From positions 62,001 through 126,000 of the forward strand of contig CAMYID010000023.1 of the NCBI GenBank assembly GCA_947258435.1: DNA of 64,000 nt, in the 5' to 3' direction. Of the stretch, positions 1 through 64,000 are shown piece by piece; position 1 is the first letter of the stretch, and every line of letters starts with the position of its first letter. The position numbers were made by a program, and so were the translations under genes. The DNA comes from an uncultured Alphaproteobacteria bacterium. Its GTDB lineage: Bacteria; Pseudomonadota; Alphaproteobacteria; UBA11222. The notes under the pieces were generated by a model. That model ran no database searches and had not been told where the DNA came from. It saw only the letters and a program-made list of their open reading frames with translations.

Positions 1-2
1 TG

Positions 3-452
3 TTCTGGAGCTTTGACACACCGGTTGACCAATCTTATGTCACCGCAATGCAGACAGTCCTGAAAGAAACATTACAAAATGTCGATTTCCGGTCCGACAT
101 TCAGAATGTTCACACATTAAGAAGCAACGGCTATGACGCACAGATATCGCTTGTGCAGGGACCCGCTGATTCCCGGTTTGGTAGCCGTCCAGGCCTGTTT
201 ATATCCAAACCGGAAAGCGATGTAGCGCTAACCCTGCATATCGCGATTCTCTATCCTGACGGTCAAAGGCAGCAGCAATCGGTCACCGGAAAAGCCCGCG
301 AAAGTGCGTATGAGCCTACTTGTGGCAGCATTTCAAATGTTGTTGCCGATGCCGCACGCGAGGCCGTGCGCGATGTTGTGTTACAGGCGATTGATTCGAT
401 TGATGACCGCCTCGAAATCAAGCGGCTTCAAGCCAGTGCCCGTGGAGGTTAA
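3..452 (+). CDS. C-terminal part of an unknown protein (5' end outside window)
   Basis: The frame is open from the first bases of the window, so the gene starts upstream and only about 149 C-terminal residues are visible. An internal ATG at 48 is not needed as a start. The visible part has a beta-rich middle (residues such as GLFISKPESDVALTLHIAIL) and a helical, Asp/Arg-rich end with one Cys. No motif assigns a function. It converges on the tRNA-His gene on the other strand. It could be the tail of an envelope protein, but nothing seen proves this. Confidence 0.6.
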   Translation, partial: FWSFDTPVDQSYVTAMQTVLKETLQNVDFRSDIQNVHTLRSNGYDAQISLVQGPADSRFGSRPGLFISKPESDVALTLHIAILYPDGQRQQQSVTGKARESAYEPTCGSISNVVADAAREAVRDVVLQAIDSIDDRLEIKRLQASARGG

Positions 453-491
453 TTCGCCAACGGATTTCGCTTACCCCCTTCGAGACCGGGC

Positions 492-568
492 TGGTACCGC
501 CTCCCCGGCTCGAACGGGGGACCTCTAGATCCACAATCTAGCGCTCTAACCTACTGAGCTAAGGCGGC
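492..568 (-). tRNA. tRNA-His (anticodon GTG), alphaproteobacterial type without G-1
   Basis: The minus strand folds into a full cloverleaf: acceptor GCCGCCT paired with AGGCGGT, D stem GCTC/GAGC, anticodon stem CTAGA/TCTAG around a 7-nt loop with anticodon GTG, a 5-nt variable region, T stem CCCCG/CGGGG with loop TTCGAGC, discriminator A73 and an encoded CCA. The base before position 1 is T rather than the G-1 normal in tRNA-His, and the first pair is G1:U72. Loss of G-1 with A73 is a known alphaproteobacterial trait recognised by a divergent HisRS. No convincing promoter or terminator was seen. Confidence 0.95.
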
Positions 569-643
569 ATCGCGGGTATGGCGCGCAACCAGGGCGCGTC
601 ACAGCGAAACAGGCGCGCAACCTAACCCCGGAAGCAGGCAAAT

Positions 644-1432
644 TCAAGCGGGGGAATAATCTTTTGACATATCGGAGTCCAATCTCCTTTGTGCCGGTAT
701 ACCGGCAATCAAAACGGTGCTTGGCACACGCTCGGCAAACAGCTCCAACTCGTCCTGCCAGGGTTTTTCCGACAACAGTTCAAGCGGCAGAATAATCAGC
801 GCCGCACCAACCTCCCGCGCGGTTGTTTCAACAATCTCCGCCGTTGATCCCGTGAGACGAATCAACGGCCGCCCCAGTTCCTGCGCTATCTGCTGCCCAA
901 GCACCGCCAGAGGGGCGGCCTCATCAACAGCAGGCGGCAGAACCTGAAGCACCGGCGCATGCACGCTGTGCCCTCCCACAATTGCGGTCGTGTGCCAAGG
1001 TTTGTCAGCCCGCCGCAACATAATCAGATCGCCGGCCGAGGCTTCCTGCATCAGCGTGCGCAGCAACCGCCCGCGAACCGTGCGAAAACTGAAGCTCCGA
1101 TGCGCGCGGCGCGCCATTTGCTGCAAGGCTGCATGGCTGGCGAGCATATGCGTCCGCAGTTCGCGTTCGACACAGGGCAGATCAAAGCTCTGCCGCCGCC
1201 GGGTCTTGATCATGAATTCAGTTGAAAAAGGCAAGGCCGCAAGTTCAAACAATTCCGTATCCTCGACGAAGATACCGGCCAGTTCGATCTGGCCTGTTGC
1301 GGCAACATGTTCCGCAATAGACAATACCGTGCGGCTTTCCTCATGATGATCAAAACCGAGGATCAGACGGCGATAACCCGTCTGCCGCATCGCTGCAGCT
1401 ATCTGCGAGCCTTTATTATCCGCTGCGCTCAT
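644..1432 (-). CDS. UspA-like protein coupled to a Lon-related protease
   Basis: A 262-residue protein whose N-terminal part (RRLILGFDHHEESRTVLSIA, near residues 21-40) resembles the first beta-alpha unit of universal stress proteins. A later Gly/His segment (IVGGHSVHAPVLQVLP) lies where the family's nucleotide loop would be, but the classical G-2x-G-9x-G(S/T) motif is not clear. Its ATG overlaps the stop of the upstream Lon-like gene by four bases (ATGA), so the two are probably translationally coupled. A role in stress response or as partner of the protease is inferred from this coupling. Substrate or ligand is unknown. No strong terminator follows before the tRNA gene. Confidence 0.6.
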   Translation of the reverse strand: MSAADNKGSQIAAAMRQTGYRRLILGFDHHEESRTVLSIAEHVAATGQIELAGIFVEDTELFELAALPFSTEFMIKTRRRQSFDLPCVERELRTHMLASHAALQQMARRAHRSFSFRTVRGRLLRTLMQEASAGDLIMLRRADKPWHTTAIVGGHSVHAPVLQVLPPAVDEAAPLAVLGQQIAQELGRPLIRLTGSTAEIVETTAREVGAALIILPLELLSEKPWQDELELFAERVPSTVLIAGIPAQRRLDSDMSKDYSPA

Positions 1433-3951
1433 GATGTGGGCCTTCCATCAGACAGTTTTTCGCCTGATTGCGTATTTGACGTACCGGCGTGTTCCCCCTT
1501 CGCTTCAAGGCGCATCCGCGTCGCGATGAAACGCTCAAGTCGCTGCGCCACACGACCATTAATACTGTCATCGGGATAGTTACCCTCATCATCGGGTTCG
1601 CCCGCCGCTGTTCCGGTAAGGATTTCGATTCCCCGGTCGATTGTATCGATTGCATGGATATGAAATCTGCCGGCCTGAACAGCGTCCACCACATCCGGCC
1701 GCAGCATCAGATGTTTGACGTTGGCAGCCGGAACAAGCACGCCCTGCTCACCGGTAAGCCCGCGCTTGAGGCAGATATCGAAGAAACCTTCAATCTTCTC
1801 GTTCACGCCACCGATCGCCTGAACCGCGCCATGCTGATTGACAGAGCCCGTAACCGCAAATCCCTGGCTGATTGGCGCTTCCGCCAGCGCCGATAACAGA
1901 CAGTAAAGCTCGGCTGACGATGCGCTGTCGCCGTCCACCCCGCCATAGGATTGTTCGAACACAAGGCTGGCGGTGAGCGCTAATGGCCGTTCCCGACCGA
2001 ACCTTTCACGCAGAAAGCCGGACAGGATAAGCACACCTTTGGAATGGAGTGGCCCGCCAAGCTCAACTTCACGCTCGATATCGAGCACCCGCCCCACCCC
2101 CATACCGATACTTGCAGATATCCGCGATGGCCGCCCGAAACTGAAATCCCCGATCGACAGCACGCTAAGGCCGTTGATCTGCCCGACTTTTTCCCCCTCC
2201 GTATCGACCAGAATAATATCACGCAGGATCGCTTCCTGACTTTTTTCGCGGATCCGCCCTGCCCGCTGCTGACGCGCGGCCACCGCCTGCTCAACATGTT
2301 CGGCACCGATCAGATCAGCGCCGGCCTTACGCGCCCAATAATCGGATTCGCGCAGCAAGTCCGAAATCTTGCCGATCCGTATCGACAGCTTTTCCGCATC
2401 ATCGGCCTGCCGGGCTGCCTGTTCCATGACGGCGGCAACACCGGTCGGGTCAAAATGGCTGATTTCCTCCTGCCGACAGATAGCTGCGATCTGCTGCGCA
2501 AATGCCTTCTCCGACGCCGCATTCCAGTCAACGACATCTTCCATTTCCGCCGCCGCCTTGAAGAGCCCCTGAAAGTCCGGATCAAGGGAAGACAGCATAT
2601 AGTAGGTCATCGGTTCTCCGAACAGCACCACCTTTGTCTGAAGCGGAATGGGCTCGGGATCGAGCGAAATCGTGCTGGCAAGTGAATAGATATCCGATGC
2701 GGATTCGATCCGGACCTCCCGGTTCCACAGCGCCCGTTTCAGCGCATCCCAGGCAAATGGCTGCATCAGCAAGGCGCGCGAATCGAGTAACAGATAACCC
2801 CCGTTTGCCCGATGCAACGCACCGGGCTTGATCAGGGTAAAATCGGTGACAAGCGCACCCATTTGCGCAAGATGTTCAACTCGCCCAACCAGCTCAGCCA
2901 GCGATGGTTTCCCCGCATGCACAACCGGTGCGCCAACAGCATCCGAATTATCGACAATCAGATTGGTTTCATAACGCCGGAAGGAACTGCCAAGCATGGC
3001 CGGCATGGACCCCTCCTGCACCAGCCCGCCATCGCCGCTTTCATTCGAAACACCGGTGAACTCCGTCGATTCACGCAGCTCTGACTGCATGATAAACAGA
3101 TGCACATTGTCGATGACATCCGCCTGTACCGCATCAAGATGCGCCAGAACATCGGGCAGGTCGGCAAACGCGGCCCGTTCCTCATCGATACTTTCCTTCA
3201 CCGCATAATTCGCGAATTCCTGATTGAGTTTGCGCAGCGCGCGACGGCGTTCTTTTTCAAGCCGCGGCATATGCTCCATGATCTTCTGCAACTCCTGTTG
3301 CAGGGTCTGGATATCCTGCTCGATCTCCTTTCGCGTGATTTCGGGCAAAGCCTCGAACGTATCGGGCTTCAGGACCTCACCGTCGCGAACAGGCGCCAAT
3401 GCAATACCGGCCGGGGTACGAACAAGGCGGATATCCCGCGCTTCCGCCCGTTTGCGCAAATCTTCAAATGCCAGCTCTTGCTGACTGCCGACTTCCTCGT
3501 TGATGGAGCCGCGGCGCGCACGATATTCCTCACTGTCGAAAATCGCGGGAATTGCCGTCCGCAACTCATCGATCATGGTGGCCATGGCATCGCGGAACTG
3601 CGCGCCCCGGCCAGTGGGCAATTTGATTGCCTTGGGCTTGTGCGGCTGCTCGAAATTATTGACGTAAACCCAGTCGGCCGGCGCCTCTTCCTTACCCGCC
3701 CTTTCAGACAGAAAATGCTGTACAAGGTTATGCTTGCCCGCCGCAGTCTGCCCCAGCACGAACAGATTATAGCCCTCACGCCCCATATCCGCGCCAAACT
3801 CGATTGCCGCGATTGCCCGCTCCTGCCCCAGCACATGTTCAGGATCGGGCAATTCTGCCGTTGAGGTAAATTGAAAAACGGTTGGATCGCATCGTCTGCG
3901 CAATGCATCAGCCGGCAATCGCCCCACCAAATGCGTTCCCGTTTTATCCAT
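1429..3951 (-). CDS. Lon-related ATP-dependent protease (YcbZ/LonB-like)
   Basis: An 840-residue protein with an N-terminal AAA-like region and a C-terminal Lon protease domain. The start of the mature family pattern (LPADALRRRCDPTVFQF) lies close to the ATG at 3951, so this start is preferred; an in-frame ATG at 4014 would add 21 residues. The P-loop reads GQTAAGKH, with His where Ser/Thr is usual, and the Walker B-like strand reads GGYLLLDS, as in the degenerate ATPases of this subfamily. The protease domain has the Ser of GDSASSAE (about residue 675) and the Lys of GGVNEKIEGF (about residue 718), the Ser-Lys dyad. It should degrade or remodel cytosolic proteins. It is divergent from the hydrolase gene at 4071 and coupled to the UspA-like gene. 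Confidence 0.85.
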   Translation of the reverse strand: MDKTGTHLVGRLPADALRRRCDPTVFQFTSTAELPDPEHVLGQERAIAAIEFGADMGREGYNLFVLGQTAAGKHNLVQHFLSERAGKEEAPADWVYVNNFEQPHKPKAIKLPTGRGAQFRDAMATMIDELRTAIPAIFDSEEYRARRGSINEEVGSQQELAFEDLRKRAEARDIRLVRTPAGIALAPVRDGEVLKPDTFEALPEITRKEIEQDIQTLQQELQKIMEHMPRLEKERRRALRKLNQEFANYAVKESIDEERAAFADLPDVLAHLDAVQADVIDNVHLFIMQSELRESTEFTGVSNESGDGGLVQEGSMPAMLGSSFRRYETNLIVDNSDAVGAPVVHAGKPSLAELVGRVEHLAQMGALVTDFTLIKPGALHRANGGYLLLDSRALLMQPFAWDALKRALWNREVRIESASDIYSLASTISLDPEPIPLQTKVVLFGEPMTYYMLSSLDPDFQGLFKAAAEMEDVVDWNAASEKAFAQQIAAICRQEEISHFDPTGVAAVMEQAARQADDAEKLSIRIGKISDLLRESDYWARKAGADLIGAEHVEQAVAARQQRAGRIREKSQEAILRDIILVDTEGEKVGQINGLSVLSIGDFSFGRPSRISASIGMGVGRVLDIEREVELGGPLHSKGVLILSGFLRERFGRERPLALTASLVFEQSYGGVDGDSASSAELYCLLSALAEAPISQGFAVTGSVNQHGAVQAIGGVNEKIEGFFDICLKRGLTGEQGVLVPAANVKHLMLRPDVVDAVQAGRFHIHAIDTIDRGIEILTGTAAGEPDDEGNYPDDSINGRVAQRLERFIATRMRLEAKGEHAGTSNTQSGEKLSDGRPTS

Positions 3952-4070
3952 CGCCAAAGCCTGCCTGTTCTTGGGATTTGCCTCAGTATCTTTCCTAAAG
4001 CTTGGCACTTTCATGATATGTGTCAATATGGGCACCGAATTCTGCTGCAATGAACTTTGCGTCCCTGCCG

Positions 4071-4955
4071 ATGACTAATCCCATTACTTATGAAAAAGTC
4101 AGAGCCAATGGGCTGACATTCGACGTCGCCATGTGTGGCCAGGGGGAGCGGCTTGCACTTTGCCTGCATGGCTTCCCCGAAAGTGCCTTTTCCTGGCGCT
4201 GTCAAATGCCGCCGCTGGCAGAGTTGGGCTATCGTGTCTGGGCGCCCAATCTGCGCGGTTATGGCAACAGCGACCGCCCGCGCGGCGTCAGAAACTATCG
4301 CATGCAACATCTGCGCGACGATGTGGCCGGGCTGATCGATGCGGCTGAAGCCAGTGACGTCACACTGATCGCCCATGATTGGGGCGGTGCCATCGCATGG
4401 GATTTTGCCTTACGGAAGGCCCGTCCGCTTTCCGCCCTGGCAATTCTCAATATGCCGCATCCCGCACTATTTGCGCGCGCAGTCAAGCGTTGGCCGCAAC
4501 TCCGCCGCTCCTGGTACATCCTTTTCTTTCAGCTACCCTGGCTGCCTGAATGGTTGCTGGGCCGCAATAATGGCGAATGGATTGCCCGCGCCTTTCGCGA
4601 TATGGCGATCGACAAGACCCGCTTCCCTGACGAAGTGCTGACGGAATACCGGCGGAATGCCCTGCTGCCGGGGGCCCTGACTGCAATGCTGAATTATTAC
4701 CGTGCCGCCCTGCGTTATGCGGACCTACTTGAGCCTATGCCGCGTCTCGATATCCCCACATTGATGATCTGGGGCGAGGAAGACAGCGCGCTTGGAAAGG
4801 AGTTGACGCTGGGCACAGATGAGCTGGTCGAGGATTTGACCTTACGCTATCTGCCCCGCATTTCCCACTGGGTGCAGCAGGAAGCGCCCGATCAGGTCAA
4901 TGCGATACTGACAGCCTGGCTGCGCGGCGAAACGCCGCCGTTCCATGACGTTTGA
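4071..4955 (+). CDS. alpha/beta hydrolase, epoxide hydrolase-like
   Basis: A 294-residue alpha/beta-hydrolase. The oxyanion motif HGFPE is at residues 33-37, the nucleophile elbow HDWGG puts Asp at about residue 103, an acidic cluster follows the strand TLMIWGEED, and the catalytic His lies in ISHWVQQEAP. An Asp nucleophile with HGFPE fits epoxide hydrolases or haloalkane dehalogenases rather than serine esterases. Starts at GTG 4020, ATG 4050 and ATG 4071 are possible; none has a strong ribosome binding site. I chose 4071 because it gives the usual short N-terminus. The substrate cannot be read from the sequence. Confidence 0.8.
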   Translation: MTNPITYEKVRANGLTFDVAMCGQGERLALCLHGFPESAFSWRCQMPPLAELGYRVWAPNLRGYGNSDRPRGVRNYRMQHLRDDVAGLIDAAEASDVTLIAHDWGGAIAWDFALRKARPLSALAILNMPHPALFARAVKRWPQLRRSWYILFFQLPWLPEWLLGRNNGEWIARAFRDMAIDKTRFPDEVLTEYRRNALLPGALTAMLNYYRAALRYADLLEPMPRLDIPTLMIWGEEDSALGKELTLGTDELVEDLTLRYLPRISHWVQQEAPDQVNAILTAWLRGETPPFHDV

Positions 4956-5036
4956 TCCGCCCTTTTTCACAGTTGACAATAACCCTGCCGGGCGCAACAG
5001 TCGCGCCCCTGTCCCCTCAAGCAGTGACGAGCCCCC

Positions 5037-5291
5037 ATGTCAAAAGGCATCAATACAGAATCTGACATTTCCGCCGAGCTACAACTCGGCCCGACTGAGC
5101 ATGGCATGGTGCGGATCTTCATCTCTGCCGGCGAGCTTGAAATTCCGATGGATTTCACGCCCGACGAAGCCCGCGAAATTGCCGAAGAACTGCGCGCATC
5201 CGCTGAACAGGCCGAAGCAATGAACGCTCAGAAGGGCCCGCGCAAAAAGAAAAAATCCGCCAGTTCAAAAGGCAGCGGAAATCCGCGCTGA
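5037..5291 (+). CDS. small conserved alphaproteobacterial protein (DUF6324-like)
   Basis: An 84-residue protein with an ordered core (LGPTEHGMVRIFISAGELEI followed by PMDFTPDEAREIAEEL) and a Lys/Ser/Gly-rich tail including RKKKK. The core resembles what I recall as DUF6324, a short family of unknown function common in alphaproteobacteria; this needs a profile search. There is no signal peptide or membrane segment, so it is probably cytosolic. A TTGACA hexamer lies at 4973-4978, but no good -10 follows at the right distance. The gene ends at the edge of a terminator hairpin that serves the opposite strand. Confidence 0.7.
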   Translation: MSKGINTESDISAELQLGPTEHGMVRIFISAGELEIPMDFTPDEAREIAEELRASAEQAEAMNAQKGPRKKKKSASSKGSGNPR

Positions 5292-5320
5292 AAAAAGCCG
5301 GGGCGGTTTCCCGCCCCGGC
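5291..5320 (-). terminator. Rho-independent terminator of the luciferase-like monooxygenase gene
   Basis: A 10-bp GC-rich stem (GCCGGGGCGG / CCGCCCCGGC) with a TTTC loop is flanked on the low-coordinate side by six A, which read as a U-run on the minus strand. It lies 28 bp past the stop of the leftward gene at 5349. On the plus strand no T-run follows, so it terminates mainly leftward transcription. Confidence 0.85.
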
Positions 5321-5348
5321 GCATCGGAACTAGTGTATGCGTTTACGC

Positions 5349-6437
5349 CTATTCGGCAGCACGGGCTGCCTCCTGCTCGCGTAGCACCGGAATGACTTTT
5401 GTTCCAAAGGTCTGCATATTCCGCTTCGCCGCCTCGAATGGCATGCCCGCATAGCGGAAACAGCATGTCAGATCGAAATCGCCAATCACCGATTTACGAT
5501 GGGCGATCTTTTCAAGACACATTTCAGGGGTGCCCCAGATCTGCACATCGAGATAGGCGTTCGCCTGATCCTCAAGCCCGACCGATTTCAGAATATCAAC
5601 CGACTGGCCATAGGATTCATAACCTTTCGCGTCCTTGAAATGATCCCCGGCAAGCTCGTAATGCCCCATCACGCTGCTCAGATAGCCGGTGATGTGAATT
5701 CTGGCGAGTTCTTCCGCGCGGTCCTTATCCTCATCGCAATAGACGAAATCGCAGGTAATGGGCGGCGGCGGCGGGCCGGCATGATGTTTTGCATATTCTT
5801 CCTTATACGCATCGACCATACCTTTATTTTCTTCCCAGTGGTTCTGGCTGAACATCACCTGCTGCGCCCCAAGCCGAGCAGCTGAAAGCACGGAATCGGG
5901 CGACATCGAAACGCAATAGGTCCGTCCCTTGAAGCTGCGCGTGGGGCGTGGGCGGATCGGGGTGCGCGGCTGTTTGTAGAATGGTCCGTCACCTTCGATA
6001 TAACCGGTTTCAAGCGCTTCCACGATCATCGCCGCGGCCTCGTCGAAACGTTCGCGCGATTCATTCATATCGATGCCGAAAGGTGCATATTCGCGCCGGG
6101 CCAGGCCGCGCCCCATGCCCAATACCGCACGACCGCCGGAAAGCTCGTCAAGCAATGCGATCTTTTCCGCAACCCGCAGCGGATCGTTCCACGGCACGAT
6201 CACAGCGCCCGTTGCAAGCCCGATCCGCTTTGTCCGCGCCGCCATATTCGCCAGAAATACGGTGTTGTCAGGGCAGAATGAATAATCGAAAAAATGGTGC
6301 TCAACCGGCCACAGCTTGTCAAAGCCCAGCTCTTCGGCCAAAAGCGCCAGTTCGATTTCTTCCTCATACACCTGATGATCGGTTACGCTGTCATCATAAC
6401 CATAGCTTTGAAAAACCATCTGGACGCCAAAATCCAT
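5349..6437 (-). CDS. LLM-class (luciferase-like) flavin-dependent oxidoreductase
   Basis: A 362-residue TIM-barrel monooxygenase of the bacterial luciferase family. Family hallmarks are the N-terminal strand MDFGVQMVFQ, the segment LWPVEHHFFDY, the strand KRIGLATGAVIVPWNDPLRVAEK and GRAVLGMGRG. It probably uses reduced FMN supplied by a separate reductase to oxidise an unknown substrate. A 'PPPPP' run lies in a mid-chain loop. The start at 6437 has a good ribosome binding site (AGGGA/AGGG upstream); a longer reading frame to 6509 is not supported. It faces a clear terminator, and about 390 bp upstream the deacylase gene runs the other way. Confidence 0.87.
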   Translation of the reverse strand: MDFGVQMVFQSYGYDDSVTDHQVYEEEIELALLAEELGFDKLWPVEHHFFDYSFCPDNTVFLANMAARTKRIGLATGAVIVPWNDPLRVAEKIALLDELSGGRAVLGMGRGLARREYAPFGIDMNESRERFDEAAAMIVEALETGYIEGDGPFYKQPRTPIRPRPTRSFKGRTYCVSMSPDSVLSAARLGAQQVMFSQNHWEENKGMVDAYKEEYAKHHAGPPPPPITCDFVYCDEDKDRAEELARIHITGYLSSVMGHYELAGDHFKDAKGYESYGQSVDILKSVGLEDQANAYLDVQIWGTPEMCLEKIAHRKSVIGDFDLTCCFRYAGMPFEAAKRNMQTFGTKVIPVLREQEAARAAE

Positions 6438-6827
6438 TGCCCTGCTTCCCTGTTTTTTGAGTATCGAGAACCGCTTGAAGGCGCGGCTTACCCCAGTTTT
6501 GTTATTCACCCAGCCTAGAAACCGCCGGACGACTTGTCAATTGAACCCGCCGGCAAGAGCATTTGCCAAAAGCGGCAAACTATGCCTAGAATTTTTGCTG
6601 TTGAAGAATAATAGCAAGGCGCAGTTTTGTATGAGTTGCGCCGTTCCCGACCGAGCCCAGTAGCAATGTTAGTCGCGTGAGAATCGTATGGTTCGATCGA
6701 ACGGATGAAATTGCGCCGTAAACCAAACGGTGGGGCAGCTTTCCCGAATTCGTGCGATCTCTGCAGTCTGGCCTGACCGGAGTGCGCGATACGCCGAGCG
6801 GCATCGCCCCGAGGAGGAGGGAACGTC

Positions 6828-8561
6828 ATGACACAAGCCGATATCCATATAAAAGGCGGCACCATCATCGATGGCATGCGCACACCACGCTATCGCGCAG
6901 ATGTCTGGATCAAGGATGGAAAAATCCTGCAGATCGGGGGAGCGTCCCCGGGCCCGGCCAGACAAACAATCGACGCAGATGGACTGATCGTTGCACCGGG
7001 CTTTGTCGATCTGCACACCCATTATGACGCGCAAATCCGTTGGGACCCCTATTGTTCCATATCCGGCTGGCATGGGGTCACCTCTGTTGTGCTGGGCAAT
7101 TGCGGCTTTGGTTTTGCCCCGGTAAAGCAGGCTGAGCGCGACCGTTCCATGCTGATGATGACCCGTACCGAAGCCATTCCGTTCGATTCCATGAAACAGG
7201 GAATGGACTGGGACTGGGAGACGATCCCGGAATATCTCGATTCACTGGATCGCACACCAAAGGGCGTGAACTGCATCCAGTACATGCCGACTTCCTCGCT
7301 CATGGTCTATGTCATGGGGCTGGAGGCCGCGAAGACACGGCCAGCCACAGACGCCGAAAAGGCGGAGATGAAGCGTCTGCTGCATGAGGGTATGGATGCA
7401 GGGCTTTGCGGATTCTCACTGCAACGGCTCGGCGAAGACTCCGTGCAGGCTGATTATGACGGCAGCCCGATGGTCACCGACACAATGTGCGATGCCGACA
7501 TTCTCAATCTGGCCGAAGTGCTGCGCGAACGTGATGAAGGCTTCATTCAGATCACCCAATCGACAGGCAATATCAAGGCAGACCTCGCCTTTCTTGAAAA
7601 GCTTGCCGAAACCGCAATGCGACCGGTGCTGCATAATGTCATCGTACCCTCGCGCAAGGACCCGAAGGTTCACAGGCGCAGTCTTGAATGGTTGGCGAGG
7701 GCACGGGAAAAAGGTCTGCCAATCTATGGTCAGACCGGCACCGTGCGTTCGGGCTTTGCCTATACGCTCGAAAACTGGAACCTTTATGATGCAAGCCCTG
7801 CATGGCGCTCAATCACAACAGGCACGTTTGAGGAAAAGCTCGCCAAGATGCAGGACCCGGCGAACCGCGAGAATCTGAAGGGCGAATATGACAGCGCCAA
7901 CCGTAAGCTCGAAATCATTCAGGCCGGGGTTGGCGGTCCCGTCCGCACACTCATCGTACAGGATGTGAACGGTGTCAGGGAACTTGAGAAATATCTCGGC
8001 CGGTCGCTTGGCGACATTGCAGAAGATGAAGGCAAGCACCCGATCGATGTGATGCTGGATATGTCGATCACCGCGGATCTGAAGGTTGAATTCCTCGGAC
8101 CTAATCGCGGCTTTAACGCCGATTTCATGGCCGAGATGATCAATGATTCCGAGTACACCTTCCCCGGTGTCTCTGACGGTGGGGCGCACACAAAATTCTT
8201 CACCGGCGGGGCGTTCACGACCGACTTTTTGAGTTGGCTTGTCCGCGATGAATCCAAGATCACGCTGGAGGAAGCCCATTACCGGCTGTCAGCCTTGCCC
8301 GCAAAGGCCGCAGGCTTTGTCGATCGCGGCGAGCTGAAACCGGGACTTGCCGCCGATATCGTCGTTTACGGGATGGAGGAGTTGGCAATCGAACCGGAAT
8401 GGATCGGCGAAGTTGTGCATGATTTCCCGGGCAATGAATGGCGGCGGGTGCAGCGCGCCAGGGGTTATCACGCAATCATCGTCAATGGTGAAATGACCTT
8501 TGCCGATGGCGAATGCACAAACGCAACGCCGGGGCGCCTGTTGCGTGGCGGGCATGGCTGA
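6828..8561 (+). CDS. N-acyl-D-amino-acid deacylase family amidohydrolase
   Basis: A 577-residue amidohydrolase. It has an N-terminal beta-sandwich start (DIHIKGGTIIDG), the metal motif DLHTH with the two His at about 63 and 65, a Cys in GNCGFG at about 92 (a zinc ligand in D-aminoacylases), and a late metal-Asp motif VSDGGAHTKF. Family members hydrolyse N-acyl-D-amino acids or related N-substituted amides using zinc in the cytosol. The ATG follows a strong GGAGGG ribosome binding site. The gene is divergent from the luciferase-like gene and convergent with the GNAT gene, with a 13-bp hairpin between. The exact substrate is unknown. Confidence 0.87.
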   Translation: MTQADIHIKGGTIIDGMRTPRYRADVWIKDGKILQIGGASPGPARQTIDADGLIVAPGFVDLHTHYDAQIRWDPYCSISGWHGVTSVVLGNCGFGFAPVKQAERDRSMLMMTRTEAIPFDSMKQGMDWDWETIPEYLDSLDRTPKGVNCIQYMPTSSLMVYVMGLEAAKTRPATDAEKAEMKRLLHEGMDAGLCGFSLQRLGEDSVQADYDGSPMVTDTMCDADILNLAEVLRERDEGFIQITQSTGNIKADLAFLEKLAETAMRPVLHNVIVPSRKDPKVHRRSLEWLARAREKGLPIYGQTGTVRSGFAYTLENWNLYDASPAWRSITTGTFEEKLAKMQDPANRENLKGEYDSANRKLEIIQAGVGGPVRTLIVQDVNGVRELEKYLGRSLGDIAEDEGKHPIDVMLDMSITADLKVEFLGPNRGFNADFMAEMINDSEYTFPGVSDGGAHTKFFTGGAFTTDFLSWLVRDESKITLEEAHYRLSALPAKAAGFVDRGELKPGLAADIVVYGMEELAIEPEWIGEVVHDFPGNEWRRVQRARGYHAIIVNGEMTFADGECTNATPGRLLRGGHG

Positions 8562-8603
8562 CTGTCAGCCCCTCCCGCGCTTCAGCCGGGCTGCGGCTGC
8601 AAC

Positions 8604-8636
8604 GGATGGCAAGCGCGGAAATGGCGCTTGCCATCC
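8604..8636. terminator. Hairpin between convergent genes
   Basis: A perfect 13-bp inverted repeat (GGATGGCAAGCGC / GCGCTTGCCATCC) with a 7-nt loop lies between the stops of the deacylase and GNAT genes. Only a short ATTTG follows on the plus strand, so it lacks a classical U-tract. It is best read as a bidirectional transcription barrier or RNA 3'-end stabiliser. Confidence 0.55.
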
Positions 8637-8703
8637 ATTTGTCAGAGGTATCAAACTTTTATCAGAGATATCAAAGACGGTGCGTCAGAAATACGGCCCC
8701 TGT

Positions 8704-9231
8704 TCAGGGCAACCACAATGCCTGGTCACGCCAGGGCGCCGGCACTTGCAAGCGTCCTGAAATGGCGCTCGCCCCCACGCCCACCGCACGTGATTGCCAT
8801 GCATCGTGCCAATCCTGCGGCAGCCGATAAGGCGGCAAGATAGCCGCATCGGGTGCAAAGCCGAACCGGCCGTAATAATCGGGATCGCCCAGCACCAGCA
8901 CACGGCTTGTTCTGCAGCTTTCAAGGCGCTCAAGCCCCGCCGCAATCAGCAAGGTACCGATACCGCTTCGCTGCCGGTCAGGCGCAATGGCAAGCGGACC
9001 CAAAAGTGCTGCTTCTGCACCCTGCCCTTCGACGCCACAACGGGTAAAAAGGATATGCCCGACCAGCGCGGAGCCCGAAACCGCCACAAGCGACAGGACC
9101 GCACCTTCAGCTTCAGCCAACAGCGCACGGACAAGCGGCAGCAAATCCTCATCGGGGAAGGCTGCGGGATAAAGCGCCTCAAGCGCGACCAAATCGTTCG
9201 CATCGCCTGGGCGGATTTCAGGTTCGGTCAT
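8704..9231 (-). CDS. GNAT family N-acetyltransferase
   Basis: A 175-residue GNAT protein. The acetyl-CoA pyrophosphate loop is RQRSGIGTLLI at about residues 86-97, preceded by the strand AALLGPLAIAPD and followed by LVLGDPDYYGRFGF, typical of the YhbS-like subgroup. It transfers an acetyl group from acetyl-CoA to an unknown amine. It is the last gene of the leftward PrpD/MaoC/acyl-CoA dehydrogenase/CoA-transferase operon, 21 bp after the CoA-transferase. A link to that pathway is possible only by position. Confidence 0.82.
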   Translation of the reverse strand: MTEPEIRPGDANDLVALEALYPAAFPDEDLLPLVRALLAEAEGAVLSLVAVSGSALVGHILFTRCGVEGQGAEAALLGPLAIAPDRQRSGIGTLLIAAGLERLESCRTSRVLVLGDPDYYGRFGFAPDAAILPPYRLPQDWHDAWQSRAVGVGASAISGRLQVPAPWRDQALWLP

Positions 9232-9252
9232 TCGGATCTCAGGACTGTCTGT

Positions 9253-10464
9253 TCAGACAATCCCCTCTTTACGAAATCGTGCGCGCGTCGCCGCATCCAT
9301 TCCCAGCTCCGCCAGTATTGCATCTGTATCCGCGCCCAGCGCCGGCGCGGCATTTTTCGGGGCGGGCACACCCGCCGACCGTACCGGCGGAGCGACCATC
9401 CGGTAGCTGCCACCACCGGGGCGGGCATAACGCTCAATTCCCCCCATCGCCGCGACAAAAGGATTGGCCAGCGCTTCCCCCACATCATAGATCGGGGCGG
9501 ACGGTACGCGTCCATCGAAATGGGCAAGCCAGTCACCGGTGCTCCGTTCCCGGAAAATTTCATCAAGCAGAAGGTTAAGCGTATCGCGGTGGGTCAACCG
9601 GGCAGCCGCATCGACAAAACGCGGATCGTCCTTCCATTCAGGCCGGGCGAGCTTATCGCACAGGATCGGCCAGAATTTTTCCTTGTTGCACATGATGAAA
9701 ATCCAGCCATCCGCCGTCGGATAAAGCTGACAGGGAACAAGCGACGGATGCGCCGAACGCGGCAGCCGGGTCGGCGCCTCGCCTGTCGCCATCTGCCAGG
9801 TGGCAAGGTAGCACAGATTATGCAGCGCCAGATCGAACAGGCTGACATCGATATCGCGCCCCTGCCCGGTCGCACGCGCCGCTGTCAGCGCGGACAAAAG
9901 CCCAAACGACATGGCAAGCCCGGTCATCATATCCACAATAGACAGCCCGCACCGCGCCGGCGCGCCATCCGGCTCGCCGGTCATCGTCATCCAGCCGGTT
10001 TCCGCCTGCATGAGATAATCAAACCCCGGCCAATCGGCACGCGGACCGGTACGGCCATAGGCGCTGAGGTGAGCACAGACGACAGCCGGATTCGCATCTT
10101 TCAACGCCGCATAGGTCAGGCCCAGTTTTTCGTGCACATCACCGCGCAGATTGCAGGCGACCGCGTCCGCTGTCGCGACAAGCCGGGCAAAAATTTCCTG
10201 CCCTTCGGCGCGTCTCAGATCGAGCGTCAGGCTCTTCTTGTTGCGGTTGAAACTATGAAAAAACTGGCTGTCACCGGGCGCGAAAAAATGTGGCCCGACA
10301 CCGCGTGCCATATCGCCCCCGTCATTGGGGTTTTCGATCTTGATAACCTCCGCGCCCTGATCGGCCAGAAACATGCTGCCGTAAGGGCCCGCGCCATATT
10401 GCTCGACCGCCAGCACCCGCACCCCGGCAAGCGGCAATCCCGGCGCTGTGGCTTCCCCGTCCAT
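9253..10464 (-). CDS. CaiB/BaiF-type (family III) CoA-transferase
   Basis: A 403-residue family III CoA-transferase. It shows the N-terminal signature LAGVRVLAVEQYGAGPYG, the segment DQGAEVIKIENP, and WPGFDYLMQAETG, which contains the Asp that forms the acyl-anhydride in this family. It should move CoA between carboxylic acids, activating the substrate of the pathway encoded by its operon. Its ATG overlaps the stop of the acyl-CoA dehydrogenase by one base (TGATG), indicating translational coupling. The acid is unknown; dicarboxylic acids are plausible because the operon also has a MaoC hydratase and a PrpD-like protein. Confidence 0.9.
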   Translation of the reverse strand: MDGEATAPGLPLAGVRVLAVEQYGAGPYGSMFLADQGAEVIKIENPNDGGDMARGVGPHFFAPGDSQFFHSFNRNKKSLTLDLRRAEGQEIFARLVATADAVACNLRGDVHEKLGLTYAALKDANPAVVCAHLSAYGRTGPRADWPGFDYLMQAETGWMTMTGEPDGAPARCGLSIVDMMTGLAMSFGLLSALTAARATGQGRDIDVSLFDLALHNLCYLATWQMATGEAPTRLPRSAHPSLVPCQLYPTADGWIFIMCNKEKFWPILCDKLARPEWKDDPRFVDAAARLTHRDTLNLLLDEIFRERSTGDWLAHFDGRVPSAPIYDVGEALANPFVAAMGGIERYARPGGGSYRMVAPPVRSAGVPAPKNAAPALGADTDAILAELGMDAATRARFRKEGIV

Positions 10465-11642
10465 CAGGCCGGGTTACGCGCGATCAGTTGCCGGGCAATG
10501 ATCGTCCGCTGCAATTCGTTCGTCCCCTCCCCGATCGCAAGCAAGGGTGCGTCGCGGTAATAACGCTCGATATTGAGTTCGCGGCTATAGCCGTAAGCGC
10601 CATGGATACGCATGCATTCAAGGCTATTGGTCAGTGCGGCTTCGCTCGCGAACAGTTTGGCCATACCTGCCTCCATATCGCAGCGTTCCCCCCGATCATA
10701 AGATTCCGCCGCCGAACGGACGAGCAACCGCGCCGCCTCGACATTGGTGGCCATATCGGCAAGTTTGATCTGGATTGCCTGATGCTCGCAAATGGGTTGC
10801 CCGAAAGTCTTGCGGATCTGCGCGTAGGCTACCGCTTCATCAAGGCTTGCGCGGGCGATCCCCACCCCGCGCGCAGCGACATTGATGCGCCCAAGTTCAA
10901 GCCCGCCAAGGATCTGGTTAAGGCCGCGCCCTTCCGATCCGCCAACAAGATTTTCGGCGGGCACCCGATGATCCTCAAACAGCAACTCACCGGTATCGAT
11001 CCCCCGATAGCCCAGCTTTTCCAGCTTGCGCGCAACGCGAAACCCTTCCCCTTTCTCGGTAATAAAAAGGCTCATCTGCTTGTGCCGGGGATCGGACCGT
11101 TTCTCTGTCTTGGCAAGCACCGCCAGCACCTGCCCCTGAATGCTGTTGCTGATCCAGGTTTTCGCACCATTGATGACATAATGATCGCCATCGCGTTCGG
11201 CATGGGTGCGGATACCCTGCAGATCAGTGCCTGCATCCGGTTCGGTCAATGCGATCCCGCCACGCAGCTCGCCGGTCGCAAAGCGCGGAAGATAACGCTG
11301 CTTCTGCTCTTCTGTCCCGAAACGCTCAACAGCGGCTGACATGATGAGATGCGAATTGAAAATGCCCGATACGGACATCCACACCGCCGACACCCGCGCA
11401 ACGATTTCCGAATAGGTGCGCGCACCCAGCCCCAGCCCGCCATATTCGGCACCAATTGTCGCGCCGAACAGGCCAAGTTCCTTCATCTTTTCGACGATAT
11501 CCCGGGGATACTCGTCCGCCTGCTCCAACGCATGGGCATAGGGTTTGACATCGCGTTCAAGGAACCGGTCGACCGCATCCAGAATAATCTGTTCCTGTTC
11601 GGGGGTAACGGTTTCGCTCACCTGCTCTACTCCCCCTGCCAT
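10464..11642 (-). CDS. acyl-CoA dehydrogenase
   Basis: A 392-residue flavoprotein of the acyl-CoA dehydrogenase family. Visible marks are the FAD/substrate strand GGIALTEPDAGTDLQGI, the motif GAKTWISNS, and the C-terminal IGEGTNELQR, whose Glu sits at the usual catalytic-base position. It introduces an alpha,beta double bond into an acyl-CoA and passes electrons to ETF. It starts at an ATG that overlaps the end of the MaoC gene by 16 bp. With MaoC it gives a dehydrogenation and hydration pair, while the neighbouring CoA-transferase can activate the acid. Confidence 0.92.
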   Translation of the reverse strand: MAGGVEQVSETVTPEQEQIILDAVDRFLERDVKPYAHALEQADEYPRDIVEKMKELGLFGATIGAEYGGLGLGARTYSEIVARVSAVWMSVSGIFNSHLIMSAAVERFGTEEQKQRYLPRFATGELRGGIALTEPDAGTDLQGIRTHAERDGDHYVINGAKTWISNSIQGQVLAVLAKTEKRSDPRHKQMSLFITEKGEGFRVARKLEKLGYRGIDTGELLFEDHRVPAENLVGGSEGRGLNQILGGLELGRINVAARGVGIARASLDEAVAYAQIRKTFGQPICEHQAIQIKLADMATNVEAARLLVRSAAESYDRGERCDMEAGMAKLFASEAALTNSLECMRIHGAYGYSRELNIERYYRDAPLLAIGEGTNELQRTIIARQLIARNPA

Positions 11643-12154
11643 TCTGCCGGCTCATCCACCGCGTGACCGCGCTTGGGTACAAGCACGGTGCGCTCGAATG
11701 TCATGAAGACGGTCCCATCAGCCTTCTTTCCGGTAGTTTTCACGGTGACAAGCCCCTGGGTCGGCCGCGACTTTGACTCACGCTTTGCCAGCACCTCAGA
11801 TTCCGCATAAATCGTGTCGCCCACAAATACGGGGGCCGGCATCTGAATATCTGTCCAGCCGATATTGGCAATCGCCTTCTGGCTGACATCGGATACGCTC
11901 ATCCCGACAACCATTGAAAGCGTCAGTGAACTGACGACAAGCTGCTTGCCAAACTCGCTATGCGCTGCGAAAGCCGCATCGAAATGCAGCGGGTGGGTGT
12001 TCATGGTCAACAGTGTGAACCAGCTGTTATCTGATTCCGTGATCGTTCGGCCCGGACGGTGTTCGTAAATATCACCGATCTCAAAATCCTCGTAATCGCG
12101 CCCGGCCACCTCCCGGTAGCGGTTCGGCCCGACACGCCTGCTTTCAACAACCAT
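11627..12154 (-). CDS. MaoC-family hotdog dehydratase/hydratase
   Basis: A 175-residue hotdog-fold protein. It contains the MaoC-type stretch YEDFEIGDIYEHRPGRTITE and the hydratase region MNTHPLHFDAAFA, with Asp/His residues placed as in the hydratase-2 motif. The end FERTVLVPKRG is also typical. It hydrates enoyl-CoA or dehydrates 3-hydroxyacyl-CoA. It follows the PrpD-type gene by 8 bp and overlaps the acyl-CoA dehydrogenase. Relatives include mesaconyl-CoA hydratases; I cannot assign that substrate from sequence alone. Confidence 0.85.
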   Translation of the reverse strand: MVVESRRVGPNRYREVAGRDYEDFEIGDIYEHRPGRTITESDNSWFTLLTMNTHPLHFDAAFAAHSEFGKQLVVSSLTLSMVVGMSVSDVSQKAIANIGWTDIQMPAPVFVGDTIYAESEVLAKRESKSRPTQGLVTVKTTGKKADGTVFMTFERTVLVPKRGHAVDEPAEWQGE

Positions 12155-12162
12155 GGCTTACC

Positions 12163-13554
12163 TCAATGTTTCGTCTGCGGACGGGTCAGCGCCAGCACCG
12201 CATCCACCTTGTTCGCGCGATCGAGATGCAGCAGCGCATCGGCCAGCCGGTCGGCGGTTGCCGCATCGATATAAGGGGCAGACAGCGCATCGAACTTGCC
12301 GCGCAGCGCCGCCATATCGGGGAAGTTCTCCGGCTCCCCCGTCGGTATGACGACAAATTTTTCAAAATCGCCCTTGCTGGTCCGCACCCGCGCGACCCCG
12401 CTCATCTGCCGGGGAAATTCCGCCTCCGGCAGCGGATCGACAACACTCGACACCCTGCGGCACAGATCAAGCGTTTCCGGGTCCTTGAGATGTTTCGCGT
12501 AATCGTCCCAGCCCATGCTCCCCTGCCGCAGTACGACAGCCGCCAGGAACGGCATGGAAAACTGCCCGTCGACAATGCTTTGGGGATGGCGCTTATCGTC
12601 TTCCGGATCGCCGATAATGTCCCAGCCGGTTTTGGGTAACCCGATTTCCACAGATTGAATATCGGCGATGTCGAAGCCATGTTCGGCACGCAGGGCGATC
12701 AGCCCGTCCATCGCCGCATGGCTGTAGCGACAGGAGGGGTAAGGTTTGACCCCGATCGCCATCGTTTCATACCGCTCCCCCAACCCCGCGACCGCATTCG
12801 TGATGACCGGAGCGGGCGCATAGGCCTTGAGAAACCCTGCCTCCCCCTCGATTGGCTGATCGGGGCCCTTATAGCCTTCCGCTGCAAGGGTTGCGGCGAC
12901 AAGCCCGTTCATCGCCGCATAGCCGACCTGAAACCGCTTGGTCCAGGCCCCATCGACGAGGAACTCCATCGACCCGGCTGCCTGACTGAGGCACACACCG
13001 AACGCATTCGCGATCTGCGCCGCGTTCAGCCCCAGCACACGACCGGCCGCCGCGGCGGCGCCAAACGCCCCGCAGGTGGCGGATGGGTGATAGCCGCGCT
13101 CATAATGCTCCTTTGGCACAAGGGCGAGACTGAGCCTTATCTGGACTTCATAGCCCGCGATGATGCCGGCCACGACATCCTTGCCGCTTGCCCCCGTCAT
13201 CTCGCCCGCCGCGAGGGCTGCGGGCACAATCGGCGCGCTGGGGTGGATGGAGCCCGCCGCATGGGTATCGTCAAAATCGAGCGAATGGGCGAGCGACCCA
13301 TTGATCCAGGCCGCCCCGGCAGGACCGGCCGTTTCCGTATCGCCGATGATGGTGGCTTCGCCCTGCATCAGGCCGAGCTTGTCCGCCGCGCGCAGCATTG
13401 CCGGGGTCGACTCCGCATCATGGCGGGCGCGGATTGCCACCCCCACAGTATCGAAAGTCAGCGCCATCGCCCGTGCGGCAATCGCCGGATCAAGGCGCTC
13501 AAGCGCGATCTGCGCGGAAAATTCCGATAATTCCCCCGTGATGGGTCCAGTCAT
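12163..13554 (-). CDS. MmgE/PrpD family protein
   Basis: A 463-residue MmgE/PrpD protein, the family of 2-methylcitrate dehydratase and cis-aconitate decarboxylase/immune-responsive gene 1. Typical segments are the helix-rich start, SLAHSLDFDDTH at about residues 90-101, HPSAPIVPAALA and YHPSATCGAFGAAAAAG. The sequence does not decide between dehydratase, decarboxylase or isomerase activity. It is the first gene of the five-gene leftward operon, so the substrate is likely a branched tri- or dicarboxylic acid or its CoA ester. The start ATG at 13554 has no strong ribosome binding site. Confidence 0.87.
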   Translation of the reverse strand: MTGPITGELSEFSAQIALERLDPAIAARAMALTFDTVGVAIRARHDAESTPAMLRAADKLGLMQGEATIIGDTETAGPAGAAWINGSLAHSLDFDDTHAAGSIHPSAPIVPAALAAGEMTGASGKDVVAGIIAGYEVQIRLSLALVPKEHYERGYHPSATCGAFGAAAAAGRVLGLNAAQIANAFGVCLSQAAGSMEFLVDGAWTKRFQVGYAAMNGLVAATLAAEGYKGPDQPIEGEAGFLKAYAPAPVITNAVAGLGERYETMAIGVKPYPSCRYSHAAMDGLIALRAEHGFDIADIQSVEIGLPKTGWDIIGDPEDDKRHPQSIVDGQFSMPFLAAVVLRQGSMGWDDYAKHLKDPETLDLCRRVSSVVDPLPEAEFPRQMSGVARVRTSKGDFEKFVVIPTGEPENFPDMAALRGKFDALSAPYIDAATADRLADALLHLDRANKVDAVLALTRPQTKH

Positions 13555-13658
13555 GCTTGCGTCCCTCGCCTGCCCTGCTGTTTTTGGGCAAACTAGGCGT
13601 GCTGGCAGAACCGGTCAATAGATGGAAATACGGTGGATAGAAGTGCTGGTTGCACGCT

Positions 13659-14255
13659 TCACCCAAAATCTCCTGCGGTCGCCTGCATGGAGGGGCGCGA
13701 TTTCGCGGCCTCAAACCATCGGGCAAGTTGCGGGTGCGTTTCAGGCCAATCTGGCACCCCGTTGAAGCGCGCCATCAGAACCAGCGCACAAGCCAGGGCA
13801 ATATGGGCAAAATCCCACGGATGTTCACCCGACCATTCCGCCCACATCTTCTCAAAGTAATCGAGACAGCGCCGTGCCCGTTCTTCCTCCAGCGCGAGCA
13901 CCGCTTCCGAATGCGTGCCGTTGGGGTGGAACATGGGTTCGCGCCCCCACACGGCCAGACCGTCCAGAAACCCCATCACCATGCTTTCAAGCGCAACAGT
14001 CGGCCAATCGCTGGGATCAGGCGCATCTTTGAACTGTTCCTGAAGATAGCGGTAGATATTGGCCGCCTCGCCAAGCACAAAATCATCGGTCACAAGCGTC
14101 GGCACCCGGCCAAGCGGGCTGTGTGCCAGAACCGGGTTGTCCGGGGTCCGTGTAACGACCTCAATCTGTTCGACCCCATTGCCTGCATCGGCTTCGAATA
14201 ACGCAATCCGGACAATCCGTGCATATGGCGAATTGATCGAATAATAGAGTTTCAT
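13659..14255 (-). CDS. glutathione S-transferase family protein
   Basis: A 198-residue GST. The thioredoxin-like N-terminal domain begins MKLYYSINSPYARIVRIALFE, with Ser/Tyr near the glutathione site and the cis-Pro in GRVPTLVTDD. A helical C-terminal domain follows (WLD-like segment replaced by HPWDFAHIALACAL). The ATG at 14255 has a purine-rich GGAAGAG ribosome site; a longer frame to 14294 is less likely. It is 104 bp upstream of the PrpD gene on the same strand and might be co-transcribed with that operon. The electrophilic substrate is unknown. Confidence 0.85.
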   Translation of the reverse strand: MKLYYSINSPYARIVRIALFEADAGNGVEQIEVVTRTPDNPVLAHSPLGRVPTLVTDDFVLGEAANIYRYLQEQFKDAPDPSDWPTVALESMVMGFLDGLAVWGREPMFHPNGTHSEAVLALEEERARRCLDYFEKMWAEWSGEHPWDFAHIALACALVLMARFNGVPDWPETHPQLARWFEAAKSRPSMQATAGDFG

Positions 14256-14452
14256 GATTTTTCTCTTCCCCGTCGATTTTGCCCCGATCCGCATTTCAGC
14301 TCACTACACCATTAATCAACCCCGCAGACAACAAGCCGCGCCTGCTAAAGGCCTGCTTGCCGGCACAACACAGACAAGCGCGGTCCCTGCCTGCGCGACA
14401 CCGGTGCGGTGCCCGCTTTATTTCCGGCCAATTTCTGCTAACAATCAGTGTT

Positions 14453-16423
14453 ATGACAAAGATCGCGCCCTACGGCACCTGGAAATCGCCCATCGGCACC
14501 GACGCACTGACCGCAAAGTCTATCAGCCTTGGCCCTGTCGAAGCGCAGGACGGTCGGCTTTTCTGGCCCGAGTCACGCCCGGCCGAAGGCGGCCGCACAA
14601 CTCTGATGATGCTCGAAGGAACGCCGCCCGACAGCCGGCAAAAACCCCGTGAGCTTGTGCCCGCGCCCTACAATATCCGCAGCCAGGTGCATGAATATGG
14701 CGGCACGGCCCATATCATCGCGGGCAATACGGTCTACTTCGTGAATTTGGCGGATCAGCGCCTTTATCGACTGCCGATCGGGGAAACAAACCCCGTAGCG
14801 ATCACGCCTGAGAGCGATACCAGGCTGCGCTATGCCGATCTTGTGTATGACGCGAAGCGCGCGCGCATCATCTGCATCGCAGAACTGCATTCGGCCGACG
14901 GCAGCGAACCTGAGAACCGCATCGTCGCTATCGATTGCGCGGGTGAAATAGCCGAACCCGCCACCCTTGTGGCAGGTGCTGACTTTTACGCCTGGCCGCG
15001 GCTTGATGGGGCGGGCGATACCCTTGCATGGGTAAGCTGGAACCATCCTAATATGCCCTGGGACGGAACTGTGCTCTTTCGCGCGCCGCTCAACGCAGCG
15101 GGCAAACCGGGCGCGGCCACATCTGTAGCGGGCGGGGAGAATATCTCGATCTTTCAGCCCGAATGGTCGCCATCGGGTGATCTGCATTATGTCAGCGATG
15201 AAACGGGCTGGTGGAACCTTTACCGCGATGACAAGGGCAAGACGCGCGCGCTGGCCCCGATTGGAGCAGAGTTCGGACTGCCCCTGTGGAGCCTTGGAAC
15301 CCGCAGCTACTGTTTTCTGCCCGACGGCGGGTTGCTTTGCGCCTATTTCGATAAGGGGGAGCAACATTTCGGACTGATTGAGGGGGGAACACTCACCCCC
15401 TTCCCCACGCCCTTTCGAATGGCGAGCCTGCCTGTTCCCAGTGGCGACGATTTCATCGCAACAGGTGCGGGCCGTTCACGCGCGACACTGATCGGCCGGT
15501 TCGACCGGGACGGCAATCTGCTGGAAACCCTGAAAAGTGCGACCGACCAGGAAATGGACGCTGCCGACATTTCGGTTGCCGAAGCCATTACCTTTCCAAC
15601 CGGACAGTCGCAAACCGCCCACGGCTGGTTTTACCGGCCACAAAACAGCGCCTTCGCGGCACCGGAGGAAGAGCTGCCACCCTTGCTGGTTCTCAGTCAT
15701 GGCGGTCCGACAGGAATGGCCGACGATGCCTTCAAACTGGAAATACAGTTCTGGACAAGCCGTGGTTTCGCCGTCGCGGATATCAACTATCGCGGCAGTA
15801 CCGGGTTCGGGCGCGCCTATCGGCAGCAGCTTGACGGACAATGGGGCATCGCGGATGTGGAAGATTGCGTTGCGGCTGCAGATTATCTCGCCCGGCAACA
15901 ACGCGTCGATGGCAAAAGGATGGCGATCCGCGGCGGCAGCGCAGGCGGCTTTACCACCCTGTGTGCCCTGACGTTCCATGATGTGTTCCGCGCAGGGGCG
16001 GTGCGTTACGGTATCGGCGACCTGATGGCGTTGGCGCGCGATACCCATAAATTCGAGGCGCGTTATCTTGACCGGCTGGTTGCCCCCCTGCCCGAGGGCG
16101 AAAATGTTTACGCCGTCAGATCACCCCTCAACTTCACAGAACGGCTCAACTGCCCGGTTATCTTCTTTCAGGGGCTCGACGATAAAGTCGTGCCGCCCAA
16201 TCAGGCCGAGGAGATGGTCAAGGCACTTCGCGACAAGGGGCTGCCGGTTGCCTATATTGCTTTTGAGGGTGAAGGGCATGGCTTCCGGAAAGCAGAGAAT
16301 ATCAAGCACATGTTTGAGGCCGAACTATATTTCTACGCCAAGGTCTTCGGCTTTGAGGCGGCAGACGATATAATTCCGGTCGAAATCGAAAACTTACAGG
16401 ACGAAAATGGCAATGCAGGGTGA
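14453..16423 (+). CDS. S9 family peptidase (prolyl oligopeptidase/acylaminoacyl-peptidase type)
   Basis: A 656-residue serine peptidase with an N-terminal beta-propeller-like half and a C-terminal alpha/beta-hydrolase half. The nucleophile elbow GGSAGGF, the Asp of GLDDKVVPP and the His of GEGHGF form the catalytic triad; LVLSHGGPTG supplies the oxyanion region. It cleaves small peptides, either removing N-terminal acyl-amino acids or dipeptides. There is no signal peptide from the ATG at 14453, so it is probably cytosolic. The longer open frame upstream to 14279 lacks a family match. The 3' end overlaps the HMG-CoA lyase gene by 17 bp. Confidence 0.88.
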   Translation: MTKIAPYGTWKSPIGTDALTAKSISLGPVEAQDGRLFWPESRPAEGGRTTLMMLEGTPPDSRQKPRELVPAPYNIRSQVHEYGGTAHIIAGNTVYFVNLADQRLYRLPIGETNPVAITPESDTRLRYADLVYDAKRARIICIAELHSADGSEPENRIVAIDCAGEIAEPATLVAGADFYAWPRLDGAGDTLAWVSWNHPNMPWDGTVLFRAPLNAAGKPGAATSVAGGENISIFQPEWSPSGDLHYVSDETGWWNLYRDDKGKTRALAPIGAEFGLPLWSLGTRSYCFLPDGGLLCAYFDKGEQHFGLIEGGTLTPFPTPFRMASLPVPSGDDFIATGAGRSRATLIGRFDRDGNLLETLKSATDQEMDAADISVAEAITFPTGQSQTAHGWFYRPQNSAFAAPEEELPPLLVLSHGGPTGMADDAFKLEIQFWTSRGFAVADINYRGSTGFGRAYRQQLDGQWGIADVEDCVAAADYLARQQRVDGKRMAIRGGSAGGFTTLCALTFHDVFRAGAVRYGIGDLMALARDTHKFEARYLDRLVAPLPEGENVYAVRSPLNFTERLNCPVIFFQGLDDKVVPPNQAEEMVKALRDKGLPVAYIAFEGEGHGFRKAENIKHMFEAELYFYAKVFGFEAADDIIPVEIENLQDENGNAG

Positions 16424-17327
16424 GGTGAAGCAAGTGGAACTGGTCGAGGTCGGCCCGCGTGACGGGTTGCAGAACGACCCGACGATCCTTGATGTGGAAA
16501 CACGGGTGGCCTTCATTACCCGGCTTGTCGATTGCGGTATCCGCCGGATCGAGGCGGTCAGCTTCGTCAATGATAAACGGGTACCGGCGATGGCAGGCGC
16601 GGAGGCGGTGATGGCGGCCCTGCCCCGGCGCGAGGGCGTTTCCTATATCGGTCTGACTCTCAATCAGCGCGGATTCGATCGCGCGCTGGCCTGCGGCGTC
16701 GATGAGGCCAACTATGTTGTCTGCGCATCCGAAACCTTTAACCAGCGCAATCAGGGTGCGCCGCGCACCGCGACCCTTGAAACCATGCATGGCATCGCAC
16801 GGCAGGCGGCCGATGCGAATTTGCCGCTGAGCCTGACGGTGGCAACCGCATTTGGCTGTCCTTTCGAAGGTGAAGTCGATCCCGCCATCGTTGTTGATAT
16901 TGCGCGGCAGGCGGCGGATGCGGGCGTACGGGAAATCGCGCTTGCCGACACGATTGGCGCCACCGACCCGTACAGCGTCAAGCGGCTTGTGGCCATGACG
17001 CGTGAGGCGGTGCCGGATTTGCAGCTACGCTGCCATTTCCATAACACACGGAATACCGGTCTTGCGAATGCCTATGCCGCGGTGGAAGCGGGTGTTTCGG
17101 TACTCGACGCCAGTTGCGCAGGAATTGGCGGCTGCCCCTTTGCGCCCAAAGCGACGGGCAATATCGGCAGCGAAGATATCCTCTATATGCTTGATCGGAT
17201 GGGGATCAGCCATGGGGTCGATCTGCCTGCGCTGATCGAAACGGCGCAATGGATTGAAACCGCACTTGGCCATCCGACCGCCGCGCAGGTCAGCAAGGCG
17301 GGGTTGTTTCCAAAAGCCGCAGAGTAA
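16407..17327 (+). CDS. hydroxymethylglutaryl-CoA lyase
   Basis: A 306-residue TIM-barrel lyase of the HMGL family. Evidence is VELVEVGPRDGLQND near the N-terminus (metal and substrate Arg-Asp), the metal ligands in CHFHNTRNTG, and the catalytic loop GIGGCPFAPKATGN with the active-site Cys. It splits 3-hydroxy-3-methylglutaryl-CoA into acetyl-CoA and acetoacetate, the last step of leucine breakdown. It lies inside the end of the peptidase gene, so the two form an operon; peptide hydrolysis and leucine catabolism could be linked, but no other leucine-degradation gene is present here. Confidence 0.92.
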   Translation: MAMQGEVKQVELVEVGPRDGLQNDPTILDVETRVAFITRLVDCGIRRIEAVSFVNDKRVPAMAGAEAVMAALPRREGVSYIGLTLNQRGFDRALACGVDEANYVVCASETFNQRNQGAPRTATLETMHGIARQAADANLPLSLTVATAFGCPFEGEVDPAIVVDIARQAADAGVREIALADTIGATDPYSVKRLVAMTREAVPDLQLRCHFHNTRNTGLANAYAAVEAGVSVLDASCAGIGGCPFAPKATGNIGSEDILYMLDRMGISHGVDLPALIETAQWIETALGHPTAAQVSKAGLFPKAAE

Positions 17328-17395
17328 CAGAACGCGCGTCCCGGCTCACGTGAGCGTTCCTATCCTGAAAATGGGCTGTGCCCGGGGAAACCGGA

Positions 17396-17857
17396 TCATC
17401 CCCGGCGCTGCAGCATGACCCCCTGCAGCAGTACTTCGGCATCGCTGCTTTCCAGAACAGTATTCGTCACATCCTGCAATTGCCGTTTGATACCGATGAC
17501 ATTGGCGGGCGCACGAACATCCTGATAGAAGGCGCTCCAACGACTGAGCCGTGCCGCATAGTCAGCCTGCAGCCTGGGCATAAGCTCGACGATCATGGGC
17601 GCCAGCTCCGGATTGTGAATATCGAGGACCAGATCCACCGTCATTTGCCCGCGGATCGCCATTTTCTTCATCACGGGAATATTCAGCGTCGGCACCTTTA
17701 TGGGCCCCGCAACCGCACCTTCGGCTATCTGTTCTTCCGCAAGCGCTGCCTGTGTGCCAGCCAGGGCATGAAAAACCACAGCAAGAACAAAAAACATCAG
17801 TCCCAGCAGAAACTGACGCATTTTCCTGCCCACAGTGAATATCCGGTAACGGTTCAT
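17396..17857 (-). CDS. exported or membrane-anchored protein, FliL-like in pattern
   Basis: A 153-residue protein starting at 17857, where GGAG lies 6 nt upstream. Residues 15-38 are hydrophobic and end with an AALA sequence that could be a signal-peptidase site or an anchor. The remainder has a strand (MTVDLVLDIHNP) and the pattern PMIVELMPRLQADYAARLSR then LQDVTNTVLESSDAEVLLQG, which resembles the spacing in the periplasmic domain of FliL. It is not in the flagellar region; the next gene upstream is another exported protein. The FliL resemblance is by eye and needs a profile search. Confidence 0.55.
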   Translation of the reverse strand: MNRYRIFTVGRKMRQFLLGLMFFVLAVVFHALAGTQAALAEEQIAEGAVAGPIKVPTLNIPVMKKMAIRGQMTVDLVLDIHNPELAPMIVELMPRLQADYAARLSRWSAFYQDVRAPANVIGIKRQLQDVTNTVLESSDAEVLLQGVMLQRRG

Positions 17858-18016
17858 AGCTGCTCCAACCCGAAAAACCGCCATTTTGCTGGCGCTGTCC
17901 AAGGAGAGGCAAACTATCGGATGGTTAGCTGAATATTTCCTTAGCGGCGCCGGGGCCAAGGACGGACAAAAACAGTCACGACCCCCAGAAGGCACAAAAG
18001 GCCGCCCCCCATCAGG

Positions 18017-18457
18017 CTAGTCGGGCAAATCATGGCGCGATTCAATATCAAGCGTGATCTGCCGTTCCAGACCGGTAAAGCCATGCACCCTATCATGGGC
18101 GCGAACCGTAACGGTGCGCGTGCCAATCGGAATCGTCACATGCGAAAGGGAACGGGTAAACGGCTGCTCCCCCTGATGCGGTCTGCCAAATTCACGCTTA
18201 TCAATCAGCTCGCCTTTCTCATCCACGATTTCCCACCGATCGACAAAGTGGATTGGCCCTTCACCCGGGTGCCGAATTGTGACATCAAACCGAAAGACGC
18301 GCGGCATGAGTTTGTGCACCTGCACCTCAACAACATCCGCAGGACCCGCATGCGCGGGAACAACAGGTAAAAAGGACAGCAGCAAGAGCTGAAACAGAGC
18401 GGTTAAACCTGGCGGGGTCCTGACCGCTCGCCCAGCAAACAGGGTGCAATCGCGCAT
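18017..18457 (-). CDS. conserved exported protein of unknown function
   Basis: A 146-residue protein with a likely signal peptide ending near VVPAHAGPA (about residue 38). The mature part is an all-beta domain (VHKLMPRVFRFDVTIRHPGE, then HFVDRWEIVDEKGELI and HVTIPIGTRTVTVRAHD) resembling a conserved alphaproteobacterial periplasmic family of unknown role. Its ATG overlaps the ATG of the divergent LOG gene in the tetranucleotide CATG, so at least one start or promoter is unusual. It lies 160 bp upstream of the FliL-like gene and could share a transcript with it. Confidence 0.7.
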   Translation of the reverse strand: MRDCTLFAGRAVRTPPGLTALFQLLLLSFLPVVPAHAGPADVVEVQVHKLMPRVFRFDVTIRHPGEGPIHFVDRWEIVDEKGELIDKREFGRPHQGEQPFTRSLSHVTIPIGTRTVTVRAHDRVHGFTGLERQITLDIESRHDLPD

Positions 18458-19040
18458 GAAACCCCAACAACTTTCAGTCTGTATCTATTGTGGCTCACGG
18501 CCCGGCAATGATCAAGAATATGGCCTGATTGCCGCGACAATCGGCACACTTTTCGCGCAACATGACATCACTTTGGTTTATGGCGGGGGCAGCGTCGGAT
18601 TGATGGGCATTGCCGCACGTGCATGTCTTGCGGCGGGGGGGCGTGTCACCGGCGTTATTACCGAACAGCTTGAAGCGCTGGAAGTTGGCCTGGACAGCGT
18701 CACCAGAAAATATCTCGTCCCTGATATGCATGCGCGTAAATTACGCATGTTCGAGCTGTCGGATGGCTTCATTGCCCTTCCGGGCGGCTCGGGAACGCTT
18801 GACGAAATTGCTGAGATTTTGTCCTGGCGCCAGCTGGGCCTGCATGACAAACCATGTATCCTTTTGAACTATAAAGGTTTTTGGGACCCGCTCGCTCAAT
18901 TGCTCGGACATATGCACAGCCATGGCTTTCTGTCGGAATCCGGGCGGAACTATTTTCAGCTCGCCGACAGCCCAAACGGGGCGCTTTCGCTCATAAAAGC
19001 GCAAATTTCAGCACCCGCGCCTGGCCTGTCCGACCAATAA
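18456..19040 (+). CDS. LOG-family nucleotide phosphoribohydrolase (TIGR00730)
   Basis: A 194-residue Rossmann-fold protein. It shows the N-terminal strand [24 protein letters not shown], and the family signature PGGSGTLDE with catalytic Arg/Glu surroundings. Members cleave nucleoside 5'-monophosphates, including cytokinin riboside monophosphates, into base and ribose 5-phosphate. In bacteria the physiological substrate is often purine nucleotide. The start at 18456 follows an AGGGTG box by nine bases. The start codon overlaps that of the divergent exported protein. icd follows 95 bp downstream on the same strand. Confidence 0.88.
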
Positions 19041-19135
19041 AACGCGGCGATCGCACGGCGCGCCCTTCCGCCCGGGGTCACGGAATGCTATATGGCCAGC
19101 AAAGTAGAATTGGCTTACAGCAAGAGGGGACTTCA

Positions 19136-20350
19136 ATGAGCAAAATTAAAGTGAAAAATCCGATCGTCGAACTCGACGGCGACGAGATGACCCGCATCAT
19201 CTGGCAGATGATCAAGGACAAGCTCATTCTTCCCTATCTCGACATCGATCTGAAATATTTTGACCTCGGCATGGAATATCGCGACGAAACCGATGACCAG
19301 GTCACGATCGATGCGGCAAATGCCATCAAGCAATATGGCGTCGGCGTCAAATGCGCGACCATTACCCCTGATGAAGAACGCGTTGAGGAGTTCGGCCTGA
19401 AAAAAATGTGGCGCTCGCCCAACGGTACGATCCGCAACATTCTTGGCGGCACTGTGTTCCGCGAGCCCATCAGCATCAGCAATGTTCCCCGGCTTGTGCC
19501 AGGCTGGACCCAGCCGATCGTTATTGGCCGTCATGCATTTGGCGACCAGTATCGCGCCACCGATTTTGTCGTGCCGGGCAAAGGCAAGCTGACCATGACG
19601 TTCGAGCCTGAGGATGGCGGCGAACCCATGGAATTTGAAATTTTCGATTTCCCCGGCGGCGGCGTGGCCATGGGCATGTACAATCTTGACGAATCGATCC
19701 GGGACTTCGCGCATGCCTGCCTGAATTATGGCCTGCAGCGGAAATGGCCGGTCTATATGTCAACCAAGAACACCATTATGAAAGCCTATGACGGGCGTTT
19801 CAAAGACCTGTTCCAGGAAGTCTTTGAGGAACATTACAAAGCCGATTTCGACAAGGCGGGCATCATCTATGAACACCGCCTCATCGATGACATGGTCGCA
19901 GCCGCGCTGAAATGGAATGGCGGCTTTGTCTGGGCCTGCAAGAACTATGATGGCGATGTGCAGTCCGACACGGTAGCGCAAGGGTTTGGCTCGCTTGGGC
20001 TGATGACAAGCGTACTGATGACGCCCGACGGGAAAACGGTGGAAGCCGAAGCCGCCCATGGCACGGTGACCCGACACTACCGGCAGCATCAGAAAGGTGA
20101 AAAAACCTCGACCAACCCGATTGCGTCGATCTTTGCCTGGACCCGCGGGCTTGCACATCGTGGCCGGCAGGACGGCACCCCTGAAGTCACGCAGTTCGCT
20201 GAAACGATTGAGCGGGTCTGCATCGAAACCGTGGAAAGCGGCAAGATGACAAAAGACCTTGCCTTGCTGATCGGCCCGGATGAACCCTGGCTCACCACTG
20301 AGCAGTTCCTCGCCGCGCTGGACGAGAACCTGCAAAAGGCAATGAGCTAA
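19136..20350 (+). CDS. icd: NADP-dependent isocitrate dehydrogenase
   Basis: A 404-residue enzyme of the eukaryote-like, homodimeric NADP-IDH subfamily. Marks are [15 protein letters not shown] at the N-terminus, [19 protein letters not shown] for isocitrate binding, and the region [15 protein letters not shown]. It oxidises isocitrate to 2-oxoglutarate in the TCA cycle. The start at 19136 is set by the strong AGAGGGG ribosome site; the longer open frame from 18881 overlaps the LOG gene. A hexamer TATATG at about 19090 may be a -10. A strong terminator follows. Confidence 0.95.
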
Positions 20351-20370
20351 AACCACCCACATATAAGTGC

Positions 20371-20411
20371 AAAAAGCGCAGGTGGCTATCGAACGCCCCT
20401 GCGCTTTTTTT
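20371..20411. terminator. Bidirectional Rho-independent terminator after icd
   Basis: AAAAAGCGCAGG pairs with CCTGCGCTTTTTT across a 16-nt loop. The A-run on one side and T-run on the other let it work on both strands, ending icd and the convergent dehydrogenase gene at 20450. Confidence 0.88.
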
Positions 20412-20449
20412 AACGTTGCGGATGTTCAGCCCCCGCCCTGTTCATTGGT

Positions 20450-21517
20450 TCAGAGCGCCTTCTCCACCGCCACGCAAAACTCGGTGGTGCTTGCCTTTCC
20501 ACCCTGATCGGGCGTCAGATACGCCCCTTGCGCGTAGGCAGCTTCCACCGCTTTGACCAGACGGTCACCGGCTTCGGCGTAACCAAGATATTCCAGCATC
20601 ATGGCGGCGGAGAAAATTGTCGCTGTCGGATTGATGATATTCTTCCCGGCGATGTCAGGCGCCGATCCGTGTGCGGATTCGAAATAGGCATAATCACGCC
20701 CGTAACAACCGCTTGGCGCAAGGCCCAGTCCGCCGACCACACCACCGGCCGCATCCGAGAACAGATCACCATAAAGATTGGGCAGAAGGATTACGTCAAA
20801 CCCCTGCGGGTTGACCACAAGCTTGTGAACAAGGTCATCGGCAAGCAGCGTTTCAAATGTCACATCGGGAAATTCCTTCGCGGTTTCAATCGCGACTTCC
20901 CGGAAATAGCCATCCGCCACAGGCGAAATGTTATGCTTTGTCCCGCTGGTGACCAACGGCCTTGTACCATTTAGCGTCGCCCGTTTCAGTGCGAGTTCAC
21001 AGGCAAACCGCGTGACCTGCTGTGTGCAGGCCTCGGTGATAACCTTCATTGCGTATTTGCCCTTGCCCATTTCAGACACGGGTTTACGGTGCAGACGACT
21101 GACAAAATTGATCGGCTCAAGCTCAGCCAGATCACCTTCAACGCCCACATAGGTATCTTCCATATTCTCGCGCACAATGACGAGATCGATGCCTTCAGGG
21201 TTCTTTAACGGGCTGTTGCAACCGGGAAACCAGCGCGCGGGCCGGACATTGGCATAGGTTTGCAGGCCCCAGCGCAAGTAACGCATCGCGCGCCCGCTTG
21301 TGCCATTGGTGGAACCGAAAAAGGTCGCGTCAGAATCATCGATCGCTTCCTTTGCTTCGGGCGGGAACGGATTGTCCAGTGCGGCAATCCCGGCTTCACC
21401 CACCGGTGGACGGACCCAGTCTATGTCAAGTTGCAGCCGGTTGATCAACTCAACAGTCGGCTCAAAGGCTTCGGGCGCCGCATCTTCACCGGGGATCAAT
21501 ACAACCTTCTTTGTCAT
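20450..21517 (-). CDS. isocitrate/isopropylmalate-type decarboxylating dehydrogenase, probably NAD-dependent
   Basis: A 355-residue beta-decarboxylating dehydrogenase. It has VVLIPGEDAAPEA at the N-terminus, the substrate stretch YANVRPARWFPG, the catalytic Tyr region VIVRENMEDTYVG, the Lys/Asp metal region LVVNPQGFDVILLPNLYGDL, and [18 protein letters not shown]. The Asp-Ile after 'AP' is typical of NAD rather than NADP use. Substrate is uncertain: isocitrate, homoisocitrate or a tartrate-like acid. The ATG at 21517 follows GGGAG; the longer frame is inside the amidohydrolase. It is 19 bp after the amidohydrolase gene, in the same operon, and converges on the true icd. Confidence 0.82.
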   Translation of the reverse strand: MTKKVVLIPGEDAAPEAFEPTVELINRLQLDIDWVRPPVGEAGIAALDNPFPPEAKEAIDDSDATFFGSTNGTSGRAMRYLRWGLQTYANVRPARWFPGCNSPLKNPEGIDLVIVRENMEDTYVGVEGDLAELEPINFVSRLHRKPVSEMGKGKYAMKVITEACTQQVTRFACELALKRATLNGTRPLVTSGTKHNISPVADGYFREVAIETAKEFPDVTFETLLADDLVHKLVVNPQGFDVILLPNLYGDLFSDAAGGVVGGLGLAPSGCYGRDYAYFESAHGSAPDIAGKNIINPTATIFSAAMMLEYLGYAEAGDRLVKAVEAAYAQGAYLTPDQGGKASTTEFCVAVEKAL

Positions 21518-21536
21518 TGAAAGATCTCCCACCCGG

Positions 21537-22658
21537 TCATGCGGCAATATTGAAGGCGCGGGCGGCGTTATCCCAAAGGATTTTGCGCTTGGCATCGTCT
21601 GAAATCGGTTGATCGACCAAACTCTGCATGCCCCAGGGGAAGGTGCCGTCAGGATGCGGATAATCCGTATTGAACAGGAAATAATCCTCACCAATAAGAT
21701 CAACCGCCGCCTTCAGAGTCATTTCATCACCGCGCGCCGCGACGAAGAAATTCTGCTTGAAATATTCCGTCGGCGTCTTTTTCATGTGCGGATGCTCGGC
21801 CTTGCCCGAGAAATCATAATGCTGCTCCATCCGCTGAAGCCAGTATGGTGCCCAGCCTGCATCGGCTTCCACATGCACAACGCGCAGTTTCGGGAAATTC
21901 TCGGCAACACCGAACCAGATCAGCCCGGCCATCGCGGACATCGCTTCAAACGGGTGCGATAATATATGCCCGGTCGTATGGCTATCCATCCGGTCACCAA
22001 AGGACGGGATACGGGGCGAACCCGAATCATGCAGGCTGAGCGGCACATTCAGCCCCTCGACCACCTTCCATAACGGCCAGTATTCATCCGCATAGAGATT
22101 ACGCTCGGCAACCGGGTTGGGGCGGATATAGAAAGAAACCGCACCATTCGCCGCGGCGCGCTTCGCCTCCTCAATCGCAAGCTCGGGCGATTGAACGGGT
22201 AACATCGCAGCCCAGCGCAACCGGGCAGGATCTTTGGAACAATATTCCCGGCTCCAATCGTTATAGGCCCGACAAATCGCGGCAAGAAGCTCCGGATCCC
22301 TGAACTCGCGGCCCAGCAACTGCCCACCGATCGTCGGATAGATAACCTGTACGTCCACCCCCTCATCATCCATATCCATCAGGCGACTGGCTGCATCGAA
22401 TTTGGCCTTCTGCGCCCGCTCGAACCGCTGCATCGCGACCTTGACAGCATCAAGGAATTCCGGAGCATGCATCGGATATTTACCTTCTTCCTCGGGCGGT
22501 TGTACCGGTTCGCCTTCCACGCTGAACAGGCGCCGCGAGCCATACATCTCATGGCGTGGCTCACGCCCTTTGAAAGCCGGATCGATATAGTCGGACCAGA
22601 CGGCCTGCGGCTCCATCTGGTGACAATCCGTATCGATAATCTTGAATCCGTCGCGCAT
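21537..22658 (-). CDS. amidohydrolase of the ACMSD-like (amidohydrolase 2) family
   Basis: A 373-residue metal-dependent TIM-barrel protein. Signs are IIDTDCHQMEP near the N-terminus (metal-site D-x-H variant), VQVIYPTIGGQ, LSLHDSGSPRIP, RVVHVEADAGWAPYWL and FLFNTDYPHPDGTFPWG, where the last Asp is the conserved metal/catalytic Asp. Family members decarboxylate or hydrolyse aromatic and related acids. It heads an operon with the NAD-type dehydrogenase, preceded by AGGAGGG and a possible promoter at 22782-22808. A breakdown pathway for a cyclic or aromatic acid is inferred, not shown. Confidence 0.82.
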   Translation of the reverse strand: MRDGFKIIDTDCHQMEPQAVWSDYIDPAFKGREPRHEMYGSRRLFSVEGEPVQPPEEEGKYPMHAPEFLDAVKVAMQRFERAQKAKFDAASRLMDMDDEGVDVQVIYPTIGGQLLGREFRDPELLAAICRAYNDWSREYCSKDPARLRWAAMLPVQSPELAIEEAKRAAANGAVSFYIRPNPVAERNLYADEYWPLWKVVEGLNVPLSLHDSGSPRIPSFGDRMDSHTTGHILSHPFEAMSAMAGLIWFGVAENFPKLRVVHVEADAGWAPYWLQRMEQHYDFSGKAEHPHMKKTPTEYFKQNFFVAARGDEMTLKAAVDLIGEDYFLFNTDYPHPDGTFPWGMQSLVDQPISDDAKRKILWDNAARAFNIAA

Positions 22659-22781
22659 GGCACTTCCCTCCTGCTTGTTCAGACAGAATGCGCAGACAAA
22701 TGGAGGTACCCATTACCGGTCTGTTCGCAATCAAGCTGCCCGGCCCGGCTTTACTGCGGGCGCATCTAGTTATGCATCCAT

Positions 22782-22808
22782 TTCATAGACGGGCATCCAG
22801 GCTGTCAA
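22782..22808 (-). promoter_or_regulatory. Possible sigma-70-type promoter for the amidohydrolase operon
   Basis: On the minus strand TTGACA is followed after 15 bases by TATGAA. The -35 is perfect, the -10 matches four of six and the spacing is short. It lies about 125 bp upstream of the amidohydrolase start, pointing toward it. Confidence 0.35.
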
Positions 22809-22859
22809 GAAAATGCACCAGATACAGCGGAAGAAACGTCAGCTTTATGGCATATTCGA

Positions 22860-23411
22860 TTAGCTGGCATCAGCGCGGATGTCAGCGATCACAAGGTCAA
22901 GATGCTTGACATCGCCGCTGACCCGCGACAGCAACATCCCCCCTTCCAGCCGCGCCAGCGTCGTAACAGCCAGATCAGCCGGATTGCTTTTTCCAAGCAA
23001 TTCCCACTGATCAGACAACCAGGCAATGGCGGTGTCGGTAAAATTTCTCGTTTGCTGGCGGATTCCGGCAGGAAGCAAGGCAACTTCCGCCATCATCATA
23101 CCGCAAAGACACATCCTGTCTTCGACAACAAGCGTATCTCGGACCAGCGCCATGAAACCGTCAAGCCGTTCGACCGGCGAGCCGTTAGCTTCGACCACTT
23201 CTGCCAATGCCGCAAAGAACTCCCGATTGTAGCGATGAAAAACCGCCGCCATCAGCTCTTCCTTGGTTTTATATCGCTGTTCGATTTCCCCCAGTGATCG
23301 CTGCGCTTGCGCCGCGACATCCTGAAAACTGAACCCGGCATAGCCTTTCTGCTGCGCCAGCTCCTGCGCTGCATCGAGAATTTCGTCGATCAATGTCTCA
23401 GGAGCAGTCAT
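22860..23411 (-). CDS. TetR/AcrR family transcriptional regulator
   Basis: A 183-residue regulator. The N-terminal helix-turn-helix region is ILDAAQELAQQKGYAGFSFQ then DVAAQAQRSLGEIEQRYKTK, followed by EELMAAVFHRY, the typical TetR order. The C-terminal ligand domain is Cys/Met-rich around RMCLCGMMMAEVALLPAG, like regulators that bind hydrophobic inducers. The ATG at 23411 is preferred over an upstream alternative start. It is divergent from the zinc alcohol dehydrogenase and lies upstream of the amidohydrolase operon on the same strand, so either is a likely target. A palindrome near its start may be its operator. Confidence 0.87.
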   Translation of the reverse strand: MTAPETLIDEILDAAQELAQQKGYAGFSFQDVAAQAQRSLGEIEQRYKTKEELMAAVFHRYNREFFAALAEVVEANGSPVERLDGFMALVRDTLVVEDRMCLCGMMMAEVALLPAGIRQQTRNFTDTAIAWLSDQWELLGKSNPADLAVTTLARLEGGMLLSRVSGDVKHLDLVIADIRADAS

Positions 23412-23448
23412 AATTGAGTTCCAGCAAGTATTTTCGATAGGAGCACGC

Positions 23449-23462
23449 CCCTTCAAGAAGGG
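23449..23462. promoter_or_regulatory. Candidate TetR operator palindrome
   Basis: CCCTTC-AA-GAAGGG has perfect 6-bp arms. It lies 38 bp upstream of the tetR start within the region shared with the divergent alcohol dehydrogenase gene. TetR-family operators are often such palindromes and autoregulation is common, but no binding evidence is in the sequence. A direct repeat TCTGGCCG (23554 and 23567) lies nearer the dehydrogenase. Confidence 0.35.
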
Positions 23463-23609
23463 TCATTACAAAAAGCCAATTCCATAAGAGCCTGCAAACA
23501 CTGAGTTTCTGAAGATTATAGTAACGCGGGTCAGCGAAATGTTAAATTGGATATCTGGCCGCACTGTCTGGCCGGAGAACCGGTTTGACCAGCAGCGGGA
23601 AAACAGAAT

Positions 23610-24635
23610 ATGAAGGCCGCAATTTTCAGCAAAGTCGGCAGCCCCCTAACGGTGGAAACTGTCCCTGATCCTGTTCCCGGCCCTGATGAGATCATTCTGA
23701 AAGTTGCACGCTGCGGCGTTTGCGGCTCTGACCTGCATGCGACGGAAGACGGGCTGATGACGCTACCTGCGGGCAGTGTGATGGGCCATGAATTTGCAGG
23801 TGAGGTTGCGGCGACCGGTCCGGGTGTCACCGGCTGGAAGGAAGGCCAGCTTGTCACCGCCCTGCCCTTTATCAGTTGCGGACATTGCGCCCCATGCCAT
23901 CGCGGCGACAGTCTGCATTGCACGAAAATTATATCCACAGGGCTGGGCCAGAACCCGGGTGCCTATGCGGAATTTGTGCGTGTCGGCACGAACGATACAA
24001 TTGCGCTGCCGGCATCGGTCGGCGTCACTGAAGGTGCATTGATCGAACCGCTTGCGGTTGGTTTTCATGCGGTTGAGATGGCGCGCCTTTCCGCCGGTGC
24101 AAATATCCTTGTTCTCGGCGCGGGGCCGGTCGGCCTTTCTGTCGCCCTGTTTGCCCGCTTTTTCGGCGCGCGCAATATCATCGTCAGTGAACCGGCACCG
24201 GCGCGGGCCGCCCTTGCGGCAAAAATGGGGGCAACCGACGCCATTACCGAAAGAAACGATATCGGCGGACAGTTCCGCAAACTGGCAAATGGAATGCCAC
24301 CGGATGTCATTTTCGAATGTGTCGGCGTTCCGGGCATGATTGGCGAGGCGATCAATCTGGCCCCCCGTGCCGGTCGGATCGTCATCGTCGGCGTGTGTAG
24401 CAAGCCCGATCAGTTCCTGCCGCTACCCGCGATTATGAAGGAACTGCAATTGCAGTTCGTGCTGGCCTACCGCAAGCGCGATTTCGAGTTGATTGCACAT
24501 CTGCTTGCAAGCGACAGGATTGATCCCGCACCCATGCTTACAGAGACGGTGGGCTTTGATGCCTTCCCCGCAGCCTTTGAAGGGCTGCGGCAACCGCAAG
24601 GTCAATGCAAGATCATGCTGGACCCCTGGCATTAA
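23610..24635 (+). CDS. zinc-dependent alcohol dehydrogenase (MDR family)
   Basis: A 341-residue medium-chain dehydrogenase/reductase. The catalytic zinc Cys lies in CGVCGSDLHA, the HE of GHEFAGEVA follows, and the structural zinc site has all four Cys in CGHCAPCHRGDSLHC. The Rossmann motif is VLGAGPVGLSVAL, and the following SEPAPAR contains an acidic residue that favours NAD(H). It resembles threonine/sorbitol-type dehydrogenases acting on secondary alcohols. The ATG is preceded by a GGGAAAA sequence. It is divergent from tetR and may be under its control. Confidence 0.88.
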   Translation: MKAAIFSKVGSPLTVETVPDPVPGPDEIILKVARCGVCGSDLHATEDGLMTLPAGSVMGHEFAGEVAATGPGVTGWKEGQLVTALPFISCGHCAPCHRGDSLHCTKIISTGLGQNPGAYAEFVRVGTNDTIALPASVGVTEGALIEPLAVGFHAVEMARLSAGANILVLGAGPVGLSVALFARFFGARNIIVSEPAPARAALAAKMGATDAITERNDIGGQFRKLANGMPPDVIFECVGVPGMIGEAINLAPRAGRIVIVGVCSKPDQFLPLPAIMKELQLQFVLAYRKRDFELIAHLLASDRIDPAPMLTETVGFDAFPAAFEGLRQPQGQCKIMLDPWH

Positions 24636-25015
24636 CCGGCCGTTCCGCGGCCAGTCGACAAGGCTGCTGCCCCTGCCGGAAATTACAGGCAACGGCGGTG
24701 AAACCCCGATGCCCGGGATTGTGCGGCTCTGGAGCACTGGTTCATCTGCCATACGGCTATTCCCGGACCGTTTGGGTTGAGCCTGCGTCCCCTCCCAGTT
24801 CCCTGCCCCCACAGACCCCTGAAAACTTTCCAGATCACTGAAAAAGGGGCCGGCTCCCTGAAATTCCATGTGGAAAAGTTGCGCTACGCACCGGCGTCAT
24901 TGATATTTCAAGGGTGTTTCAAGACCGTTGAAAGTTTTCTATTGCGAATAATTCTTAATTGCACTATTGATACGGCATGCCAAGTTGATCACCGCACTTT
25001 CTGAAGGATTGACAA
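24636..25015. other. 380-bp gene-free region upstream of an unknown gene
   Basis: No protein-coding frame looks genuine here, and no 6S, 4.5S or RNase P core motif was found on either strand. It contains three CTGAAA copies roughly 20 bp apart (24819, 24838, 24858) and a phased TTTCAA/TTGAAA array next to the following gene. It is the probable control region of the gene at 25016. Confidence 0.5.
24906..24933. promoter_or_regulatory. Phased half-site array TTTCAA, TTTCAA, TTGAAA
   Basis: TTTCAA at 24906 and 24917 and its inverted form TTGAAA at 24928 are spaced exactly 11 bp apart, that is on one face of the helix. The last two form a perfect inverted repeat around GACCG. It lies 80-110 bp upstream of the unknown gene at 25016 and looks like an operator. 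TTGAAA may also act as a -35 element with a weak -10 TAATTC at 24949. Confidence 0.45.
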
Positions 25016-25555
25016 ATGCCCGACCCCATTGCTTCACAAACAAGCCCGCCGGCACAGACATCTTCGCCAACCACACTTGATCAACTTACCCGCGAGGAAC
25101 GTGTGGTTGCACTGGCGCTCCGACATGCCATGCAGGGTATCTGCGGTTCCGATTCCGCCTGCTGGTTACATTTGTGGACGGGGTTTGCGCCTGATTGCGG
25201 TGTCGCGGCCGCCAGGAAAGCAGCCGGCGCGCTTGCCGCCTTCATACGGCAGCTTGCCACGCATGCAACACGGCAGATTTCCTATCATCAACCGCTCTGC
25301 CCGTGCCTTGGTGAAGATGAGCAGACCCTCCTCAGGCTGATTGCCCTGACCCAGCAACGCGACTGGCGCAACGCCAGTGCATTGGCCCGGCATTATGTTC
25401 AGGAAGATGGAATCGGCGATATTATCGCGGCAACGTCCCGGCTGACCGTAGTTCTGAGCGGGTGCCAACTGGAATTACCCGCAACCAGGGCGGATCATGC
25501 CGTCCGCACTGCGGCCCCGGCATACGCCCTTCCCGAAAAGGCGACCCTGCACTGA
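25016..25555 (+). CDS. protein of unknown function, cysteine-containing
   Basis: A 179-residue, probably cytosolic protein without signal peptide or membrane segment. It has a Pro/Ser/Thr-rich N-terminus, then a helical domain starting LDQLTREERVVALALRHAMQ, and several Cys (GICGSDSACW, APDCG, PLCPCLGEDE). I do not recognise a family. The size and helix content would suit a small regulator or structural protein. The start ATG follows GAAGGATTGACAA. Its control region carries a phased half-site array, suggesting tight regulation. It converges on cinA with a weak separator. Confidence 0.65.
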   Translation: MPDPIASQTSPPAQTSSPTTLDQLTREERVVALALRHAMQGICGSDSACWLHLWTGFAPDCGVAAARKAAGALAAFIRQLATHATRQISYHQPLCPCLGEDEQTLLRLIALTQQRDWRNASALARHYVQEDGIGDIIAATSRLTVVLSGCQLELPATRADHAVRTAAPAYALPEKATLH

Positions 25556-25584
25556 CTGGTTTCACCAAAGAGAGACTGGTTTCA
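25554..25584. repeat. Short direct repeat between convergent genes
   Basis: GACTGGTTTCA occurs twice with a 20-bp period at the end of the unknown gene and before cinA's end. On the minus strand the second copy follows a run of six T after a short GGGG/CCCC stem, which may serve as a weak terminator for cinA. The repeat itself looks like a small local duplication. Confidence 0.5.
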
Positions 25585-25613
25585 AAAAAGGGGGAAGAGC
25601 GCTGAACGCCCCG

Positions 25614-26123
25614 CTACGCCTTCGCAAGCACTTCCTCAAATAGCGACAATGCCGCATGGACAAACAGCCACATATTCCTGCCACGGTCCGCCTCACCGGT
25701 TGCCAGCGTGGTGACACGCTCAATCGGGCCGCTGATGGCAATGCAGGCATGCCCGGCCCGATCACCATAAGGATTTCCCGATGGCCCGCTTGCGCCGGTT
25801 TCGCCGATGCCCCAGTCCGCGCCCATTCTTTCCCGGATCGTACGCGCTTCAAAAAGTGCGAATTCCTCGCTCGCGGAGCGCATACCCTTCGGTCTGCCTG
25901 GCACAAGCTGCCGCCCGCCCTGCGCGGTATAGACGACACCACCACCGATATAAAATGCCGAAGCACCAGGAACCGCTACCAGTGATGCAGAAATCAAACC
26001 ACCACAGGACGATTCCGCAACCGCAACGGTCTCTCCCCGCTGCAACAGTAATCTGCTTGCATTCCCGGACAGCATCGCAAGACTGCCCACAAATTGAGCA
26101 CCGGCACCGACATCTGCACTCAC
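25614..26123 (-). CDS. CinA C-terminal domain family protein (nicotinamide-nucleotide amidase type)
   Basis: A 169-residue stand-alone CinA domain. Signs are GETVAVAESSCGGLISASLV, VPGASAFYIGGGVVYT, and TGASGPSGNPYGDRAG in the place of the usual TGIAGPGG loop. Relatives (PncC) deamidate NMN to nicotinate mononucleotide in pyridine-nucleotide recycling. I chose the GTG at 26123 because GAGG lies seven bases upstream and the length then fits the family; the frame continues to 26255 without family match. The substitution of the Cys-Thr in the usual ESCTGG by Ser-Cys is a slight oddity. Confidence 0.85.
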   Translation of the reverse strand: MSADVGAGAQFVGSLAMLSGNASRLLLQRGETVAVAESSCGGLISASLVAVPGASAFYIGGGVVYTAQGGRQLVPGRPKGMRSASEEFALFEARTIRERMGADWGIGETGASGPSGNPYGDRAGHACIAISGPIERVTTLATGEADRGRNMWLFVHAALSLFEEVLAKA

Positions 26124-26334
26124 GACATAACCTCTTGAAATTCCAACATTCTTGCCACTTTGGTAATGGCATGACGCAAAACGTCCTTCAAAATAATAGG
26201 CAATTGTCATCAAAGCGTCACGCTGAATGCCTAGCTTCCCCCTGCGCCGTGACACCGCAAGTAATCCTGATGCGTTCTGCAGGATTGACCGTTACGCGCA
26301 TACCATCCATGCAGCGGCCCGCACGCCGTTGACT

Positions 26335-26388
26335 CGCCTGGGGCAGCAGTTTTTAACCTACCGGCTGCTGCTCCAGGCGTTCTTTTTT
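26335..26388 (+). terminator. Strong Rho-independent terminator with no obvious plus-strand gene before it
   Basis: A 15-bp stem (CGCCTGGGGCAGCAG with CTGCTGCTCCAGGCG, one G-U pair) has a 15-nt loop and is followed by TTCTTTTTT. On the minus strand no T-run follows, so it acts on rightward transcription. The nearest upstream plus-strand gene ends at 25555, on the far side of antisense cinA. It therefore marks either a small RNA or a long 3' extension. Confidence 0.82.
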
Positions 26389-26423
26389 GCCTTTGCAAGA
26401 AAACCAGTCAGAAAACATCACAG

Positions 26424-26452
26424 TTGACTTGCGTGTAAGCTTTACATAGCTT
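26424..26452 (+). promoter_or_regulatory. Possible promoter for ffh
   Basis: TTGACT is followed after 17 bases by TAGCTT, or after 13 by the better hexamer TACATA. The small inverted repeat TGTAA-GCT-TTACA overlaps the spacer. It lies about 140 bp upstream of the ffh start and just after the strong terminator, so ffh transcription probably begins near here. Confidence 0.35.
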
Positions 26453-26587
26453 GCGCGCCGATCCACATATTAAAGTCGATGATCACAAAGTTCCGGTGCC
26501 GCCGGAATTTCCACCAGTCAGCGAGTGTTCGCCCACTGGTGCATTTGTGCTTGGAACAACCAGTTTGGATCGGAATGAACAGGGCTC

Positions 26588-28048
26588 ATGTTTGACACAC
26601 TGTCCGACCGGCTATCCGGTGTATTTGACAAGCTGCGAAAACAGGCATCCTTAAACGAAAAGGATGTCGATACCGCAATGCGTGAGGTCCGTCGCGCGTT
26701 GCTCGAGGCCGATGTCGCCCTGCCCGTGGCGCGTGACTTTATTGCCAAGGTCCGTGAAAAAGCGGTGGGGCAGGATGTGGTCAAATCGGTCACGCCGGGC
26801 CAGATGGTGGTCAAGATCGTCCACGATCATCTGGTCGAGATGCTGGGGGCGGAGTCGGTCGGCATCGATCTGGCAGCCGCACCACCGGTTCCCATTCTGA
26901 TGGTCGGGCTTCAGGGGTCGGGCAAAACGACCAGCACGGCCAAGCTTGCCGCACGCTTCCAAAAGCGAGAGCGCAAGAAAGTTCTGATGGCTTCGCTCGA
27001 TGTCCAGCGCCCCGCAGCACAGGAACAGCTGCGTGTTCTCGGCGAACAGACCGGTGTTGCCACCCTGCCGATCGTCGCGGGGCAGATGCCGGTGGATATT
27101 GCCAAACGGGCGATGGAAGCAGCAAAACTCGGCAGCTATGACATCGTGATGCTGGATACCGCAGGCCGCACCCATGTCGATGAAGCGCTGATGAGTGAAG
27201 TGGCTGTGATCCGCGAGGCAAGCAAACCACATGAGACATTGCTGGTGGCCGACAGCCTGACCGGACAGGACGCGGTCAATGTTGCGCAGCGCTTCAATGA
27301 ACGTGTGCCGCTTACCGGCATTGTGCTGACGCGGATCGACGGCGACGGGCGCGGCGGTGCGGCGCTGTCGATGCGCGCTGTCACTGGCTGCCCTATCAAG
27401 GCAATCGGTGTTGGCGAGAAGATCGAGGATCTGGAGGATTTTCATCCTGAACGCATTGCCGGCCGGATCCTGGGCATGGGCGATGTCGTCAGCCTGGTCG
27501 AGAAAGCCAGTGAACATGTCGAGCTGGAAAAAGCCGAAAAGCTCGTCAAGAAAATGGAAAAGGGGACCTTCGATCTGGAGGACCTCGCCGATCAGTTGGC
27601 GCAGATGCGTAAAATGGGCGGTGTGCAGGGATTGCTGGGGATGCTTCCCGGGGTCGGCAAGATGAAGAATCAGATGGCGGCGGCCGGGCTCGACGACAAG
27701 CTGATCAAGCGCCAGGAAGCCATCGTCTCGTCCATGACCCCTGAAGAGCGGCGCAAGCCCAAGTTGCTGAACGGATCGCGCAAGCGGCGTGTGGCCGCGG
27801 GTTCGGGCACAACCGTCCCGGAAGTAAACAGATTGCTGAAAATGCATCGGCAAATGTCGGACATGATGAAAAAGGCCGGGAAAAAAGGCGGTAAAGGCAT
27901 GCTGGGCGGCATGCCCGGCCTGCCGGGCGGCGCGGCACTGCCTCCCGGCATGCAACTACCGCCGGGAATGAATTTGCCCTCGGGCGTTAATGCGCCTGGC
28001 GGACTACCGCCCTTGCCGCCCGGCTTCCTGCCCGGTGGCAAAAAATAG
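26588..28048 (+). CDS. ffh: signal recognition particle protein Ffh
   Basis: A 486-residue SRP54 GTPase. The N domain starts MFDTLSDRLSGVFDKLRKQA. The G domain has P-loop GLQGSGKTTSTAKLA, DVQRPAAQEQL, DTAGRTHVDE and TRIDGDGRGGAAL. The methionine-rich M domain binds 4.5S RNA and signal peptides (PEERRKPKLLNGSRKRRVA to MHRQMSDMMKKAGKK). It delivers nascent membrane proteins to FtsY. The C-terminus ends in a Gly/Pro-rich tail of about 45 residues with repeated LPPGM-like units, longer than in E. coli. It heads the ffh-rpsP-rimM-trmD-rplS block. Confidence 0.97.
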   Translation: MFDTLSDRLSGVFDKLRKQASLNEKDVDTAMREVRRALLEADVALPVARDFIAKVREKAVGQDVVKSVTPGQMVVKIVHDHLVEMLGAESVGIDLAAAPPVPILMVGLQGSGKTTSTAKLAARFQKRERKKVLMASLDVQRPAAQEQLRVLGEQTGVATLPIVAGQMPVDIAKRAMEAAKLGSYDIVMLDTAGRTHVDEALMSEVAVIREASKPHETLLVADSLTGQDAVNVAQRFNERVPLTGIVLTRIDGDGRGGAALSMRAVTGCPIKAIGVGEKIEDLEDFHPERIAGRILGMGDVVSLVEKASEHVELEKAEKLVKKMEKGTFDLEDLADQLAQMRKMGGVQGLLGMLPGVGKMKNQMAAAGLDDKLIKRQEAIVSSMTPEERRKPKLLNGSRKRRVAAGSGTTVPEVNRLLKMHRQMSDMMKKAGKKGGKGMLGGMPGLPGGAALPPGMQLPPGMNLPSGVNAPGGLPPLPPGFLPGGKK

Positions 28049-28129
28049 GAATGGCAAGCAAAACAGGTCGCGCGTAAGGCGCGCCCATCACCTTAACGAC
28101 TGAAAAACAACAGATAAGAGTAAGCAACT

Positions 28130-28564
28130 ATGGCACTGAAAATCAGACTTGCACGGCACGGCACCAAAAAGCGCCCCTTCTATCGCATTGTGGTGGCCGA
28201 TTCCCGTGCCCCGCGCGATGGCCGCTTCATCGAAAAGCTGGGCTATTTCAATCCGCTTCTGCCGAAGGACCATGCAGACCGGCTGAACTTTGACGCAGAC
28301 CGTATCCGTCATTGGCTGAGCTCAGGTGCACAACCGACCGATCGTGTGGCCCGGATGCTGGGCGCCGCTGAAATCATCCCGATGCCGGCGCAGGGGAACA
28401 ATCCGCAGAAGGCCAAGCCGAAAGCGAAAGCGCAGGAGCGTGCGGCGGCGAAAGCTGAAGCAGCTGCGGCAGCGGCCGAAGCCGAAGCGACAGACGACGC
28501 AGCCGCTGATGAAACCGCAGCCGATGCGCCGGCTGCCGAGGAAGAAGCTCCCGCCGCGGAGTAA
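28130..28564 (+). CDS. rpsP: 30S ribosomal protein S16
   Basis: A 144-residue S16. The conserved core is in the first 80 residues ([57 protein letters not shown]). A long tail first rich in Lys/Ala, then in Ala/Glu/Asp, adds about 60 residues; such acidic tails occur in alphaproteobacterial S16 but have no known role. It binds the 5' domain of 16S rRNA. It lies 81 bp after ffh and is followed by rimM. Confidence 0.96.
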
Positions 28565-28591
28565 TGTGCGGCGCGAAAGGCCTGAACGCTC

Positions 28592-29242
28592 TTGGCACCC
28601 CGTCGATCCGATGAACGGCTTTGTGTCGGCATTATTTCCGGCGCGTTTGGCGTGGATGGCCGGGTAAGGATAAAGAGCTTTACAGAAGTTCCGGAAGATA
28701 TCGGCAGCTTTGGTGTGCTGGAGAGCGAGGATTGCCGTGCAAAATTCACGCTGACAGCATGCCGCCCCGGCAAGGACGGCGTCACGGCCTGTGTGTCGGG
28801 TATTACCAGCAGGGAGCAGGCAAGCGCCCTGCGCGGCACGAAGCTCTATATATACCGCGAAGCACTGCCTGAACTGGCACCGCGCAACGGCAGAGCCGAG
28901 GAAGACCAACCGGAAGAAGGAGAACGGGAATATTACCATGCGGATCTGATCGGGCTGAGCGTACGCTGGCTGGATGAACCGCGCACAAACGGTCATGTCG
29001 GCGCGGTGTTCAATTTCGGTGCCGGGGATTTGCTGGAAATTGTCTGGCCCGTGGCACAGAACAGCGATGAAACACATAGCATCTTGTTGCCGTTTGATCG
29101 CGAATCCGTGCCCGACATCGTGCTTGATGAAGGGTATATCACCGCATTGCCGCCTGCCGGATTAATGCCGGACCCAATCGCGAAAAAGCGCCGCAGCAAG
29201 CCGCGAAAACGGAAAAGAGATGACACGCAATCAGGAAAATAG
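28592..29242 (+). CDS. rimM: 16S rRNA processing protein RimM
   Basis: A 216-residue RimM. The N-terminal barrel begins [20 protein letters not shown], and the C-terminal PRC-like barrel contains [12 protein letters not shown] and [20 protein letters not shown]. It binds S19 and helps mature the 30S head. There is no in-frame ATG before the conserved core; TTG at 28592 with AAAGG upstream is the likely start. A Lys/Arg-rich tail ([15 protein letters not shown]) is unusual in strength. The gene overlaps trmD by 23 bp. Confidence 0.93.
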
Positions 29243-29999
29243 CTGGCGCGCCACGGTGCTGACGCTTTTTCCGGATATGTTTCCGGGGCCGTTAGGCTAC
29301 AGTTTGGCGGGAAAAGCACTAAATGATGGCATTTGGGCGCTGGAAACAGTAGACATCCGGGGATTCGCAAGCGATAAACACCGCTCTGTCGACGACACAC
29401 CGGCAGGCGGCGGCCCCGGCATGATCATGCGCGCCGATGTTCTGGGTGCGGCGATCGACAGTGTCCGCTATGCGCCGCAGTCGGCGGGACCGGCTGACAG
29501 GCCGGTGATTTACCTGTCGCCGCGCGGTCGTCCCTTACGGCAGGCGCGTGTTCGGGAATTGACGAACGGCCCCGGCGCGATCCTGATTTGCGGGCGTTTT
29601 GAAGGCGTTGATCAGCGCGTTCTTGATGCCCGCGCCATAGAGGAAGTCAGTCTGGGCGACTATATCCTGTCGGGCGGTGAACCTGCGGCGATCGCCCTTC
29701 TGGACGCAGCAGTCAGGCTGTTACCGGGCGTTGTTGGCGACCCGGCGGTGCTGAGCGAGGAAAGTTTTGAAAAGGGGTTGTTAGAATATCCCCATTATAC
29801 CCGACCCGCAGAATGGGAAGGGCTTGGAATTCCGCCGGTCCTGCTGTCCGGCCACCATGGCGCTATCAGGCAATGGCGGCAGCAGCAGGCGGAGAAATTG
29901 ACACAGCAACGCCGACCGGATTTGTGGCGGCGATACGAAGAAATACAACGGAATGCATCAGCGGTTCCGGAATGCGATGATGAGGAGATCGAGCGATGA
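29220..29999 (+). CDS. trmD: tRNA (guanine-37-N1)-methyltransferase TrmD
   Basis: A 259-residue SPOUT methyltransferase with the deep trefoil knot. Marks are [60 protein letters not shown] and [11 protein letters not shown]. It methylates N1 of G37 in tRNAs using S-adenosylmethionine, preventing frameshifts. It overlaps rimM upstream and rplS downstream (ATGA), so translation is coupled across the block. Confidence 0.97.
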
Positions 30000-30376
30000 A
30001 TGTGATCGAACAGTTGGAAGCGGAACAGATCGCAGCCCAAACTGCTGACAAGGATATTCCGGCATTCGCACCGGGTGATACATTGCGTGTCATGGTACGT
30101 GTGGTGGAAGGCACCCGTGAGCGGTTGCAGCCTTTTGAAGGCGTCTGCATCGCACGTTCGGGCGGCGACAAGCTGAACGCCAATTTTACGGTCCGCAAGC
30201 TGTCCTATGGCGAAGGCGTCGAGCGCGTGTTTCCGCTATACAGCCCGCTTGTCGATTCAATTTCTGTCGTCCGCCGCGGGCGCGTCCGCCGTGCAAAGCT
30301 CTATTATCTGCGCGGCCGCACAGGTAAGGCTGCCCGGATTCAGGAAAAGCAGGATCATCGCGGCAAGGCCAACTGA
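29996..30376 (+). CDS. rplS: 50S ribosomal protein L19
   Basis: A 126-residue L19. Evidence is [20 protein letters not shown], the stretch [20 protein letters not shown], and [20 protein letters not shown], ending [18 protein letters not shown]. It lies at the 30S-50S interface. The ATG shares four bases with the trmD stop. leuC follows 95 bp later on the same strand, an order known from Rhodospirillales-type genomes. Confidence 0.97.
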
Positions 30377-30471
30377 TCCGCCTTCGTTTCCGAGAACGCA
30401 GCCTAAAGACAATAATCATGGCTCCAGCAGCCCCGTTGCGGCTGCAGGGCCGCAAAGCTGGAGGACGGGCG

Positions 30472-31881
30472 ATGGCGCCCCCGCGCACCTTATACGACAA
30501 GATCTGGGACTCACATCTGGTTGACGCGCAGGAAGATGGCAGCTGCCTGCTGTATATCGACCGGCATCTTGTCCATGAGGTGACAAGCCCACAGGCCTTT
30601 GAAGGGCTGCGGATGACCGGTCGCAAGGTCCGTCAGCCCGAGGCGACCCTTGCGGTCGCCGATCATAATGTGCCGACAGCAGATCGCGACAAGGGAATCG
30701 TTGATCCTGAATCCCGCCTGCAGGTTGAAACGCTGGAGAAAAACTGCGCGGAATTCGGCGTTGAATATCTTGCAATCGACGATATCCGTCAGGGCATCGT
30801 GCATATTGTTGGCCCTGAACAAGGTTTGACCCAACCGGGCATGACGATTGTCTGTGGCGACAGTCATACGGCCACTCACGGGGCGTTTGGCGCACTGGCA
30901 TTCGGCATCGGCACCTCCGAAGTCGAACATGTGCTGGCAACCCAGACACTGATCCAGGCACGAGCCAAGAACATGCGCATCAGTGTCGATGGCACGCTGT
31001 CTTCGGGCTGCACAGCCAAAGATATCGTGCTTGCAATCATCGGCCGGATTGGTACCGCCGGCGGCACCGGGCATGTCGTTGAATTTGCGGGCGATGCTAT
31101 CCGGGCGCTTTCGATGGAAGGCCGCATGACGGTCTGCAATATGACGATTGAAGGCGGCGCCCGCGCCGGGCTTGTCGCCCCTGACGAGACGACGTTCGAC
31201 TATGTGAAAGGCCGCGCGCGCGCACCGAAGGCAGGGCAATGGGAAATGGCGCTGAATTACTGGCGCACCCTGAAAAGCGACGATGATGCGGTTTTTGACA
31301 AGGAAATAAGAATCGATGCCGCCGCAATCGTTCCGCAGGTCACCTGGGGCACAAGCCCTGAGGATGTGCTGCCGATTACCGGCAACGTTCCCGACCCGCA
31401 GCGCGAAAGCGATCCCGCAAAACGGCAGGCAATCGCCCGCGCGCTCGACTATATGGGACTGACGCCGGGTACACCGCTCAAGCAGGTGCCAATCAATCGC
31501 GTCTTCATCGGTTCATGCACAAATGGCCGGATTGAGGATCTGCGCGCCGCAGCCGCGGTGGCCACGCGCGGCAAGGTTGCCGATAACGTCCATGCGATGA
31601 TTGTACCGGGATCGGGGCTCGTGAAGCAGCAGGCTGAAGAAGAGGGCCTGGACAGGATTTTCATTGAAGCCGGTTTTGACTGGCGCGACCCGGGCTGTTC
31701 CATGTGTCTTGCCATGAATGCTGACAAGCTTGAGCCGGGTGAACGCTGCGCCTCCACATCGAACCGTAATTTTGAAGGACGTCAGGGGCGTGGCGGCCGA
31801 ACGCATCTGGTCAGCCCGGCCATGGCAGCGGCGGCGGCTCTGACCGGTACGCTGACCGACGTGCGCGACCTGGAAGATTAG
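30472..31881 (+). CDS. leuC: 3-isopropylmalate dehydratase large subunit
   Basis: A 469-residue aconitase-family subunit. The start at 30472 follows a strong GGAGGACGGG ribosome site and gives the usual N-terminus [16 protein letters not shown]; an ATG at 30418 lacks such a site. The [4Fe-4S] ligands are in [13 protein letters not shown] and [23 protein letters not shown] carries active-site residues. With LeuD it isomerises 2-isopropylmalate to 3-isopropylmalate in leucine biosynthesis. It is followed by leuD after 15 bp. Confidence 0.97.
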
Positions 31882-31896
31882 GAAGGGCGGCAAATC

Positions 31897-32502
31897 ATGG
31901 AAAAATTTGTAAAACTGACGGGGATTGCAGCGCCACTTCCACTGATCAATATCGATACCGATATGATCATTCCCAAACAGTTCCTGAAGACCATCAAACG
32001 TTCGGGGCTGGGCAAGAATCTTTTTGATGAAATGCGCTACAAGGAAGACGGCTCGGAAGTGGCGGATTTCGTTTTGAACAAACCGGCCTACCGGCAGGCT
32101 CAGATTCTGATCACAGGCGAAAATTTCGGCTGCGGCTCCAGCCGCGAACATGCCCCCTGGGCGTTGCTTGATTTTGGTATTCGCTGCGTTATTGCCCCGA
32201 GTTTTGCGGATATTTTCTACAACAACTGCTTCAAGAACGGCATTTTACCGATCGTCTTGCCGCAGGATGATGTCGACAGGCTGCTGGATGACGCAGCACG
32301 TGGTGCGAATGCCACATTAACCGTGGACCTTGAAACGCAGCAGATTGAAGGCCCCGATGGCGGCTGTATCACATTTGACGTCGACAGCTTTCGCAAGCAG
32401 TGCCTTATTGAAGGACTTGATGACATCGGCCTGACGCTGCAGAAAGCGGCAAAAATAGCCGAATTTGAAGAAAAGCGCCAAATCAGCCAACCTTGGCTAT
32501 AG
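31897..32502 (+). CDS. leuD: 3-isopropylmalate dehydratase small subunit
   Basis: A 201-residue swivelling domain. Evidence is [20 protein letters not shown], the anchor [17 protein letters not shown], and [13 protein letters not shown]. It pairs with LeuC to form the active dehydratase. A GGAAGGGCGG ribosome site precedes the ATG. An intergenic palindrome follows before leuB. Confidence 0.97.
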
Positions 32503-32504
32503 CG

Positions 32505-32518
32505 CTATCAATTGATAG
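32505..32518. promoter_or_regulatory. Perfect 14-bp palindrome between leuD and leuB
   Basis: CTATCAATTGATAG is its own reverse complement and starts two bases after the leuD stop. The 89-bp gap between leuD and leuB is large for this otherwise tight cluster. It could be an operator controlling leuB separately, or chance. Confidence 0.35.
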
Positions 32519-32591
32519 GACAGAATTTGTTGGAAAGTCGTTTGCGGCTGTGAGGCTGCAGCACTGAATTCGTTTTTGGGAATGGGGATGT

Positions 32592-33704
32592 ATGTCTAGT
32601 AACAGAAGTTTATTGATGCTGCCCGGGGATGGGATCGGACCTGAAGCGATGCGCGAGGTACGCCGCGTCATCGATTGGCTGGACAGGCGGCGCTCGATCA
32701 GCTTTGACATTGACGAAGGGCTTGTTGGCGGGGCCTCTTATGATGCCCATGGCACGCCACTAACCGATCAGACGCTTGAAAAGGCTATGCAGTCGGACGC
32801 TGTACTTTTCGGCGCGGTCGGTGGCCCGCAATGGGATAATGTGGATTTTGAACTGCGCCCGGAAGCTGCGCTTCTGCGTCTGCGCAAGGAAATGGATCTG
32901 TTTGCCAATCTGCGCCCGGCCATCTGTTTCGAGGCATTGGCACAGGCCTCCTCGCTGAAGCCGGAGCTGGTCAGCGGGCTCGACATCCTAATTGTCCGCG
33001 AGCTGACGGGCGGCGTTTACTTTGGCGAACCACGCGGCATTGAGGAATTGCCGAACGGCGACCGCCGCGGGGTAAACACACAGGTCTATACAGGTGAGGA
33101 AATTCGCCGCGTTGCACGGGTGGCTTTCGATCTGGCGCGCAAGCGCAATAATCTTGTGCACTCATCGGAAAAAGCAAATGTAATGGAATCGGGCCTGCTA
33201 TGGCGCGAGGAAGTGACCAAAGTCCATGCGGATGAGTTTGCCGATGTCCAGTTGCAGCATATTTTAGCCGACAATTGCGGTATGCAACTTGTCAGGGAGC
33301 CCAAGCAGTTTGACGTCATCGTCACCGACAACCTGTTTGGCGATATGCTGTCAGATGTCGCGGCGATGCTGACTGGATCATTGGGCATGTTACCATCCGC
33401 CTCGCTTGGCACCCGTGACGCCCAGGGCCGCGCCAAGGCCATGTATGAGCCGGTTCACGGTTCGGCCCCCGATATCGCCGGCAAAGGCCTGGCAAATCCA
33501 ATTGCGACAGTTCTGAGCTTCGGGATGGCCTTGCGCTATTCATACGACTTGCCCGAAGAAGCCGATTTACTTGATAAAGCGATTGAGAATGTGCTCGCCG
33601 GCGGATTGCGCACCGCCGATATCATGCAGCAGGGCATGGCCAAGGTTTCCACCGAAGTCATGGGCGACGCCATCGTGCGCGAGCTTGAAAAGCTGACAGC
33701 ATAA
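32592..33704 (+). CDS. leuB: 3-isopropylmalate dehydrogenase
   Basis: A 370-residue beta-decarboxylating dehydrogenase. Marks are [60 protein letters not shown], and the NAD motif [16 protein letters not shown]. The 'ELTGG' segment is specific for isopropylmalate rather than isocitrate. It oxidises and decarboxylates 3-isopropylmalate to 4-methyl-2-oxopentanoate. Third gene of the leu cluster. Confidence 0.97.
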
Positions 33705-33757
33705 ATTGTTAATCCCGGGTTTCCTGTTATGCCCGGGCTACCGGGAGAGTGAAGGAC

Positions 33758-34783
33758 ATGGGTTACAGAGTTGCAGTTGTCGGAGCCACCGGCGCAGTCG
33801 GTCGGGAAATGCTGAATATTCTGGCTGAACGGCAGTTCCCGGCCAGCGATGTCATTGCCTTGGCATCGCAACGCAGTCTTGGTACCGAAGTCTCCTATGG
33901 CGAAAGGACTCTGAAAACAAAAGTCCTCGACAATTATGACTTCAGCGATACCGACATCGCCCTGTTTTCCGCAGGTGGCAGCATCTCCGAGAAATATGCT
34001 CCGAAGGTCGCGGCCGCGGGCTGTGTGGTTATTGATAACTCAAGCAAATTCCGTATGGACCCCGATGTCCCGCTCATCGTGCCCGAAGTCAATGGGGATG
34101 CATTGGCCGGCTATACGAAAAAGCGGATCATTGCCAATCCAAATTGCTCAACCGCCCAGCTTGTCGTCGCTCTGAAGCCGCTGCATGACCGTGCCAAAAT
34201 CAAGCGCGTCGTCGTATCGACCTATCAATCGGCATCGGGGGCAGGCAAGGCTGGCATGGATGAGCTGTTTCAGCAGACCCGCGCCGTATTCGTGTCCGAC
34301 CCGATTGAAAAGGACGTGTTCACGAAACAAATCGCCTTCAACGTTATCCCGCATATCGATGTCTTTCTGGATGACGGCTCCACCAAGGAAGAGTGGAAGA
34401 TGGTTGTTGAGGTCAAGAAAATCATCGACCCCGCAATCAAAGTGATGGCGACCTGCGTCCGTGTGCCGGTCTTTGTCGGGCATTCCGAAGCGGTGAGTGT
34501 CGAGTTCGAGAACCCCCTCGGGGCGGAAGAAGCACGCGATCTCTTGCGCGAATCGCCGGGCTGCATGGTGATCGATAAACGCGAGGATGGCGGCTATGTC
34601 ACCCCGGTTGAGTGTGTTGGTGAATATGCCACCTACATCTCGCGCATTCGCGACGACATCACGACCGAGAATGGCCTTTCCATGTGGGTCGTATCTGACA
34701 ATCTTCGCAAGGGTGCGGCACTCAATGCGGTACAGATTGCAGAGCAGCTCATCGCGCGGCATCTGACAGAGCCGCGCGGCTGA
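33758..34783 (+). CDS. asd: aspartate-semialdehyde dehydrogenase
   Basis: A 341-residue enzyme. The N-terminal NADP motif is VAVVGATGAVGREML, the active-site Cys is in NPNCSTAQLV, and YQSASGAGKAGMDEL and CVRVPVFVGHSEAVSVEF carry substrate residues. It reduces aspartyl phosphate to aspartate semialdehyde for lysine, threonine, methionine and diaminopimelate. ATG 33758 lies nine bases after GGGAGAG; a GTG at 33749 is in frame. Placed after leuB as in related alphaproteobacteria and followed by a GC-rich hairpin. Confidence 0.97.
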   Translation: MGYRVAVVGATGAVGREMLNILAERQFPASDVIALASQRSLGTEVSYGERTLKTKVLDNYDFSDTDIALFSAGGSISEKYAPKVAAAGCVVIDNSSKFRMDPDVPLIVPEVNGDALAGYTKKRIIANPNCSTAQLVVALKPLHDRAKIKRVVVSTYQSASGAGKAGMDELFQQTRAVFVSDPIEKDVFTKQIAFNVIPHIDVFLDDGSTKEEWKMVVEVKKIIDPAIKVMATCVRVPVFVGHSEAVSVEFENPLGAEEARDLLRESPGCMVIDKREDGGYVTPVECVGEYATYISRIRDDITTENGLSMWVVSDNLRKGAALNAVQIAEQLIARHLTEPRG

Positions 34784-34799
34784 CAGCGCCCTGCGCCAT

Positions 34800-34830
34800 T
34801 TACCGGCCCGGTCTTTTGCCGGGCCGGTAA
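34800..34830 (+). terminator. Hairpin after asd
   Basis: TTACCGGCCCGG and CCGGGCCGGTAA form a perfect 12-bp stem with a 7-nt loop, 16 bp after the asd stop. The U-tract afterwards is poor (GTTTACAG), so termination may be partial or need Rho. Confidence 0.65.
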
Positions 34831-34986
34831 GTTTACAGTCTGTTAACGCTGTAATTTTACTCTCTCCCTGCCCTTTTAGCTTTAATATCCAAGGGCCCCT
34901 GCACGAAACGAAAGTGTAGCTGGCTGCAAGTTCTGCGTTTAAGGACTTGCTTTAGTACTCTGCGTAACTCCTTCGGGGGGAGATCG

Positions 34987-37170
34987 ATGTCTGGCACACT
35001 TCTACCGACAAGCAGCGGACCAGGATTGGATATCTTCTGGGTCCTGGCCTGCACAATTCTGGTCATGGGAATGCAGGCCGGATTTGCCTGCCTTGAAAGC
35101 GGACTTGTCCGCGCAAAAAACTCCATCAATGTCGCGATAAAAAACGTGGCTGATTTCTGCCTGTCCAGCATCGTCTATTGGTGCTTCGGATTTGGCATTA
35201 TGTTCGGCGCTTCGGCGCTTGGCTGGATCGGCACCACGGATTTTCTGTTCGGACATGACACCCTGCGCGATTTCGCCAGTGCCCAGGCAAGCACCTTTTT
35301 TCTGTTCCAGCTCGCCTTTTGCGGCACAGCGGTGACAATTGTTTCAGGCGCTGTTGCCGAAAGGATGAAGTTCAGCGGTTATCTTGTGGTCGCGGGGCTG
35401 CTTTCAGGCATTGTCTATCCGGTTTTCGGGCATTGGGCATGGGGAGGCGCATTTTTTGACGATACACCGGGCTGGCTTGCACAGCTCGGGTTTGTCGATT
35501 TTGCCGGCTCCACGGTAGTTCATTCCACCGGCGGATGGATCGCGCTTGCGGCCATCCTGACGATCGGTCCGCGTATTGGCCGGTTTGGGCCCCATGGCAA
35601 GGTGATTGAAGGGGACGACATCCCCCTTGCGGCGCTGGGCATGTTCCTGTTGTGGCTGGGCTGGTTCGGTTTCAACGGCGGCAGTACCCTGCTTTTTGAT
35701 AACAGCGTCCCGCAGATACTGCTTAATACCCTACTCGCTTCATGCGCCGGCGGCATGGCGGCACTGGTCGTGAGTTGGCGTTCAGGCTATCGCGGCCCGA
35801 ATGTGATACGGACGATGTGCGGGGTCCTTGCAGGCCTGGTATCCATAACGGCGGGTTGCCACGCCGTCGGACCGGCATTTGCCCTCCTCATCGGCGCAAT
35901 CGGCGGTATTATTGCGACACTCGCCTCCAATCTGCTGGCCTGGGCGCAGATTGACGATGCGGTAGACGCTATTCCCGTCCACCTCGCTGCAGGCATCTGG
36001 GGAACATTAGCAGTCGCCATCTTTGGCGATCTGGAGATTCTGGGCACTGGGCTTTCGCGGCCACAACAACTGTTTGCACAGTTTGCGGGCATTGCGGCAA
36101 ATGGCTTCTATGCCTTTACCATCGGTTTTGCTGTCCTCAAAATCGCCAATTATTTTTGTGCCCTGCGCGTCAGCGCAAATGACGAAAAGCGCGGTCTGAA
36201 CGTGTCGGAACATGGCGCCAGCACCGCCCTTTTTGAAGTTCTGGAAGTCATGGAACATCAGCGCAACAGCGGTGATTTCAGCGCCAAGGTGCCAGTGGAA
36301 CCTTTTACCGAAGCCGGTGAGGTTGCCCGCCGCTATAATGGCGTCCGCAAGCGCTTTGTTTCCGAAGTCGCGGCACGCGAGAAGGTCGCGGCAAAACTTC
36401 GCCAGGCCAAGGAAGAAGCAGATATCGCAAATGCCGCGAAATCGCAGTTTCTTGCCAATATGAGCCATGAGCTGCGCACCCCGCTTAATGCCATTATCGG
36501 TTTTTCTGAAATTATGAACACCGAATTGATGGGGCCCGTCGGCACGCCGCAATATAAAGAATATGCACAGGATATTCACAATGCGGGCCAGCTTCTGCTT
36601 AGCCTGATTAACGATATTCTGGATCTTTCCAAAATCGATGCGAATAAGCGCGAACTCGACGAAACAAGTTTCAGTTTGGTCGAGGCTGTAGAATCGGTAA
36701 TGCCCATGATCCGGCGGCGTGCCGAAGAAAACGGCATTCAGCTATCCAACGATATTGCCGCGGATTTCCCCTATATCCGGGCAGATTTGCGCGCCATACG
36801 GCAGATTATTCTCAATTTGCTTTCCAATGCGGTCAAATTTACGCCCCCGGACGGCGCAGTATCGGTAACGGCGTTAATCGAGGCGGATGGCCGCATCGCA
36901 ATCCGAATTGAAGATACCGGTATCGGCATTCCACGTTCACAGATCGACCGGGCCTTGCAGCCATTTGAACAAATCGGCGATCTGAACAGCGCGGCGACAA
37001 CCAATAAGGCTCAGGGCACAGGACTTGGCCTGCCGCTCGTTGCTGCCCTGGTCCGGCTTCACAATGGTACCTTCCTGCTTGAAAGCGAGCCCGGCGTTGG
37101 CACACGTGCCATTATCCGCCTGCCCGCCGAACGGATCGCAATGCCCACGCAAAAGCTTGCAACAATGTGA
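34987..37170 (+). CDS. ammonium transporter fused to a histidine kinase (Amt-HK)
   Basis: A 727-residue fusion. Residues 1 to about 400 are an Amt channel. It keeps the Asp and His of [14 protein letters not shown], the second pore His in [14 protein letters not shown], the Phe gate region [10 protein letters not shown], and the Amt end [13 protein letters not shown] linker and coiled coil follow ([20 protein letters not shown]). Next is a HisKA domain with [20 protein letters not shown] (phospho-His at about 494), then an ATPase domain with N, G1 (EDTGIGI) and G2 (GTGLGLPL) boxes. Fusions of this kind are known as Amt-HK in Kuenenia, where ammonium occupancy is thought to control kinase output. 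No PII gene or response regulator is adjacent. GGGGGGAG precedes the ATG. Confidence 0.92.
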
Positions 37171-37350
37171 GAGAATTACTGTATTACGGACCGCACACGG
37201 CCCCCTAGTGCGGAAGGCTGTTTATTTCCGCGCACTGCATGAAGTGCAAAAGTATAAATTATTGTCGCCACCGAAACTAATACTTGCCATCACTCGCAGA
37301 ATAAACTGAGATGATCGTCACGAGCGGCAAATATTATAAAAGGTGGAAAG

Positions 37351-37803
37351 ATGGCACCGCCAAAACCCAAAGGTTCGGGGTTTGGCCACTGGCTGGCAAA
37401 GCTCGGGACCCGACTTCACATTTTTCTCTACCGGTTGTCAGGCGGCAGAATTGGTGCCACCGCCTTTAACTCGCCTGTTATGCTGTTGGCAACGAAGGGG
37501 GCCAGAACCGGCAAGAAACGCACCGTCGCAATTCTCTATTTGAAGACGGATGACGGTTATGCAGTCGTTGCTTCCTATGGTGGCGCTGACAAGCATCCCG
37601 CCTGGTTTGTTAATTTGCGCACCAACCCAACTGCGGAAATTCAGACGGGATCACAAACCCACAAGGTCGCGCCACACATCGCAACCAGTGAAGAAAAAGC
37701 TGAATTATGGCCCAAACTGACCGCGATGTACCCCGATTATCAGCTTTATCAGGACCGCTCAGCACGTGATATTCCCGTCGTGATACTGCGACCGGTGAGC
37801 TGA
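37351..37803 (+). CDS. nitroreductase/deazaflavin-dependent (DDN-like) family protein
   Basis: A 150-residue split-barrel protein. Typical parts are FNSPVMLLATKGARTGKKRT, ILYLKTDDGYAVVASYGG and KHPAWFVNLRTNPTAEIQTG, matching the DDN-like family whose best-known members use coenzyme F420. F420 is uncommon in alphaproteobacteria, and nothing here shows F420 synthesis, so the cofactor could differ. The N-terminal helix may be membrane-associated, as in DDN. AGGTGG precedes the ATG. It follows the Amt-HK gene by 180 bp without clear coupling. Confidence 0.78.
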   Translation: MAPPKPKGSGFGHWLAKLGTRLHIFLYRLSGGRIGATAFNSPVMLLATKGARTGKKRTVAILYLKTDDGYAVVASYGGADKHPAWFVNLRTNPTAEIQTGSQTHKVAPHIATSEEKAELWPKLTAMYPDYQLYQDRSARDIPVVILRPVS

Positions 37804-38010
37804 CAATATAATGACATTCAAGCCGCGCGCGGGTCGCCCACTATCCATATTGGCTCTATCCGCAAAGTAAAACAGACAGCCAAATTCCGTAATTATTTAC
37901 AAATTTGCACTATCATCATCGTTGTTTTTGAGAAAAGCCGCCCGGTTTGCGTTCAGCGGCTTCATACAAGTCCGCCGCTTACCGGACATCCATCCAGGCA
38001 TTGAGTTTCC

Positions 38011-39417
38011 ATGTGGCGAAATAGACAATCCGCGGAGACAGACCGTCTGCCAAAATCCGTCAGCGCGGCTCAACTCACGCTACTGGCGGAAAGTCTTGGC
38101 AAGGATATGCTGATCGCCGTTGCGACGACGGCTCTACTGGGGCTTTATCTGATTCCCGGCGAGCCGCTTTGGCTGCAACTTTCAATCTGGATGGCAAGTT
38201 TCTGTCTCCTGGGAATCATGGGTGTTCCCCTTGCCCACTTCATCGAAAATGCCGTTAGGAACGAGCCACGGGTGAAGTCGGCAGAACGCCTCCTGACGGT
38301 TTATACAGGCCTGTTATGCACTTTATGGTCAAGCCTGATGCTGCTCTATTGGCAGGTGCATGAAATTGAGCGCGTTATCGTTATTTCCGCCCTCGTCGCG
38401 TTGGGGAACATCTCCGTCGCCACAACGCTGATACTCTATCGGCCTGCGATGGTCGTTGCCTTTTTCTGTATCAACCTTCCGATCCTTCTGAAATTGATGC
38501 TGTCGGGCATCATGGATCAAATCATCCTGGCCCTGTTGTTGACCGGGGCGGCGGCGTTTTTCTTTCGCGCCGGCTGGAGCGGCAACCGGCATCTCACCGA
38601 GGCGTTGACATTGCGGCATGAAAACCGACATCTGGTCGCAAAGCTCAACCACTCACTGGCAGAAGCGACGTACGCCAATGCCGCCAAGTCACGTTTCCTT
38701 GCAAGCGTCAGCCATCAGTTGCGGACACCGCTGAACGCCATCATCGGCTTCAGCGAACTGATTCAGCAGAAGGTGCATGGCCCGTTGGGAGATGACCGTT
38801 ATGACAATTACATCACCGACATTGTCGAAAGCAGCGACCGCCTGTTGGCCATGATCAATGACATACTCGATCTGACGAAGCTGGAAAGCGGCGAACTCGA
38901 ACCCATTGACGAACCGTTTCGGCTCCACGATGTGCTGCAACAGACGATCGACCAAAACACATCGCCTGCGCGGCATCGCGACATTACGCTTACCGTGGCA
39001 TCACCGGATTCGCCGATTGAGCTTCTTGGCGACAGAAAGCGCGTTATTCAGATTCTGACAGCGCTTTTATCGAACGCGATCAAGTTTTCCAGTCCGGGAC
39101 AGAAGGTCACAATCTCGGTACACTCGCGCGATAATGGTGATCTGGAAATCGCAGTAATCGATAGCGGCATCGGTATGAGTGCCGAGATGACCGGCCGCGT
39201 GCTGTCGCCATTTGAGAAGAACGACAAAAGCGGTACTCAGCTTGGCGCCATGGGGCTTGGCTTACCACTTGCCAAGGCACTGGCCGAACTGCAAGACGCC
39301 TCCATTGAAATAAGTTCCAATCAGGACAAGGGCACAATCGCCTGTCTGATATGGCCATCAGAAAAGATAATTGGTGATCCGGCTAGATGTCCCGCGCATG
39401 AAGCCGTATCGACTTGA
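38011..39417 (+). CDS. membrane sensor histidine kinase, PleC/DivJ-like core
   Basis: A 468-residue kinase. Residues 30-200 hold five or six hydrophobic segments (for example MLIAVATTALLGLYLI and VVAFFCINLPILLKLML) with little periplasmic sequence. A coiled linker leads to a HisKA domain with [20 protein letters not shown] (His about 235), then an ATPase domain with LLSNAIKF, DSGIGM and GAMGLGLPL. The residue after the phospho-His is Gln instead of Glu/Asp, which is unusual and may weaken autophosphorylation. The DHp domain closely resembles that of the Amt-HK gene upstream. No partner regulator is adjacent. Confidence 0.87.
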   Translation: MWRNRQSAETDRLPKSVSAAQLTLLAESLGKDMLIAVATTALLGLYLIPGEPLWLQLSIWMASFCLLGIMGVPLAHFIENAVRNEPRVKSAERLLTVYTGLLCTLWSSLMLLYWQVHEIERVIVISALVALGNISVATTLILYRPAMVVAFFCINLPILLKLMLSGIMDQIILALLLTGAAAFFFRAGWSGNRHLTEALTLRHENRHLVAKLNHSLAEATYANAAKSRFLASVSHQLRTPLNAIIGFSELIQQKVHGPLGDDRYDNYITDIVESSDRLLAMINDILDLTKLESGELEPIDEPFRLHDVLQQTIDQNTSPARHRDITLTVASPDSPIELLGDRKRVIQILTALLSNAIKFSSPGQKVTISVHSRDNGDLEIAVIDSGIGMSAEMTGRVLSPFEKNDKSGTQLGAMGLGLPLAKALAELQDASIEISSNQDKGTIACLIWPSEKIIGDPARCPAHEAVST

Positions 39418-39525
39418 CCCCCCCAATCTTGGCAGCAAAATCACTGCACCGAAAATCACTCCCGCAGATTGCCCCTCAGCGGCGGCATTCTACCTGACTT
39501 TACCGGGATCTGCGGTATAGTCAGG

Positions 39526-40233
39526 TCAGCGTCGGTAAACTGCACCTGCGACCCGTCTGCCCAACTGGCGGCTGACCAATTCCGATATCACCAATGCCCC
39601 GACGGCAAGCACAAGCGACAACAGCATAAGCCTGACGGCGGCAAAATCCTGACCCGGAATCTGCAATTGCGTATATAGCGCGAGGGGCAGTGTCCGCGTC
39701 TGGCCGGGTATATTTGCAGCAAACACAATTGTTGCCCCAAACTCCCCCAGGGCGCGGGCGAACGCCAATGTCAGCCCCGCGATCACGCCCGGCATTGCCA
39801 ATGGCAATGTGACTGTAAAAAAAATCCGCAAGGGCGAGGCACCAAGCGTCTGCGCCGCTGTTTCCAAGCGTTGGTCAATCAGTTCAATCGACAAACGAAT
39901 ACTGCGTACCAGTAGCGGAAACCCCATAACCCCAGCAGCAATCGCAGCCGCATACCAACTGAATGCGACAGATATGCCAAACTGATCGAAAAGCCATCCC
40001 CCCAACGGTCCCTGGCGGCTGAAGATAATCAGCAACAGGTAACCCACCACGACTGGCGGCGCGATAATTGGGAAATGCACAAGGACATCAAGAACAAGGC
40101 GGCCCGCAAACCGTCCGCGGGCCAAGGCAAATGCCACGACGACCCCTATCGGCAGGCTGACGGCAACCGCAACGGTTGCAACCTTCAGAGATAGCCTCAG
40201 CACTTCGATTTCAGCCGGGGTCAACGCAAACAT
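39526..40233 (-). CDS. modB: molybdate ABC transporter permease
   Basis: A 235-residue permease with five to six membrane segments. Evidence is LSLKVATVAVAVSLPIGVVV at the N-terminus, FPIIAPPVVVGYLLL, and the ABC-coupling loop ETAAQTLGASPLRIFFTVTL followed by LAFARALGEFGATIVFAANI, typical of ModB. It should move molybdate or tungstate with ModA and an ATPase. The start at 40233 gives the family N-terminus; an ATG at 40293 would add 20 residues. No modC follows: the next gene, 108 bp on, is convergent. A chemoreceptor gene lies between it and modA. Confidence 0.88.
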   Translation of the reverse strand: MFALTPAEIEVLRLSLKVATVAVAVSLPIGVVVAFALARGRFAGRLVLDVLVHFPIIAPPVVVGYLLLIIFSRQGPLGGWLFDQFGISVAFSWYAAAIAAGVMGFPLLVRSIRLSIELIDQRLETAAQTLGASPLRIFFTVTLPLAMPGVIAGLTLAFARALGEFGATIVFAANIPGQTRTLPLALYTQLQIPGQDFAAVRLMLLSLVLAVGALVISELVSRQLGRRVAGAVYRR

Positions 40234-40311
40234 AAGAGTGTCGTCTTTGCCTTGTCTTCGAAAATCCGCGCTGCGCGCGGATGCACTTGCCATACGGAGC
40301 CCGCACGCGCA

Positions 40312-40326
40312 GGACTATATTAGTCC
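40312..40326. promoter_or_regulatory. Palindrome upstream of modB
   Basis: GGACTA-TAT-TAGTCC has perfect 6-bp arms. It lies between the chemoreceptor stop and modB start, about 80 bp upstream of the preferred modB start. No T-run follows on either strand, so it is more likely an operator than a terminator. It does not match the ModE consensus I know. Confidence 0.35.
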
Positions 40327-40365
40327 GACGGGTATACCGCACTCAAATTGGGTGATGATTTTCTG

Positions 40366-42096
40366 CTACGCCGCCTTCAGCTGAATAAAAAACTGATCGA
40401 GTTCGCGACGGACAAGGTCACTTTGTTCGATCAGACCGGATACGGCATTTGCCAGCTGCAATGCGGATTCGTCGGTCTGATACGCCTCCGCCAGAACCTG
40501 CTTCAGTGCGTGATTTATTGCCTGATTACCTGACCCCAGCTGACCGACAGATGCGGCCACTGCCTGCACCGTGGTCATCTGCTGTTCAACCTGCTCGGCG
40601 ATGCGGTGCGCAAAATCGCCATTTTCACCCGCAATTTCGCGGATATTCGCGATTGCGCCAACAGCATCGGCAGAGCCTTTCTGAATTTCAGCCACAAGCA
40701 GGCCGATTTCGGACGTTGCCTCCGCAGTCTGCCCGGCAAGGTTCTTGACTTCCGACGCTACGATAGCAAAGCCCCGACCGGCCTCCCCTGCGCGCGCGGC
40801 CTCGATCGTCGCATTCAGCGCAAGCAGATTGGTGCGATCGGAAATCTCCGCAATCAGGCTGAGAACATCACCGATTTTGACGGCAGAGGCATCGAGTTGC
40901 GCCAGAACCGCACTCATTTCCGTCGCAGCGCCTTCTGCCCTGCCGGTGCCATGGATCGATTGCTTTGCCCCCTCCCCGATCGTTTGTGCCGAACGCGACA
41001 GCGCGTCACACACAGTGGCGACATGATCGACCATTTTTCGGGCCTCCCGGGCAGTTTGCGTAACCTCACCTGCCCGGCTTTTCGTATTTTCAGCAGATTG
41101 TGACAAACGCCCTGACGTTTCGGACAGATGGGTGCCTGACTGCGCGAGTTGTTGCAAAACTTCGCTCATCACCAGATCAAGCTGTGCGGACAAGCCGCTG
41201 ACCCGTTCAATACGCTGCTCGGTTTCCTTTTTCTGGCATGCCTGAACCGCGGCCAACTGCTTTGCCTCTGTGGCATGCCGCTCAAAAACGGTCAGGTTAC
41301 GGGCGATTTCGCCAAGCTCATCGTGAATATGATGCATTTGCTCATAGCTTGCCGGTCGCCCCGCTGCAATTTCGCTGATTGCCCTGCTAAGCATCTTGAT
41401 GCGCTCAGCCAATCCGCGGCCGATCCACCAGGCAAACCCGACGGAAAGCACCAACCCGGCAAGCGAGGCGGCAATAAAAACAACCCACCCCATTCGCAGC
41501 CAGTCAGCCGTTCTGTCGCGCACCATATCATTACGCGCATTCAACTCATTCCGGATTTGATACATTGATGCCAGCAAGGTGTCATAAAGTTCATCCGTCA
41601 CCTGAATATCGCGCATTGCCCTGGCAGATCCGAACGAAGCAAGATCCGCCACCTTCATTGCCTTTTCACTGTACTTGGCAATTTCCGGTTCAATGCCTTT
41701 CAGTTGTGCAAGGATGACCTTATCCTGAACATGGCCGACCAGATTACCATGCTGCGTGTGCAACGCATCGAGTGCTGTCTCAATGGCTGCAGTCAGACCC
41801 ATGATGTCCACCTGCGCTCCATTGGTCAGGCTGGATGTGTTGGTTGCCTGTGCCGTCAGCCGGTATAATACCCCATGGGCCTTGGTGAGGGTTGCGCTCA
41901 GGCTGCTTGCGGCCGCTGCGACTTGCTCGGACCGCTCGATTTTCCGCATGGCGCTGTCGGTCTTAACAGCAAGAAATGCAGCGCCACAGATAAGACTGAC
42001 CAGGGTAAGCCCACCGATTGCCGACCCCAGGCAGGCTTTCCAACTGACAGAGATTCCTTGAATTTTTCCCCCGGAAACTTTCGCCAGAATACGCAT
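40366..42096 (-). CDS. methyl-accepting chemotaxis protein
   Basis: A 576-residue transmembrane chemoreceptor starting at 42096, where AGGGGA lies upstream. TM1 is near residues 19-42 ([20 protein letters not shown]), a helical periplasmic domain of about 150 residues follows, TM2 is [20 protein letters not shown], then a HAMP domain and the signalling hairpin with the conserved tip [20 protein letters not shown]. It senses an unknown ligand and controls CheA. It lies between modA and modB on the same strand, which raises the idea of sensing linked to molybdate. The upstream region carries phased CtrA-like half sites. Confidence 0.92.
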
Positions 42097-42174
42097 TACA
42101 TTCCCCTGAAGCTTCGACAAACTACCGGCTTCAATTACCGCCCCTTATTGATGAACAGGGTGCGCGCGCACGGG

Positions 42175-42200
42175 TTAATGGCTGCTAAATCGGATGTTAA
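42175..42200 (-). promoter_or_regulatory. Three phased CtrA-like half sites upstream of the chemoreceptor
   Basis: TTAA-N7-TAAA-N7-TTAA: two overlapping sites each differ by one base from the CtrA consensus TTAA-N7-TTAA, with half sites 11 bp apart. They lie about 80-105 bp upstream of the chemoreceptor start. CtrA control of chemotaxis genes is common in alphaproteobacteria. Confidence 0.5.
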
Positions 42201-42276
42201 ACTTATGTGACAGAGTTTCTATGAACAGTGTTGCGAATAGCCTGATTCCCATGCCTTGCGGGCATCAAATAACCAA

Positions 42277-43167
42277 CTATTCGACCAGCATAAATCCGTG
42301 TGACACGAATATTTTTCCTGCTTGTGGCGTTCGCAGGAACGCTCCTAAACGCCGTGCCTCATCAGGCTGCGGATTATGTATATATGCCAACGGATAAATT
42401 ACTGGCTCATGCAGTCTGGAAGGGATGGCTGAAACATGGCGAACGCCCAGTTCGCGGCCCGCCCGGGCATCACTTTCATAAACAAATCCAAACCCCACAT
42501 CGCAATTCGCCACCCAATTCAGGGCGACGACCACATTTTCCGCATAGACAGCCTGCCCTGCCACCGCATCCCATTGCCCCACTGCCTGCAGACTTTGCCG
42601 CGCATATTCACCCGCGGGCACACTGTCAGGCGTGCCAAGGGCAAATTTCTCCCCCGTCTGAAGAGCCTTGGCAAGCGTCTGACGCAACATGGGGACAGTG
42701 CCGCGCAAAGACGGTTCTTTCGGCCACTCCAGCATGCAGGGCGATGCAACAAAGGCCAACCGGTTGCGCAGCAAGGGCTTGTTATCGCCAATCAGCCCGG
42801 GGTAGTTGTCAGACAGATAGTCAACCCAGCGGCTGTTGGCCGACAGAAATAATGCCGCTGGCGCACCCTGCGCGATTTGCCGCGCCAACGCAGCCGATCC
42901 GCCATAAACCGGTACGACCTCAAGCGACAACTCATCGCTGGCGAGGGGCAGCACATCTGCAAGTGCCGGTTGCATACTGGCGGCCGCATAAAAATATACA
43001 GCTTTGCGATCTCCGGCCGTTGCGGTTTCCGCTGTCACAATCGACAGCGTGAACGAGAGGCTCCACAAGACAACAAACCGCCATTTTGCGATCGACGCAA
43101 ATCGAACGGCAGCCCGCTGATCAAACAGCAGGCAAAAAATTTTTCTGTTGGCAGGCGGGGTTAACAT
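42277..43167 (-). CDS. modA: periplasmic molybdate-binding protein
   Basis: A 296-residue binding protein. A hydrophobic segment near residues 30-50 (RFVVLWSLSFTLSIVTAETA) acts as signal peptide, leaving an unusually long N-terminal stretch. The mature part has VYFYAAASMQPALADVLPLA, VYGGSAALARQIAQGAPAAL, and FALGTPDSVPAGEYARQSLQ, all ModA hallmarks for oxyanion binding. It captures molybdate in the periplasm for ModB. modB is 2 kb away beyond a chemoreceptor gene and no modC is present. It is divergent from aapJ, and an inverted repeat lies in the shared region. Confidence 0.87.
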   Translation of the reverse strand: MLTPPANRKIFCLLFDQRAAVRFASIAKWRFVVLWSLSFTLSIVTAETATAGDRKAVYFYAAASMQPALADVLPLASDELSLEVVPVYGGSAALARQIAQGAPAALFLSANSRWVDYLSDNYPGLIGDNKPLLRNRLAFVASPCMLEWPKEPSLRGTVPMLRQTLAKALQTGEKFALGTPDSVPAGEYARQSLQAVGQWDAVAGQAVYAENVVVALNWVANCDVGFGFVYESDARAGRELGVRHVSAIPSRLHEPVIYPLAYIHNPQPDEARRLGAFLRTPQAGKIFVSHGFMLVE

Positions 43168-43215
43168 TGTAACATTCCAGCAGCATCACGGCGATTTCGA
43201 ATGCGAAACCAGAGA

Positions 43216-43243
43216 GATACCACATTTGGCAATATGTCGTATC
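43216..43243. promoter_or_regulatory. Inverted repeat between modA and aapJ
   Basis: GATACCACAT and ATGTCGTATC match as an inverted repeat in nine of ten positions around an 8-bp spacer. A further GTATC follows at 43249. It is 49 bp from the modA start and 39 bp from the aapJ start, a suitable place to control one or both genes. The sequence is not the E. coli ModE box. Confidence 0.5.
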
Positions 43244-43281
43244 GCGCCGTATCAGAGAACTGCACGTAAGGAGTCCGGCCA

Positions 43282-44295
43282 ATGAAATTTCGTTATCTGA
43301 TGACAGCCTTTTTGGGGGCAAGCTGCTTTGCATCTGCGGCGATGGCGGCCACACTCGAAGACGTAAAAAGCAAGGGGTATGTCCAATGCGGCGTCAGCCA
43401 GGGCCTTCCTGGCTTTTCCAACCCCGATGATGCAGGCGACTGGCAGGGCATTGATGTGGATGTCTGCCGTGCGGTCGCTGCCGCGATCTTTGGCGATGCC
43501 GACAAAGTGAAATACACGCCCCTGTCGGCGAAGGAACGGTTTACCGCCCTGCAATCTGGCGAGGTTGATTTGCTTTCGCGCAATACAACCTGGACTGCCA
43601 CCCGCGATACGGCTCTGGGCCTGGATTTCACGGGCGTCAATTATTATGACGGGCAAGGATTTCTTGTACGTCGCAGTCTGGGGATAAAAAGCGCGCTGGA
43701 ACTGAATGGCGCTGCGGTCTGCACAAATACGGGCACGACAACCGAACTGAATGTCGCCGATTATTTCCGGGCCAACGACATGGAATATGAGGTTGTTGCG
43801 TTTGAAAAGGCGGATGAAGTGGTCGCGGCCTATGATGCCGGGCGCTGCGACGTCTATACGACCGATCAGTCAGCGCTTTATGCAAACCGCCTGAAGATGG
43901 AAAATGCGGATGAGCATGTGGTGCTGCCCGAAATCATCTCGAAAGAACCGCTCGGTCCGGTTGTGCGCCAGGGGGATGATCAGTGGGCGGATATTGTGGC
44001 CTGGTCACTTCATGCCATGGTGAATGCAGAAGAGCTGGGCGTAAGCTCCGCCAATATTGCTGATATGCGCAAATCGACAAACCCTGCAATTCGCCGCCTG
44101 TTGGGTATTGAAGGCACGTTCGGCGAGAATCTGGGCGTGTCGAACATGTGGGCCGATCACATCGTAAGCCAGGTTGGCAATTATGGCGAAAGCTTTGACC
44201 GCAATGTCGGCAAAGACAGCCCGCTTGAGATTACCCGCGGACTGAACGCGCTGTGGTCAAACGGCGGCATCATGTACGCGCCGCCGATCCGCTAG
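43282..44295 (+). CDS. aapJ: general amino-acid ABC transporter, periplasmic binding protein
   Basis: A 337-residue binding protein. It has a signal peptide ending near FASAAMAATLEDV, then VKSKGYVQCGVSQGLPGFSN, WQGIDVDVCRAVAAAIFG, LSRNTTWTATRDTALGLDF and YEVVAFEKADEVVAAYDAGR, all typical of AapJ. It captures a broad range of L-amino acids in the periplasm. AAGGAG lies nine bases before the ATG. First gene of aapJQMP. Confidence 0.96.
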   Translation: MKFRYLMTAFLGASCFASAAMAATLEDVKSKGYVQCGVSQGLPGFSNPDDAGDWQGIDVDVCRAVAAAIFGDADKVKYTPLSAKERFTALQSGEVDLLSRNTTWTATRDTALGLDFTGVNYYDGQGFLVRRSLGIKSALELNGAAVCTNTGTTTELNVADYFRANDMEYEVVAFEKADEVVAAYDAGRCDVYTTDQSALYANRLKMENADEHVVLPEIISKEPLGPVVRQGDDQWADIVAWSLHAMVNAEELGVSSANIADMRKSTNPAIRRLLGIEGTFGENLGVSNMWADHIVSQVGNYGESFDRNVGKDSPLEITRGLNALWSNGGIMYAPPIR

Positions 44296-44347
44296 AAACT
44301 TGCCAATTACAGCTCATTCGGCATTTGCCCGGGAGTAGTGCTCAAGC

Positions 44348-45535
44348 ATGTCTCATCCTTCAGCACCGCGATCCGGGGCGACAAGCTGGCGTAACGACCC
44401 AAGGATCAGAGCCTTGTTTTTCCAGGCTCTGGTCCTTGGCAGTTTTGGACTTTTCGTCTGGTTTATCGTGGATAACACGATCACAAACCTTGAAAAGCAG
44501 AACATTGCGTCAGGCTTTGACTTTATGTCGACAACCGCAGGTTTCGGCATTGTTCAGTCCCTGATCGACTATTCCGAAGAGGCAAGCTATGGCCGGGCAT
44601 TTCTTGTCGCCCTGCTTAACACCCTGCTTGTATCCGCACTGGGTATTTTCTTTGCCACAATCATCGGTTTTCTGATTGGTATCGCGCGCCTGTCGCCAAA
44701 TTGGCTGCTTTCCCGGCTTGCTGCTGTATACATCGAAACATTCCGCAACATTCCGCTGCTTCTGCAAATTCTGTTCTGGTATATCGCCGTCCTGTCCAAC
44801 CTGCCCGGTCCGCGCAACAGTCTGATGCTATGGGGCGATGCGGGGGCCCTGAACAGCCGCGGGCTGTATCTGCCCGCGCCTGTACCACAGGATGGCGCAG
44901 GCTTTGTTGTTGCAGCCCTTCTGGTCGCTGTCGCAATCATATTCGGATTGCGGCACTGGGCGCGACGCCGGCAACTTGAAACCGGCCAGCAATTTCCGCT
45001 TTTCCGGGTGGGGTGCGGAATCCTGATCAGCCTGCCGCTTGTCGTTCTTCTATTGACCGGCATCCCTTACACCGCCGAGATCCCCGAACTGCGCGGGTTC
45101 AATTATCGCGGCGGTATCCGGCTGATTCCGGAGCTAATGGCATTGGTCATCGCACTTGCAATCTATACGGCGGCCTTTATCGCGGAAATTGTCCGCGCCG
45201 GCATCCAATCGGTAAGCTGGGGTCAGAGCGAAGCAGCAATGGCGCTTGGTCTGCGCCCGGGGGTTACCCTGCGGCTGATCATCATTCCGCAGGCCATGCG
45301 GGTAATCATTCCACCTTTGACGAGCCAGTATCTCAACCTGACCAAGAATTCGTCACTCGCCGCCGCGATGGCTTACCCCGAACTGACGTCGGTTTTCGCC
45401 GGCACGGTGCTTAACCAGACCGGCCAGGCTATTGAGGTTCTTGGCATCACAATGGCTGTCTATCTTTCCATCAGCCTTCTCACCTCGTTGGCGATGAACT
45501 GGTACAATGCCCGAAATGCATTGGTTGAACGCTGA
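44348..45535 (+). CDS. aapQ: general amino-acid ABC transporter, permease AapQ
   Basis: A 395-residue inner-membrane permease of the polar amino-acid family. It has a long N-terminal part with the segment TTAGFGIVQSLIDYSEEASY, the helix LGIFFATIIGFLIGIARLSP, YIETFRNIPLLLQILFWYI, an inserted middle region, and the coupling loop SEAAMALGLRPGVTLRLIII. It forms the channel with AapM. It lies 52 bp after aapJ and one base before aapM. Confidence 0.96.
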   Translation: MSHPSAPRSGATSWRNDPRIRALFFQALVLGSFGLFVWFIVDNTITNLEKQNIASGFDFMSTTAGFGIVQSLIDYSEEASYGRAFLVALLNTLLVSALGIFFATIIGFLIGIARLSPNWLLSRLAAVYIETFRNIPLLLQILFWYIAVLSNLPGPRNSLMLWGDAGALNSRGLYLPAPVPQDGAGFVVAALLVAVAIIFGLRHWARRRQLETGQQFPLFRVGCGILISLPLVVLLLTGIPYTAEIPELRGFNYRGGIRLIPELMALVIALAIYTAAFIAEIVRAGIQSVSWGQSEAAMALGLRPGVTLRLIIIPQAMRVIIPPLTSQYLNLTKNSSLAAAMAYPELTSVFAGTVLNQTGQAIEVLGITMAVYLSISLLTSLAMNWYNARNALVER

Positions 45536-45536
45536 T

Positions 45537-46709
45537 ATGAACGACGATACTTCCAGGCCTGTGGCAGGCGGAAAGAACAGCGCGCAGAACCTCCGGTTTG
45601 TGCGCGAAGAATTCCTTGCCGAAGAACCTGCCCCCGTATCGACAGTCGGCATTTCGGGCTGGATGCGGATTAATCTGTTTTCATCGCCGCTCAACATCAT
45701 TCTTACCGCATTCAGTCTTTATCTTGTTTGGCTGATTGTCCCGCCTGTCATCGAATGGGCGTTTATCAACGCAATCTGGGAGGGCGAGGACCGCAATGCC
45801 TGCCTGGTCGACAATGCGGGCGCATGCTGGGCATTTATCGATGCAAAGTTCGGGCAGATTATTTACGGGCGCTACACCATTGATGAACGTTGGCGTGTCG
45901 ATCTTGTATATCTGATCGGTGCCGGCGCGCTCATCCCATTACTTTTTGAGAAAATGCCTGGCCGCCGCTACCTCGCACTCTTTCTCATTCTCATTTACCC
46001 GGTCTTCGCATTTGTCCTTCTGACGGGTGGAAACTTCGGCCTGCCGCATGTGGAGACCGCCTTGTGGGGCGGCCTGCTTGTAACGCTTGTGGTAGCGGTT
46101 GTGGGCATTGTCGCATCACTCCCATTGGGGATTCTGCTGGCACTCGGGCGGCGCTCAGACATGCCAGTGGTGCGCATGTTCTGCATCGGATTTATCGAGC
46201 TGTGGCGCGGGGTCCCGCTGATTACCGTGCTGTTTATGGCCAGCGTCATGCTGCCGCTGTTTCTGCCTGAAGGCGTGAATTTCGACAAGCTGATCCGGGT
46301 CTTGATCGGCGTGGCACTGTTTTCGTCGGCCTATATGGCAGAAGTTGTGCGCGGTGGATTGCAGGCCATCCCGCGCGGCCAGTATGAAGCGGCGCATGCG
46401 CTGGGACTGAGCTACTGGCAATCCATGGGGTTTATCATCCTCCCCCAGGCGCTGCGGATGGTTATTCCGGGTATTGTGAACACCTTCATCGGATTGTTTA
46501 AGGATACGACCCTTGTACTGATTGTCGGACTGTTCGATCTTCTGGGTATTATTCAACTGAACTTTACAGACCCCAACTGGTCCACCCCGCAGACCGCGGC
46601 AACCGGCTATGCATTTGCCGGGCTGATTTTCTGGGCGTTCTGCTTTGGCATGTCGCGCTACAGCATTCGCGTGGAAAACAAACTGAATGAGGGAACACGC
46701 CGTGCATGA
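45537..46709 (+). CDS. aapM: general amino-acid ABC transporter, permease AapM
   Basis: A 390-residue permease paralogous to AapQ. Marks are VSTVGISGWMRINLFSSPLN, LWGGLLVTLVVAVVGIVASL, FIELWRGVPLITVLFMASVM, and the ATPase-coupling loop YEAAHALGLSYWQSMGFIIL. The start at 45537 begins one base after the aapQ stop; ATGs at 45507 and 45516 would overlap aapQ. The N-terminus is Asp/Ser-rich and cytosolic. Confidence 0.95.
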   Translation: MNDDTSRPVAGGKNSAQNLRFVREEFLAEEPAPVSTVGISGWMRINLFSSPLNIILTAFSLYLVWLIVPPVIEWAFINAIWEGEDRNACLVDNAGACWAFIDAKFGQIIYGRYTIDERWRVDLVYLIGAGALIPLLFEKMPGRRYLALFLILIYPVFAFVLLTGGNFGLPHVETALWGGLLVTLVVAVVGIVASLPLGILLALGRRSDMPVVRMFCIGFIELWRGVPLITVLFMASVMLPLFLPEGVNFDKLIRVLIGVALFSSAYMAEVVRGGLQAIPRGQYEAAHALGLSYWQSMGFIILPQALRMVIPGIVNTFIGLFKDTTLVLIVGLFDLLGIIQLNFTDPNWSTPQTAATGYAFAGLIFWAFCFGMSRYSIRVENKLNEGTRRA

Positions 46710-46733
46710 ACCGGCAGGCAAAACGAGGCGGAG

Positions 46734-47528
46734 ATGACCGAATCCCAAGACATAGCTGCCCCGATTGACCGCAGCAGGATGGAAGTCACCGATGAGGTGG
46801 CAATCCAGATTGTCGATATGCATAAGTGGTTTGGGGAGTTTCACGTCCTCAAGGCCATCGATCTGACTGTATTTCGCGGTGAACGCATCGTTGTGTGCGG
46901 GCCGTCCGGATCGGGCAAATCAACGCTTATTCGCTGCATCAACCGGCTGGAGGAACATCAGCGCGGGCAGGTCATCGTCAACGGGATCGAGTTGACAAAC
47001 GATCTGAAGAAAATCGACGAGGTGCGGCGCGAGGTCGGGATGTGTTTTCAGCATTTCAATCTGTTCCCGCATCTGACGATCCTTGAAAACTGCACATTGG
47101 CACCGGTCTGGGTACGCAAAATGCCAAGATCAGAAGCCCATGACATCGCCCTGCATTTTCTTGAACGTGTGCATATCGCGGATCAGGCGCATAAGTTCCC
47201 CGGACAGCTATCAGGCGGGCAGCAGCAGCGGGTGGCAATTGCACGCTCACTTTGCATGAACCCGCAGATCATGCTGTTCGATGAACCGACATCGGCACTT
47301 GATCCCGAAATGATCAAGGAAGTGCTTGATGTAATGATCGATCTGGCACAAGAAGGCATGACAATGATCTGTGTCACCCATGAAATGGGATTTGCACGGA
47401 CAGTCGCAAACCGCGTAATTTTCATGGATGAGGGGCAGATCGTCGAGCAGAATGAGCCTGAACCCTTCTTCAGCCAACCGCAGCATCCGCGCACCCGCGA
47501 ATTTCTGAGTCAGATATTGTCGCATTGA
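46734..47528 (+). CDS. aapP: general amino-acid ABC transporter, ATP-binding protein AapP
   Basis: A 264-residue ABC ATPase. It has Walker [12 protein letters not shown]-loop [12 protein letters not shown], signature [15 protein letters not shown], Walker [15 protein letters not shown] and the switch His in CVTHEMGFA. It powers AapQM. The first 20 residues are a polar extension. It follows aapM by 24 bp. Confidence 0.97.
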
Positions 47529-47567
47529 CGCGGCGTTGCGGCGCATAAACCATATAACCGGCGAAAA

Positions 47568-48029
47568 ATGGGTAAGAACGATAAAGCAACCGAACAATTG
47601 GGTCGCCAGACGCCGCTGCCGGCCTCCCCCGAGGCGGCGGAACTTGAACGGGTTGCCAACCCGCATCCCGATACAAGCTATGTAGCGCGGTTTACCTGCC
47701 CCGAATTCACTTCGCTGTGCCCGGTGACCGGACAACCCGATTTTGCGCATCTGGTTATCGATTATATTCCCGACAGATGGATTCTTGAGTCCAAAACCCT
47801 CAAGCTCTATCTGCACAGCTTTCGCAATCATGGCGCTTTCCATGAAGACTGCACCATTGCGATTGGCAAACGTATCGTGACATTTATCGAACCACGATGG
47901 CTTCGCATGGCCGGCTACTGGTATCCCAGGGGCGGCATACCGATTGATATTTTCTGGCAGACCGGCACGCCTGAGAGCGGGGTCTGGATTCCCGAAATGG
48001 AGGTCCCGGGCTATCGGGGGCGCGGCTGA
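47568..48029 (+). CDS. queF: preQ0 reductase QueF (NADPH-dependent 7-cyano-7-deazaguanine reductase)
   Basis: A 153-residue unimodular QueF. The catalytic Cys lies in [13 protein letters not shown] with the conserved Asp after it, and the QueF motif [20 protein letters not shown] binds NADPH. It reduces preQ0 to preQ1 for queuosine in tRNA. It lies 39 bp after aapP, too short for a preQ1 riboswitch, and may be co-transcribed with the transporter. No other queuosine gene is nearby. Confidence 0.95.
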
Positions 48030-48120
48030 TCGATTGTCGCCAGCATGCTTTTTAGGTAGCTTGCATTTGGATCGCGCGGGACAACGGGCCCGCATGTGCG
48101 TCAGGTAACGGAGGAATAAA

Positions 48121-49749
48121 ATGGCACCGGGCATCTATGATACAGACCTTGACAAGAACCCCGCAAATCATCAAGCGCTGTCTCCGTTAAGCTTTCTCGC
48201 GCGCTCGGCTGCCGTCTACCCCGACCGTCCGGCAGTTATTCATGGGGATATCCGTATCACCTATGCTGAATTTTACGCACGCAGCAGAAAACTGGCGAGT
48301 GCGCTGAGCAAGCACGGGATCGGCAAAGGCGACACCGTCGCGATTATGGCCCCCAATGTGCCCGCCATGCTGGAGGCGCATTACGGTATCCCCATGACCG
48401 GTGCGGTAATCAACACGCTGAACATCCGGCTGGATGCGGCCGCTATCGCCTTCATCCTCGATCATGGGGAAGCGAAGGTTCTGATTACCGATCGTGAATT
48501 CTCAGACACGATCCGGGAGGCGCTCACCCTGTGTGACGCAAAGCCGTTGGTGATCGATATTGACGATCCGACATATGTGGGCGGCGAATTACTGGGCGAG
48601 ATGGATTATGAGGCATTTATCGCGCCGGGCGATCCCGATTATGAATGGGAGCTACCGGCAGACGAGTGGGATGCAATTGCACTGAACTACACCTCCGGGA
48701 CAACCGGCAACCCCAAGGGTGTCGTGTTTCATCATCGCGGCGCCTATTTGCTGGCAATGGGCAATGTGGTCACTGCGAGCATGAGCAAGCACCCGGTCTA
48801 TCTCTGGACGCTGCCTATGTTCCATTGCAATGGCTGGTGCTTTACCTGGTCGTTAAGCGTTGTGGCGGGCACACATATCTGTCTGCGGCGCACAGAAGCC
48901 CCCCTGATCTACGACGCACTGGCGGAATATGGCGTCACGCATCTGTGCGGCGCACCGGTTGTAATGGGGATGCTGATTAATGCGACCGAGGCGGAACGCA
49001 AGCCTCTGCCGCACCGGATCGAATTCTTTACCGCCGCCGCACCGCCGCCGGCAAGCGTGATCGCCTCAATGGAGGAAAACGGGTTCGCCATCACACATCT
49101 TTACGGACTGACCGAAACCTACGGGCCATCGGTGATCAATGACTGGCATGAAGAATGGAACGAACTGGCCCCTGCCGAACGGGCATCGATGAAAGCACGC
49201 CAGGGTGTGCGCTATCCGGTGCTTGAAGAGTTGTCGGTGCGTGATCCCGATACGATGGAAGCAGTACCCAAAGATGGTGAGACAATGGGCGAGGTTATGT
49301 TCCGCGGCAATGTCATCATGAAGGGGTATCTCAAGAACCCGACCGCCTCGGGTGATGCCTTTGCCGGTGGCTGGTATCATTCAGGCGATCTGGGGGTCTG
49401 GCATCCCGATGGCTATATTCAGCTACGCGACAGATCCAAGGACATCATCATTTCTGGCGGGGAGAATATTTCCTCCATTGAAGTCGAAGATACCCTCTAT
49501 AAGCATCCGGGAATTCTGGAAGCCGCCGTGGTGGCGAAACCGGATGAGAAATGGGGTGAAACGCCCTGCGCATTTGTCACCCGCCGGACAGGGCATGAGG
49601 ATTTAACCGAAGAGGCGGTGATCGCCTATTGCCGTGAAAATCTGGCGCACTATAAATGCCCCCGCTATGTGGTGTTTGCGGATCTGCCCAAAACCTCGAC
49701 CGGTAAGGTACAGAAGTTCAAGTTACGGGAAATGGCTGAAAACGTCTGA
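48121..49749 (+). CDS. AMP-forming acyl-CoA synthetase (DmdB-like)
   Basis: A 542-residue adenylate-forming ligase. Motifs are the AMP loop LNYTSGTTGNPKGV, HLYGLTETYGP, HSGDLGVWHPDGYIQLRDRS with the hinge, GGENISSIEVEDTLY, and the C-terminal Lys in LPKTSTGKVQKFKL. The family activates short to medium carboxylic acids with CoA, including methylmercaptopropionate in DmdB enzymes; the 'DWHEEWNELAP' segment after the A5 motif is typical. The substrate here is not proven. CGGAGG lies just before the ATG. It is convergent with cckA. Confidence 0.87.
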   Translation: MAPGIYDTDLDKNPANHQALSPLSFLARSAAVYPDRPAVIHGDIRITYAEFYARSRKLASALSKHGIGKGDTVAIMAPNVPAMLEAHYGIPMTGAVINTLNIRLDAAAIAFILDHGEAKVLITDREFSDTIREALTLCDAKPLVIDIDDPTYVGGELLGEMDYEAFIAPGDPDYEWELPADEWDAIALNYTSGTTGNPKGVVFHHRGAYLLAMGNVVTASMSKHPVYLWTLPMFHCNGWCFTWSLSVVAGTHICLRRTEAPLIYDALAEYGVTHLCGAPVVMGMLINATEAERKPLPHRIEFFTAAAPPPASVIASMEENGFAITHLYGLTETYGPSVINDWHEEWNELAPAERASMKARQGVRYPVLEELSVRDPDTMEAVPKDGETMGEVMFRGNVIMKGYLKNPTASGDAFAGGWYHSGDLGVWHPDGYIQLRDRSKDIIISGGENISSIEVEDTLYKHPGILEAAVVAKPDEKWGETPCAFVTRRTGHEDLTEEAVIAYCRENLAHYKCPRYVVFADLPKTSTGKVQKFKLREMAENV

Positions 49750-49789
49750 AGTTCAGCCGCTCCAACCGCAGCGGCGGGCGATCTGCGTA

Positions 49790-49829
49790 TATGTCATTCC
49801 GGCGATCATCAAGACTGTCGGATGACATA
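49790..49829. terminator. Hairpin between the convergent acyl-CoA ligase and cckA genes
   Basis: TATGTCAT-T-CCG pairs with CGG-ATGACATA, an 11-bp stem with a one-base bulge and a loop of about 18 nt. A smaller GCCGCT/AGCGGC hairpin precedes it. Neither has a clear T-run, so this is a probable but weak bidirectional terminator. Confidence 0.4.
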
Positions 49830-49846
49830 GCTCCGGCAGCTGTTTA

Positions 49847-52228
49847 TCAACGCTCGGCAAAGGTTTCCTTAACCCGCGCGGCGAGCTGTTTCAGCGTGAA
49901 CGGCTTGGGCAGGAACAAATAATCCTCGACCGTTTCATCGCTGTCGCGGAACGCATTTTCCGCATAACCGGATATGAAAATGGCCCGAATTCCGGGGCTT
50001 TTCTGCTGAATGATTTTCATCAGCCGCGCGCCGTCCATGCCCGGCATGACAACGTCGGAAATCACCAGATCAATTTCGTCCGCACGCGTCTCGACAATTT
50101 CAAGCGCCTGATCTGGCCCGTCGGCCTCAAGCACCGTATATCCCTTACCCGTCAGGGCGCGCGATGCAAACGCACGAACCGGATCCTCATCTTCCACCAG
50201 AAGAATAACCCCATTGCCCGTTAGATCTGCGCTGACTTCCACCTGAGCTTCTGCACCATCGGATTGCACCTCTTCTTCGGCATAGACAGGCAGGTAGATA
50301 CGGAATGTCGCGCCATCGCCAACCTCACTCGACACATGAATATTGCCGCCCTGCTGTTTGATGATGCCATAAACGGTGGACAGCCCGAGCCCTGTCCCCT
50401 TCCCGACTTCTTTCGTGGTAAAAAACGGTTCGAATATCTTTCCGATAACCGCTTTGGGGATACCGGGCCCATCGTCTGAAACCTCAATCATCACGCAGTC
50501 GCCCGGCGGCATCCAGCTATGGTCGAGCTGACGCGCCTGCTCGGCGGATATATTCGCTGTACGGATCGACAGACATCCTTTATTGCCCGCCAGTGCATCA
50601 CGGGCATTGACGGCCAGGTTGATGATGACATTTTCAAGCTGCCCCTGATCCGCCTTCACCTGCCCCAGATTGCGCCCATGTGTCATCGTCAGTTCGATTT
50701 GCTGACCCAGCAAGCGCCGTAACAGGTTATGCAGCTCCGCCAGCATATCTGTCACGGAAATGACGGTGGGCTGCAGCGTCTGTTGCCGCGAAAAGGCCAG
50801 AAGTTGCCGCACGAGATTGGCAGCGCGATTGGCATTCTGTTTGATCTGGTGGATATCGTTAAATGACGGGTCGCCCGCATCATGGCGGCTGAGCAGCAGG
50901 TCGCTGTAACCGATGATCGCTGTCAGCAGATTATTAAAATCATGTGCGATACCGCCTGCCAGCTGGCCTACGGCCTGCATCTTCTGGGATTGCGAGAATT
51001 GCAGCTCCAACTGCCGTTGTTCGGTCGTATCAATCAGATATAAGACGACGGACGCATTACCGGATTCGCGCAGCGGTGAAATATAAAGCTGCGCCGAACG
51101 CGCTTCACCCTGATTATGCAATTCAATATCGATATGTTGCCCGGTCGTCTGTAGCCGCGCAGCGTCGCTTATCCGGTGCCGCACATCCGCAACGTAGGTT
51201 TCATCAACGATCGAAAGAAAATCGTCACCACTGCTAAACAGCATCCCGAAATTCTTGAAAAATGCGGAGTTCGATTCAACGACATGACCATGCTGATCGA
51301 CAATGACAATACCGACAGGCGCAATATCAAAAAGACGCAGAAAACGTGCTTCAACTTCACGTAATTGCGTCAGATCCGCTGACAATTGCGCCCGCAGGTC
51401 ACGCATGACAAGTTGCAGAGAGCGTGCGCCATTCTCAGACTCCTCGCGAATCCGATACAGTGCCGATACCGGTATACGCTCGCCATCCGACGAAACAATG
51501 ATAGTACGTTCGATTCCGGTATAGCTGAGGTCGCGCTGGTCATTATTCGATGACCAGAAAACAGAACCGTCCTCGAATATATCGGCAATTGTTATCTTTC
51601 CTTTATGGACCTCTTCCGGTGATACACCGATCCATTCGGAAAATATTGCATTGGCAAATTCGATCGTACCCGCCTCATTGATAATTCCGATCCCCAGCGG
51701 GGCAGAGTCAATCACTTCAAGGATCTGCTTGTATTTTTGCGGTTCAGGTGACGCGGAATTCCGGGTTCTGTCATAGCGCTGAATACGCCACACACATAAT
51801 GGACTGGTCTCCGAAACTGGCGCAACGCTGACAGCAACGCGATGAAGGGTGTCCGCATGGACAAATGACATGACTTCTTTCGCCGGACGGCGCTCGGCAA
51901 TCGCCTTCTGCAAACGGAAGAGCCGCTCATTGCAATTCTCCTGCCGCGCCAGAATTGCCGACAATGCGGGCGGCGGGACGATCGACTGATCGATCCCGAA
52001 CTGGGCGTAGTAGCCTGCATTCGCGTAACACACCTCATCAGCTTCACCGGTGATCAGGATTGCGTCCTGGCTGTTATCGACAAGCTCGGCAAGCACGCCA
52101 TAATCGAACCCGGCAAGCCTGAAATGTTCGCGGCGGGCGGCCTCCTTGGTCAGGATGCGCCCCACGACACTCCCTTTCAGCAGTCCGCGCAGTCCCGCTA
52201 CACCTTTCTGATCGGATAACAACCCCAT
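49847..52228 (-). CDS. cckA: hybrid histidine kinase CckA (cell-cycle kinase), without membrane segments
   Basis: A 793-residue hybrid kinase. Three PAS-like domains come first (about 45-150, 170-290 and 305-420), then a HisKA domain with GQLAGGIAHDFNNLLTAIIG (His about 429) and KQNANRAANLVRQLLAFSRQ, an ATPase domain (SDDGPGI, GTGLGLSTVYG), and a receiver with phospho-Asp in ISDVVMPGMDG (about 725). The H-box is the CckA/NtrB-like form. CckA passes phosphate through ChpT to CtrA and CpdR. Unlike Caulobacter CckA, no transmembrane helix is visible at the N-terminus, even with the TTG at 52294. The ATG at 52228 has AAAAGG upstream. It is the last gene of the flgB-flhB series. Confidence 0.93.
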   Translation of the reverse strand: MGLLSDQKGVAGLRGLLKGSVVGRILTKEAARREHFRLAGFDYGVLAELVDNSQDAILITGEADEVCYANAGYYAQFGIDQSIVPPPALSAILARQENCNERLFRLQKAIAERRPAKEVMSFVHADTLHRVAVSVAPVSETSPLCVWRIQRYDRTRNSASPEPQKYKQILEVIDSAPLGIGIINEAGTIEFANAIFSEWIGVSPEEVHKGKITIADIFEDGSVFWSSNNDQRDLSYTGIERTIIVSSDGERIPVSALYRIREESENGARSLQLVMRDLRAQLSADLTQLREVEARFLRLFDIAPVGIVIVDQHGHVVESNSAFFKNFGMLFSSGDDFLSIVDETYVADVRHRISDAARLQTTGQHIDIELHNQGEARSAQLYISPLRESGNASVVLYLIDTTEQRQLELQFSQSQKMQAVGQLAGGIAHDFNNLLTAIIGYSDLLLSRHDAGDPSFNDIHQIKQNANRAANLVRQLLAFSRQQTLQPTVISVTDMLAELHNLLRRLLGQQIELTMTHGRNLGQVKADQGQLENVIINLAVNARDALAGNKGCLSIRTANISAEQARQLDHSWMPPGDCVMIEVSDDGPGIPKAVIGKIFEPFFTTKEVGKGTGLGLSTVYGIIKQQGGNIHVSSEVGDGATFRIYLPVYAEEEVQSDGAEAQVEVSADLTGNGVILLVEDEDPVRAFASRALTGKGYTVLEADGPDQALEIVETRADEIDLVISDVVMPGMDGARLMKIIQQKSPGIRAIFISGYAENAFRDSDETVEDYLFLPKPFTLKQLAARVKETFAER

Positions 52229-52307
52229 CTGGCCTTTTCCCGCAGTTAAACCGATATTCTCATAAGCGTAGGCCGGCTTGCCGCCGATTGGCAATCGCCA
52301 GTCCCCG

Positions 52308-53366
52308 TTACTTCCGCAGGCCCATCACATAACCAATCACTTCGGCGACTGCCTGATAATGTTCGGGCGTGATTTCCTGCTCAAGTTCGACAGAAGCGTG
52401 CAAGGCGCGCGCGAGCGGCGGGTTCTCAACAACCGGCACGTCATTTTCCTCTGCAACCGTACGGATACGCAGAGCGATCTCATCGACCCCTTTCGCCACG
52501 CAAACCGGCGCATTCATTTCCATATGCTCGTATTTCAACGCGACGGCAAAATGGGTCGGGTTCGCGATTACAAGCGTAGCTTCAGGAACCGCGGCCATCA
52601 TCCGGCCACGGGCGCGTTCCATTCTGATGCGCTGAATGCGCGCCTTCACCTGCGGATCGCCATCCGTCTGTTTATGTTCGTCCTTGATTTCCTGCCGGCT
52701 CATCCGCTGTTTCTTCAGAAATTCCGACCGTTGATAGAGAAAGTCCGCCGCTGCGATTAACCCCATAATCGCAATTGCTCCCCCAAACATTTTTAGTGCT
52801 GCGACTTTTACATAATTCAGCATCTCGGCGGGTGCATATGTCATCAGCGTGTCCAGCCGGTCGCGCTCGGGCCAGATAACCAGGATGACAACAGCCGCAA
52901 CAACCGCCAGTTTGAGCAGACCTTTGACAAACTCCATGACAGACTGACTGGAAAATAATCTGCCAAACCCCTTGGTCAGCGAAATCTTGCTGAATTTCGG
53001 TTTTATTTTTTCAGTCGTCAGAACCGGTTTCGCCTGCAACACACTGCCCGCAAGCGCGGCAACGACAAGCACCAACAAAGGCAACCCGAGCCAACTGACC
53101 AGCCCCGTCACAACGTCGCGGCCGACAAGCGCAAGATTTGAGGCATCAGCAGGAATTTGCCCCGCCTGCGCCAGATAGACGGAAAGATTGTCACTCAACT
53201 GCAAGCCAAGCTGGCCCGCGAATACCGCGATCGCAAGCCCGCCGCCGGCCAGCATGGCAAGGTGGCGAATTTCCTGACTGCGGGCCACATCGCCCTTTTT
53301 CTGGGCGTCTTCGAGTTTTTTCTGTGTCGGTTCTTCTGTTTTTTGCGACTTATCCTCTTCTGACAT
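52308..53366 (-). CDS. flhB: flagellar type III export protein FlhB
   Basis: A 352-residue export-gate protein. The N-terminus MSEEDKSQKTEEPTQKKLED is typical, four membrane segments follow, and the cytoplasmic domain has the autocleavage site in VIANPTHFAVALKYE (Asn about 268). It switches export from rod/hook to filament proteins. It begins 10 bp after fliR and lies 79 bp upstream of cckA, on the same strand. Confidence 0.97.
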   Translation of the reverse strand: MSEEDKSQKTEEPTQKKLEDAQKKGDVARSQEIRHLAMLAGGGLAIAVFAGQLGLQLSDNLSVYLAQAGQIPADASNLALVGRDVVTGLVSWLGLPLLVLVVAALAGSVLQAKPVLTTEKIKPKFSKISLTKGFGRLFSSQSVMEFVKGLLKLAVVAAVVILVIWPERDRLDTLMTYAPAEMLNYVKVAALKMFGGAIAIMGLIAAADFLYQRSEFLKKQRMSRQEIKDEHKQTDGDPQVKARIQRIRMERARGRMMAAVPEATLVIANPTHFAVALKYEHMEMNAPVCVAKGVDEIALRIRTVAEENDVPVVENPPLARALHASVELEQEITPEHYQAVAEVIGYVMGLRK

Positions 53367-53376
53367 ACCCTCGCTC

Positions 53377-54141
53377 CTATCGTGCGATCAGAAGATTTGC
53401 GACGCCGGCTTCGAAATAATCGAGATACCAGAGCATCAGGCTGGAAAAAATCATCCCCATAATCATAAAACCGAGCAGAATTTGCCCCGGCACGGCGATG
53501 AAGAATATCTGCACCTGTGGCATGAGCCTGGCCAGCAACCCGATACCTGTATTGAAGATAATACCAAAAACAATGAAAGGCGCCGCAAGCTGGATTCCCA
53601 TCGCAAATGCCTGCCCGACCGTTTCGGTGGCAAGCGCCGCAAAACTTGCCGGCGCAGGCAGACGTCCGGGCTGGAAAAGCTGATAGCTGTCATGCATCGC
53701 ACCGACCAGCAGATGATGCAGATTTGCCGCCAGGATGAGATTGATCCCCACAAGGGTCAGAAACGTACCGACTATCGCTGACTGGCTCCGCTGCGAGGGG
53801 TCAAAGCCCTGGGCAAAGCCAAGTCCTGTCTGAAACGCGATGACAAGCCCCCCCAAATGCAACGCCATCAACAGTAACCGCGTCACCCCGCCGATAAACA
53901 GCCCGGTCAACACTTCTGCCCCTATCACGGCGACAAAACCGAAAGCGGTTACAGGAATGGAGGGCAACAGATCCTTTACCAGAGGATACAAAACCGCCGT
54001 CAGTGAAAAAGCGATGCCAAGCCGCACCCAGGGCGGAACCGACGCCTCGCCAAAGGCGGGCATGAAAATCACCATGCTGCCGATGCGGCTGAAAACAAGA
54101 AAGAAGCCGAAAATTTGGGCTGGGACCAGTTCTAACTGCAT
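53377..54141 (-). CDS. fliR: flagellar export protein FliR
   Basis: A 254-residue membrane protein of the export gate. Evidence is FGFFLVFSRIGSMVIFMPAF, EVLTGLFIGGVTRLLLMALH, LGGLVIAFQTGLGFAQGFDP and the C-terminal hydrophobic MIMGMIFSSLMLWYLDYFEA. With FliP and FliQ it forms the helical gate complex. It lies 64 bp after fliQ and 10 bp before flhB. Confidence 0.96.
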   Translation of the reverse strand: MQLELVPAQIFGFFLVFSRIGSMVIFMPAFGEASVPPWVRLGIAFSLTAVLYPLVKDLLPSIPVTAFGFVAVIGAEVLTGLFIGGVTRLLLMALHLGGLVIAFQTGLGFAQGFDPSQRSQSAIVGTFLTLVGINLILAANLHHLLVGAMHDSYQLFQPGRLPAPASFAALATETVGQAFAMGIQLAAPFIVFGIIFNTGIGLLARLMPQVQIFFIAVPGQILLGFMIMGMIFSSLMLWYLDYFEAGVANLLIAR

Positions 54142-54205
54142 TACCGGCGTTTCTGCCTGCCATCAGCAGCACTGTTTCGTCTGTACCCCATAGGCCATGC
54201 CGTCT

Positions 54206-54469
54206 CTACAAGCCGATTATGCGTTCGGCGATCCGGGCCATAAGCCCGTCAAGCACCTGCCCCATGAACGGCAGGAAAATCAGCAGCGAAAGAAAAATCG
54301 CAATGATTTTCGGAACGAACGTCAATGTCATTTCCTGGATCTGCGTCAGCGCCTGGAACAAGGCAATAATCAGCCCCACCCCAAGACCGACCAGCATGAC
54401 AGGCGCAGAAACCTGCAACATCACATAGATCGCATCGCGCCCGACATCGAGGACATCAGCAGGCCCCAT
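54206..54469 (-). CDS. fliQ: flagellar export protein FliQ
   Basis: An 87-residue protein with two hydrophobic hairpin helices (APVMLVGLGVGLIIALFQAL and FVPKIIAIFLSLLIFLPF) around TQIQEMTLT, the classic FliQ form. It packs around FliP/FliR in the export gate. It lies 25 bp after fliE. Confidence 0.96.
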   Translation of the reverse strand: MGPADVLDVGRDAIYVMLQVSAPVMLVGLGVGLIIALFQALTQIQEMTLTFVPKIIAIFLSLLIFLPFMGQVLDGLMARIAERIIGL

Positions 54470-54494
54470 TGCTACCCCACACTCACAGCGCCGA

Positions 54495-54824
54495 TCATAT
54501 CGGCATTTTCAGAATATCCTGATAGGCCTGAACGACACGATCGCGGACCGCGACAACGGTTTGCAACGTCATTTCCGCGTTATTCATAGCGGTGACAAGA
54601 TCCACCATATCCGCCTTGCCGTTGATCGCGTCAAGCGATACGGACTCCGCCTTGCGGTTCGCATCGACCGCAGCGCCAACCTTGTCTTCCACAAGCTCCG
54701 TAAATGTCGGGCCTTTGGGTGCTGCCCCGGCGGCAAGACCGTCGCCATTTTCCTCCAGCGGCCGGCTTGCGGTCTGCGCATAGGCGGAAGCCGCCTGCGC
54801 CGCATTAGTTCCCAAAACACTCAT
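54495..54824 (-). CDS. fliE: flagellar hook-basal body protein FliE
   Basis: A 109-residue protein with an Ala/Gln-rich start and the conserved C-terminal region DLVTAMNNAEMTLQTVVAVR then VVQAYQDILKMPI. It joins the MS ring to the rod. It lies 22 bp after flgC and before fliQ. Confidence 0.95.
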   Translation of the reverse strand: MSVLGTNAAQAASAYAQTASRPLEENGDGLAAGAAPKGPTFTELVEDKVGAAVDANRKAESVSLDAINGKADMVDLVTAMNNAEMTLQTVVAVRDRVVQAYQDILKMPI

Positions 54825-54846
54825 GATCGGATTCTCCGGCGGTTAA

Positions 54847-55260
54847 CTAGCGGCTATTGAGAAGGTCGATGGTTTTGACCAGCATATTCTGCGCTGCTTT
54901 CAGCGACGCGATATTAGCTTCATAGCTGCGCTGAGCCTGCTGCATATCCATCGTCTCCAGCATGACATTCACATTGGGCAGCTTCACATATCCTTGCGGG
55001 TTGGCCGCGGGGTGCAGCGGGTCATATTTCTGCTTGAACTCGCTTTTGTCCTCAACGACCTTGCGGACATTAACCAGTTTCGCACCCGAGAGCCGGTCGA
55101 CCTCATTGCGGAAGGTCACCATTTGCCGCCGATACGGATCATCATCAGGACCTTTGGCCAGTGACTGCGAATTGGCAATATTTTCCGAGATCACGCGCAT
55201 GCGTGTGCCTTGCGAACGCATGCCGGAAGCGGATGTCTGAATTGCGAGGTTAAGATCCAT
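54847..55260 (-). CDS. flgC: flagellar proximal rod protein FlgC
   Basis: A 137-residue rod protein. Evidence is IQTSASGMRSQGTRMRVISE, NIANSQSLAKGPDDDPYRRQ, and the C-terminal VNVMLETMDMQQAQRSYEAN then ASLKAAQNMLVKTIDLLN. The N- and C-terminal helices form the rod core. It follows flgB by 41 bp. Confidence 0.96.
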   Translation of the reverse strand: MDLNLAIQTSASGMRSQGTRMRVISENIANSQSLAKGPDDDPYRRQMVTFRNEVDRLSGAKLVNVRKVVEDKSEFKQKYDPLHPAANPQGYVKLPNVNVMLETMDMQQAQRSYEANIASLKAAQNMLVKTIDLLNSR

Positions 55261-55301
55261 AACAAAAATTTCCTGAACCGGTTTCGCTGGTTGAACTCAT
55301 G

Positions 55302-55712
55302 CTATCCGCGCCTTCCCAGCGCGATCCGAAGTAAACTAGTCTGCTTGCGATAAATATTCGTGGTCATTTCATATTCGACCTGCGTACGGCCGAGTTTCAT
55401 TGTCTCTTCAGCAATTGAAACCGAATTTCCCGATCCATCCATCTCAACGATCGGCGCCTCGGTTGTCTTGAAATCAAATAGCTGTGATGCGCCGCTCTTG
55501 TTAACCATATGGCGCGCGTTGGTAACCTGCATACCGACTGAATGGCTTTGATTTTCCAGCATTTTACGAAAATCGACGGGCTTGAGTTCGCGTGCCCGGA
55601 AACCCGGAGTGTTGGCGTTTGCGATATTTTCCGACACCACTTTCTGGCGGGCCGACAGCCATGCCAGCTTCGTCCGAATGGCCGAAAATATGGGAAATGC
55701 GTTCGCGCTCAT
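55302..55712 (-). CDS. flgB: flagellar proximal rod protein FlgB
   Basis: A 136-residue rod protein. The N-terminal helix KLAWLSARQKVVSENIANAN leads to TPGFRARELKPVDF, and the C-terminus MKLGRTQVEYEMTTNIYRKQ completes the rod fold. It is the first gene of the leftward series flgB-flgC-fliE-fliQ-fliR-flhB-cckA. The control region upstream contains two CtrA boxes and a possible leftward sigma-54 promoter. Confidence 0.96.
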   Translation of the reverse strand: MSANAFPIFSAIRTKLAWLSARQKVVSENIANANTPGFRARELKPVDFRKMLENQSHSVGMQVTNARHMVNKSGASQLFDFKTTEAPIVEMDGSGNSVSIAEETMKLGRTQVEYEMTTNIYRKQTSLLRIALGRRG

Positions 55713-55764
55713 CGCCTTTGGGTCAACTCACCGATCAATTTGAGGCCGGGCAGGTCTGGAATCC

Positions 55765-55780
55765 TGGCAGGTTCATTGCG
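55765..55780 (+). promoter_or_regulatory. sigma-54 promoter pointing to fliO-fliP
   Basis: TGGCAGGTTCATTGCG matches the sigma-54 consensus: GG and GC are separated by exactly 10 bases, with TGGCA and TTGC intact. Transcription would start near 55791, about 150 bp before fliO. Sigma-54 drives many flagellar genes in alphaproteobacteria. Confidence 0.65.
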
Positions 55781-55791
55781 CCGATTGTGCC
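55778..55791 (-). promoter_or_regulatory. Possible sigma-54 promoter pointing to flgB, overlapping the rightward one
   Basis: On the minus strand GG-N10-GC is present with GGCAC at the -24 element and GC at -12, but TT before the GC is missing. The -12 GC dinucleotide (55778-55779) is shared with the rightward promoter, so the two could not be used at once. Weaker than its partner. Confidence 0.4.
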
Positions 55792-55800
55792 CCAGGCAAT

Positions 55801-55815
55801 TTAATAAACTCTTAA
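55801..55815. promoter_or_regulatory. CtrA-binding box 1 (TTAA-N7-TTAA)
   Basis: TTAATAAACTCTTAA is a perfect match to the CtrA consensus. It lies 89 bp upstream of flgB and just upstream of the possible leftward -24 element, and downstream of the predicted rightward start site. This suits activation of flgB and interference with the rightward sigma-54 promoter. Confidence 0.75.
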
Positions 55816-55840
55816 TCGCATTTTTTACCCGACTGCCCCC

Positions 55841-55855
55841 TTAACCCCCCGTTAA
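55841..55855. promoter_or_regulatory. CtrA-binding box 2 (TTAA-N7-TTAA)
   Basis: TTAACCCCCCGTTAA is a second perfect match, exactly 40 bp from box 1. It lies 84 bp upstream of fliO and could act for fliO-fliP, or together with box 1. An additional single TTAA half site occurs at about 55920. Confidence 0.75.
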
Positions 55856-55939
55856 GCATATTCGCGGCACATTGAGGCGGTCGCCGCGGCCAGATATTCG
55901 CCGCGTTCGATGCGCGCGGTTAAATGGCCCAAGGGACCT

Positions 55940-56269
55940 ATGGAAAGTTTTGATTATTTGCGTTTCCTTCTGGCGCTCATCTTCGTGCTGGGGCTTATCG
56001 GCTTTTGCGCCTGGCTTGGAAAACGCGCGGGGTTAACGCCCAGAGCGACGAAAAAAGGCAGTACCGGCCATCGACTGGCGCTGCTGGAAGTCCGCCCGAT
56101 CGACGCAAAACGCAAGCTCCTTCTTATTCAGCGTGACGATCGGCAGCATTTACTGATGGTCGGCGGCGATACCGACCTTGTGGTCGAACGCAATATTTCA
56201 GACAGCGCCCTGTCGGACGGCCGCACTACCGTCCCCTCTTCCGAGTTGAATGATGATAACCAAGCGTAA
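55940..56269 (+). CDS. fliO: flagellar export protein FliO
   Basis: A 109-residue FliO. A single N-terminal membrane segment (FLLALIFVLGLIGFCAWLGK) is followed by a small cytosolic barrel with RLALLEVRPIDAKRKLLLIQ and DRQHLLMVGGDTDLVVE, the FliO pattern. It helps FliP assemble into the export gate. ATG 55940 has AAGGGA upstream; an upstream alternative start at 55910 is less likely. It overlaps fliP by 20 bp. Confidence 0.92.
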   Translation: MESFDYLRFLLALIFVLGLIGFCAWLGKRAGLTPRATKKGSTGHRLALLEVRPIDAKRKLLLIQRDDRQHLLMVGGDTDLVVERNISDSALSDGRTTVPSSELNDDNQA

Positions 56270-57038
56270 CTCCCTGCACCTGTTTCTTGCCCTTGCGGGT
56301 CTGGCAACGATCCTGCTGCTTCCCGATGGCGGGGCACAGGCGCAGAATATTACCATCGATTTGGGGGAAGATGCCGATAGCGAATTGCTTGGCGGAACAA
56401 ACTCACTGACCGGGCGTCTGATACAGCTTATCGCCTTTATCACGATCCTGAGCATTGCGCCGGGTATCCTGGTGACGGTGACCTCATTCACGCGAATTGT
56501 CGTGGTCCTGTCCCTTTTACGCAGCGCGCTGGGAACCCAGACCTCGCCCCCCAATACAGTGATCATTTCCCTTGCACTGTTCCTGACGGCCTTCGTCATG
56601 GCGCCAACCTTCAGTCAGGCCTATGAGCAAGGCATCAAACCGCTGATGGAAGACAGCATTGATGAATCCGAAGCGTTTGACCGCACCGTTGCCCCGGTGC
56701 GCCAATTCATGTTGTCGCAGGTCCGCGAACAGGATCTGCGCCTGTTCATCGATCTGTCGAAATCCGAAACCCCGCAAACCGCCGCGGACACACCGCTTCA
56801 TGCGCTGATCCCGGCATTTATGGTTTCAGAACTTAAACGGGCATTTGAAATCGGCTTTCTGATTTTTATACCCTTCGTCGTCATCGACATGGTGGTTGCC
56901 TCCGTGCTGATGTCGATGGGTATGATGATGCTGCCCCCGATCATGATCTCCCTGCCCTTCAAGCTGATCTTTTTTGTGCTGGTCGACGGGTGGAGCCTGA
57001 TTGCAAGCAGCCTTGTACAAAGCTTCGGTGCGGGATAG
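56250..57038 (+). CDS. fliP: flagellar export protein FliP
   Basis: A 262-residue export-gate protein. It has a cleavable signal peptide (LALAGLATILLLPDGGAQAQ), then SIAPGILVTVTSFTRIVVVL, SLLRSALGTQTSPPNTVIIS, and FEIGFLIFIPFVVIDMVVAS then MMMLPPIMISLPFKLIFFVL. Five FliP molecules form the core of the gate with FliR and FliQ. It is in an operon with fliO, divergent from flgB, while fliQ and fliR lie on the opposite strand. Confidence 0.97.
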   Translation: MMITKRNSLHLFLALAGLATILLLPDGGAQAQNITIDLGEDADSELLGGTNSLTGRLIQLIAFITILSIAPGILVTVTSFTRIVVVLSLLRSALGTQTSPPNTVIISLALFLTAFVMAPTFSQAYEQGIKPLMEDSIDESEAFDRTVAPVRQFMLSQVREQDLRLFIDLSKSETPQTAADTPLHALIPAFMVSELKRAFEIGFLIFIPFVVIDMVVASVLMSMGMMMLPPIMISLPFKLIFFVLVDGWSLIASSLVQSFGAG

Positions 57039-57319
57039 CAATCGCCCCCCTTTCACGCGCGCATCCGCCTGCCCGAGCACTCATCTTCGCGGGGTGTCAG
57101 ATCCTTTCACAGTATGAGCTGAAGCCGTCAGCTCCGCCGCCTCGCCAGATGAAACGGGGCTGGCGAGTTGCCGGTTACCTGCATTGTCGTTCCGGAATTG
57201 TGTAGTCGGTATTGATTGACGTCTACAGAGGGCGCGCCGTGAGCTTAACGGTTCGGGGCGGCGCAAGAACGTGCGCACACTTATCCCGTGCACCGGAAAA
57301 AAGACCCGCTAGCCGAAGG
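57039..57319. other. 281-bp gene-free region between convergent fliP and the TPR gene
   Basis: No coding frame with a ribosome site, no strong hairpin with a T-run and no RNA motif was seen on either strand. It appears to be a plain 3' intergenic region. Confidence 0.5.
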
Positions 57320-60300
57320 TCAGGAGTTCACATCGGCTGCTTTTGTATCGCTGCGGTAATTCGCCAGAAAGTCCTGCAAGGTATCGATACCGGCAATGGT
57401 TGAGGCAAGCTGGCGGAATGCCACCCCGCTTGCATCGGGCGATCGGGTCAGAACATCGAATGCTTCCGCATAACGCCCTATCGTCATCTTGGGCCCGTAA
57501 CGCCCCTTAAGGGCATCGAGCGCACGCTGTTGACCGGCAAGGGCATAGGCAATTGATGCACGCATAACCTGCCCCTGTTCAATGACAGTCAGATTTGCAG
57601 GTATGCGCCACCGGTCACCCAGCACAGTTTCCATCGCACCCGCCGCTGCGTTCCAGTTGTCAGATTCCCAATGAATATCCGCACGCAGCAGTTGAGCCTC
57701 CGGCGTCTCGATGCCGTCGATCAGATCAAGCGCTGTCTGAAACTCTTCCATTTCAGTCAGCGCGCGCGCTTCAAGCAGCAATCGCGTCACGTTCAGATCA
57801 CGCGGAAGCCGGGTCTGGCGCGTCCTGCGAATTGTTTCCAATGCGGCTTCGGGCTGCTGATCGAGAAGCTGAATAACCGCCAACTGCGCCGCAACCTGCG
57901 CCTTGGCAGTGCCTGCCAGCCGATAACGCACCTGATGGTCCAGCAATTCGCCAGCTTCGGCCAGAAGGTCAACAGCAACCAGCCGTTGCCCCAACCTGCG
58001 GATCATTTCATCGCCATTCTTGCCGACGGGTGTAAGCTCGCGAAAATCATAGTACAATGCCAAAGCCTTGACCGGCGGCAGATCGTCGGCGTCGCCATCA
58101 AGATACAATCCCGAGAATACCTCCCCCATGCGCATGGCAATCTGTTTGGAGCGCAACGCATCTGGAAAGTTCGTCACAGCGCTACGCATAATGGTGAGCC
58201 CGTTGCGGTACTTTTTCACGTCGACATATCTTTCGCCCAACGCTTGCAGCACCCGCAGCTCGATATCGTCGCCGCGCCATGCATAACGCAGTTTTTCGAG
58301 CCCGTCGGTCGTTTCCTCAGGGCTCAGGGAGCCAAGCCGGCCAAGCAACTCCAGCCTGGCAAGCCGGGCGGGCACTTCTGTCGGCCTGTAATGGCGCGAT
58401 TCCGCCATATTATAGGCGGCAATCGCATCATCGCTATTGCCAAGCCCCTCCGCCACGAGACCGCGCAGCAGCCACAGCTTGCTTTCCAGCGCAACCGGCA
58501 GTTCGCTGGGCAGTACATTTTCCATCTCCCTGCCCGCGCGGTCGAATTCACGGCGGTTGATTGCGGCTTCCGCCATCAGAAGGTACAGCTCGGCAGCGGT
58601 ATCGCCATCATATTTACCGATAACACCATAGCCGCGATCAAAATTCTTGAGTGCTTTCTGCCAGCGCTGCTGCTGCGCGAAAATTGCCCCGCGCCACAGG
58701 GATGCATGCGGGTCATCGCGCAATCCGGAATGTGCGAGTTTTTCCCCGGCATCGCTATAGCGACCCATATAATATTCTGCGACACCCATCAGCCCGCGAT
58801 GATATAAATCCTTATCCGCATTGCTGTCTTCGGCGACCATCAGCTGCAGCATGGCGCGCGCCTCGGCTGCAAATCCGTGCGACAGATAATAACGCGCCAT
58901 CGTCAAGCGCTGTGCGCTGCGCTTTTCCCCTTCGCTTTCCTGAATCCCGGCTGTAATCTGACGACGTACCGTACGGAAATTGGCGCTGCTTCCCTGCTGC
59001 CAACTGGCAAAATCCATAAATACCGGTGAGCTATAGCTGTCACTTTCAGAGGCAGCCTTGCCAATCTCGCGCGAAACGAAGTTTGACATCGACAGCCCAA
59101 GCGGTGTGCTGATCGTAATGGCCCCAGGTCGGCTTTGAACCGCCAGTTGATCGGAGAAGGGAATAATCGCAGCCCCCTGACTTGTTGCCAGGATCTCAAA
59201 ATCGACATATCGCCGCGGCGTGACAACCGCATGGGATACTTCAGAGACTGGCGAAACCAGAATGGTGTCACCCGCTTCAGGGTCCCTGACTGCAAACGGC
59301 CCCTTCGGGGAAAGCGCCTTGATCAGCACATGCCCGTTCGGTTCCGCATTCGGTTCACGCATAACGCGCAGCAAACCTGCGGGCGTAACATAGTTGCGTA
59401 CAAGATCAACCTGCCAGACCGATTGCTGCCGGCCGACATTCACCATCGTGCCTGCCGCCACGTCAAACACCAGCACGGTTGCCGCGTCATGGGCAATTTG
59501 CTTCCCCTGGGTAATCAGATTACCGCGCACAAGCGACATGATCGACATATCGACATCCACCTGCGCGTCAAATACGGCCCACAAAGTGTTGCCGCGCATA
59601 AAGACCGCCGCCGCACTTTTCGTCGTGAAGGGAACGCTGATCCGCACCCCTTCGGGGATCTGGCGCATGCGCAGTTCAATCTGTTGCTTTTCCGGTGCGG
59701 CTGGCTGTATTGCAGTGACATCGGCCAACAGGTCGGCGACAGCTTCGCGGGTAGCATTTGCAGGCTGTGCCTCGCCTTCGCCATCCGCGCTTGCCTGTTG
59801 CGGCGCCACCTCGTTTTTGCCGGCAGCATCCTCAGGATCGACGGCATCCTGTTCCGGCAGCGCAATCTCTTCAGTTTCCCTGGCAGATGGCGGCACTTCT
59901 TCTGTTGTCTCTGCAAGCGTCAACTCACTATCAGGCCGCGGTGCCTGTTCGTCCTTCAGCAGATCGACAACAATCCGATTATCGATTTGCAACTCGCGCA
60001 GCCCGAATTCCGCTTTGAGCGGCACTGAAACAGTCTTTCCCGCTTCATCCAGAAAGGGTCGGCCCACATAGTCTGAAAGCCTGTCTTCCACCTGCGCAAA
60101 ATTCGCGCTGAAGGGTTCATCGAAGCTGACGGTAAGTTTTTCGTCCGAAATACGGGTATCGAATGCAACAGGTGTGGGCCAGTCGAACACAATACGCAGA
60201 TAGTCGGGGTGTTCCCCCGCACGGACATTGATTTTCAACTGTGCGCTTTCATCTGCTTCATCCGCATCGGCTGCCTGATACAGATCGACAACAACCTTGT

Positions 60301-60664
60301 TGCCGACGCGGAAGTTCCGCACCACTACTTCCTGCTGCAAGGGAAAGAAAACAGCCCGCCCATCGGCAGCCTGTTCCGCAGATGCCACATAGTCCCCGAT
60401 CAGCGCCAGGGTGGGCGAAAACTCCGCAACAAATTCTTCGGCAAAGCGCAGTTCGACCGTTCCGGGGGTTTCAACCGTCTCCACCTCCACCGGTTTATCC
60501 CAGTCAAATACAATGCGGGCATAGTTTGGGTGTATGCCGCCGCGCACCACGACAGTCTCCTGCGCCACAGCCGATACAGCCGACATCGCCACCATTGCGC
60601 CCAGCCATACTGCCCAAAACAGCAACCAGATTTTCTGCCTGTTCGGCCTAACCGAGACGCACAT
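57320..60664 (-). CDS. large secreted protein with tandem beta domains and TPR repeats, in the motor operon
   Basis: A 1114-residue protein. Residues 1-34 form a signal peptide ending SAVSAVAQE. Two similar beta units follow (about 38-128 and 144-238), each starting with a HP-x-Y-x-RIVFDW motif and ending with VVVDL, like AMIN-type domains. A long acidic, Pro/Ala/Glu-rich linker comes next (about 240-330), then another beta region. From about residue 600 to the end it is helical with TPR-like pairs (for example MGVAEYYMGRYSDAGEKLAH, LRGLVAEGLGNSDDAIAAYN). Its ATG is five bases after the MotB-like gene, so it is co-translated with motor genes. A periplasmic scaffold for the motor or peptidoglycan is inferred; Campylobacter PflA, a beta-plus-TPR motor protein, is a structural analogy only. 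Confidence 0.8.
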   Translation of the reverse strand: MCVSVRPNRQKIWLLFWAVWLGAMVAMSAVSAVAQETVVVRGGIHPNYARIVFDWDKPVEVETVETPGTVELRFAEEFVAEFSPTLALIGDYVASAEQAADGRAVFFPLQQEVVVRNFRVGNKVVVDLYQAADADEADESAQLKINVRAGEHPDYLRIVFDWPTPVAFDTRISDEKLTVSFDEPFSANFAQVEDRLSDYVGRPFLDEAGKTVSVPLKAEFGLRELQIDNRIVVDLLKDEQAPRPDSELTLAETTEEVPPSARETEEIALPEQDAVDPEDAAGKNEVAPQQASADGEGEAQPANATREAVADLLADVTAIQPAAPEKQQIELRMRQIPEGVRISVPFTTKSAAAVFMRGNTLWAVFDAQVDVDMSIMSLVRGNLITQGKQIAHDAATVLVFDVAAGTMVNVGRQQSVWQVDLVRNYVTPAGLLRVMREPNAEPNGHVLIKALSPKGPFAVRDPEAGDTILVSPVSEVSHAVVTPRRYVDFEILATSQGAAIIPFSDQLAVQSRPGAITISTPLGLSMSNFVSREIGKAASESDSYSSPVFMDFASWQQGSSANFRTVRRQITAGIQESEGEKRSAQRLTMARYYLSHGFAAEARAMLQLMVAEDSNADKDLYHRGLMGVAEYYMGRYSDAGEKLAHSGLRDDPHASLWRGAIFAQQQRWQKALKNFDRGYGVIGKYDGDTAAELYLLMAEAAINRREFDRAGREMENVLPSELPVALESKLWLLRGLVAEGLGNSDDAIAAYNMAESRHYRPTEVPARLARLELLGRLGSLSPEETTDGLEKLRYAWRGDDIELRVLQALGERYVDVKKYRNGLTIMRSAVTNFPDALRSKQIAMRMGEVFSGLYLDGDADDLPPVKALALYYDFRELTPVGKNGDEMIRRLGQRLVAVDLLAEAGELLDHQVRYRLAGTAKAQVAAQLAVIQLLDQQPEAALETIRRTRQTRLPRDLNVTRLLLEARALTEMEEFQTALDLIDGIETPEAQLLRADIHWESDNWNAAAGAMETVLGDRWRIPANLTVIEQGQVMRASIAYALAGQQRALDALKGRYGPKMTIGRYAEAFDVLTRSPDASGVAFRQLASTIAGIDTLQDFLANYRSDTKAADVNS

Positions 60665-60669
60665 GGATG

Positions 60670-61443
60670 TTACCTGTCTTCATGAATAACGAGTGCCAGT
60701 TGGCCCACAGCGGGCCCCTCACCAGCCATAACATGCCCATAGGGCAGAATGGTCCGCCGCAAGCCAGCTTTTTTTAATGCAGCCACCATCGCCGATGCCC
60801 TGGCGATACCAAGCCGCCAGTACCAGCCATGATCAAATGCAGCATTTCTGTCTTCTGTATGTCCCACCGCAATGGTCGCATGCACCTCGACACGGTTGGA
60901 AATATCGCGCAAGGCCTCGGCAAGGATGGCAATTGCCAGCTGCCGCTCGGGTAAAATCGTGTGACTGCGGCTGCCAAACAGTAAATCCGAGGGGAACAAC
61001 GCCGATAGACGCCCCCCCTCACGCCTGATGACCAACTGCACCAAGACAGGATCGTTACGAAATTTCTCGACCAGGATGGTCTGCAGATAGGTAAGGCTCT
61101 CCCCCTCCGTCCGGACCTGCCGCAGCGGCGTCTGCTGCGGCACTTGCCGGATAAGAGCTGTGTCGTGACCTGCCGACAATTCATCGCTCAACGACGACAC
61201 GATAGACTGCCATGCTTCGGTCTGCATCACCGACATGCCATAGAGCATCACAAAGAAAGACAGCAGCAACGCCATCAGATCAGCGAATGTAATCAGCCAG
61301 CCCTGATCGATGCGCACGATACCCTGCCGCGCATCGGATCCGGGTACGGGATAAATTGCGGGCTGACAGGATGCCTTTTCCCCGGATTGGGATGCTTTGG
61401 CGTCGGGGGTTGCATTGGCCCGGGGGATTGCATTGGTTGTCAT
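60670..61443 (-). CDS. MotB-like stator protein with the conserved Asp
   Basis: A 257-residue protein with one membrane helix (residues about 48-70, WLITFADLMALLLSFFVMLY) that carries the proton-binding Asp at position 55, as in MotB. The periplasmic OmpA-like domain contains VGHTEDRNAAFDHGWYWRLG and IARASAMVAALKKAGL. It would anchor the stator to peptidoglycan and conduct protons with MotA. No motA gene is in the window. It follows the Asp-less paralogue by one base and precedes the TPR gene by five bases. Confidence 0.85.
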   Translation of the reverse strand: MTTNAIPRANATPDAKASQSGEKASCQPAIYPVPGSDARQGIVRIDQGWLITFADLMALLLSFFVMLYGMSVMQTEAWQSIVSSLSDELSAGHDTALIRQVPQQTPLRQVRTEGESLTYLQTILVEKFRNDPVLVQLVIRREGGRLSALFPSDLLFGSRSHTILPERQLAIAILAEALRDISNRVEVHATIAVGHTEDRNAAFDHGWYWRLGIARASAMVAALKKAGLRRTILPYGHVMAGEGPAVGQLALVIHEDR

Positions 61444-61444
61444 G

Positions 61445-62107
61445 CTACGCCCCCTTGTCCGTCAGGCTGAAAAATGCCATCCGGGCCTTGGGCGAGGTGC
61501 CCGAAACAACACTGACAGCAATGTTGCGCGGCAATACGCCCCAGCGTTCAAATTCGTTGGCCAGTGCCATCGACTGCCGCATCGGGACGGGCAGAGGCAC
61601 CGCTTCCGCGATATTGCCGATGCGCATCGCATGAACGGTGATTTCCACAACCCCACGACCTTCCGCAGCCTGGGCAGACAAAGCCTGCGCCAAGCCCTGA
61701 ATCAGTGAAACAGCATCGGGTTTCAGCACCGCCGTTTTGGCGATAAACAGCTTATCGCGATCAAAATTGGCAAGCAGCACACCGCGAGCGGAGGAAACGT
61801 CCAGATCCGCCCAGCTTTCCGATGCCAGCAACCGGGTATGTATCTCGTTCAGCATCGCTGAATCGCGCAGAATATTACCGATTTTCGAGGGAACATACCC
61901 TTCAGGCGCGCGGAACTTTGAGCGCGCGAAGCTCTCGGTCAGACTGCTAACCGCAGAATCCACCTTGGAGGGATCACGCGTTGCGATGCTGTTCAGCATA
62001 ATGAAAAAAGCCAGCAGAATAAGAAACAGCGACAGAAATACAACGGTATTCTGCGCTGCGCCTGCCGCTTGCGGCTCCGTCTCCTGCTGTTGATATTCGT
62101 CTAGCAC
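61445..62107 (-). CDS. MotB-like protein lacking the membrane Asp
   Basis: A 220-residue protein with one N-terminal membrane helix (TVVFLSLFLILLAFFIMLNS, residues 21-40) that has no Asp or other acidic residue, so it cannot carry protons like MotB. The C-terminal region (VEITVHAMRIGNIAEAVPLP, then MRQSMALANEFERWGVLPRN) follows the layout of an OmpA-like domain but is degenerate. Start is GTG at 62107, supported by AAGGAG at eight bases. It is placed between motE and the Asp-bearing MotB-like gene, pointing to an accessory motor role. Confidence 0.75.
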   Translation of the reverse strand: MLDEYQQQETEPQAAGAAQNTVVFLSLFLILLAFFIMLNSIATRDPSKVDSAVSSLTESFARSKFRAPEGYVPSKIGNILRDSAMLNEIHTRLLASESWADLDVSSARGVLLANFDRDKLFIAKTAVLKPDAVSLIQGLAQALSAQAAEGRGVVEITVHAMRIGNIAEAVPLPVPMRQSMALANEFERWGVLPRNIAVSVVSGTSPKARMAFFSLTDKGA

Positions 62108-62165
62108 GCCTGACTCCTTACAATGAAAAAGTCACAATAAAAACAATAGGATTCCATCGTCCGAC

Positions 62166-62828
62166 TCAGCCGGCCGTATCGGGAAGCTGACGCTGCCGCG
62201 CCATCTCAATAGTCAACTCCTGCGCTGCTTTCGGATTCATTTTGCCCAGCACCTCGGCCATTTTGGCCTCATTCATCCGCATCGCGACAGCAAGCAGCAC
62301 GCGCATATCGAGTTCATTGAAAATACGCGCGGCGTTCTTTGCCTTCATCTTCTGATAGACTTCGACAAGCTTGGATATGCGCGCTTCTTCCTGGGTATCG
62401 AACTGCTCGATCAGCCCCGCAACCGTTGCTTCAAGTTCCTCAAGTTTCGCGATCCGCTCCGCGACCCGCTTTTCCGCCGCAACAAGCAAGGTCCGCTGTG
62501 TATCCAGTTCCCGCGCCTGTGCCTCAATCTCTTCACGACGGTCAGACAGGCGCTGCAGCAACTGTACCTCGGACTCGCTGATCTCCCCCGTATCGCCAAG
62601 GTTCGCCGCAGCAGGGGCGGCAGACAGGGCCTGCGACATATCGTTCTTGTCTGACTGCGGCTCAACCGCCTTTACATCGGTTGCAGCCTGTGCGGAACTG
62701 ATCCCGGCTTCAAATTCGATCACCCCGTTCCAGACGTCATTTATCTTCAGGCCGAACAGCATCGCCGCACAGCCCATTACCACCGGCAATAGCCGTACCC
62801 GCTCAATTGCAAAAAAACGGCCCAGCAT
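62166..62828 (-). CDS. motE: MotE family protein
   Basis: A 220-residue protein with an N-terminal membrane anchor or signal (LLPVVMGCAAMLFGLKIND), a coiled coil (LLQRLSDRREEIEAQARELD through IAKLEELEATVAGLIEQF), and a C-terminal MgtE-N-like helical domain (MKAKNAARIFNELDMRVLLA, MNEAKMAEVLGKMNPKAAQE). In Sinorhizobium MotE is a periplasmic chaperone for MotC. No motC is present, so its client may be another motor protein such as the TPR protein. It overlaps the upstream gene stop by one base (TAATG). Confidence 0.85.
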   Translation of the reverse strand: MLGRFFAIERVRLLPVVMGCAAMLFGLKINDVWNGVIEFEAGISSAQAATDVKAVEPQSDKNDMSQALSAAPAAANLGDTGEISESEVQLLQRLSDRREEIEAQARELDTQRTLLVAAEKRVAERIAKLEELEATVAGLIEQFDTQEEARISKLVEVYQKMKAKNAARIFNELDMRVLLAVAMRMNEAKMAEVLGKMNPKAAQELTIEMARQRQLPDTAG

Positions 62829-63301
62829 TATCGCACCGCCCGCAATGCGTTACGCAATGCCAGTTTGTCATCGCCGTCATTATCGTCAGCCGGCAGACGC
62901 CCCTCGTCCGGCCCGAATTTGGGCACTTCCGCAACAGCCGCCTCCGGGGTACCGGCGAATGTCGGTTTTCGTCCTGCGCTGCTGCGCCCTTCAACATCGG
63001 CCGCAAGACGATCGGCAAGGTTATTACCCGCCTCGACAATCATGGCGAGCTCATCCGACAGCGCCTTCGCCCCGGCAACCTGCGATGCAAGTTTTTCACC
63101 GACAGTGTCACCCGCCTCCTGCAGATTGCGAATGCCAAGCCGTGCCTGTTCGGTGGCGCTGTTCAACTCGCGAACGACTTTCAGCAGGCCGTCCTGGCCG
63201 CTGCGCAGCGCACCAAGACGCCGGTTCAGCAAGAAACAATAGGCAACCGTGACCCCCAACAAGACAGCAACCAGGATGTCTAACATCAGTTCGGTCAACA
63301 T
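62828..63301 (-). CDS. DUF6468-like membrane protein in the motor operon
   Basis: A 157-residue protein. A single N-terminal membrane helix (LDILVAVLLGVTVAYCFLLN) is followed by a coiled coil (RRLGALRSGQDGLLKVVREL to ADRLAADVEG) and a disordered acidic tail. It matches what I recall as DUF6468, a family found between fliM and motE in Rhodospirillales; the number should be checked. It lies 24 bp after fliM and overlaps motE. Function unknown; the coiled coil suggests it bridges motor components at the membrane. Confidence 0.75.
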   Translation of the reverse strand: MLTELMLDILVAVLLGVTVAYCFLLNRRLGALRSGQDGLLKVVRELNSATEQARLGIRNLQEAGDTVGEKLASQVAGAKALSDELAMIVEAGNNLADRLAADVEGRSSAGRKPTFAGTPEAAVAEVPKFGPDEGRLPADDNDGDDKLALRNALRAVR

Positions 63302-63325
63302 GGCGCGCTCCTCAACAAATCACTG

Positions 63326-64000
63326 CTAAACCGACAGGCCGTCGGTAATGCCGGTCATCCGGCTGTTAATACGGACTGCAATCTTTGTGCCTATCCGCCC
63401 CATTTTCCCATCGACCAACCCGATACTGCCGCAACGCATCTTCACCACTGAATCGGCGGTGCAGTTCAACATCACAGTTTGGCCGACTTCAAAATTCATG
63501 ACATCGCGCAGGCTCATCGCCTGCTCATCCAGAACTGCTTCAATCGGGATTTGCGTGTTCCAGAGTTCGGTCGCCAGATGGCTTTCCCAAATTGAGTCAC
63601 GACCGAATTTTTCGCCCATGAACATCTGCAACAGCAACTCGCGGATCGGCTCGAGCGTCGCATAGGGCAGCGCCAGTTCAATGCGACCGCCGCGATCTTC
63701 CATATCAATGCGCAACCGCACCAGAATAGCGGCATTGGCCGGGCGCGCGATTGCCGCAAAACGCGGATTTGTCTCCATCCGGTCGAGCTTGAATGTAACC
63801 GGCGACAGCGGTTCAAACGCAATCGACATATCGTTGAGCACAACCTCGACCATCCGCTCCACCAGGGAACGTTCAATCGTTGTATAGGGGCGCCCCTCGA
63901 TCCGCATCGCAGCGGTACCGCGCCGGCCGCCAAGCAACACGTCGACAATCGAATAAATCAGGTTTGAATCAACGGTGAACAGACCGTAGTTGTCCCACTC
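63326..64000 (-). CDS. fliM: flagellar motor switch protein FliM (5' part outside window)
   Basis: The C-terminal 224 residues are visible; the frame runs through the window edge. Visible parts are IEGRPYTTIERSLVERMVEV in the CheC-like middle domain, GGRIELALPYATLEPIRELL, and the C-terminal SpoA/FliN-like domain with LRDVMNFEVGQTVMLNCTAD. FliM forms the C-ring, binds CheY-P and contacts FliG and FliN. It leads the operon with DUF6468, motE, the two MotB-like genes and the TPR protein. Confidence 0.95.
   Translation of the reverse strand, partial: EWDNYGLFTVDSNLIYSIVDVLLGGRRGTAAMRIEGRPYTTIERSLVERMVEVVLNDMSIAFEPLSPVTFKLDRMETNPRFAAIARPANAAILVRLRIDMEDRGGRIELALPYATLEPIRELLLQMFMGEKFGRDSIWESHLATELWNTQIPIEAVLDEQAMSLRDVMNFEVGQTVMLNCTADSVVKMRCGSIGLVDGKMGRIGTKIAVRINSRMTGITDGLSV

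Follow-up and report, generated by a model that had tools for sequence, protein, structure and literature searches.

Motility has long been known to be under CtrA control, and this is regarded as the original role of CtrA, so a tie between the two is not in itself new. At the divergent flgB and fliO genes of Caulobacter, a shared CtrA site represses flgB and activates fliO (Boyd and Gober 2001, in the account given in PMC6180460). At flgB2/fliI2 of R. sphaeroides, mutation has shown independent activating CtrA sites (PMC6180460). For Rhodobacterales, Brilli et al. (2010; PMC2877005) predicted that CtrA controls cckA and divL, and in Rhodospirillum rubrum ctrA, cckA and chpT adjoin flagellar genes, an arrangement that the authors say needs further attention (PMC12363192). 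Here we describe a divergent flgB/fliO region whose leftward gene series ends with cckA.

The window is a 64-kb stretch (G000:C23:62001-126000) of a 2.88-Mb alphaproteobacterial genome, here called G000; its features of interest are collected in Table 1. An initial annotation had pointed to two perfect CtrA boxes in the window, and these are confirmed: a pattern search for TTAA-N7-TTAA finds TTAATAAACTCTTAA and TTAACCCCCCGTTAA and no other site, both within the 227-bp gap between flgB and fliO. Dinucleotide shuffles of the whole window contain 0.31 such sites on average, and two sites anywhere occurred in 4 of 100 shuffles. The entire genome has 10 sites, including these two, and 45 copies of a mirrored control pattern; since that total does not exceed the chance expectation (about 14, extrapolated from the shuffled window), it is the location of the sites that carries the argument. 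The low genome total is what might be cited for reading the boxes as chance AT-rich matches, a reading that the position and pairing of the boxes, their conservation and their spacing specificity make scarcely credible; the spacing scan and the conservation described below led us to reject it.

Table 1. Coordinates of the control region and gene series in the window
Feature	Position	Strand	Evidence or remark
cckA, hybrid histidine kinase	49847..52228	-	PAS, PAS, HisKA, HATPase_c, REC (Pfam); alternative TTG start 52294
flhB-cckA gap, 79 bp	52229..52307	-	No CtrA box, no terminator-like site; candidate weak promoter
flhB	52308..53366	-	Pfam Bac_export_2
fliR	53377..54141	-	Pfam Bac_export_1
fliQ	54206..54469	-	Pfam Bac_export_3
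fliE	54495..54824	-	Pfam FliE
flgC	54847..55260	-	Pfam Flg_bbr_C, synteny
flgB	55302..55712	-	Pfam Flg_bb_rod, synteny
-10-like CACAAT, predicted flgB promoter	55784..55789	-	11 bp after box 1
CtrA box 1, flgB side	55801..55815	-	TTAAGAGTTTATTAA on flgB strand; pattern search, alignment, paired boxes in G002 and G003
CtrA box 2, fliO side	55841..55855	+	TTAACCCCCCGTTAA on fliO strand; pattern search, alignment, relatives
-10-like CACATT, predicted fliO promoter	55868..55873	+	12 bp after box 2; kept in G004
fliO	55940..56269	+	Pfam FliO just above cut-off, synteny; in-frame ATG also at 55910
fliP	56250..57038	+	Pfam FliP

Comparison with relatives had been proposed as a check, with loss of the boxes as the adverse outcome. 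Both boxes are kept in four genomes of the same family (G001, G002, G003 and G004), where the pair before flgB is 40-42 bp apart, and in an alignment of G000, G001 and G004 the TTAA half-sites are invariant amid diverged DNA. Across the Alphaproteobacteria, flhB regions from family-sampled genomes and 80 named loci gave 117 unique flgB-upstream regions. TTAA-N7-TTAA is found in 62 of these, with 72 sites in all where shuffling predicts 1.7; the sampled loci are related, so these class-wide counts are not independent. Of the spacings between 0 and 20, only 7 is strongly enriched; each of the others yields 1-9 sites in the same regions. Within 400 bp, 19 of 59 family-sampled regions have an exact box, versus 40 of 56 in the named set, which was ranked by FlhB similarity and has many Bradyrhizobium, Devosia and similar genomes; the low share in the family sample counts against the reading preferred below.

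The geometry of the two boxes resembles that of activator sites. In each case 26-27 bp separate the 5' base of the box from the start of the -10-like hexamer, which places that base at about -39 if transcription starts some 7 bp past the -10. On the flgB side the predicted -10 region, GGCACAAT, is retained in G001, and GAAAAT stands at the equivalent place in G004. A full CtrA motif at -39 activates in Caulobacter, and one at -14 represses (PMC4287350); since each box would fall near the activating register, the two look like one activator site per divergent promoter. A sigma-70 consensus scan gave no match between flgB and fliO and none ahead of cckA, and with fewer matches than in shuffles it is uninformative in this lineage. 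One GAATC lies at 55759, inside the predicted flgB leader.

CtrA might instead activate fliOP and repress flgB, in which case transcription of the flgB operon would depend on a different factor, for example sigma-54 with FlbD. The same gene pair in C. crescentus offers a precedent, in the account available in PMC6180460, and after box 1 a possible sigma-54-like GG-N10-GC (GGCACAATCGGCGC, found by eye) occurs in G000 and G001; this element is, however, lost in G004. Around the boxes on the flgB side the sequence across loci is TTAACCAT, and in 29 of the 72 boxes (e.g. L089, L106 and L083) a GGCA-N5-TGCC palindrome, which we take to be FlbD-site-like, follows at a fixed distance of 10-11 bp and perhaps represents a site of FlbD type that overlaps the -10. 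Of this palindrome the window retains only GGCACAAT / GGCACATT. What makes repression of flgB unlikely here is that each promoter has a box to itself, both boxes being in the predicted activator register and neither near -14, the position of repression (PMC4287350), and that flgB2/fliI2 of R. sphaeroides has an independent activating site for each divergent promoter (PMC6180460). Direct activation of both flgB and fliO by CtrA is, in our estimate, highly probable.

CtrA itself is encoded in the genome (G000 C4:405-1097; NCBIfam 426 bits, cut-off 350) and is 77% identical to a Caulobacter CtrA sequence. Upstream of ctrA lie a TTAA-N6-TTAA (TTAACTTTTGTTAA) and further TTAAC half-sites; a spacing of 6 has been described for Caulobacter ctrA P2 and for Magnetospirillum (PMC6180460). 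The conserved paired boxes, the enrichment of spacing 7, the predicted activator register, the encoded CtrA and the other exact sites in the genome together make CtrA control of the flgB/fliO region, of a kind already known, well supported at the sequence level. The initial proposal of CtrA sites upstream of the flagellar series thus holds: they are real and conserved, and lie in a predicted activator position.

The other eight exact sites in G000 lie before sciP, chpT, cpdR, divL, a PAS_5 gene, cysD, a YfiR-like gene and a glycosyltransferase gene. The sciP product scores above its NCBIfam cut-off; chpT and cpdR are best matches that score below theirs, and the YfiR-like gene was named on weak similarity. 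Boxes before the cpdR and divL orthologues recur in G001, G002 and G003, and those before sciP, chpT, PAS_5 and cysD orthologues recur in G001. The DivL-type kinase gene (L148:4968-7709, on G000:C22) has its box about 140 bp upstream and encodes a PAS-HisKA-HATPase protein with HISYQLRTPLN in the H-box, where Tyr replaces the phospho-His. Such a replacement is a hallmark of DivL; no DivL model appeared among the best 25 NCBIfam matches of this protein. Whole-window counts of GANTC are 2.4-fold depleted (107 versus 260 expected), as is expected with CcrM methylation, and both GcrA and DivK are present, DivK being 75% identical to the query sequence; a Caulobacter-type cell-cycle circuit is therefore likely in G000. 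From these sites the whole CtrA pathway appears to carry CtrA boxes, with cckA reached only via the flgB promoter. We place no reliance on a rough binomial calculation of how enriched the pathway is for sites, because the target set had been chosen with the sites already known.

The gene for a single-PAS_5 protein (L150:6248-6793) and cysD (L147:5406-6308), both in G000, stand behind exact boxes kept in G001 and are possible new CtrA targets. A MopJ identity for the PAS_5 gene is not claimed, as the match, at 30 bits, falls well short of the cut-off of 200.

The leftward order flgB-flgC-fliE-fliQ-fliR-flhB-cckA had been read correctly, as Pfam domains bear out, and it is conserved class-wide. 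Successive gaps from flgB to flhB are 41, 22, 25, 64 and 10 bp, and the flhB-cckA distance given in Table 1 takes the ATG at 52228 as the cckA start. An opposite-strand gene converges on the 3' side of cckA, making cckA the last gene of the series. Comparisons on the other side used the fliO ATG at 55940. Beyond fliP, and converging on it, lies a gene (57320-60664) for a TPR protein of 1114 aa that weakly resembles AMIN; many Alphaproteobacteria have this gene in synteny with fliOP. Two minus-strand reading frames beyond it (60670-62131) are MotB-like by eye.

The best NCBIfam matches of the kinase are both CckA models, named for the Brucella and Caulobacter types, at 716 and 538 bits; its residues 45-790 align to 87-867 of the 868 positions of the Brucella-type model. 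Judged by best match, this length-wide alignment and synteny, the equivalog cut-off of 1000 bits not being reached, the kinase is CckA, and the domain content upholds the earlier identification of cckA as the end of the series.

CckA normally has two N-terminal transmembrane helices (PMC6169604), and a simple hydropathy test finds N-terminal hydrophobic segments in most of 131 CckA orthologues. The same approach finds no N-terminal transmembrane helix in CckA of G000, G001, G002 or G004, and in G000 none even from the upstream TTG start. The alignment begins just ahead of the first PAS domain, and flhB leaves no space for a longer N terminus. About 10 other loci also lack the helices by this test, some perhaps through wrong start calls. 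In this family, then, the membrane anchor of CckA seems to have been lost, and the kinase is predicted to be soluble; we found no transmembrane-less CckA in the open-access literature searched.

Among family-sampled loci, 45 of 57 have cckA 3' of flhB and on its strand, and of the 47 with a flgB-flhB series 40 continue it as far as cckA. We also looked in the flhB-cckA gap for a CtrA box belonging to cckA itself and rejected the idea: there is none here and no enrichment elsewhere (2 in 109 gaps). Nor was a terminator-like site found in the 79-bp gap, which favours read-through, and it is plausible that CtrA drives cckA in this way from the flgB promoter.

It is also quite possible, if somewhat short of even, that CtrA controls the flagellar genes while cckA is transcribed almost solely from a constitutive promoter of its own, the gene order being inherited without a feedback function. 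The lack of box enrichment before cckA would fit this, as would a candidate promoter in the gap, TTGCCA-N18-TACGCT, noted by eye and conserved only between G000 and G001; but the sigma-70-like scan finds no promoter there, and in G004 only about 50 bp separate flhB from cckA. G003 (L255, G003:C115) also speaks for a separate cckA promoter, as it retains the box pair before flgB-flgC, followed by a recA-like gene. In the stretch of G003 that was read, fliE, fliQ, fliR, flhB and cckA were not found, and no close CckA was found in this fragmented assembly; the arrangement may be a loss, a rearrangement or a misassembly. The adjacency of flhB and cckA across most sampled families and the terminator-free gap argue the other way, and a meaningful contribution of the flgB transcript to CckA supply seems to us evenly poised.

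The reading that we prefer, divergent CtrA-activated promoters with probable read-through into cckA, is as a whole explanation likely. Positions 55713-55939 would form a pair of divergent early flagellar promoters. CtrA in its phosphorylated form would occupy box 1 at the -35 position of flgB and box 2 at that of fliO, and bring RNA polymerase to both promoters. Leftward transcription would cover flgB-flgC-fliE-fliQ-fliR-flhB and most likely continue, at least partly, into cckA. As CckA passes phosphate through ChpT to CtrA, such read-through would close a positive loop, in a genome that has CtrA boxes also at chpT, divL, cpdR, sciP and ctrA. The sites, their conservation and spacing specificity, the gene identities and the presence of CtrA are observed; CtrA binding, activation, start sites and read-through at flgB/fliO-cckA are what we infer from them. 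More tentatively, and less likely than not, this family may have its complete divL-cckA-chpT-ctrA phosphorelay, together with cpdR and sciP, under direct CtrA control, cckA being reached through the early flagellar operon and its product being anchor-less; transcription of the pathway would then form a closed loop, coupled to the building of the flagellum and working with no kinase anchored in the membrane.

A kinase gene placed class-wide after a CtrA-controlled early flagellar operon would give the idea of ancestral motility control a link at the DNA level. With cckA next to flhB, one can ask by experiment whether the amount of CckA is set by transcription of the flagellar genes, and the anchor-less CckA would be a natural test of the extent to which CtrA signalling needs membrane-bound CckA.

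Compared with known systems, the flgB/fliO control region appears ordinary in kind; what goes beyond the first reading is the pathway-wide set of CtrA boxes and the predicted soluble CckA. C. crescentus has the same divergent gene pair with a CtrA site in the gap, but a single shared one repressing flgB, whereas G000 has two boxes, each in a predicted activator register. In C. crescentus fliQ-fliR-flhB-cckA lies apart from flgB-flgC-fliE. The flgB2p-fliI2p region of R. sphaeroides is like that of G000 in that its flagellar promoters diverge and each has an independent CtrA site near -35; it differs in its partner gene fliI, in a 6-bp box spacing and in the 47 bp between its start sites, and PMC6180460 does not describe cckA as an operon member, whereas the series of G000 ends with it. 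Feedback of CtrA on its own phosphorelay is predicted both in Rhodobacterales and here; in Rhodobacterales it was tied to the absence of DivK (PMC2877005), which G000 has, and in G000, unlike that prediction, chpT, cpdR and sciP are boxed too and cckA would be reached via a flagellar operon. Rhodospirillum rubrum shares with G000 the association of cckA with flagellar genes, and relative to that report the adjacency of flhB and cckA has here been counted, at 45 of the 57 family-sampled loci.
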